From a virus, in the IMG/VR virus record IMGVR_UViG_3300036770_004139, positions 1 to 26,636 of that record: a DNA stretch of 26,636 nt, one strand, 5' to 3'. The notes beneath the pieces are model-generated. The model was not told the origin of the DNA. It saw nothing but the letters and a program-made list of their open reading frames with translations, and ran no database searches. Below, one piece after another: positions 1 to 26,636 of the stretch (positions are counted from its first letter, which is position 1; each line of letters starts with the position of its first letter). Both the position numbers and the translations under genes were made by a program.

Positions 1-1419
1 GATACTCCAGTAGAAATTGAATTATCAAATTTGAATGCCAGTGATGGTATAAAGAAAAAAATTAGAGATGAATTTAAAACAATTTTAGATCTTTTAGATT
101 TTGATAAAAAGTGTCACGAAATTTATAGGAATTGGTATATTGATGGCAGAATTCATTATCATAAGGTAATTGATTTTAAAAAACCTGAAGATGGAATTCA
201 AGAGTTAAGATATATTGACTCTATGAAAATTAGATATGTTAGGCAAGCAAAGAAACAAAAAAAGGATATAAGACTTTCAAATATTAATACTGACAATCCG
301 ATGGAATACGAATTTCCACAGATTGAAGAATATTTTATATACACCCCTCAAGCAACTTTCCCTTCGATGAATCCATCTACGATGGGAGATAACAAGGGAA
401 TCAAAATGACCAGAGATTCAATTTCATATTGCACATCTGGTCTTGTAGATAGAAATAAAGGATCAACACTTTCATATTTACATAAAGCAATTAAAGCACT
501 CAATCAACTTCGTATGATTGAAGATAGTCTTGTTATTTACAGATTGTCTCGTGCTCCAGAAAGAAGAATTTTTTATATTGATGTTGGCAATCTTCCTAAA
601 GTAAAAGCAGAACAATATCTGCGTGATGTTATGATGCGTTATCGTAACAAATTAGTATATGATGCTAATACTGGTGAAATTCGTGATGATAAAAAATATA
701 TGAGTATGCTTGAGGATTTTTGGTTACCTCGTCGTGAAGGTGGTAGAGGTACAGAAATTACTACATTACCTGGTGGACAAAATTTAGGAGAAATTACAGA
801 TATTAAATATTTTCAAGAAAAATTATATAGATCATTAAATGTTCCATCGTCAAGAATTGGTGGTGAAGGTGGGTTTAACTTAGGAAGATCTTCAGAAATT
901 TTAAGAGATGAAGTTAAATTTAGTAAGTTTGTGGGTAGATTGAGAAAAAGATTTGCAAATCTTTTTAACGATATGTTAAAAACACAACTACTTTTAAAAA
1001 ATATTATCACCCCAGAAGACTGGGAAATAATGAGTGAACATATTCAATATAATTTTCTTTATGACAATCATTTTGCAGAACTCAAAGAATCCGAATTGTT
1101 AAATGAAAGATTAAATATGGTTCAAGTTGCTGAACCGTATGTTGGACGTTATTTTTCCCAAGATTATGTAAGAAGAAAGATTTTGAGACAAACAGATGTT
1201 GAAATTATTGAACAAGATCAATTAATGAAAAAAGAAATTAAAGATGGCATCATCCCTGATCCAAATGCTCCAATCGATCCGATGACCGGACAACCAATTG
1301 ATGACACAACATCTATGGATTTAGGTAAACCAGTAATGGAACCTGATTTGGAATCTCAAGGATCTACCACTGTGGCTAGCGGTAAACAAGTTGAAATGCC
1401 AAAGGGTGGAGAAATTTAA
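1..1419 (+). CDS. 20: Portal vertex protein gp20, 5' end outside window
   Basis: This is the portal protein of the T4-like head: a dodecameric ring at one capsid vertex that nucleates prohead assembly, binds terminase and joins the tail. The frame is open from base 1 with no start, so the window holds the last 472 residues; marine T4-like portals are usually somewhat over 500 residues, so a modest N-terminal part is missing. Recognisable portal stretches include PEDGIQELRYID early, the YRLSRAPERRIFYIDVGNLPK segment near residues 178-198, and ending-region DPNAPIDPMTG. It is followed directly by the gp67-like, gp21, gp22 and gp23 genes, exactly the T4 head order, which supports the call. The C-terminal tail is rich in P, D and T and looks disordered. 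A TATAAATA-like late box overlaps the stop codon. Confidence 0.93.
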   Translation, partial: DTPVEIELSNLNASDGIKKKIRDEFKTILDLLDFDKKCHEIYRNWYIDGRIHYHKVIDFKKPEDGIQELRYIDSMKIRYVRQAKKQKKDIRLSNINTDNPMEYEFPQIEEYFIYTPQATFPSMNPSTMGDNKGIKMTRDSISYCTSGLVDRNKGSTLSYLHKAIKALNQLRMIEDSLVIYRLSRAPERRIFYIDVGNLPKVKAEQYLRDVMMRYRNKLVYDANTGEIRDDKKYMSMLEDFWLPRREGGRGTEITTLPGGQNLGEITDIKYFQEKLYRSLNVPSSRIGGEGGFNLGRSSEILRDEVKFSKFVGRLRKRFANLFNDMLKTQLLLKNIITPEDWEIMSEHIQYNFLYDNHFAELKESELLNERLNMVQVAEPYVGRYFSQDYVRRKILRQTDVEIIEQDQLMKKEIKDGIIPDPNAPIDPMTGQPIDDTTSMDLGKPVMEPDLESQGSTTVASGKQVEMPKGGEI

Positions 1420-1425
1420 TAAATA
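1418..1425 (+). promoter_or_regulatory. T4-type late promoter box AATAAATA
   Basis: AATAAATA differs at one base from the T4 late consensus TATAAATA, which is read by gp55 with the sliding clamp. By T4 spacing the start would be near 1431, giving about a 20-nt leader before the ATG at 1451. The box overlaps the gp20 stop. AT-rich DNA makes chance matches common; the recurrence at gene starts is what supports it. Confidence 0.5.
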
Positions 1426-1450
1426 ACAACGATTACTTATTTCAAGAATT

Positions 1451-1639
1451 ATGGATGAATTAATGGATATGATTGTCACAGATGAAAGTCCTTCTCAAAT
1501 TAGTGACAAAATTAAAGAACTTCTTTTTGCAAAGTCGGCAGAAAGAGTGGATGATTTTAGAACATATGTCTCCAACGGTCTTTTTGGTGATGGTGAAGAA
1601 CAAGAAGAAGATGTTGCATATAATCTTGAAGATGAATGA
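1451..1639 (+). CDS. 67: Prohead core protein, gp67-like
   Basis: A 62-residue acidic protein placed right after the portal gene, where T4 has gene 67. T4 gp67 is a small internal core protein needed for correct prohead shape and is processed by gp21. The visible pattern fits: a helical N-terminal half (KIKELLFAKSAERVDDF) followed by a short acidic tail (DGEEQEEDVAYNLEDE). T4 gp67 is longer (about 80 residues) with a longer acidic tail, so this is a reduced version. No clear Shine-Dalgarno sequence precedes the ATG; a late box lies 26 nt upstream. The assignment rests on position, size, charge and a loose sequence match. Confidence 0.65.
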   Translation: MDELMDMIVTDESPSQISDKIKELLFAKSAERVDDFRTYVSNGLFGDGEEQEEDVAYNLEDE

Positions 1640-1641
1640 CG

Positions 1642-1649
1642 AATAAATA
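1642..1649 (+). promoter_or_regulatory. T4-type late promoter box AATAAATA
   Basis: A second AATAAATA just after the stop of the gp67-like gene. The predicted start is near 1655, about 19 nt before the ATG at 1674. Same box and similar leader length as at 1418-1425. Confidence 0.5.
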
Positions 1650-1673
1650 ACTAATAAGTGTATTATAAGAATA

Positions 1674-2225
1674 ATGACTCATAGACCAGTTGGATCTGGC
1701 GTTTCCTTTGCCACATCTACTACATCAGCAAAATCAACAGCAATTTCTGGAAGAACAAATGTTCTTAGAGTAGTTGCTACTGGTGCTAATGCGTTTGTTG
1801 CAATAGGAACAGAGCCAACTGCAACTCTTAGTGATTATTGTGTTCCATCAGGAACTTCAGCAACTCTTGCAATTGATAATGGATCGGCAAGAGTTGTTGG
1901 AGTAACAACTGGATCGACAACTTATATTACATTTCCAGAGGGTCAGATGTCTCCTTTTGGAGTAGGTGATTATGTTACATTAACAGCATCCACTCAAAAT
2001 TATTATAATTTTACTCATATTCCAGTGACTGAAGTGTTCAATACTTCAAGTTATGATGGTTATTTCTCAACAAGAATTGGAGTAGGAACAAATACAACTG
2101 GAATTGCAACTGCCTTTTCAGACCCAGATGCAATTTTGAGAAATTCTTTTAAAGTATCTGCAATTACTGATAGTGGTTCTGGAATGCTTTACTCCCAACA
2201 AGTACAAATTACCAGTCAAGCGTAA
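1674..2225 (+). CDS. Unrecognised beta-rich protein in the head operon
   Basis: A 183-residue protein that I do not recognise by family. It is very rich in S, T, G, A and V, has alternating hydrophobic residues suggesting beta structure throughout, and has no cysteine-rich, transmembrane or nucleotide-binding motif apart from a single Cys near residue 56. The segment NVLRVVATGANAFVAIGT and the later YVTLTASTQNYYNFTHI look like strands of a beta-sandwich. It sits where T4 has gene 68, between the gp67-like gene and the protease gp21, and has its own late box, so a structural role in the head (for example a surface decoration or internal core component) is plausible. That role is inferred from context only; it does not resemble helical T4 gp68. 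Confidence 0.8.
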   Translation: MTHRPVGSGVSFATSTTSAKSTAISGRTNVLRVVATGANAFVAIGTEPTATLSDYCVPSGTSATLAIDNGSARVVGVTTGSTTYITFPEGQMSPFGVGDYVTLTASTQNYYNFTHIPVTEVFNTSSYDGYFSTRIGVGTNTTGIATAFSDPDAILRNSFKVSAITDSGSGMLYSQQVQITSQA

Positions 2226-2226
2226 A

Positions 2227-2877
2227 ATGAAACTTATCAGAGAAGAGATCGAATCAGTAGAATTTATCGTTGAAGAACGTAACGGTAAAAAGTCACTGTA
2301 TATTGAAGGAGTTTTTCTTCAAGGCAACATCAAGAACCGTAATGGTCGTATGTACCCTATGGAAACTCTTCGTCGTGAAGTTGCCCGTTACAATGAAAAT
2401 CATATTCAAGCAGGTAGAGCACTTGGAGAACTTGGACATCCAGATGGTCCTACAGTAAATCTTGATCGGGTTTCTCATAAAATTACTTCTCTCCGTGAAA
2501 GTGGTTCTAATTTTATCGGAAAGGCTAAAATTCTTAACACTCCGATGGGAAAAATTGCGGAGTCATTAATTTCTGAAGGTGTTAAATTGGGTGTTTCTTC
2601 TCGTGGAGTTGGATCATTAAGTTTAACTCGTGAAGGAATTAATGTTGTCGGAGAGGATTTTATGCTTGCAACGGCAGCTGATATCGTTGCTGATCCTTCT
2701 GCTCCTGATGCGTTTGTTTCGGGAATTATGGAAGGTAAAGAATGGGTATGGGATGGTGGCATTCTTCGTGAAAAATATGCCACAAAAACTTATAAGAGAA
2801 TTAATACTTTAGTTGATCAAAAAAAATTAGATGAAGAAAAACTCAATCTTTTTAATGATTTTCTGAATAACTTGTAA
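2227..2877 (+). CDS. 21: Prohead maturation protease gp21
   Basis: The serine protease that cleaves the scaffold, core proteins and gp23 during T4-like head maturation. The start is placed at the ATG at 2227, one base after the preceding stop, giving 216 residues, about the size of T4 gp21; a longer reading from 2173 would overlap the preceding gene by over 50 nt. Residues matching the herpesvirus-assemblin-like fold are visible: the catalytic His in GELGHPDGPTVNL (His71) and the catalytic Ser in LGVSSRGVGS (Ser124/125), followed by a conserved DFMLATAADIVADPSAPDAFV segment. The N-terminal part (IEGVFLQGNIKNRNGRMYP) is also typical. Located immediately before its substrate gp22. Confidence 0.95.
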   Translation: MKLIREEIESVEFIVEERNGKKSLYIEGVFLQGNIKNRNGRMYPMETLRREVARYNENHIQAGRALGELGHPDGPTVNLDRVSHKITSLRESGSNFIGKAKILNTPMGKIAESLISEGVKLGVSSRGVGSLSLTREGINVVGEDFMLATAADIVADPSAPDAFVSGIMEGKEWVWDGGILREKYATKTYKRINTLVDQKKLDEEKLNLFNDFLNNL

Positions 2878-2887
2878 TTTCTTAATT

Positions 2888-2899
2888 TATAAATAAATA
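2888..2899 (+). promoter_or_regulatory. Double T4-type late promoter box before gp22
   Basis: A perfect TATAAATA at 2888-2895 overlaps a second ATAAATA at 2893-2899. The implied start near 2901-2905 leaves a leader of about 30 nt that contains a Shine-Dalgarno GGAGA at 2922-2926 before the ATG at 2933. This is the best late-promoter candidate in the head module. Confidence 0.7.
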
Positions 2900-2932
2900 T
2901 AGTTATTAACAAAGGTTAATCGGAGAGTTCAA

Positions 2933-4033
2933 ATGTCTCGTGGAGATTTACAAGAAATGGAAGTAGGCACTAAGCAATCCAAAACTGCCGTCAATTCTAA
3001 TGCAAAGGCAGGAGATTCGATGCCAAGAATGGCAGATCCAGGTACTCAACTTGGTGCAGTAGAGGATCTGGGTGGTCCAACCCCAGAAAATTATCGTTCC
3101 GATGACGATAGTGCAAAATTGAAAACACCTGGAGCAACTTTAAAGCAGGTTAGAGATATTGTAAATAAAGGTGCTAAATCTGCAGATCCTATGAAAGGAA
3201 TGAAGGAAGAGTCTGAGTTTGATGAAGACGAAGAACTCCTAGAAGCAAAACATAAGGAAGAAGAAGAGGACGAAGAAGAGGAAGATGATGAAGAAGAAAT
3301 GGAAGAGTCTTTTGATATTGAAGATGATGTAAATGCTCTTCTTATCGGAGAAGAACTTTCTGAAGATTTTAAAGAAAAGGCAAAAATGATTTTTGAAGCT
3401 GCTTTAAAATCAAAAGTTAATGAAGTTAGAGAATCATTAGAGGAGCAGTATGCTGCTGCTCTTTTAGAAGAAGTAGAAGAAATTAAAGAACAATTCCAAG
3501 AAAGAGTTGATTCTTACCTTGAATATGTTGCAGACGAATGGTTTGCAGAAAATGCCCTTGCAATTGAGCAAGGACTGAAAACCGAAATGACTGAGAGTTT
3601 CCTCTCAGGAATGAGGGAACTTTTTGAAGCACATTATGTATCAATCCCTGAAGATAAGTATAATGTTTTAGAGAGTATGGTAGAAAAACTTGATGACATG
3701 GAGACAAAACTCAACGAGCAGATTGAGAAAAATGTTTTCCTAAACAAGCGTCTCGCAGAGTCGGTTGCTGACGGAATCTTAGATCAAGTTTCTGAAGGGC
3801 TTGCTGCCACTCAGAAAGAAAAGCTCGCTTCACTTGCCGAAAGTGTTGAGTTTGAAAGTGAGGAAGAATATCGTGAAAAATTGGAGATGCTAAAGGAATC
3901 TTATTTCCCAACAAATAAATCTCTAAGAGCAAACACTGAAAGTCTTTCAGAGCAAGTTGATTCTTCGTCAGAAGAAATTTCTGGTACGATGGCTGCTTAT
4001 CTGAAAACTCTTCAAGCAGTTGCAAAAAATTGA
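2933..4033 (+). CDS. 22: Prohead core scaffolding protein gp22
   Basis: The main scaffold around which the gp23 shell assembles; it is degraded by gp21 during maturation. The protein is 366 residues, longer than T4 gp22 (about 269). Residues about 94-127 form a run almost entirely of E and D, and most of the remaining sequence is charged and helix-forming with heptad-like spacing, consistent with a long coiled-coil scaffold. The N-terminal 90 residues are low in hydrophobics and look disordered. The ATG at 2933 has a good Shine-Dalgarno sequence 6 nt upstream. Position between gp21 and gp23 makes the identity firm even though scaffold sequences diverge quickly. Confidence 0.9.
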   Translation: MSRGDLQEMEVGTKQSKTAVNSNAKAGDSMPRMADPGTQLGAVEDLGGPTPENYRSDDDSAKLKTPGATLKQVRDIVNKGAKSADPMKGMKEESEFDEDEELLEAKHKEEEEDEEEEDDEEEMEESFDIEDDVNALLIGEELSEDFKEKAKMIFEAALKSKVNEVRESLEEQYAAALLEEVEEIKEQFQERVDSYLEYVADEWFAENALAIEQGLKTEMTESFLSGMRELFEAHYVSIPEDKYNVLESMVEKLDDMETKLNEQIEKNVFLNKRLAESVADGILDQVSEGLAATQKEKLASLAESVEFESEEEYREKLEMLKESYFPTNKSLRANTESLSEQVDSSSEEISGTMAAYLKTLQAVAKN

Positions 4034-4041
4034 ATTAAATA
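4034..4041 (+). promoter_or_regulatory. Possible late promoter box ATTAAATA before gp23
   Basis: ATTAAATA shares the AAATA core of the late consensus but differs at the first two positions. It lies just after the gp22 stop, with a predicted start near 4047 and a leader of about 33 nt. The leader contains AAGAGG at 4065-4070, a good ribosome site for the ATG at 4080. Weaker match than the other boxes. Confidence 0.35.
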
Positions 4042-4079
4042 TTAAATCAAACAAAACAACAAACAAGAGGTAAACGCAA

Positions 4080-5513
4080 ATGTTCCATTCCGAACAATTG
4101 CAGGCAAAGTGGGCACCACTCCTCAACTATGAGGGTCTTGATCCAATCAAAGATTCGCATCGTAGAGCAGTAACCGCTGTCCTGCTAGAAAACCAAGAAA
4201 AATTCCTCCGTGAGGAATCTGCATTCTCCACAGGTATGAACCTGATGGAATCACCAACCAACAGTGCTAATGCTGCTGGTGCTTCAGGTGGATTTGGTGG
4301 TAGTGCTACCGCTGCAGGTCCTACTGCTGGTTTCGATCCAGTTCTGATCTCACTAATCAGACGTTCTATGCCTAACCTGGTTGCTTATGACCTGGCTGGC
4401 GTTCAACCAATGAGTGGTCCTACTGGACTCATCTTCGCAATGCGTTCACGTTACAACAATCAGAGTGGTACGGAATCCTTCTATAATGAAGTTGATACTG
4501 CCTTCTCTGGTCAAGATTCGGGTAACGATTTGACTGCAGGATTCACCGATGTTGTTGCTGGTCTTGGAACCACTTCACAATCCGGTACCAACCCAGCAAT
4601 TCTTAACCCAGTTGGAACTGCTACTTCGACCGCATATGATGTTGGTCAAGGAATGGTAACTGGTGACTCGGAGAATCTTGGAAATGCTGCTGGTGACCAG
4701 TTCAATCAGATGGCATTCTCAATTGAGAAAGTCACTGTTACTGCAAAGTCAAGAGCACTGAAGGCTGAGTACTCACTTGAGCTTGCTCAGGACCTTAAGG
4801 CAATTCACGGTCTGAATGCAGAAGCTGAGTTGGCAAACATTCTGTCAACTGAGATTCTTGCTGAAATCAACCGTGAAGTCATTCGTACAATCTACAAGAT
4901 TGCTGAGCAAGGTGCTGTTGAGAACGTTGCAACTGCAGGTGTTTTTGACCTTGACGTTGATTCAAACGGTCGTTGGTCAGTTGAGAAGTTCAAGGGTCTT
5001 CTGTTCCAAATCGAAAGAGATGCTAACAGAATTGCTCAGAGAACTCGTCGTGGAAAGGGTAACATCATTATGTGTTCTGCTGACGTTGCTTCAGCACTCA
5101 CAATGGCTGGTGTTCTTGACTACACCCCTGCTCTGAATGCAAACCTAAATGTTGATGACACTGGCAATACTTTTGCTGGAACCATCAACGGTAAGTACAG
5201 AGTATACATCGATCCATATTCGGCAAACCTTGCTGCTGATAATGGTGGTCTGGCACAGGGTACAAACCAGTACTATGTTGTTGGTTATAAGGGTTCTAGC
5301 CCATATGATGCTGGTCTCTTCTATTGCCCATATGTTCCCCTCCAAATGGTTCGTGCCGTTGGTGAGGACACCTTCCAGCCCAAGATTGGCTTTAAGACCC
5401 GTTACGGTATCGTTGCAAACCCATTTGCAGAAGGTACTGAGCAAGGTCTGGGTCGTCTTCGTGTTAACAGCAACCGTTACTATAGAAGAGTTGCTATCAA
5501 GAACCTTATGTGA
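4080..5513 (+). CDS. 23: Major capsid protein gp23
   Basis: The main shell protein of the T4-like capsid, with an HK97-type fold. It has 477 residues and shows the strongly conserved T4 block IRRSMPNLVAYDLAGVQPMSGPTGLIFAMRSRY (about residues 96-128; T4 has RRAIPNLIAFDICGVQPM at this place). The C-terminal region VPLQMVRAVGEDTFQPKIGFKTRYGIVANPF is also typical. The first 60 residues are helical and charged and should be the part removed by gp21; NLME at residues 54-57 fits the (L/I)xE cleavage rule, so cleavage after Glu57 is a reasonable guess. Base use is visibly richer in G and C at third positions than the neighbouring genes, as expected for the most highly expressed phage protein. Strong ribosome site at 4065-4070 and terminator just after. 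Confidence 0.97.
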   Translation: MFHSEQLQAKWAPLLNYEGLDPIKDSHRRAVTAVLLENQEKFLREESAFSTGMNLMESPTNSANAAGASGGFGGSATAAGPTAGFDPVLISLIRRSMPNLVAYDLAGVQPMSGPTGLIFAMRSRYNNQSGTESFYNEVDTAFSGQDSGNDLTAGFTDVVAGLGTTSQSGTNPAILNPVGTATSTAYDVGQGMVTGDSENLGNAAGDQFNQMAFSIEKVTVTAKSRALKAEYSLELAQDLKAIHGLNAEAELANILSTEILAEINREVIRTIYKIAEQGAVENVATAGVFDLDVDSNGRWSVEKFKGLLFQIERDANRIAQRTRRGKGNIIMCSADVASALTMAGVLDYTPALNANLNVDDTGNTFAGTINGKYRVYIDPYSANLAADNGGLAQGTNQYYVVGYKGSSPYDAGLFYCPYVPLQMVRAVGEDTFQPKIGFKTRYGIVANPFAEGTEQGLGRLRVNSNRYYRRVAIKNLM

Positions 5514-5536
5514 TTTAAATTCACTAAGTTTTCAGA

Positions 5537-5560
5537 GGGGTCCTTTTGGACCCCTTTTTT
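5537..5560 (+). terminator. Intrinsic terminator after gp23
   Basis: Perfect 7-bp stem GGGGTCC / GGACCCC (5537-5543 with 5548-5554), a TTTT loop, and six T residues directly after. This is a textbook rho-independent terminator and closes the head operon after the major capsid gene. Confidence 0.92.
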
Positions 5561-5563
5561 ATT

Positions 5564-5570
5564 CTAAATA
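5564..5570 (+). promoter_or_regulatory. Possible late promoter box CTAAATA before gp3-like gene
   Basis: CTAAATA follows the gp23 terminator immediately and is the only candidate promoter for the next operon. T4 spacing would place the start near 5576, only about 4 nt before the ATG at 5580, so the message would be almost leaderless. Confidence 0.4.
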
Positions 5571-5579
5571 GTTCAAAAA

Positions 5580-6143
5580 ATGGCAGTTTCGAACGGATTT
5601 AAAAATCAAATACAAAATAGAAATTTTTTAAGTCCCGTTGGATTTAAATTTATTTTGAATAGATGCCCTAAAGTTACATTTTTTTCAAACCAGTGCAATA
5701 TTCCAGGTTTAACAATTGGAACTGCGATTCAATCAACATATTTAAAAGATATTGATATTCCTGGTGATAAAGTAACATTTAATGATTTTAACTTAAGATT
5801 TTTAGTTGATGAAAATCTTGAAAATTATATGCAAATACAAAATTGGATTCGTGGAATTGGTTACCCTGAAAGTTTGCAAGAAATTTATAACTGGCAAAAT
5901 AATAATGATAACTTGGAACAACCATATAATTCGCAACTAAATTTATATTCTGATGGAACTTTGAATATTCTTACTAGTGCTCAGACTCCAAATTTTAAGA
6001 TAAAATTTATAGATCTTTTTCCAGTCAATTTGTCAGACTTGCAATTTGATGCAACCGATACTGATATTCAATATTTGACTGCAGAGGTGTCTTTCAAGTA
6101 TACTATTTACAATATAACTGATTTAAGTGGAAATCCATTATGA
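5580..6143 (+). CDS. 3: Tail completion / sheath stabiliser protein, gp3-like
   Basis: A 187-residue protein located between gp23 and uvsY, the place where marine T4-like phages carry gene 3. gp3 caps the tail tube and helps end sheath assembly. The sequence pattern belongs to the wider family of tube and tube-terminating proteins: an N-terminal NRNFLSPVGFKFILNRCP, a CNIPGLTIGTA stretch, then the typical DIDIPGDKVTFNDFNLRFLVDENLENY motif around residues 58-84 and a C-terminal beta-rich domain. No Shine-Dalgarno sequence precedes the ATG. It could alternatively be named tail-tube-like on fold alone; gene order favours gp3. Overlaps uvsY by 4 nt (ATGA). Confidence 0.68.
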   Translation: MAVSNGFKNQIQNRNFLSPVGFKFILNRCPKVTFFSNQCNIPGLTIGTAIQSTYLKDIDIPGDKVTFNDFNLRFLVDENLENYMQIQNWIRGIGYPESLQEIYNWQNNNDNLEQPYNSQLNLYSDGTLNILTSAQTPNFKIKFIDLFPVNLSDLQFDATDTDIQYLTAEVSFKYTIYNITDLSGNPL

Positions 6144-6577
6144 GTATAGATTTGGATACTATCCAAAAAATGTGGGAAGAGGATTCAAAAATAGATGCAG
6201 ATAATTTACACACCGAATCATTAAGTATTCCAATTCTTCACGCAAAATATTTTGAACTTTATAATACAATTTTTCTATTAAGAAAAAAAGCAGAACAACA
6301 AAAAAGAAACATTCGTCACGAACGTTATGAATATTATTCTGGAAAATCTGATCCAGAAGTTTATGTTGATAACCCATTTCCAAAAAAGATCCGTGATAAA
6401 GATACGATGCAAAAATATCTAGATGCAGATGAAAAACTTTCATCAATTTGTTTGAAAATAGATTACTATGACACTATGTTAGTATATATTGAAAGTATTT
6501 TAAAAGTTATACAAAATAGAACATATCAAATTAAAAATGCAATTGAATTTATGAAATTTAATGCTGGGTTGGGGTAA
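6140..6577 (+). CDS. uvsY: Recombination mediator UvsY
   Basis: UvsY loads the recombinase UvsX onto single-stranded DNA covered by gp32. The 145-residue length is close to T4 UvsY (137). Matching landmarks are the central RHERYEYYSGKSDPEVY stretch (T4 has a DYYSGRGDGDEF segment here) and the C-terminal helices IESILKVIQNRTYQIKNAIEFMKF, which correspond to the T4 end AIKSRGFAIKHIQDMRAFEAG. It overlaps the gp3-like gene by 4 nt and precedes uvsW, the partner in recombination-dependent replication, although T4 itself has a different local arrangement. Confidence 0.9.
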   Translation: MSIDLDTIQKMWEEDSKIDADNLHTESLSIPILHAKYFELYNTIFLLRKKAEQQKRNIRHERYEYYSGKSDPEVYVDNPFPKKIRDKDTMQKYLDADEKLSSICLKIDYYDTMLVYIESILKVIQNRTYQIKNAIEFMKFNAGLG

Positions 6578-6584
6578 ATAAATA
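6577..6584 (+). promoter_or_regulatory. T4-type late promoter box AATAAATA before uvsW
   Basis: AATAAATA overlaps the uvsY stop. The predicted start is near 6590, about 16 nt before the GTG start of uvsW. T4 uvsW is itself a late gene, which fits. Confidence 0.5.
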
Positions 6585-6605
6585 CTTATAGATGAATGAA
6601 GATGT

Positions 6606-8081
6606 GTGAGTGAAAGAGAAGCAAATCTTATAATATCAAAATCAAATGAAGTATTTCTTAAAATTGATACAGAACCTCATATCGAATATGAGTTAAGAGA
6701 TCATTTTAAATTTGATGTTCCAAATGCAAAGTTTATGCCACAATATCGTGGTAGGAATTGGAATGGGGAAATACATCTGTTTGACATTAGATCAAAACAA
6801 ATTTACGTCGGTCTTTTAGATAAAATTGTTAATTTTTGTAATCAATACAATTACACATATAAATTTGAAAGTAATAAATTTTATGGACTTCCATTTGAAA
6901 TTAACGAAGAAATTTCATATGAAGGAGTCAAAGATTTTATGCACTCCATATGTTCGCATCAACCACGTCAATACCAAATTGAGGGAGTATACGATGCCCT
7001 ACGATATAATCGAAAGTTATTGATAAGTCCCACTGCGTCAGGTAAATCTCTGATGATTTACGCCCTCGTGCGGTATTATATGGATAAAGGGCAAAAAATT
7101 CTTGTAGTTGTTCCAACGACAAGTTTAGTAAGTCAGATGCACGGCGACTTTCGTGATTATGGTTTAGATGTAGATTCATATTGCCACAAGATATATTCTG
7201 GGAGAGAAAAAACAAACGAATATCCAGTCACCATCACCACTTGGCAATCTGTATATAAATTAGAACGTTCATTTTTTGAAGAGTATGGTGTCATTATAGG
7301 TGATGAAGCACATTTATTCAAGAGCAAGTCATTAATACAAATTATGACTAAACTTCATCACGCAAAATATCGTTTTGGATTTACAGGAACTTTAGATGGA
7401 ACACAAACTCATAAATGGGTTCTTGAAGGATTATTTGGTCCTTCATACAAAGTTACAAAAACTGATGAATTAATGAAACAGGGTCATTTGTCCCAACTTG
7501 ATATTCAGTGTCTTGTTCTTAAACACCCTCCACAAAAATTTGAAACTTATGAAGATGAAATTCAATATTTAATCTCTCACGAACAAAGAAATAAGTTCAT
7601 TCAAAATCTTGCTTTAGATTTAAAAGGAAACACTCTTGTTCTTTTTTCGAGGGTGGAAGCACACGGAGCCATACTCTATGAAAAGATAAATAAAGATAAA
7701 GAAGATAATCGTAAAGTATTTTTTGTACACGGTGGAGTGGATACTGACGAAAGAGAATTAGTGAGAGAAATTACAGAAAAAGAAAATAACGCAATTATTG
7801 TTGCTTCATATGGAACTTTTTCTACTGGTATCAATATTAAAAATCTCCATAATGTTATTTTCGCCTCACCAAGTAAATCCAGAATCCGTAATCTTCAAAG
7901 TATTGGACGAGTTCTTAGAAAAGGAAAAGACAAAGTAAAGGCAACTTTATATGATATTGCTGATGATTGTACAAATAAATCAAGAAAAAATTATACTTTA
8001 AATCATTTTATAGAAAGAATTAAAATTTATAATGAAGAAAATTTCAATTATGAAATAATTACAGTACAATTAAAAAAATGA
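6606..8081 (+). CDS. uvsW: DNA/RNA helicase UvsW
   Basis: A superfamily 2 helicase that unwinds branched DNA and R-loops and drives the switch from origin- to recombination-dependent replication. The 491 residues match T4 UvsW in length. Visible motifs: Walker A SPTASGKS (141-148), motif Ib region VVVPTTSLV, DEAH box (233-236), motif III FTGT, and motif VI QSIGRVLRKG near residue 435. The N-terminal 100 residues are the UvsW-specific nucleic-acid-binding domain. The only in-frame start consistent with the upstream gene is GTG at 6606; no good Shine-Dalgarno is visible. Its stop overlaps the next start by 4 nt. Confidence 0.95.
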   Translation: MSEREANLIISKSNEVFLKIDTEPHIEYELRDHFKFDVPNAKFMPQYRGRNWNGEIHLFDIRSKQIYVGLLDKIVNFCNQYNYTYKFESNKFYGLPFEINEEISYEGVKDFMHSICSHQPRQYQIEGVYDALRYNRKLLISPTASGKSLMIYALVRYYMDKGQKILVVVPTTSLVSQMHGDFRDYGLDVDSYCHKIYSGREKTNEYPVTITTWQSVYKLERSFFEEYGVIIGDEAHLFKSKSLIQIMTKLHHAKYRFGFTGTLDGTQTHKWVLEGLFGPSYKVTKTDELMKQGHLSQLDIQCLVLKHPPQKFETYEDEIQYLISHEQRNKFIQNLALDLKGNTLVLFSRVEAHGAILYEKINKDKEDNRKVFFVHGGVDTDERELVREITEKENNAIIVASYGTFSTGINIKNLHNVIFASPSKSRIRNLQSIGRVLRKGKDKVKATLYDIADDCTNKSRKNYTLNHFIERIKIYNEENFNYEIITVQLKK

Positions 8082-8476
8082 TAGAAGAAGATTTTTACTG
8101 CACAATAAAATTTAAAAATGGTGAAGAAATATTTGCTAAAGTTGCAGCTATGGAAGAAGACGAAAGAACTTTTCTTTTAGTATCAAATCCAGTTATCATA
8201 TGTGAAGTTTTAAAAAGATCTGGAGTAGTTGGATATAAAGTAGAACCTTGGTTAAAAACAACAACAGAAGATTTATTTATCTTAAATATTGATGATGTTC
8301 TTACTATGAGTGAATCTTCCGACGTTGAAATGATTATGATGCATCAATCTTTCGTAAGACAAAATATAAAAAATACAAATTACAATAAACAAACTAAAAT
8401 AGACAGAAAAATGGGATATATCTCAAATGTTAATGATGCTAAAGAGATCTTAGAAAAACTCTTTAAAAATAGCTAA
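8078..8476 (+). CDS. Small Sm-like protein, paralogue of the 21435-21713 product
   Basis: A 132-residue protein conserved in position in marine T4-like phages but of unknown function. The first 45 residues (TIKFKNGEEIFAKVAAME...LLVSNPVII) have the strand-turn-strand look of an Sm/SH3-like small barrel. It then has EPWLKTTTEDLFILNIDDVLTM at about residues 57-78, which lines up with EPFLLGYTKQDTFMMNSDKILTL in the protein encoded at 21435-21713, so the two are probably paralogues. The C-terminal 35 residues are basic and specific to this copy. Translationally coupled to uvsW. Sm-like folds often bind RNA or serve as adaptors, but no function should be assigned from this alone. Confidence 0.85.
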   Translation: MIEEDFYCTIKFKNGEEIFAKVAAMEEDERTFLLVSNPVIICEVLKRSGVVGYKVEPWLKTTTEDLFILNIDDVLTMSESSDVEMIMMHQSFVRQNIKNTNYNKQTKIDRKMGYISNVNDAKEILEKLFKNS

Positions 8477-8527
8477 TACTAATCTTTTCAACCCTCACAA
8501 AGGTTATTGTACATACTTTTGGATACC

Positions 8528-8556
8528 TTGTCAAGCATTTGTGAAAGTGTTATAAT
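8528..8556 (+). promoter_or_regulatory. Sigma70-type promoter upstream of gp55
   Basis: TTGTCA (8528-8533), 17-bp spacer, TATAAT (8551-8556), with an extended -10 TG at 8548-8549. Start expected near 8563, leaving 19 nt to the ATG at 8582. It lies in the 105-base gap between the Sm-like gene and gp55, the largest gene-free stretch in this half of the window. No terminator hairpin was seen in the gap. Confidence 0.82.
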
Positions 8557-8581
8557 CTCTACATAATAATGATAAAAAGTT

Positions 8582-9076
8582 ATGATAACCACAGCAATTA
8601 TGACCAAAAGAAAAAGGTCAGAGCATTATGTTAACAACAAAGAATTTCTTTTAGCACTTATTAAATATCGTGAAGATAAGGAAATTGCAGAAATTCAAGG
8701 AAAACCAAAACCACCCATTCCTCGTTATATTGGGGAGTGTTTTTTAAAGATTGCAAATCATCTTTCCTTTAAACCAAACTTTGTGAACTATATGTTTAAG
8801 GAAGATATGATTTCGGATGGGATTGAAAATTGTGTTCAATATATTCATAATTTTAATCCAGAGAAATCACAAAATCCTTTTGCATATTTTACTCAAATCA
8901 TTCACTATGCATTTTTGAGACGTATTCAAAAAGAAAAGAAACAATTGGAAATTAAAAATAAAATTCTTGAAAGGTCTGGATTTTCTGAAGTATTTGAGGA
9001 CAACAGCCTTGACGGAAGCAACTATAGCGACTATAATTCAATTAAGGATAATATTCACTCAAAACTCAGATACTGA
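8582..9076 (+). CDS. 55: Late-promoter sigma factor gp55
   Basis: A reduced sigma70-family factor that recognises the TATAAATA-type late boxes with host RNA polymerase and the gp45 clamp. The conserved core is clear: HYVNNKEFLLALIKY near the N terminus (T4: YNYVNNKELLQAIIDW) and the region-2-like DGIENCVQYIHNFNPEKSQNPFAYFTQIIHYAFLRRIQKEKK (T4: [42 protein letters not shown]). The reading frame starts at 8582 (164 residues), but the ATG at 8600 (158 residues) matches the family start better; neither has a good ribosome site. The C terminus is shorter than in T4 (185 residues) and I do not see the hydrophobic clamp-binding tail of T4 gp55. Confidence 0.95.
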   Translation: MITTAIMTKRKRSEHYVNNKEFLLALIKYREDKEIAEIQGKPKPPIPRYIGECFLKIANHLSFKPNFVNYMFKEDMISDGIENCVQYIHNFNPEKSQNPFAYFTQIIHYAFLRRIQKEKKQLEIKNKILERSGFSEVFEDNSLDGSNYSDYNSIKDNIHSKLRY

Positions 9077-10117
9077 ATGAAAGTTGCTATCATCACCGAT
9101 CAACACTTTGGGGCACGAAAGAACTCTAAACTCTTTCACGATTATTTTCTAAAGTTTTATAATGATGTGTTTTTCCCGACGCTGGAACAGTACGGGATTA
9201 CTACAGTTATTGATATGGGTGATACTTTTGATAGTCGTAAAGGTATTGATTTCTCTGCTCTTTCTTGGGCAAAGAATAATTACTATGATCGTCTTCAGCA
9301 AATGGGAGTAACTGTTCATACAATTGTTGGTAATCATACTGCTTACTATAAAAACACTAACGAAGTAAATGCTGTGGATTTATTGCTTCGTGAATACAGT
9401 AATGTGACTGTATATTCTGAACCAACGGAAGTTAAACTTGATAAATTGAACGTTCTTTTTATACCTTGGATTAATCAGGAAAATGAAGAAAATACTCTTA
9501 AAATGATTCAAAAGTCATCATCCAAATGTGCGATGGGACATCTTGAACTTCAAGGATTTCGAGTTAATAAACAACTTGTGATGGAACACGGGTTAGAAAG
9601 TAAAGTTTTTGATAAATTCAAACTTGTTTTTTCGGGACACTATCATACTCGTTCTGATAATGGAACTGTTTTTTACTTGGGAAATCCTTATGAGATGTTT
9701 TGGAATGATGTAAATGATGAAAGGGGGTTTCATCTTTTTGATACTGAAACTTTAGAAAAAATTGTAATTAATAATCCTTATCGTTTGTTTTATAATATTT
9801 ACTATGAGGATACAAACTACCAAACCTTTAACGTAAAAGAATATGAGAACAAAATTGTAAGAGTGATTGTTCGTAAAAAAACTGATATTAAAAAGTTTGA
9901 AAAATTTATTGATAAGTTATATGCTTCCAGTATTGCAGAACTCAAAATTATTGAAAACTTTGCAATTCAAGAACTTGAAGATTTTGAAGCATTTGAATCT
10001 GAAGATACTCTATCAATTTTAAATAGATATATTGAGGAGGCAGAAATCAATCTTGATAAATCCTTAATTCAAAAAATGATTCAAGAAATTTATCAAGAAG
10101 CTTGCGAACTGGTATAA
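9077..10117 (+). CDS. 47: Recombination endonuclease subunit gp47 (Mre11-like)
   Basis: The nuclease subunit of the gp46/47 complex, equivalent to SbcD/Mre11, which resects double-strand ends to feed UvsX recombination. The 346 residues match T4 gp47 (339). Metallophosphoesterase motifs are complete: DQH (residues 8-10), DMGDTFDSRK (about 47-56), VGNHTAYY (about 84-91), MGHLEL and FSGHYHTRSD, providing the Asp, His and Asn metal ligands. It starts immediately at the base after the gp55 stop, and its stop overlaps the next start by one base (TAATG), so this is one tight operon. Confidence 0.96.
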   Translation: MKVAIITDQHFGARKNSKLFHDYFLKFYNDVFFPTLEQYGITTVIDMGDTFDSRKGIDFSALSWAKNNYYDRLQQMGVTVHTIVGNHTAYYKNTNEVNAVDLLLREYSNVTVYSEPTEVKLDKLNVLFIPWINQENEENTLKMIQKSSSKCAMGHLELQGFRVNKQLVMEHGLESKVFDKFKLVFSGHYHTRSDNGTVFYLGNPYEMFWNDVNDERGFHLFDTETLEKIVINNPYRLFYNIYYEDTNYQTFNVKEYENKIVRVIVRKKTDIKKFEKFIDKLYASSIAELKIIENFAIQELEDFEAFESEDTLSILNRYIEEAEINLDKSLIQKMIQEIYQEACELV

Positions 10118-10386
10118 TGTTCTTACTTACAATTAATGGTAGAGAAACTGAAGGTGCTTATGCTGTTGTTGACTCTGAAGGTGAAAAAGTTCTTTATCTA
10201 TTTGAGGAGGAAGACGATGCAACTCGATTTGCTTTGTTGTTAGAGGAAAATGATTATCCCGAAATGCACGTCATAGAAATTGAAGATGATGTGATGATAA
10301 AGACTTGTGAAATGCACGATTACAATTATACTGTAATTACTAAAAATGACATTGTGATTCCTCCAGAAGAAAATGATTTTATTTAA
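10117..10386 (+). CDS. DUF3110-like small acidic protein
   Basis: An 89-residue acidic protein. The start at 10117 overlaps the gp47 stop (TAATG); an earlier start at 10102 would overlap gp47 further. The pattern FLLTINGRETEGAYAV, then LYLFEEEDDATRFALLLEENDYPEM, then an ending IVIPPEEN matches my memory of DUF3110, a family found mostly in cyanobacteria, where the same order of a beta start, an F-EDEDDATRYALLLE helix and a final MPPE occurs. Function unknown. Sitting between the two subunits of the gp46/47 nuclease suggests either an accessory role or a conserved passenger. It overlaps gp46 by 14 nt. If confirmed it is a host-type gene and supports a cyanobacterial host. Confidence 0.85.
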   Translation: MFLLTINGRETEGAYAVVDSEGEKVLYLFEEEDDATRFALLLEENDYPEMHVIEIEDDVMIKTCEMHDYNYTVITKNDIVIPPEENDFI

Positions 10387-12085
10387 AACAATACGGTGGA
10401 AGAATTTTCTTTCAACTGGCAATCAATACACCGAAATTGATTTCACACAAAACTCTACCAATTTAATTATCGGTACAAATGGTGCTGGAAAAAGCACAGT
10501 ACTTGATGCTCTTACTTTTTCTCTATTTGGAAAACCCTTTCGCAAAATTAATAAACCCCAACTTATTAATTCTGTAAATGAAAAAGATTGTAAAGTTGAA
10601 GTTGAGTTTTCTGTAGGTAATGTTGAATGGAAAGTTGTAAGAGGAATTAAACCTGCTATTTTTGAAATCTGGAGAAATGGTTCTGCATTAGATCAATCTG
10701 CTGCTGCATTGGATCAGCAAAAATGGTTGGAGCAAAATGTCCTTAAAATGAACTACAAGTCTTTTACACAGATTGTAATTCTGGGTAGTAGTACTTTTGT
10801 ACCTTTTATGCAACTTCCTGCTGCTCATCGTAGAGAAGTGATTGAAGATCTGCTTGATATTAAAATCTTTTCTTCAATGAATACTTTGATTAAAGAAAAA
10901 ATTCGTTTAGTTAAAGAAGATATTAAAGTTTTAGAACTTAAGAAAGAATCTTTTCTTGATAAAGTTAAAATGCAACAGAACTTTATTGAAGAACTTGAAA
11001 ACCGCGGAAATGCCAATATTAATGCCAATAGAGAAAAAATTGCCAATTTGGATTCTGAGATTGGTGATTATATGGAAAAAAATTCTTTTTTGGAAGAACC
11101 TCTTCGTGACTATATTAAAGAGCAAGATGAGATTACTGGTTATGCAGAGAAACTTCGTAAGTTGATAAATCTTAAAGGTAAGATATCGCAAAAAGTTTCT
11201 ACAATTAGTGAGGAGCATAAGTTTTTTACAGAGAATACGGTGTGCCCCACCTGTACACAAGAAATTGATGATGATTTTAGAATAAATAAAATTAATGACG
11301 CTCAAAATAAGGCAAAAGAGTTGCAATCCGGTTATCAAGAACTGGAGGAGGCAATTAAAGAAGAGGAAAGGCGAGAGCGTCAATTTACTACCTTATCAAA
11401 GGAAATTAAAAAAATCACAGATGAGATTTCTCAAAACAACATTAAAATTTCTGGGTGTAGAAGACAAATCAAAGATCTTGAATCTGAAGTTCAAAGAGTT
11501 GCCGAACAACTTAAAAACAGAAATACTGAGCACGAAAAGTTAGAATCGTTTAAAGATAATTTAAAAACTGTATATGATGATCTTGCCACTAAAAAAGATT
11601 TAATTCATTATTACGATTTTACTTACAGTTTACTTAAAGACAGTGGAGTGAAATCTAAGATTATCAAGAAGTATCTTCCTTTGATTAATCAGCAAGTCAA
11701 TCGTTATCTTCAAATGATGGACTTCTATATTAACTTCACCCTTGATGAGGAATTTAACGAAACTGTCCAGTCACCTATTCACGAAGATTTTTCTTATGCT
11801 TCTTTTAGTGAAGGTGAAAAAATGAGAATTGATCTATCACTTCTCTTTACTTGGAGAGAAGTTGCAAGAATGAAAAATTCTGTGAATACAAATCTTCTGA
11901 TTATGGATGAAGTGTTTGATAGTTCACTTGATGGATTTGGTACAGAAGAGTTTCTTAAAATTATTCGTTATGTAATTAAAGATGCTAATATATTTGTTAT
12001 TTCCCATAAGACTGGATTAGAGGACAAATTTGAAAGTGTCATAAAGTTTGAGAAAGTCAAAGGTTTTTCACGTATGGTGTCTTGA
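10373..12085 (+). CDS. 46: Recombination endonuclease subunit gp46 (Rad50-like)
   Basis: The SMC-like ATPase of the gp46/47 complex (SbcC/Rad50 type). All parts are visible: Walker A GTNGAGKST (34-42), Q-loop region in KSFTQIVILGSSTF, a long coiled coil from about 170 to 450 interrupted by the zinc hook CPTC (Cys291, Cys294), the ABC signature SFSEGEKMR and Walker B LLIMDEVFDSSLD near the C terminus. The 570-residue length matches T4 gp46 (560). The coiled coil is short compared with cellular Rad50, as usual in phages. The ATG at 10373 lies inside the end of the DUF3110-like gene. Confidence 0.97.
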   Translation: MILFKTIRWKNFLSTGNQYTEIDFTQNSTNLIIGTNGAGKSTVLDALTFSLFGKPFRKINKPQLINSVNEKDCKVEVEFSVGNVEWKVVRGIKPAIFEIWRNGSALDQSAAALDQQKWLEQNVLKMNYKSFTQIVILGSSTFVPFMQLPAAHRREVIEDLLDIKIFSSMNTLIKEKIRLVKEDIKVLELKKESFLDKVKMQQNFIEELENRGNANINANREKIANLDSEIGDYMEKNSFLEEPLRDYIKEQDEITGYAEKLRKLINLKGKISQKVSTISEEHKFFTENTVCPTCTQEIDDDFRINKINDAQNKAKELQSGYQELEEAIKEEERRERQFTTLSKEIKKITDEISQNNIKISGCRRQIKDLESEVQRVAEQLKNRNTEHEKLESFKDNLKTVYDDLATKKDLIHYYDFTYSLLKDSGVKSKIIKKYLPLINQQVNRYLQMMDFYINFTLDEEFNETVQSPIHEDFSYASFSEGEKMRIDLSLLFTWREVARMKNSVNTNLLIMDEVFDSSLDGFGTEEFLKIIRYVIKDANIFVISHKTGLEDKFESVIKFEKVKGFSRMVS

Positions 12086-12099
12086 TACACCAAAGAACA

Positions 12100-12321
12100 A
12101 TGAACACTCCCAACTGGCAACACAACTCTGGGAAACCTCAGAAACGAAAACTTAAACCACAAGCACTGAGGCAAGCTAAAGCACGACTTGCCCAGTTTAA
12201 AAAGCGTCATATGGGTCGTCCAAAGGGCGACCTTTCGTCGTATTATGGGTTCATACGAAACGAAACAAATGCCTGTCCGTCACGAAATCAAATCTCAACT
12301 TGCGAAACTGCTTGCCACTGA
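12100..12321 (+). CDS. Small basic protein overlapping the VWA gene
   Basis: A 73-residue frame starting at the first ATG after gp46 and running 77 nt into the next gene. The first 50 residues look like real protein: Asn/Gln-rich start, then a strongly basic helix (KPQKRKLKPQALRQAKARLAQFKKRH) and MGRPKGDLSSYYGF. The last 20 or so residues share DNA with the VWA protein start and are less convincing. Without this gene the 160 nt between gp46 and the VWA start would be empty, unusual for this packed genome. A basic helix like this could bind nucleic acid, but no family was recognised. Confidence 0.55.
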   Translation: MNTPNWQHNSGKPQKRKLKPQALRQAKARLAQFKKRHMGRPKGDLSSYYGFIRNETNACPSRNQISTCETACH

Positions 12322-14452
12322 AGATTTGGTGGTGGAGCACAAGAAGGTTTCTACCGCCTGCTTCAACGTCCACACTCGTGTGCTAACTCTTCCTCTGTGG
12401 GAAAAGGCAAGTAATCTTGTATATGACCTTCTGGTAGGTCACGAAGTTGGGCACGCACTTTTTACTCCTGATGAAGATTGGTCACAAAATACAAAAATCC
12501 CTCCTCAGTTTGTAAATGTAGTTGAGGATGCTCGCATTGAAAAATTGATGAAACGCAAGTATATGGGGCTTGCAAAAACTTTCTTCAATGGATACAAAGA
12601 ACTGAACGATCAAGATTTCTTTCAGTTGAACGATGAAAATCTGTCCAAGTTCAATCTTGCCGATCGTGCAAATTTGTGGTTTAAAGTTGGTAACTATATT
12701 GATGTTCCTATTCAGAGGGGTAAAGAGATTGAAATCATCAACCTCATTGCTGATACTGAAACTTTTGCTGATGTCTTGATTGCTGCAGAAGAACTTTATA
12801 AGTATTGTAAGAAAGAAAAAGAACAACAGCAAAAAGTTCCCGACTTTGATTCTCACGAAACTGGAGGAGATTCTCAATCTTCTACTAATCAACCTGTAGA
12901 AACCGATGACTCCTCTCCAGAGGAAGAAGGTGAGAGTGATAACTCACAACCAAATCCCGATGAATCTTACGGTGGAACTGCTCAAGGTGATGAGGTTCAA
13001 AATACTGCTAATGATGAAGAAGAACCTGAAGTTCTCACTGCAGATTCTTTGGAGAATAAACTTCGTGACTTAATTAATCACGATGGATATGAAAACGTTT
13101 ATGTTGAGATTCCTCAAGTCAATCTTGAGACTGTGATTGGTAAAAATGCAGATGTTCATAGGGACATTGATACATCTTTTAACCATCAACAGAATAAGCA
13201 TAATGAAATGTGCGATGAACGTAACTTGGATCGTGTAGACCTTTTTAAATATGCAGATGAGGACTATAAAAAGTTTAAACTGTCGGCTCAAAAAGAAGTC
13301 AACTATTTGGTGAAGGAATTTGAATGCCGTAAGGCAGCAGATTCTTATGCTCGTGCTACCACTGCTCGCACAGGTGTTCTTGATACATCTCGTCTTCATT
13401 CCTACAAGTACTCGGAGGATTTGTTCAAGAAAGTTTCAGTGATTCCTGATGGAAAAAATCACGGTCTGATTTTTATTCTGGATTGGAGTGGATCGATGTC
13501 TCACGTTCTTCAAGATACTTGCAAACAACTTTTTAATCTTGTTTGGTTCTGTAAAAAAGTTGCGATTCCTTTTGAAGTTTATGCTTTTACAAATGAGTGG
13601 AGACGTGGTGAGTATGATTATGAAAATAAAACTCACGCACCAGCAGATCGTACTCCTCACTATGAGGCAAAAGAGGGGTTGATTCAAGTTGAAGAAACTT
13701 TTGCTTTGATGAATCTTCTTACCAGTAAAGTTTCTGGTAAAGAACTGGAACATCAAATGCTTAATGTTTGGCGTCTTTCTATTTGTTTCAGGGATTCTTA
13801 TCGTGCTCAATACACATATTCAAATCGGTTGGCTCTTTCGGGAACTCCTTTGAATGAAGCATTGATGAGTCTTCATCAGATTCTTCCTAAGTTTCAACGA
13901 GAAAATAAACTTCAAAAAGTCCAATGTATTGTGCTGACTGATGGTGAGGCAAATTATCCTCCCTATCACGTAGAAATCAAACGTGGATATGATTCTGATT
14001 CTTACATTGGAGCTCGTGGTATTAATCCAGATAAAACTTTTCTTCGGGATCGTAAACTTGGCATTACCTATAAGTTTGATTATGGGTATCATCAATTTAC
14101 TGAAGTCCTTCTTCGCAATTTGAAGGATAAGTTTCCCTCTGTAAACTTTATTGGGATTCGTGTTCTTGAAGGACGTAATGCAAATCGTTTCATTAATCTT
14201 TATCACAATCAAAGTGATAAGCAATATGAAGTGATTCAAAATGATTGGAAGAAACTGAAAAGTTTTACTATCACCAACTCTGGATATGACGCTTATTTTG
14301 GACTTTCTTCTTCTGCTTTGTCTCAAGATGCTGAGTTTGATGTTGCTGAATCTGCAACTAAATCGCAAATTAAATCTGCTTTCGTAAAGTCACTTAAAAC
14401 TAAAAAATTGAATAAAAAAGTTCTTGGGGAGTTCATTTCTCTTGTTGTCTAA
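12245..14452 (+). CDS. CobT-like protein with HExxH motif and VWA domain
   Basis: A 735-residue protein with CobT-like organisation. The N-terminal domain has HEVGH (66-70) and, about 26 residues on, NVVEDARIEKLM, the HExxH plus downstream Glu arrangement of zinc metallopeptidases. A low-complexity acidic linker rich in S, D, E, N and Q follows (about residues 205-265). The C-terminal VWA domain keeps every MIDAS metal ligand: DWSGS (Asp413, Ser415, Ser417), Thr534 in SGTPLNEAL and Asp566 in LTDGEAN. The start is set at the ATG at 12245 (MGSYETKQMPVRHEIK); an earlier ATG at 12188 gives an unlikely leader. MoxR ATPases work with VWA partners, and a CobS-like MoxR ATPase is encoded 0.9 kb downstream. 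In cells CobS/CobT insert cobalt into corrin rings; whether this phage pair does that is unknown. Confidence 0.88.
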   Translation: MGSYETKQMPVRHEIKSQLAKLLATEDLVVEHKKVSTACFNVHTRVLTLPLWEKASNLVYDLLVGHEVGHALFTPDEDWSQNTKIPPQFVNVVEDARIEKLMKRKYMGLAKTFFNGYKELNDQDFFQLNDENLSKFNLADRANLWFKVGNYIDVPIQRGKEIEIINLIADTETFADVLIAAEELYKYCKKEKEQQQKVPDFDSHETGGDSQSSTNQPVETDDSSPEEEGESDNSQPNPDESYGGTAQGDEVQNTANDEEEPEVLTADSLENKLRDLINHDGYENVYVEIPQVNLETVIGKNADVHRDIDTSFNHQQNKHNEMCDERNLDRVDLFKYADEDYKKFKLSAQKEVNYLVKEFECRKAADSYARATTARTGVLDTSRLHSYKYSEDLFKKVSVIPDGKNHGLIFILDWSGSMSHVLQDTCKQLFNLVWFCKKVAIPFEVYAFTNEWRRGEYDYENKTHAPADRTPHYEAKEGLIQVEETFALMNLLTSKVSGKELEHQMLNVWRLSICFRDSYRAQYTYSNRLALSGTPLNEALMSLHQILPKFQRENKLQKVQCIVLTDGEANYPPYHVEIKRGYDSDSYIGARGINPDKTFLRDRKLGITYKFDYGYHQFTEVLLRNLKDKFPSVNFIGIRVLEGRNANRFINLYHNQSDKQYEVIQNDWKKLKSFTITNSGYDAYFGLSSSALSQDAEFDVAESATKSQIKSAFVKSLKTKKLNKKVLGEFISLVV

Positions 14453-14455
14453 ATA
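14449..14455 (+). promoter_or_regulatory. Late promoter box CTAAATA before the DUF3293-like gene
   Basis: CTAAATA overlaps the VWA gene stop codon. T4 spacing gives a start near 14461 and a leader of about 15 nt before the ATG at 14476. It is the only late-type box I found at a gene start inside the replication half of the window, and the gene behind it has a capsid-targeting N terminus. Confidence 0.5.
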
Positions 14456-14475
14456 CCTAAAAAGTATCTGCCCAT

Positions 14476-15141
14476 ATGAAAACTTTTCAAGAATTTATGT
14501 TTGAATGCAATTCAGTTAATGAATTGTTTATAACCAGAAAATCTCCTGAAGAACAAAAAAAGAAAAAGGTTGCAGAACTCATTCGTTTGATGAAAGCAGT
14601 AGAAGATCCACTTTCTGATGTTCCCGCCAGACGTAAAAAAGTAAAAGCAAATGAAGAAGTTGAATGTATTGATGAAACTTCTCTCACTCGTGTAATGAGT
14701 AAATCAAAGAAAGGTGGAATGGCAATTATGTCTGCCCAACGTGGTGACAAATCAAAAGCAGAAAACAAAGCACGTTCGAGACAACTTGAAAGAGATGTAA
14801 GAGGTGCTGGTCTTCCTGGACCGACTAAAGTTGCTGGTAGATACACCGAAAATCCTGGAACTCCCCAAGAGAAAAAAGTAGGAGAGAAATCTCATATTAT
14901 TACTCCTGGTAAAAAAGGTAAGAGGAAGTTTAAAAAGGCAATTGAAAAACTTGGTAAAAAGTATAATCAGGATTCTGTTCTGATTCAACGTAAACCAGGT
15001 GGAAGTTCTACTCTCAAAGGAACTTCAAAGACATCTTGGCCAGGTAAAGGAAAGAATGTTAAAATAGGAAGTATGAAACCAGGTCGAACTGGTGAGTTTG
15101 ATACCAAAGTCAAAAACAAAACATTTACAGTTGAGGATTAA
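14476..15141 (+). CDS. Probable internal head protein, DUF3293-like, with capsid-targeting N terminus
   Basis: A 221-residue, very basic protein. The first ten residues, MKTFQEFMFE, closely match the capsid-targeting sequence of T4 internal proteins and Alt (MKTYQEFIAE), which sends proteins into the prohead core and is removed by gp21. Cleavage after Glu10 would be the analogous site. From about residue 90 the pattern resembles DUF3293: SRQLERDVRGAGLPGPTKVAGRY, EKSHIITPG and KKAIEKLGKKYNQDSVLI. The last 60 residues are rich in K, G, S and T. A late box lies 27 nt before the start. In T4, packaged internal proteins enter the host with the DNA and some block restriction; a similar early role here is inference from the targeting sequence. 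Confidence 0.8.
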   Translation: MKTFQEFMFECNSVNELFITRKSPEEQKKKKVAELIRLMKAVEDPLSDVPARRKKVKANEEVECIDETSLTRVMSKSKKGGMAIMSAQRGDKSKAENKARSRQLERDVRGAGLPGPTKVAGRYTENPGTPQEKKVGEKSHIITPGKKGKRKFKKAIEKLGKKYNQDSVLIQRKPGGSSTLKGTSKTSWPGKGKNVKIGSMKPGRTGEFDTKVKNKTFTVED

Positions 15142-15142
15142 A

Positions 15143-15328
15143 ATGAAATCCAAGTTTCCACTTGAACACGTAGTTAAGTATGATACCAAAGAAGTTTGGA
15201 TAAAGTGTGATAGTGCTATCACTGCTATGGGTATTTCTGCTATGGTAGAAAAATATTATCCTGGTTATAAAGGACATATTGGTAGTAAAGAATATCTTGA
15301 GAAACTCAAGGGACAGTTAGCAAACTGA
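15143..15328 (+). CDS. Small protein of unknown function
   Basis: A 61-residue frame starting at the ATG at 15143, one base after the previous stop, with a GAGG ribosome site at 15133-15136. I do not recognise it. It is mildly basic and contains DTKEVWIKCDSAITAMGISAMVEKYYPGYKG, which looks like a compact alpha/beta fold. A weak terminator follows, so it is probably the second gene of a late two-gene unit with the DUF3293-like gene. Confidence 0.75.
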   Translation: MKSKFPLEHVVKYDTKEVWIKCDSAITAMGISAMVEKYYPGYKGHIGSKEYLEKLKGQLAN

Positions 15329-15334
15329 CCATAG

Positions 15335-15360
15335 GGGGTCCTTGTGATTCCTTTTTTCGT
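15335..15360 (+). terminator. Possible weak terminator
   Basis: GGGGGTC can pair with GATTCCT around a short CTTGT loop, followed directly by a T run. The stem includes several G-U pairs, so it is much weaker than the terminators at 5537 and 20797. Position at the end of the short 14476-15328 unit supports it. Confidence 0.4.
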
Positions 15361-15365
15361 TTATA

Positions 15366-16517
15366 ATGACTTCAGTTGAAACAAACAACCAGATTATGCC
15401 CCGCACTCAAATGACCGACGACCAAATCCTTAACGATCTTAAAAACACCTTCGGTACAGAATTTGTTGCTGCTGATGTTCGTGGTTACTGTGCCTCTAAA
15501 AGTGTTTCTTATCAGACTGTAACGAAGCGTCTTGAATCGTTTAAGGTTGGTCGTGGTAAGTGGAATCTTGAAGTCACTCAACAAAAAGTTGAAGAAATCG
15601 AACGTACTTTCCAAGCACCCGCAGTGATTCCTCCTGTAGAACAAACACTCATTCCCGAAAAAGATGATACCTTTGTCAAGTTTGGTAACTTTAATGATAT
15701 TAAAAAGATTATTCAGTCCCGTCTTTTTTATCCTACGTTCATTACGGGTCTTTCGGGTAATGGTAAAACGTTCAGTGTTGAGCAAGCGTGTGCTCAACTT
15801 AATCGTGAATTAATTCGTGTGAATATCACGATTGAAACTGATGAAGATGATCTCATCGGCGGTTTTCGTCTTGTGAATGGTGAAACTGCTTGGCACAATG
15901 GTCCTGTGATTGAGGCACTGGAGCGTGGTGCGATTCTTCTGTTGGATGAGATTGACCTTGCTTCTAACAAGATTCTGTGTCTTCAGTCTGTTCTGGAAGG
16001 TAAAGGTGTCTTCCTTAAGAAGATTGGTCGATTTGTGAAACCTGTTGCTGGATTCAACGTGTTTGCTACTGCAAATACCAAAGGTAAAGGTAGTGATGAT
16101 GGTCGTTTCATTGGCACCAATGTTCTTAATGAAGCATTCCTTGAGCGTTTCCCTGTGACCTTTGAACAATCCTATCCTGCTCCTTCTGTTGAACAAAAAA
16201 TTCTTGAAGGTATTGCTCTGGATCTTGGTGCGGAAGATCGTGACTTCTGCAAACGATTGGTTGATTGGGCAGACATTATCCGCAAGACGTTCTACGATGG
16301 TGGTATCGAAGAAATCATCAGCACTCGTCGTTTGGTTCACATCATCCGTGCATATAGCATCTTTAATGATAAAGCAAAGGCAATTCAAGTTTGTGTGAAT
16401 CGTTTTGATGATGAGACCAAACAAGCATTCCTTGAACTCTATGATAAAGTGGATGCCGACTTTCAGATGCCTTCTCAACCAGAACTGACGGTAGAATATG
16501 TTGACACAAATTCTTGA
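15366..16517 (+). CDS. cobS: CobS-like MoxR-family AAA+ ATPase
   Basis: A 383-residue AAA+ ATPase of the MoxR/CobS group, a well-known auxiliary gene of marine cyanomyoviruses. Visible motifs are Walker A GLSGNGKT (128-135), Walker B ILLLDEID (Asp194, Glu195), sensor 1 in FNVFATANT near residue 230, and an arginine-finger region LNEAFLERFPV. The insertion segment DLIGGFRLVNGETAWHNGPVIEAL is the typical MoxR helix-2 insert. The first 100 residues contain a helix-turn-helix-like segment (DVRGYCASKSVSYQTVTKRLE), as in cellular CobS-like proteins. An alternative start is the ATG at 15399. A role in cobalamin synthesis is often quoted for phage CobS but is not shown by sequence; the VWA/CobT-like protein upstream is the likely partner. 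Confidence 0.93.
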   Translation: MTSVETNNQIMPRTQMTDDQILNDLKNTFGTEFVAADVRGYCASKSVSYQTVTKRLESFKVGRGKWNLEVTQQKVEEIERTFQAPAVIPPVEQTLIPEKDDTFVKFGNFNDIKKIIQSRLFYPTFITGLSGNGKTFSVEQACAQLNRELIRVNITIETDEDDLIGGFRLVNGETAWHNGPVIEALERGAILLLDEIDLASNKILCLQSVLEGKGVFLKKIGRFVKPVAGFNVFATANTKGKGSDDGRFIGTNVLNEAFLERFPVTFEQSYPAPSVEQKILEGIALDLGAEDRDFCKRLVDWADIIRKTFYDGGIEEIISTRRLVHIIRAYSIFNDKAKAIQVCVNRFDDETKQAFLELYDKVDADFQMPSQPELTVEYVDTNS

Positions 16518-16529
16518 CTTTGATATAAT
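16501..16529 (+). promoter_or_regulatory. Perfect sigma70 promoter before the gp45 group
   Basis: TTGACA (16501-16506), a 17-bp spacer and TATAAT (16524-16529): both hexamers are exact consensus. The -35 element lies within the end of cobS. The start should be near 16536, only about 9 nt before the ATG at 16545, with AAAGG (16534-16538) as the ribosome site at the very 5' end of the RNA. Confidence 0.88.
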
Positions 16530-16544
16530 TGTGAAAGGTTAATT

Positions 16545-17000
16545 ATGATTTGCGACAAAATGGAAAATTTCGAAAGCACCTATGAAAGTGCTCTTCTTAA
16601 CTTTGATGAACCTATCTATGCGGGACAAGAATCGTATATGAATTATCTTGACGATTCTCTTTCTTTTAATTTGAATAATACTGACGAACTGAATACAAAC
16701 AACTTTTGGAAGTTTGGTGAAAATAAAACTCTGAAAGCAGTTGAAGACTATATCAAGAGCACTTATAATTCTCACTATGCATCGGAGAATTCAAAAGTTC
16801 AAGTTCTTGATATTATCGATGCGATTGGTGATGGTGTTCCTTTTTGCCGTGATAATCTCATTAAGTATTCTTCTCGTTTTGGTAAAAAAGACGGAATGTC
16901 TAAACTTGATGCATTGAAGATTATTCACTACGGTATTCTTCTTTATCACTTTGCTGGATTTAATAATGAAACTTCGAAATCAAACTATGAAACTTTCTGA
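16545..17000 (+). CDS. DUF3310-like protein
   Basis: A 151-residue protein. The C-terminal half fits DUF3310, a small helical domain common in phages and related to T7 gp1.7: SHYASENSKVQVLDIIDAIG, then CRDNLIKYSSRFGKKDG and a final DALKIIHYGILLYHF, where the family has an HY start, an xNxxKYxxRxGxKDG core and a closing helix. The N-terminal 65 residues are acidic and phage-specific. DUF3310 proteins may act on nucleotides, as T7 gp1.7 does, but activity here is unproven. ATG at 16545 is favoured by the AAAGG just upstream; the ATG at 16560 is an alternative. It overlaps gp45 by 14 nt and is first in the operon. Confidence 0.8.
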   Translation: MICDKMENFESTYESALLNFDEPIYAGQESYMNYLDDSLSFNLNNTDELNTNNFWKFGENKTLKAVEDYIKSTYNSHYASENSKVQVLDIIDAIGDGVPFCRDNLIKYSSRFGKKDGMSKLDALKIIHYGILLYHFAGFNNETSKSNYETF

Positions 17001-17652
17001 CAAGACTCTCTCTGTTCTCAAAAACTTTTCTTCGATTAATCAATCGATTCTTTTCAAACAGGGAAATAAACTTCGCACAATCAGTGTGATGAAGAACATT
17101 CTTGCAGAAGCAACAATCACAGAGGAGTTTTCTAAGGACTTTGGTATCTATGATTTGAACCAGTTTCTAAATGGATTGAATCTACACAAAACACCAGAAC
17201 TGGATTTTGGTAATGATGGATATGTGGTCATCAAAGAAGGAAAGTCACGTTCTAAGTATTTCTTTGCTGATCCTAACGTTATCATTACTCCTCCTGACAA
17301 AGCAATTAATCTTCCAAGTGAAGATGTTTGTTTTGAGTTAAGTACAGAACAACTGGATAAACTTTTGAAAGCTGCAGCAGTTTATCAACTTCCAGATATT
17401 TCTGCTGTCGGTGAAACAGGTGTTGTAAAACTGGTTGTTCGTGATAAAAAGAACGACACATCAAACGACTTTTCGATTGTTGTTGGTGAAACAAATTCTG
17501 AGTTTGTTTTTAACTTCAAGGTAGAAAATATTAAGATTCTTCCTGGAACTTATGAAGTGGTCGTATCTCAAAAACTTTTGTCACGATTTACTTCTAAGAA
17601 TCACGATCTGGTGTATTATATTGCGATGGAACCTGATTCAACATTTGGATGA
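16987..17652 (+). CDS. 45: Sliding clamp gp45
   Basis: The trimeric DNA polymerase processivity clamp, which in T4 also activates late transcription with gp55. 221 residues, close to T4 gp45 (228). The start ATG at 16987 gives MKLSDKTLSVLKNFSSINQSI, aligning directly with T4 MKLSKDTTALLKNFATINSGI; the longer reading from 16951 adds residues not found in the family. Further matches are AEATITEEFSKDFGIYDLNQFL, FFADPNVIITPPDKAI and the ending YYIAMEPDSTFG (T4: YVVALEADSTHDF). Overlaps the next gene by 4 nt. Confidence 0.96.
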   Translation: MKLSDKTLSVLKNFSSINQSILFKQGNKLRTISVMKNILAEATITEEFSKDFGIYDLNQFLNGLNLHKTPELDFGNDGYVVIKEGKSRSKYFFADPNVIITPPDKAINLPSEDVCFELSTEQLDKLLKAAAVYQLPDISAVGETGVVKLVVRDKKNDTSNDFSIVVGETNSEFVFNFKVENIKILPGTYEVVVSQKLLSRFTSKNHDLVYYIAMEPDSTFG

Positions 17653-18158
17653 ATATTTTTGTCACAAACCAATTTCCTGCCGAAAGTGCTATTTGTCTTC
17701 CTGACAAACATATAGTTAAAATGCCACTTGAATGTTGTCAAATGCTTTCCATTGTGGCATCCAAGTGGTATCATAACTATGGACCAGTTCATAAAACAGA
17801 TGGAAACCCCTATGCAACTGAAAAAGGTGCTTTTCGTAATCACCCCTGTACTCAGTGGGCAGCAAAAACAATCGATAACGCTTATTGGTTGATTAAGTGG
17901 GGAATGAATCTTTGTGATGAATATTCTGTTCGTTACGGTAAGACTCATTCGTGCTATAATACTCTTTTGGAAGCATATTATTTGTTTCCAAAAGGAAAAT
18001 TAACAAACGTAACTCCATTTGCTCGTGCTATGCCCGATGAATGGAAATATGATAATACTATTGATACCTTTGAGGCATACAAAAGATATATTGCATCCAA
18101 ACCTTGGGTAGCATCTAACTATCTTCGTATGCCCGAACGCAAACCTTCTTGGGTCTAA
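17649..18158 (+). CDS. Conserved phage protein of unknown function
   Basis: A 169-residue protein inserted between clamp and clamp loader. It belongs to a group of phage proteins I recognise by pattern but cannot name with a function: MNIFVTN start, DKHIVKMPLECCQML (about 19-33), a HPCTQWAAKTIDNAYWLIKWG segment, LCDEYSVRYGKTHSCY and AMPDEWK near the end. The invariant-looking Asp, Lys, His, Glu, Trp, Arg and His residues suggest an enzyme active site rather than a structural protein. No signal peptide or membrane segment. It overlaps gp45 by 4 nt and is 3 nt from gp44, so it is made together with the replication proteins. Confidence 0.85.
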   Translation: MNIFVTNQFPAESAICLPDKHIVKMPLECCQMLSIVASKWYHNYGPVHKTDGNPYATEKGAFRNHPCTQWAAKTIDNAYWLIKWGMNLCDEYSVRYGKTHSCYNTLLEAYYLFPKGKLTNVTPFARAMPDEWKYDNTIDTFEAYKRYIASKPWVASNYLRMPERKPSWV

Positions 18159-18161
18159 ATT

Positions 18162-19106
18162 ATGACAAGTGATTTTCTTTTTGTGGAAAAATATCGTCCT
18201 CAAGTGATTGATGACTGTATTCTTCCTGATGATACTAAAAAAACATTTAAGGAGTTCGTTGAGAAAGGAGAGATTCCAAATCTTCTTCTTGCTGGACCTC
18301 CTGGAATTGGTAAAACAACTATAGCAAAGGCATTGTGTAACGAACTGGGAGCAGATTTTTATGTCATTAACGGATCCGACGAAGGACGTTTCTTGGATAC
18401 TGTACGGAACCAAGCAAAGAACTTTGCTTCGACCGTCTCACTTACGGGATCTTCTAAACACAAAGTCATCATCATCGATGAGGCTGATAACACGGGCAAC
18501 GACGTTCAACTCCTACTACGGGCGAATATTGAGGCATTTTATAACAACTGCCGATTTATCTTTACCTGTAACTACAAAAACAAAATCATCGAACCTCTTC
18601 ATTCTCGATGTGCCGTCATTGACTTTACTATCAAAGGAAAACAAAAGGCACAACTTGCAGGAGCATTCTTTAAAAGACTCCAAACAATCTTGGATCAGGA
18701 AAAAATTGAGTATGATCCAAAAGTTCTTGCGGAGTTGGTATCAAAGCACTTCCCAGATTTCCGTAGAGTCCTCAACGAATGTCAAAGATATTCTACGGGA
18801 GGAAAAATTGACTCGGGAATTCTTGCATCTTTCTCAGACATCTCTGTAAATGAACTTCTTAAAAATCTTAAGGAAAAGAACTTCACTGAAGTACGTAAAT
18901 GGGTTGTATCCAATCTTGATAATGACAGTGGTGTTATTCTTCGTAGGGTTTATGATGCACTTTACGACTCAGTTGTTCCAGGTTCTATTCCTGCTGCTGT
19001 TCTTATTATTGCTAAGTATCAATATCAGATTGCCTTTGTTGCGGATCAAGAAATTAATCTTTTGGCGGCATTGACAGAAATTATGTGTGAGGTTGAGTTT
19101 AAATGA
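18162..19106 (+). CDS. 44: Clamp loader large subunit gp44
   Basis: The AAA+ ATPase of the gp44/62 clamp loader, which opens gp45 and closes it on primer-template DNA. The 314 residues match T4 gp44 (319). Motifs: FVEKYRPQVIDDCILP at the N terminus, Walker A GPPGIGKT (45-52), Walker B IIIDEAD (DEAD at 106-109), sensor 1 FIFTCNYKNKI and the SRC arginine-finger motif in LHSRCAVIDF, all typical of clamp loaders. Its stop overlaps the start of the methylase gene by 4 nt, so the usual 44-62 pair is separated here. Confidence 0.96.
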   Translation: MTSDFLFVEKYRPQVIDDCILPDDTKKTFKEFVEKGEIPNLLLAGPPGIGKTTIAKALCNELGADFYVINGSDEGRFLDTVRNQAKNFASTVSLTGSSKHKVIIIDEADNTGNDVQLLLRANIEAFYNNCRFIFTCNYKNKIIEPLHSRCAVIDFTIKGKQKAQLAGAFFKRLQTILDQEKIEYDPKVLAELVSKHFPDFRRVLNECQRYSTGGKIDSGILASFSDISVNELLKNLKEKNFTEVRKWVVSNLDNDSGVILRRVYDALYDSVVPGSIPAAVLIIAKYQYQIAFVADQEINLLAALTEIMCEVEFK

Positions 19107-19990
19107 GTGTAAAAACTTTTCCATTAAAAACTTGTCTTCGTTATCCTGGAGGTAAATCTAAGGCAACTAAAACTCTTGCACCTTGGTATCCTGAAAATTT
19201 TAAGGAATACCGTGAACCTTTTATTGGTGGAGGTTCTGTTGCTTTTTATACAACTCAAGCATATCCAGATGTGCCCATTTGGATTAATGACTTGTATGTT
19301 CCTCTTTATAATTTCTGGATTCAACTGCGTGATAATGGGGAAGAACTTTCTGAACGTTTAAAAGAGATTAAGACCAAAGTATCTGACTTTGGAACTCAAG
19401 ATGAGAAAGACTCTGCTCATAAAGAACTATTCAATCAAACTCGTGTGGATATTAATATTCAAGAAGGACTTGAGAGAGCAGCAAGTTTCTTTATTCTGAA
19501 TAAATGCAGCTTCTCTGGTCTTACGGAGAACAGCACATTTTCAGTTACTGCTTCTCGTTCCAATTTTTCTTTTGTTGGTATTGAAAAACTGAAAGAATAT
19601 TCAAAACTTATGAAAAATTGGAAGATTACGAATATTGATTACTCAGAGGTAATGAATGCTCCAGGAGAAGATGTCTTTGTATTTTTAGATCCACCTTATG
19701 ATATTAAAGACTTTCTTTATGGAAAGGATAGAGAGATGCACAAATCATTTGATCACGAACTTTTTGCTCAAAATGTTTATAAGTGCTCTCATAAGTTTAT
19801 GATCACTTATAATGTCAATGATAGACTTCTGGAACTATATAAAGATTATTATCTTCGTGAATGGAAGTTAAGATATTCAATGGCACATAGAGGAGAAAAG
19901 GGAACTGATGAAAATGTAAAAACAGAACTTTTAGTCACGAATTATCCAACAGAAAAAACCAATCCTTTGGAGGTTGCTCTTTATGCTTGA
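19103..19990 (+). CDS. dam: DNA adenine N6-methyltransferase, Dam/D12 class
   Basis: A SAM-dependent adenine methylase. 295 residues, with the D12-class order: motif X LRYPGGKSKATKTLAPW (about 11-27), motif I REPFIGGGSVAFY (about 37-49) for SAM binding, a CSFSGLTENSTFSV middle segment and the catalytic motif IV VFLDPPYDI. The class includes Dam (GATC) and type II restriction methylases; recognition site cannot be read from the motifs. No partner nuclease is next to it, so it is an orphan methylase. It lies between the two clamp-loader subunit genes with overlaps of 4 and 8 nt, and its last codons contain the GGAGG ribosome site for gp62. Probable roles are protection from host restriction or marking of phage DNA. 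Confidence 0.93.
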   Translation: MSVKTFPLKTCLRYPGGKSKATKTLAPWYPENFKEYREPFIGGGSVAFYTTQAYPDVPIWINDLYVPLYNFWIQLRDNGEELSERLKEIKTKVSDFGTQDEKDSAHKELFNQTRVDINIQEGLERAASFFILNKCSFSGLTENSTFSVTASRSNFSFVGIEKLKEYSKLMKNWKITNIDYSEVMNAPGEDVFVFLDPPYDIKDFLYGKDREMHKSFDHELFAQNVYKCSHKFMITYNVNDRLLELYKDYYLREWKLRYSMAHRGEKGTDENVKTELLVTNYPTEKTNPLEVALYA

Positions 19991-20354
19991 ATTAAAAGAT
20001 TGGTTGAACTCAATTAATTTTACAAAAGAAGATTTATCTGAGAATATTCAAGAGTATTCACCTTATATTATCAATCGTTGTTTATCTGGGAATATTGATT
20101 GCATAATGTATGCAAACGAGATGAATATAAATCATCAAATTGATAAGGATATGCAATATTCATTTTATCTAAATAGTCTAAGGAAACGGAAGAGATTTTC
20201 TCCCTGGCTCCGTAAAGACAAGATCAAAGATTTAGAGTGCATTAAACAATACTATGGATATAGTAATGAAAAAGCATCTCAAGCTTTGAAAATTTTAAAC
20301 AAAGAGCAAATTAATTTTATTAAACAACGACTTGAAACTGGTGGAATGAAATGA
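19983..20354 (+). CDS. 62: Clamp loader small subunit gp62
   Basis: The non-ATPase subunit of the gp44/62 clamp loader. 123 residues from the ATG at 19983, chosen because GGAGG lies at 19969-19973 with ideal spacing; a TTG at 19974 is the only earlier option. Marine phage gp62 is much shorter than T4 gp62 (187) and keeps a core visible here: LNSINFTKEDL, INRCLSGNIDCIMYANEMN, FYLNSLRKRKRFSPWLRKDK and the ending YYGYSNEKASQALKIL. T4 shows a comparable GKRYGKW segment. It overlaps regA by 4 nt, as expected for the 44-62-regA order. Confidence 0.88.
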   Translation: MLELKDWLNSINFTKEDLSENIQEYSPYIINRCLSGNIDCIMYANEMNINHQIDKDMQYSFYLNSLRKRKRFSPWLRKDKIKDLECIKQYYGYSNEKASQALKILNKEQINFIKQRLETGGMK

Positions 20355-20791
20355 ACAATCAAACAATTGAACCTCAAGTAAATTGGTCTCCTGATATGAT
20401 GGTGGAGGTCGTTTTGAATGAGCCTGATGATTTTCTAAAAGTCCGTGAGACTTTGACTCGTATCGGAGTTGCATCAAGAAAGGAAAAAAAACTATATCAA
20501 TCTTGTCATATTCTTCATAAGCAAGGTAGATATTATATTGTTCACTTTAAAGAATTGTTTGCTTTGGATGGCAAACACGCAAACCTAACAGTGAATGATG
20601 TTCAAAGAAGGAACAGAATTACAAGACTTCTTGCTGATTGGGGATTAATTACGATTATTAATCAGGATAGTATTTCTGATATTGCTCCACTAAATCAAAT
20701 TAAAGTTCTTTCTTATAAAGATAAAGGAGATTGGATTTTAGAACAAAAATATAATATCGGTAAAAAGGGTAAAGGAGAAGAATCCGAATAA
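20351..20791 (+). CDS. regA: Translational repressor RegA
   Basis: RegA binds AU-rich start regions of early phage mRNAs and blocks ribosome entry. The core is very close to T4 RegA: NEPDDFLKVRETLTRIGVASRKEKKLYQSCHILHKQGRYYIVHFKELF against T4 KKPEDFLKVKETLTRMGIANNKDKVLYQSCHILQKKGLYYIVHFKEML. The frame is 146 residues with about 16 extra residues at the N terminus relative to T4 (122 residues); in-frame ATGs at 20396 and 20399 would give the T4-like start, but only the first ATG has a ribosome-like GGTGGA. A terminator follows directly, so this gene ends the gp45 operon. Confidence 0.96.
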   Translation: MNNQTIEPQVNWSPDMMVEVVLNEPDDFLKVRETLTRIGVASRKEKKLYQSCHILHKQGRYYIVHFKELFALDGKHANLTVNDVQRRNRITRLLADWGLITIINQDSISDIAPLNQIKVLSYKDKGDWILEQKYNIGKKGKGEESE

Positions 20792-20796
20792 AAGAT

Positions 20797-20820
20797 GAGG
20801 GTTTCCGACCCTCCTTTTTT
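20797..20820 (+). terminator. Intrinsic terminator after regA
   Basis: Stem GAGGGT / ACCCTC (20797-20802 with 20808-20813), TTCCG loop, then a C and six T residues. Ends the 45-44-62-regA operon. Confidence 0.88.
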
Positions 20821-20831
20821 ATGTTTTCTTG

Positions 20832-20837
20832 TATAAT
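20832..20837 (+). promoter_or_regulatory. Possible -10 element for hsp20
   Basis: TATAAT with no recognisable -35 hexamer at 16-18 bp; that region is the preceding terminator. Start would be near 20844, giving a leader of about 54 nt with a strong ribosome site AAAGGAG at 20883-20889, 8 nt before the ATG. hsp20 needs some promoter, since a terminator precedes it. Confidence 0.45.
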
Positions 20838-20897
20838 TAGTATTGGATGCCGTAAGGATCCACAAAACACAAACTCGCTTTTAAAGGAGCTACCATA

Positions 20898-21332
20898 ATG
20901 ACTAATCTTATGCGTTATACTGCGTCGGATCTTCCCGCTTTAATGGATAGAATCACACGCAACAGTATTGGAATGGATGAATATTTTGATCGTTTGTTCA
21001 ATCTACACGAAACAACTTCTAATTATCCACCCTATAACCTTGTTCAAGTAAGTAATGTAGAATCTCGTCTGGAACTTGCACTTGCAGGATTTAAGAAGGA
21101 GGAAGTTCACGTATACACAGAGTATGGAAAACTTTTTATTGAAGGGCAAAAAGAAAATAAAGAATCTGATTCCAACTACATTCATAAAGGATTGGCTCAA
21201 CGATCTTTCAAAAGGGCGTGGACTCTCTCCGACGATACAGAAGTACGAGAGGTTATTTTTGATAATGGACTATTGACAGTATCTTTGGGTAAAGTGATTC
21301 CAGAGCATCATACACGAAAGGATTATCTATAA
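20898..21332 (+). CDS. hsp20: Small heat-shock protein Hsp20
   Basis: An ATP-independent chaperone of the alpha-crystallin family, a common gene in marine cyanomyoviruses. 144 residues: an N-terminal arm with ITRNSIGMDEYFDRLF, an alpha-crystallin domain from about residue 50 (YNLVQVSNVESRLELALAGFKKEEVHVYTEYGKLFIEGQK) to 138, and the family motif NGLLTVSL near the end. The GFKKEEV and GLLTV positions match cellular class members. A short C-terminal tail lacks a clear IxI motif. It has the strongest ribosome site in the region and stands alone between two terminators, so it can be regulated separately. Possibly it protects phage or host proteins during infection or virion assembly; that is inference. 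Confidence 0.95.
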   Translation: MTNLMRYTASDLPALMDRITRNSIGMDEYFDRLFNLHETTSNYPPYNLVQVSNVESRLELALAGFKKEEVHVYTEYGKLFIEGQKENKESDSNYIHKGLAQRSFKRAWTLSDDTEVREVIFDNGLLTVSLGKVIPEHHTRKDYL

Positions 21333-21335
21333 ATA
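21328..21335 (+). promoter_or_regulatory. Perfect late promoter box TATAAATA
   Basis: An exact T4 late consensus overlapping the hsp20 stop codon. Start expected near 21341, only 15 nt before the terminator hairpin at 21356-21400, with no ORF between. If active it would make an RNA of about 60 nt, or read through into the gp43 operon. Confidence 0.5.
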
Positions 21336-21355
21336 AAACTGAATATCGTCGCCGC

Positions 21356-21400
21356 AGGGGAGCAACTGGCAAAATCCAGTTGACTATCCCCTCTTTTTTT
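21356..21400 (+). terminator. Two-part hairpin terminator after hsp20
   Basis: Inner stem CAACTGG / CCAGTTG (21363-21369 with 21376-21382), outer stem AGGGGA / TCCCCT (21356-21361 with 21387-21392), followed by seven T residues at 21394-21400. The inner and outer stems are separated by a small asymmetric internal loop. Its 3' arm overlaps the -35 of the next promoter. Confidence 0.85.
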
Positions 21401-21408
21401 GTTATAAT
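21380..21408 (+). promoter_or_regulatory. Sigma70-type promoter for the gp43 operon
   Basis: TTGACT (21380-21385), 17-bp spacer, TATAAT (21403-21408). Start near 21415, about 20 nt before the ATG at 21435. The -35 box is inside the 3' arm of the terminator stem and the spacer contains its T run. Confidence 0.85.
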
Positions 21409-21434
21409 GGTGTGGGTTATGGGTGTTCAACTTA

Positions 21435-21713
21435 ATGGAAAAAACAATAAAAATTTTAGCACTAACAAACAATTTAATTTTAATCAGTCAAATTGAAGAG
21501 ATTGGTGCTGATATTGGAGAACCTGATTGTAAGTTAACAAAACCATTTGTCATCAGAAATAATGAAATTGCGACACTTCAAAAGGTCTTAGAACCTTTTC
21601 TACTTGGGTACACAAAACAAGATACATTTATGATGAATTCGGATAAGATTCTTACACTTGCGGATCCAACTCCGACACTTCTTGAAAAATATGAGGACTT
21701 GATTAAAGAATGA
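21435..21713 (+). CDS. Small Sm-like protein, paralogue of the 8078-8476 product
   Basis: A 92-residue protein from the ATG at 21435; an upstream GTG at 21423 is possible but less likely. It has a short beta-rich start (KTIKILALTNNLILISQIEEIGADIGEP, then CKLTKPFVI) and the segment EPFLLGYTKQDTFMMNSDKILTLADP, which parallels EPWLKTTTEDLFILNIDDVLTMSES in the protein at 8078-8476. This supports a shared small-barrel family. Function unknown. It is first in the polymerase operon and overlaps gp43 by 4 nt, so its amount is coupled to gp43. Confidence 0.85.
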   Translation: MEKTIKILALTNNLILISQIEEIGADIGEPDCKLTKPFVIRNNEIATLQKVLEPFLLGYTKQDTFMMNSDKILTLADPTPTLLEKYEDLIKE

Positions 21714-24205
21714 GATTTTACACTAATGTTCAGTTAATTGGAAATCAATTTTTAGTTCGTGGAGTAGAAAATGGTAAAAGATTTGAAACAAGAGATGAGT
21801 TTTTTCCTACTCTCTTTGTAAAAACTAAAAAGGATTCTAAGTATAGAACATTGAGTGGAGAAGCAGTAGAACCAATTAATCCTGGAACTGTAAGGGATTG
21901 TCGTGAGTTTTATAAAAAATACGATGAGGTTGATGGGTTTGAAATTTATGGAAATGATCGTTACATCTATCAATACATCTCAGAAAAATATCCAGAAGAT
22001 GAAATCAAGTTTGATATCAGTAAAATCAAACTGGTAACTTTGGATATTGAGGTTGCTTCTGAATCTGGATTCCCTGATGTTGAATCCTGCTCGGAAGAAA
22101 TTCTTGCAATTACAATCCAAGATTATTCTACAAAGAAAATCATCACTTGGGGAGCAAAATCATTTAACAATACTCGCAGTGATGTAACATATCATCATTG
22201 TCCAAGTGAGTATGAACTTTTAAACAACTTCATTCATTATTGGATGGTGGATGTTCCAGATGTAATTACTGGATGGAATATTCAATTTTATGATATTCCC
22301 TATATCTGCAAAAGACTAAATCGTGTTCTTGGCGAAAAACTGATGAAACGAATGTCTAATTGGGGACTTGTGACTGAAGGCGAGATCTTTATTAACGGAA
22401 GAAAGCATACTACTTTTGATGTGGGTGGATTGACTCAACTAGACTACTTAGATCTCTATAAGAAGTTTACTTATAAGGCACAAGAATCCTATCGTCTTGA
22501 TTATATTGCTGAAGTTGAACTAGGACAGAAAAAACTTGATCACTCTGAGTTTGATACCTTTAAAGATTTCTACACTCAAGGTTGGCAAAAGTTTATTGAA
22601 TACAACATCGTTGACGTGGAACTTGTTGACCGATTAGAAGACAAGATGAAACTGATTGAACTTGCCTTAACAATGGCATATGACGCAAAAGTCAACTACG
22701 CAGATGTATTCTATCAAGTTCGTATGTGGGATAATATTATTTACAATTATCTCAAAAAAAGAGATATTGTAATTCCACCAAAGAATAAATCTCAAAAGAA
22801 TGAGAAGTATGCTGGTGCTTATGTAAAAGAACCAAAGCCAGGTAAGTATGATTGGGTTGTTAACTTTGACTTAAACTCACTGTATCCTCACTTGATTATG
22901 GAGTTTAACATCAGCCCAGAAACTCTTGTTGATGAAAAGCATCCTACAATCACTGTGGATAAAATACTCAATCAGGAACTTACTTTTGAGATGTATAGTG
23001 ATTATGCTGTCTGTGCGAATGGTGCAATGTTCCGCAAAGATGTTCGTGGATTTCTTCCCGAACTGATGGAAAAGATGTATCAAGATCGTGTCATCTTTAA
23101 AAATAAGATGATTGAAGCAAAGAAACAATATGAAAAGAAAAAGACAAAAGAACTTGAGAAGGAAATTGCCCGATGCAATAATATCCAAATGGCAAAAAAG
23201 ATTTCCTTGAACTCTGCTTATGGTGCGATTGGCAATCAGTATTTTCGGTATTACAAACTTGAAAATGCTGAAGCAATTACTTTAAGTGGACAAGTTGCAA
23301 TTCGTTGGATTGAAAGTAAGATGAATGCTTACTTAAATAAACTTCTTAAAACAGAGGATATTGATTATGTTATTGCTTCAGATACTGATTCCATTTATCT
23401 TAATATGGGTCCTTTGGTTGAAACTGTATACAAGGGAAGAGAGAAAACTACTCAGAGCGTTGTTTCGTTCCTTGATAAGATCTGTAAAGTGGAACTTGAA
23501 AAGTATATTGAAGGTTGCTACCAAGAATTGGCTTCGTATGTAAATGCCTATGATCAGAAAATGCAGATGAAACGGGAGAATATTGCCGACCGTGGAATTT
23601 GGACTGCCAAGAAACGATACATTCTGAATGTCTGGGATAGTGAAGGTGTTCGTTATGAAGAACCTAAACTCAAGATGATGGGTATTGAAGCAGTTAAATC
23701 TTCTACACCTGCACCTTGTCGCAAGATGATTAAGGATGCTCTTAAGTTGATGATGAGTGGAACTGAGAATGAAGTCATTGACTTTATTGAAAACTCACGA
23801 AAGCAATTTAAGCAACTTCCACCAGAACAGATTGCATTCCCAAGAACGGCATCTGACGTTCAAAAATATCAATCATCTTCATCAATTTATGCAAAGGGAA
23901 CACCAGTTCATATTCGTGGAGCACTTCTCTTCAATCATTATATAAAAGAAAAAAAACTTACTAATAAATATTCACTTATTAATAATGGTGAAAAGGTAAA
24001 GTTCATTTATTTAAAAAAACCAAATAGCATACACGAGAATATTATTTCTTTTATTCAAGAGTTTCCAAAAGAACTTAACCTTGACAAATATATTGATTAT
24101 GATTTACAATTTGAGAAAAGTTTTGTAGAACCACTCAGGGCAATTCTTGATGCGATTGGGTGGAGTGTAGAAAAAACTGTAAACCTTGATTCCTTTTTTA
24201 CCTGA
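21710..24205 (+). CDS. 43: DNA polymerase gp43, family B
   Basis: The replicative polymerase with 3'-5' proofreading. 831 residues (T4: 898). Exonuclease motifs: Exo I LDIEVASE (Asp112, Glu114), Exo II ITGWNIQFYDIPYI near 184-197, Exo III YNIVDVELVD near 299-308. Polymerase motifs: A DLNSLYP (387-393), B KKISLNSAYG (496-505), C SDTDSIYL (DTDS 558-561), and KKRYIL in the thumb region. All catalytic acids are present. The C-terminal end VNLDSFFT resembles the clamp-binding tail of T4-like polymerases. No intein or split was seen. The stop overlaps the uvsX start by one base (TGATG). Confidence 0.97.
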   Translation: MRFYTNVQLIGNQFLVRGVENGKRFETRDEFFPTLFVKTKKDSKYRTLSGEAVEPINPGTVRDCREFYKKYDEVDGFEIYGNDRYIYQYISEKYPEDEIKFDISKIKLVTLDIEVASESGFPDVESCSEEILAITIQDYSTKKIITWGAKSFNNTRSDVTYHHCPSEYELLNNFIHYWMVDVPDVITGWNIQFYDIPYICKRLNRVLGEKLMKRMSNWGLVTEGEIFINGRKHTTFDVGGLTQLDYLDLYKKFTYKAQESYRLDYIAEVELGQKKLDHSEFDTFKDFYTQGWQKFIEYNIVDVELVDRLEDKMKLIELALTMAYDAKVNYADVFYQVRMWDNIIYNYLKKRDIVIPPKNKSQKNEKYAGAYVKEPKPGKYDWVVNFDLNSLYPHLIMEFNISPETLVDEKHPTITVDKILNQELTFEMYSDYAVCANGAMFRKDVRGFLPELMEKMYQDRVIFKNKMIEAKKQYEKKKTKELEKEIARCNNIQMAKKISLNSAYGAIGNQYFRYYKLENAEAITLSGQVAIRWIESKMNAYLNKLLKTEDIDYVIASDTDSIYLNMGPLVETVYKGREKTTQSVVSFLDKICKVELEKYIEGCYQELASYVNAYDQKMQMKRENIADRGIWTAKKRYILNVWDSEGVRYEEPKLKMMGIEAVKSSTPAPCRKMIKDALKLMMSGTENEVIDFIENSRKQFKQLPPEQIAFPRTASDVQKYQSSSSIYAKGTPVHIRGALLFNHYIKEKKLTNKYSLINNGEKVKFIYLKKPNSIHENIISFIQEFPKELNLDKYIDYDLQFEKSFVEPLRAILDAIGWSVEKTVNLDSFFT

Positions 24206-25212
24206 TGGATTTTCTTAAAGATATTGTAAAAGAAATCGGTGATGACTTTACGAAGTTAGCATCTGATATTGATGAAACAGAAACTTATGTTGATACGGGT
24301 TCATACGTTTTTAATGCACTGGTTTCAGGTAGTATTTTTGGTGGTGTATCTGGGAATAAGATTACTGCTATTGCTGGAGAGTCTTCTACTGGAAAGACTT
24401 TTTTCTCTCTCGCAGTGGTTAAGAACTTTCTTAATACTCATCCCGATGGTTACTGTCTCTACTTTGACACTGAGGCTGCTATCACTAAATCACTTTTAGA
24501 AAGTCGTGGAGTTGATACAACCAGAACTGTTGTTGTGAATGTTGTTACGATTGAAGATTTTCGTGGCAAAGCACTTAAGGCAGTTGATATGTACTTAAAA
24601 AAACCTGTAGAAGAACGCAAACCTTGTATTTTTGTATTAGACTCATTAGGTATGCTTTCCACGGAGAAAGAAATTACTGACGCACTCAACGACAAACAAG
24701 TTCGTGATATGACCAAATCTCAACTGGTCAAAGGTGCGTTTCGAATGTTAACTCTCAAATTAGGTCAAGCAAATGTTCCACTCATTGTCACAAATCATAC
24801 ATACGATGTCATCGGAGCTTATGTACCAACGAAAGAAATGGGAGGAGGTTCTGGACTCAAATACGCAGCCTCTACGATCATTTATCTCAGCAAGAAAAAA
24901 GAAAAGGATGGAACGGAAGTGGTCGGAAATATTATCAAGGCTAAGACTGCTAAATCGCGTTTAAGCAAAGAAAATAAAGATGTTGAAATCCGTTTGTATT
25001 ATGATGAGCGCGGCCTTGATCGATATTATGGTCTTCTTGAACTTGGTGAGATTGGTGGACTTTGGAAGAATGTCGCAGGACGTTATGAAATTGATGGTAA
25101 GAAAATTTATGCAAAACAAATTCTTGCAAATCCTGAAGAATATTTCACTGAAGAAGTGATGCAAAAATTAGACGAAATCGCACGTAAGGAATTTAGTTAT
25201 GGAGAAAGTTGA
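24205..25212 (+). CDS. uvsX: RecA-like recombinase UvsX
   Basis: Strand-exchange protein that drives recombination-dependent replication and repair with UvsY and gp32. 335 residues, somewhat shorter than T4 UvsX (about 390). Motifs: Walker A GESSTGKT (58-65), the catalytic-Glu region YFDTEAAI near 92-99, Walker B IFVLDSLGML near 141-150, and loop-2 region with VTNHTYDVIGAYVPTKEMGGGSGLKYAAS, the typical RecA/UvsX DNA-binding segment. Directly downstream of gp43 and overlapping gp41 by 14 nt. Confidence 0.96.
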   Translation: MDFLKDIVKEIGDDFTKLASDIDETETYVDTGSYVFNALVSGSIFGGVSGNKITAIAGESSTGKTFFSLAVVKNFLNTHPDGYCLYFDTEAAITKSLLESRGVDTTRTVVVNVVTIEDFRGKALKAVDMYLKKPVEERKPCIFVLDSLGMLSTEKEITDALNDKQVRDMTKSQLVKGAFRMLTLKLGQANVPLIVTNHTYDVIGAYVPTKEMGGGSGLKYAASTIIYLSKKKEKDGTEVVGNIIKAKTAKSRLSKENKDVEIRLYYDERGLDRYYGLLELGEIGGLWKNVAGRYEIDGKKIYAKQILANPEEYFTEEVMQKLDEIARKEFSYGES

Positions 25213-26575
25213 GTTTCTAATTCTTAGAAACCTGTTGTTTAATGAAGAATTTACAAGAAAAGTTATTCCATTTATTAAATCCGAATACTTTGAAGATCTA
25301 AACCAGAAGATTGTATTTGAGGAAATATTAAAATTCATTCAAGAATACAACGAACTTGCAACAAAAGAGGTTCTTTGTATTGAAGTTGAAAAACGTCAAG
25401 ATATTAACGATACTTCTTTTAAAGAAATTACACATTTAATTGAATGTCTTGAGGATATTCCTGCAGAATTCAATTGGTTAGTTGATACTACAGAAAAATG
25501 GTGTCGTGACCGTGCCATTTATCTTGCCCTGATGGAATCAATTCATATTGCAGATGGGAAGAATGAAAAAAAGAATAGGGACAGTATTCCGTCTATTCTT
25601 TCTGATGCTCTTGCCGTATCTTTTGATACTCATATTGGGCACGATTACTTATTAGATTACGAACAACGTTATGAATCTTATCATAGAAAAGAGGAAAAAA
25701 TTGAATTTGATCTTGAATATTTTAATAAAATCACGAAAGGTGGTCTTCCTAACAAAACTCTTAATATCGCTCTTGCTGGTACGGGTGTCGGGAAGTCTTT
25801 ATTTATGTGCCACGTGGCTAGCTCCGTCTTGCTCCAAGGACGGAACGTTCTGTACATTACGCTGGAAATGGCAGAAGAACGAATTGCTGAAAGAATTGAT
25901 GCAAATCTCTTGAATGTTCCCATTCAACAATTGAATGAACTACCAAAACAGATGTTTGAGAACAAAGTCACTAATCTTGCAAAGAAAACACAAGGAACGT
26001 TGATTATTAAAGAGTATCCAACCGCATCTGCCCATAGTGGACACTTTAAGTCTCTGCTGAACGAACTTGCACTTAAGAAATCATTTAGACCTGATATTAT
26101 TTTTATTGATTACCTTAATATTTGTGCTTCCAGTAGGTATAGGGGAAACAGTAATATCAATTCTTATACATTTATCAAAGCAATTGCTGAGGAACTTAGG
26201 GGACTTGCCGTTGAGTTTAATGTCCCAATTGTCTCCGCTACTCAGACCACTCGTTCAGGTTATGGTTCTTCTGATGTTGAACTTACTGATACTTCTGAGT
26301 CCTTTGGACTTCCTGCTACTGCTGATCTTATGTTTGCCCTTATTAGCACTGAAGAGTTGGAGGGACTCGGACAGATTTTAGTCAAACAACTGAAAAATCG
26401 TTATAATGATCCAACCATTCATAAACGATTTGTGATTGGTATTGATCGTGCCAAAATGAGACTTTATGATTGCGAACAGTCTGCACAAGACGACATTCTT
26501 GACAATGGTAAAGAAGAAGAGTATGATAATGAAGAAAAGAAACCTAAAAAATCATTTGAGGGATTTAAGTTTTGA
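25199..26575 (+). CDS. 41: Replicative helicase gp41, DnaB-like
   Basis: The hexameric 5'-3' helicase that binds primase gp61 to form the primosome. 458 residues, near T4 gp41 (475). The N-terminal 150 residues form the helical collar; the RecA-like motor domain has Walker A GTGVGKS (194-200), the downstream Glu in YITLEMAEERI, Walker B IIFIDYLNIC, and the SATQTTRSGYG segment of DnaB motif H3. An AAGGA at 25186-25190 is a good ribosome site within the end of uvsX. C-terminal tail is acidic then lysine-rich. Confidence 0.95.
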   Translation: MEKVEFLILRNLLFNEEFTRKVIPFIKSEYFEDLNQKIVFEEILKFIQEYNELATKEVLCIEVEKRQDINDTSFKEITHLIECLEDIPAEFNWLVDTTEKWCRDRAIYLALMESIHIADGKNEKKNRDSIPSILSDALAVSFDTHIGHDYLLDYEQRYESYHRKEEKIEFDLEYFNKITKGGLPNKTLNIALAGTGVGKSLFMCHVASSVLLQGRNVLYITLEMAEERIAERIDANLLNVPIQQLNELPKQMFENKVTNLAKKTQGTLIIKEYPTASAHSGHFKSLLNELALKKSFRPDIIFIDYLNICASSRYRGNSNINSYTFIKAIAEELRGLAVEFNVPIVSATQTTRSGYGSSDVELTDTSESFGLPATADLMFALISTEELEGLGQILVKQLKNRYNDPTIHKRFVIGIDRAKMRLYDCEQSAQDDILDNGKEEEYDNEEKKPKKSFEGFKF

Positions 26576-26636
26576 TTAGTATTAATAAAGAAATTCTTCC
26601 TGATGGATCTACTAAATTTACTATGACTGAAAGCAA
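26572..26636 (+). CDS. Start of a gene cut by the window end
   Basis: An open frame from a TTG overlapping the gp41 stop runs to the window edge: ISINKEILPDGSTKFTMTES. A GAGGGA ribosome-like site lies at 26558-26563, 8 nt upstream. The alternative is a start at the in-frame ATG near 26623. Too short to identify. Confidence 0.35.
   Translation, partial: MISINKEILPDGSTKFTMTES

Follow-up and report, generated by a model that had tools for sequence, protein, structure and literature searches.

Gene organization and late promoter

The window analyzed here, i.e. the whole stretch of 26,636 bases, is a metagenomic virus fragment of a T4-like cyanophage, and its nearest sequenced relatives are the Synechococcus phages SynMITS9220M01 and S-SM2. 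It carries gp21 and gp22, together with gp20 portal and gp23 capsid genes that were assigned by position and sequence, followed by uvsW, gp55, gp47/46, a CobT-like gene, a CobS-like gene and replication genes, and a phage adenine methylase is encoded at 19103-19990. The gp21 prohead protease (Peptidase_S77, E=7e-35; 2227..2877, plus strand) is the presumed processing enzyme for the protein described below, and the gp22-type scaffold or core protein (PF25623 T4_CASP, E=3e-76; 2933..4033, plus strand) is, by analogy with T4, the presumed partner of its targeting tag. The open reading frame of this study (14476-15141, plus strand; ATG at 14476, stop codon ending at 15141) encodes 221 amino acids. 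It is indeed located between the CobT-like and the CobS-like gene, where a sequence-only reading of this DNA had placed it, and the computed pI of 10.1, with 53 Lys and Arg versus 27 Asp and Glu residues, agrees with the highly basic protein noted in that reading.

A late-promoter box TAAATA (14450..14455, plus strand, in the context GTCTAAATACC) overlaps the stop codon of the CobT-like gene and is positioned 26 nt before the ATG, and the gene thus has the late box of its own that had been claimed for it. In the window, TAAATA is found 15-46 nt upstream of 6 of the 7 late or structural genes and of 0 of the 21 others (Fisher p=1.9e-5, with gene classes according to our own classification). For comparison, relatives were collected in two IMG/VR scans, with the N-terminus omitted from the bait of the second, resulting in 75 unique entries, 73 of them full length. 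Of the 75 entries, 67 have the box no more than 50 nt upstream, most commonly at a spacing of 26 nt, which supports the view that the gene is expressed late.

A probable T4-type targeting sequence at the N-terminus

The N-terminus of the encoded protein, MKTFQEFMFECNSV, begins with the decapeptide MKTFQEFMFE (residues 1-10, 14476..14505, plus strand), behind which, after E10, a gp21 cut is predicted. The T4 internal proteins IPII and IPIII start with ATGAAAACATATCAAGAATTTATTGCCGAA, i.e. with MKTYQEFIAE. Both decapeptides have F/Y at position 4, F at position 7 and E at position 10, the key positions, and this agreement bears out the proposed closeness to the T4 targeting sequence. Mutants of T4 IPIII have assigned positions 4 and 7 to targeting and positions 8 and 10 to processing (PMC9026906). 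Among the 73 full-length relatives, whose start codons were picked with the motif in mind but are nearly always simply the first in-frame ATG, F/Y at position 4 is combined with F at position 7 in 72, and 65 of these 72 have E10. Homologues devoid of the motif, which had been named as evidence against a head protein, are practically absent from this set, and even in the sole exception (L043/L124) a KSFKQFMLE sequence is found internal to the protein. The substitution pattern points in the same direction: pN/pS is 0 at codon 7, where synonymous changes occur but no amino-acid change, 0.11-0.13 at codons 4 and 10, and 1.15 at the unconstrained codon 9, and the constrained codons agree with the T4 IPIII genetics.

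When the tag is written as a degenerate DNA pattern, the window contains a single match, whereas none of 100 dinucleotide shuffles thereof contains any. In 20 cyanophage records the pattern has 30 matches, as compared to 0 for a reversed-pattern control, and in T4, used as control, it picks out IPII and IPIII. The suggested search for further copies of the decapeptide in this genome covered the 26.6-kb window, where there is one copy, that of its own gene. Judged from these sequence comparisons, the N-terminus has the properties of a T4-type capsid-targeting sequence. As a side observation, the 54-residue T4 protein gp61.1 (gene 61.1, L196:967-1131), to which no function is assigned, begins with MKTFKEFIKE and is a good match to the T4 targeting sequence.

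A SAM-lyase domain as payload

The Pfam profile PF23780 (S-AdoMet_lyase) matches residues 84-207 with E=3e-14 and 53.5 bits, the cut-off being 28 bits, and the same profile matches all 38 relatives that were scanned as well as gp6 of the cyanophage S-CREM2. The sequence-only reading had seen a resemblance to DUF3293 (PF11697) in this region. The position of that resemblance is real (residues 93-168, E=0.018), but its 16.1 bits remain below the curated cut-off of 25, and PF23780 fits better, so that the assignment to DUF3293 was rejected in favor of the SAM-lyase domain. Weak DUF3293 matches over the SAM-lyase domain at E<=0.1 were also obtained for 33 of the 38 relatives (best E=8e-4), hinting that DUF3293 may be a distant relative of the SAM lyases. 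NCBIfam and PADLOC searches of the protein gave no match. Sequence searches of the PDB, with the single protein or with a profile, found no SAM lyase, and only the fold comparison did so.

For this comparison, an AlphaFold model of modest confidence (pLDDT 56) was built from 38 relatives, and in a Foldseek search with this model the T3 SAM lyase chains ranked first among PDB entries (E=0.005). Two Z scores of 9.2 and 9.0, each for an overlap of about 130 residues, were obtained with T3 SAM lyase and one of 6.6 with Svi3-3, the latter barely exceeding the values of unrelated ferredoxin-like folds. The model thus matches the PII-like alpha-beta fold of T3 SAM lyase and Svi3-3, while an hhalign alignment to T3 SAM lyase is weak (E=0.0035). 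In Svi3-3, SAM is contacted by G56, Y58, E69, Q104 and E105 (PMC7877911). The counterparts are G55xY57, E68-K-T and Q94-D95 in T3 SAM lyase, and G121, Y123, E137 (within E137-K-S), Q165 and D166 in the protein described here, which thereby matches the active-site pattern GxY...E...Q(D/E). E137 was chosen over E132 because E137 is invariant; the hhalign alignment to T3 is compatible with either residue. Across relatives that are about 50-60% identical, the residues that would contact SAM according to Svi3-3 are invariant or nearly so. By profile and predicted fold, the payload is a SAM-lyase domain (residues 68-221, 14677..15138, plus strand), with the five residues as candidate active site, and not a DUF3293 domain of unknown function.

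Linker and predicted processing sites

Between tag and domain, there is a variable linker (residues 11-67, 14506..14676, plus strand) that contains the module NELFITRKSPEEQKKKKVAELIRLMK and ends in a second L/I-x-E site, I65-D66-E67, followed by T68. Among relatives, this linker ranges from none to nearly 300 residues, and the tag is retained while everything between tag and domain changes. Modules such as GMT(M/L)KDFKANR or ELFITRKSPE are shared among relatives and appear shuffled, usually being bounded by L/I-x-E (examples of relatives with such modules are L009:2970-4292, L011:4314-5495, L022:3338-4642 and L081:2523-3284). T4 gp21 cuts at L/I-x-E. The first of the predicted cuts, behind E10, does not conform to this rule, its P3 residue being M8 (M-F-E), and in most relatives position 8 is occupied by V, M, I or L. 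By contrast, 70 of 74 relatives have the second site, I/L-x-E ahead of (T/S)SL at the domain start, with the canonical I or L as its P3 residue, and long linker versions contain further L/I-x-E sites between the modules. This arrangement suggests that gp21 may free the enzyme from its linker.

Virion proteins of related cyanophages

The homologue gp6 of S-CREM2 is about 52% identical over residues 59-221, and it starts with MKDFDSFLEE, which is a diverged tag. It was detected with 19 unique peptides in CsCl-purified virions by authors who proposed an anti-restriction role for it and who left carry-over of virion enzymes possible (PMC10665884). When the annotated genes of S-CREM2 were translated, aromatic residues at positions 4 and 7 combined with E10 were found in 4 of 219 proteins, namely gp6, the kinase gp14, gp136 and the NMNAT-like gp154, and all four are on the virion list of 52 proteins (p=0.003; this test uses only positions known from T4 but is still partly shaped by the data and not fully independent). 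A narrow pattern, M[KR][TS][FY], had matched no S-CREM2 protein and was widened once the N-termini had been seen, and the p=6e-4 thereby obtained is post hoc. In S-SCSM1, one of two matches of the tag pattern is the exact start of the NMNAT gp91, a virion protein according to mass spectrometry (PMC9602691). In case of S-SZBM1, one of three tag-like proteins is in the virion, an NMNAT with the one-residue-shorter variant MRFRQFIIEA, and the other two, gp191 and gp192, were not detected.

Further observations concern other proteins with such N-termini. Proteins of the NMNAT/cytidylyltransferase family in T4-like cyanophages share the N-terminal pattern MK(S/N)FxxFLxEA, and most of their genes are preceded by TAAATA at a distance of 26-29 nt (L173:820-2049, L175:753-1979, L179:248-1528, L181:306 and L185:278, as well as S-CREM2 gp154 at L085:26608-27468). 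Others have found members of this family in virions of S-SCSM1, S-SZBM1 and S-CREM2, and the tagged family possibly represents an injected NAD-related enzyme. In the L082:7704-10546 region of S-CREM2, gp12 is a virion protein that is annotated as Cas9/Csn1, has no Pfam match and contains a tag-like RFASFMAEA near residue 20, behind a possible wrong start, and gp13 starts with MKDLHSFLTE. Small, mostly basic tagged proteins, some with a late box (L177:293, L184:284, L180:251, L178:283, L183 on the minus strand, L174:716, L176:816), are candidates for further head cargo.

Proposed mechanism and alternatives

With the conserved late box, the conserved tag, and a homologue that others found in purified virions, packaging into the head is well supported, and a late-made head protein, as had been proposed for this locus, is probable. 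Its likening to T4 IPI suits the packaging and fails for the payload, as the SAM-lyase domain shifts the expected action from that of an IPI-like inhibitor protein to that of a cofactor-removing enzyme. SAM is the methyl donor required by several bacterial antiviral systems and the cofactor of type I restriction enzymes and BREX. We regard it as likely that the gene encodes a late-made, head-packaged and probably gp21-trimmed SAM lyase that is delivered together with the DNA to blunt SAM-dependent restriction or BREX. The late-promoter position, the tag conservation, the family, fold and active site of the SAM lyase, and the virion homologue are supported by data; the docking into the core, the cleavage by gp21, the exit from the head, the breakdown of SAM and a benefit against host defences are steps that we infer.

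Such a mechanism would start from a late protein in which a T4-type targeting decapeptide is followed by a basic linker of variable sequence and then by a SAM-lyase domain, and the decapeptide would dock this three-part protein into the prohead core. Cuts by the gp21 protease would follow, probably behind E10 as well as at IDE/TSL, the conserved second site, and the mature head would retain the basic SAM lyase amid its DNA. During infection, the enzyme would exit with the DNA into the host and split host SAM into methylthioadenosine and homoserine lactone, and SAM-dependent restriction or BREX could be weakened before any phage gene is expressed. The SAM lyase of T3 blocks BREX by SAM removal (PMC11842806) and also inhibits SAM synthase (PMC8406200). 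A late lyase that is carried in the head would moreover spare the phage's own adenine methylase from an early-made lyase.

What alternatives exist for this mechanism? A late SAM lyase could in principle act only in the producing cell, where it would stop late methylation or shift host metabolism, with the virion signal resulting from carry-over and the N-terminus serving another role. The carry-over was raised by the S-CREM2 authors themselves, the gene is located among replication genes in the window, and in S-CREM2, S-H34 and S-N03 its homologue is the neighbour of a phage adenine methylase gene. We nevertheless consider this explanation unlikely, as the conservation of the tag concerns just those positions that are required in T4 and extends across wholly different linkers, as the tag also starts the unrelated NMNAT of S-SCSM1 virions, and as a removal of SAM only late in infection would bring little anti-restriction benefit.

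Slightly less probable still is an internal head protein that has retained a SAM-lyase fold without activity and that condenses DNA or fills the core. The strongly basic character (pI 10.1-10.6), which resembles that of T4 internal proteins, and the large variable basic linkers would suit such a role, whereas the near invariance of the SAM-contacting residues and a PF23780 score well above the curated cut-off argue against a loss of activity. It is also conceivable, albeit very improbable, that the packaged enzyme is a SAM-AMP lyase, with a SAM conjugate as substrate, that silences CorA-type III CRISPR signalling. SAM-AMP lyases have the same fold and catalytic Glu, a phage example with an N-terminal extension exists (PMC12255297), and structures of the C. 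botulinum SAM-AMP lyase are among the lower-ranking matches of our fold search, but T3 SAM lyase ranks far above SAM-AMP lyase for the model. Packaging and delivery of an active SAM lyase thus is our preferred explanation.

Relation to known systems

That a cyanophage virion can contain a SAM hydrolase was already known from S-CREM2. New, judging from the open-access literature, are the link to a T4-type tag and the conservation of its functional positions, the conserved second LxE site, the modular linker, and the fact that the tag is common to a virion NMNAT. In the open-access papers covered, no cyanophage paper that describes a capsid targeting sequence was found, and the sole co-occurrence of the terms was in a T4 review. 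Metabolic enzymes have been detected in several T4-like cyanophage virion proteomes, and the authors left undecided whether such enzymes are packaged or contaminate the preparations (PMC10665884, PMC9602691). An address tag that is conserved, and for which the genetics are known from T4, offers a testable answer to this question, and it would allow probable injected proteins to be listed on the basis of sequence in a phage group that ranks among the most abundant. As a more tentative generalization, for which the chances may be a little below even, T4-like cyanophages could use one decapeptide address to load metabolic enzymes (a SAM lyase, an NMNAT-type nucleotidyltransferase and a kinase) into the head for an immediate attack on the SAM and NAD chemistry of the host, with some precursors being cut by gp21 at serial L/I-x-E sites. 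If the preferred explanation is true, counter-defence by SAM lyases moves from the first protein made after entry, as in T3, to a protein that is already there when the DNA arrives.

S-CREM2 gp6 (PMC10665884) shares the homologous domain, the late box and the F4/F7 N-terminus, whereas its tag MKDFDSFLEE, its short linker, its C-terminal extension of about 240 residues and its position beside a Dam methylase differ; the targeting sequence was not recognised by its authors. With T4 IPI, IPII and IPIII, the protein has in common the N-terminal targeting decapeptide, late expression, basic character and a variable payload. T4 IPI* enters the host by injection and acts against a restriction enzyme. 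In contrast to these small inhibitors, the payload described here is a SAM-lyase domain of catalytic type, and the tag is the sole sequence relation. T3 SAM lyase (gene 0.3) is similar in its predicted fold, in the GxY...EK(S/T)...QD site and in the use of SAM depletion as counter-defence, but the T3 enzyme is the first protein made after entry and has no tag, whereas the enzyme encoded in the window would be late and carried in the head. The Svi3-3 and Orf1 SAM lyases from environmental phages have the PII-like alpha-beta fold and the catalytic residues in common with it, although the sequence similarity is barely detectable and head targeting has not been reported for them.
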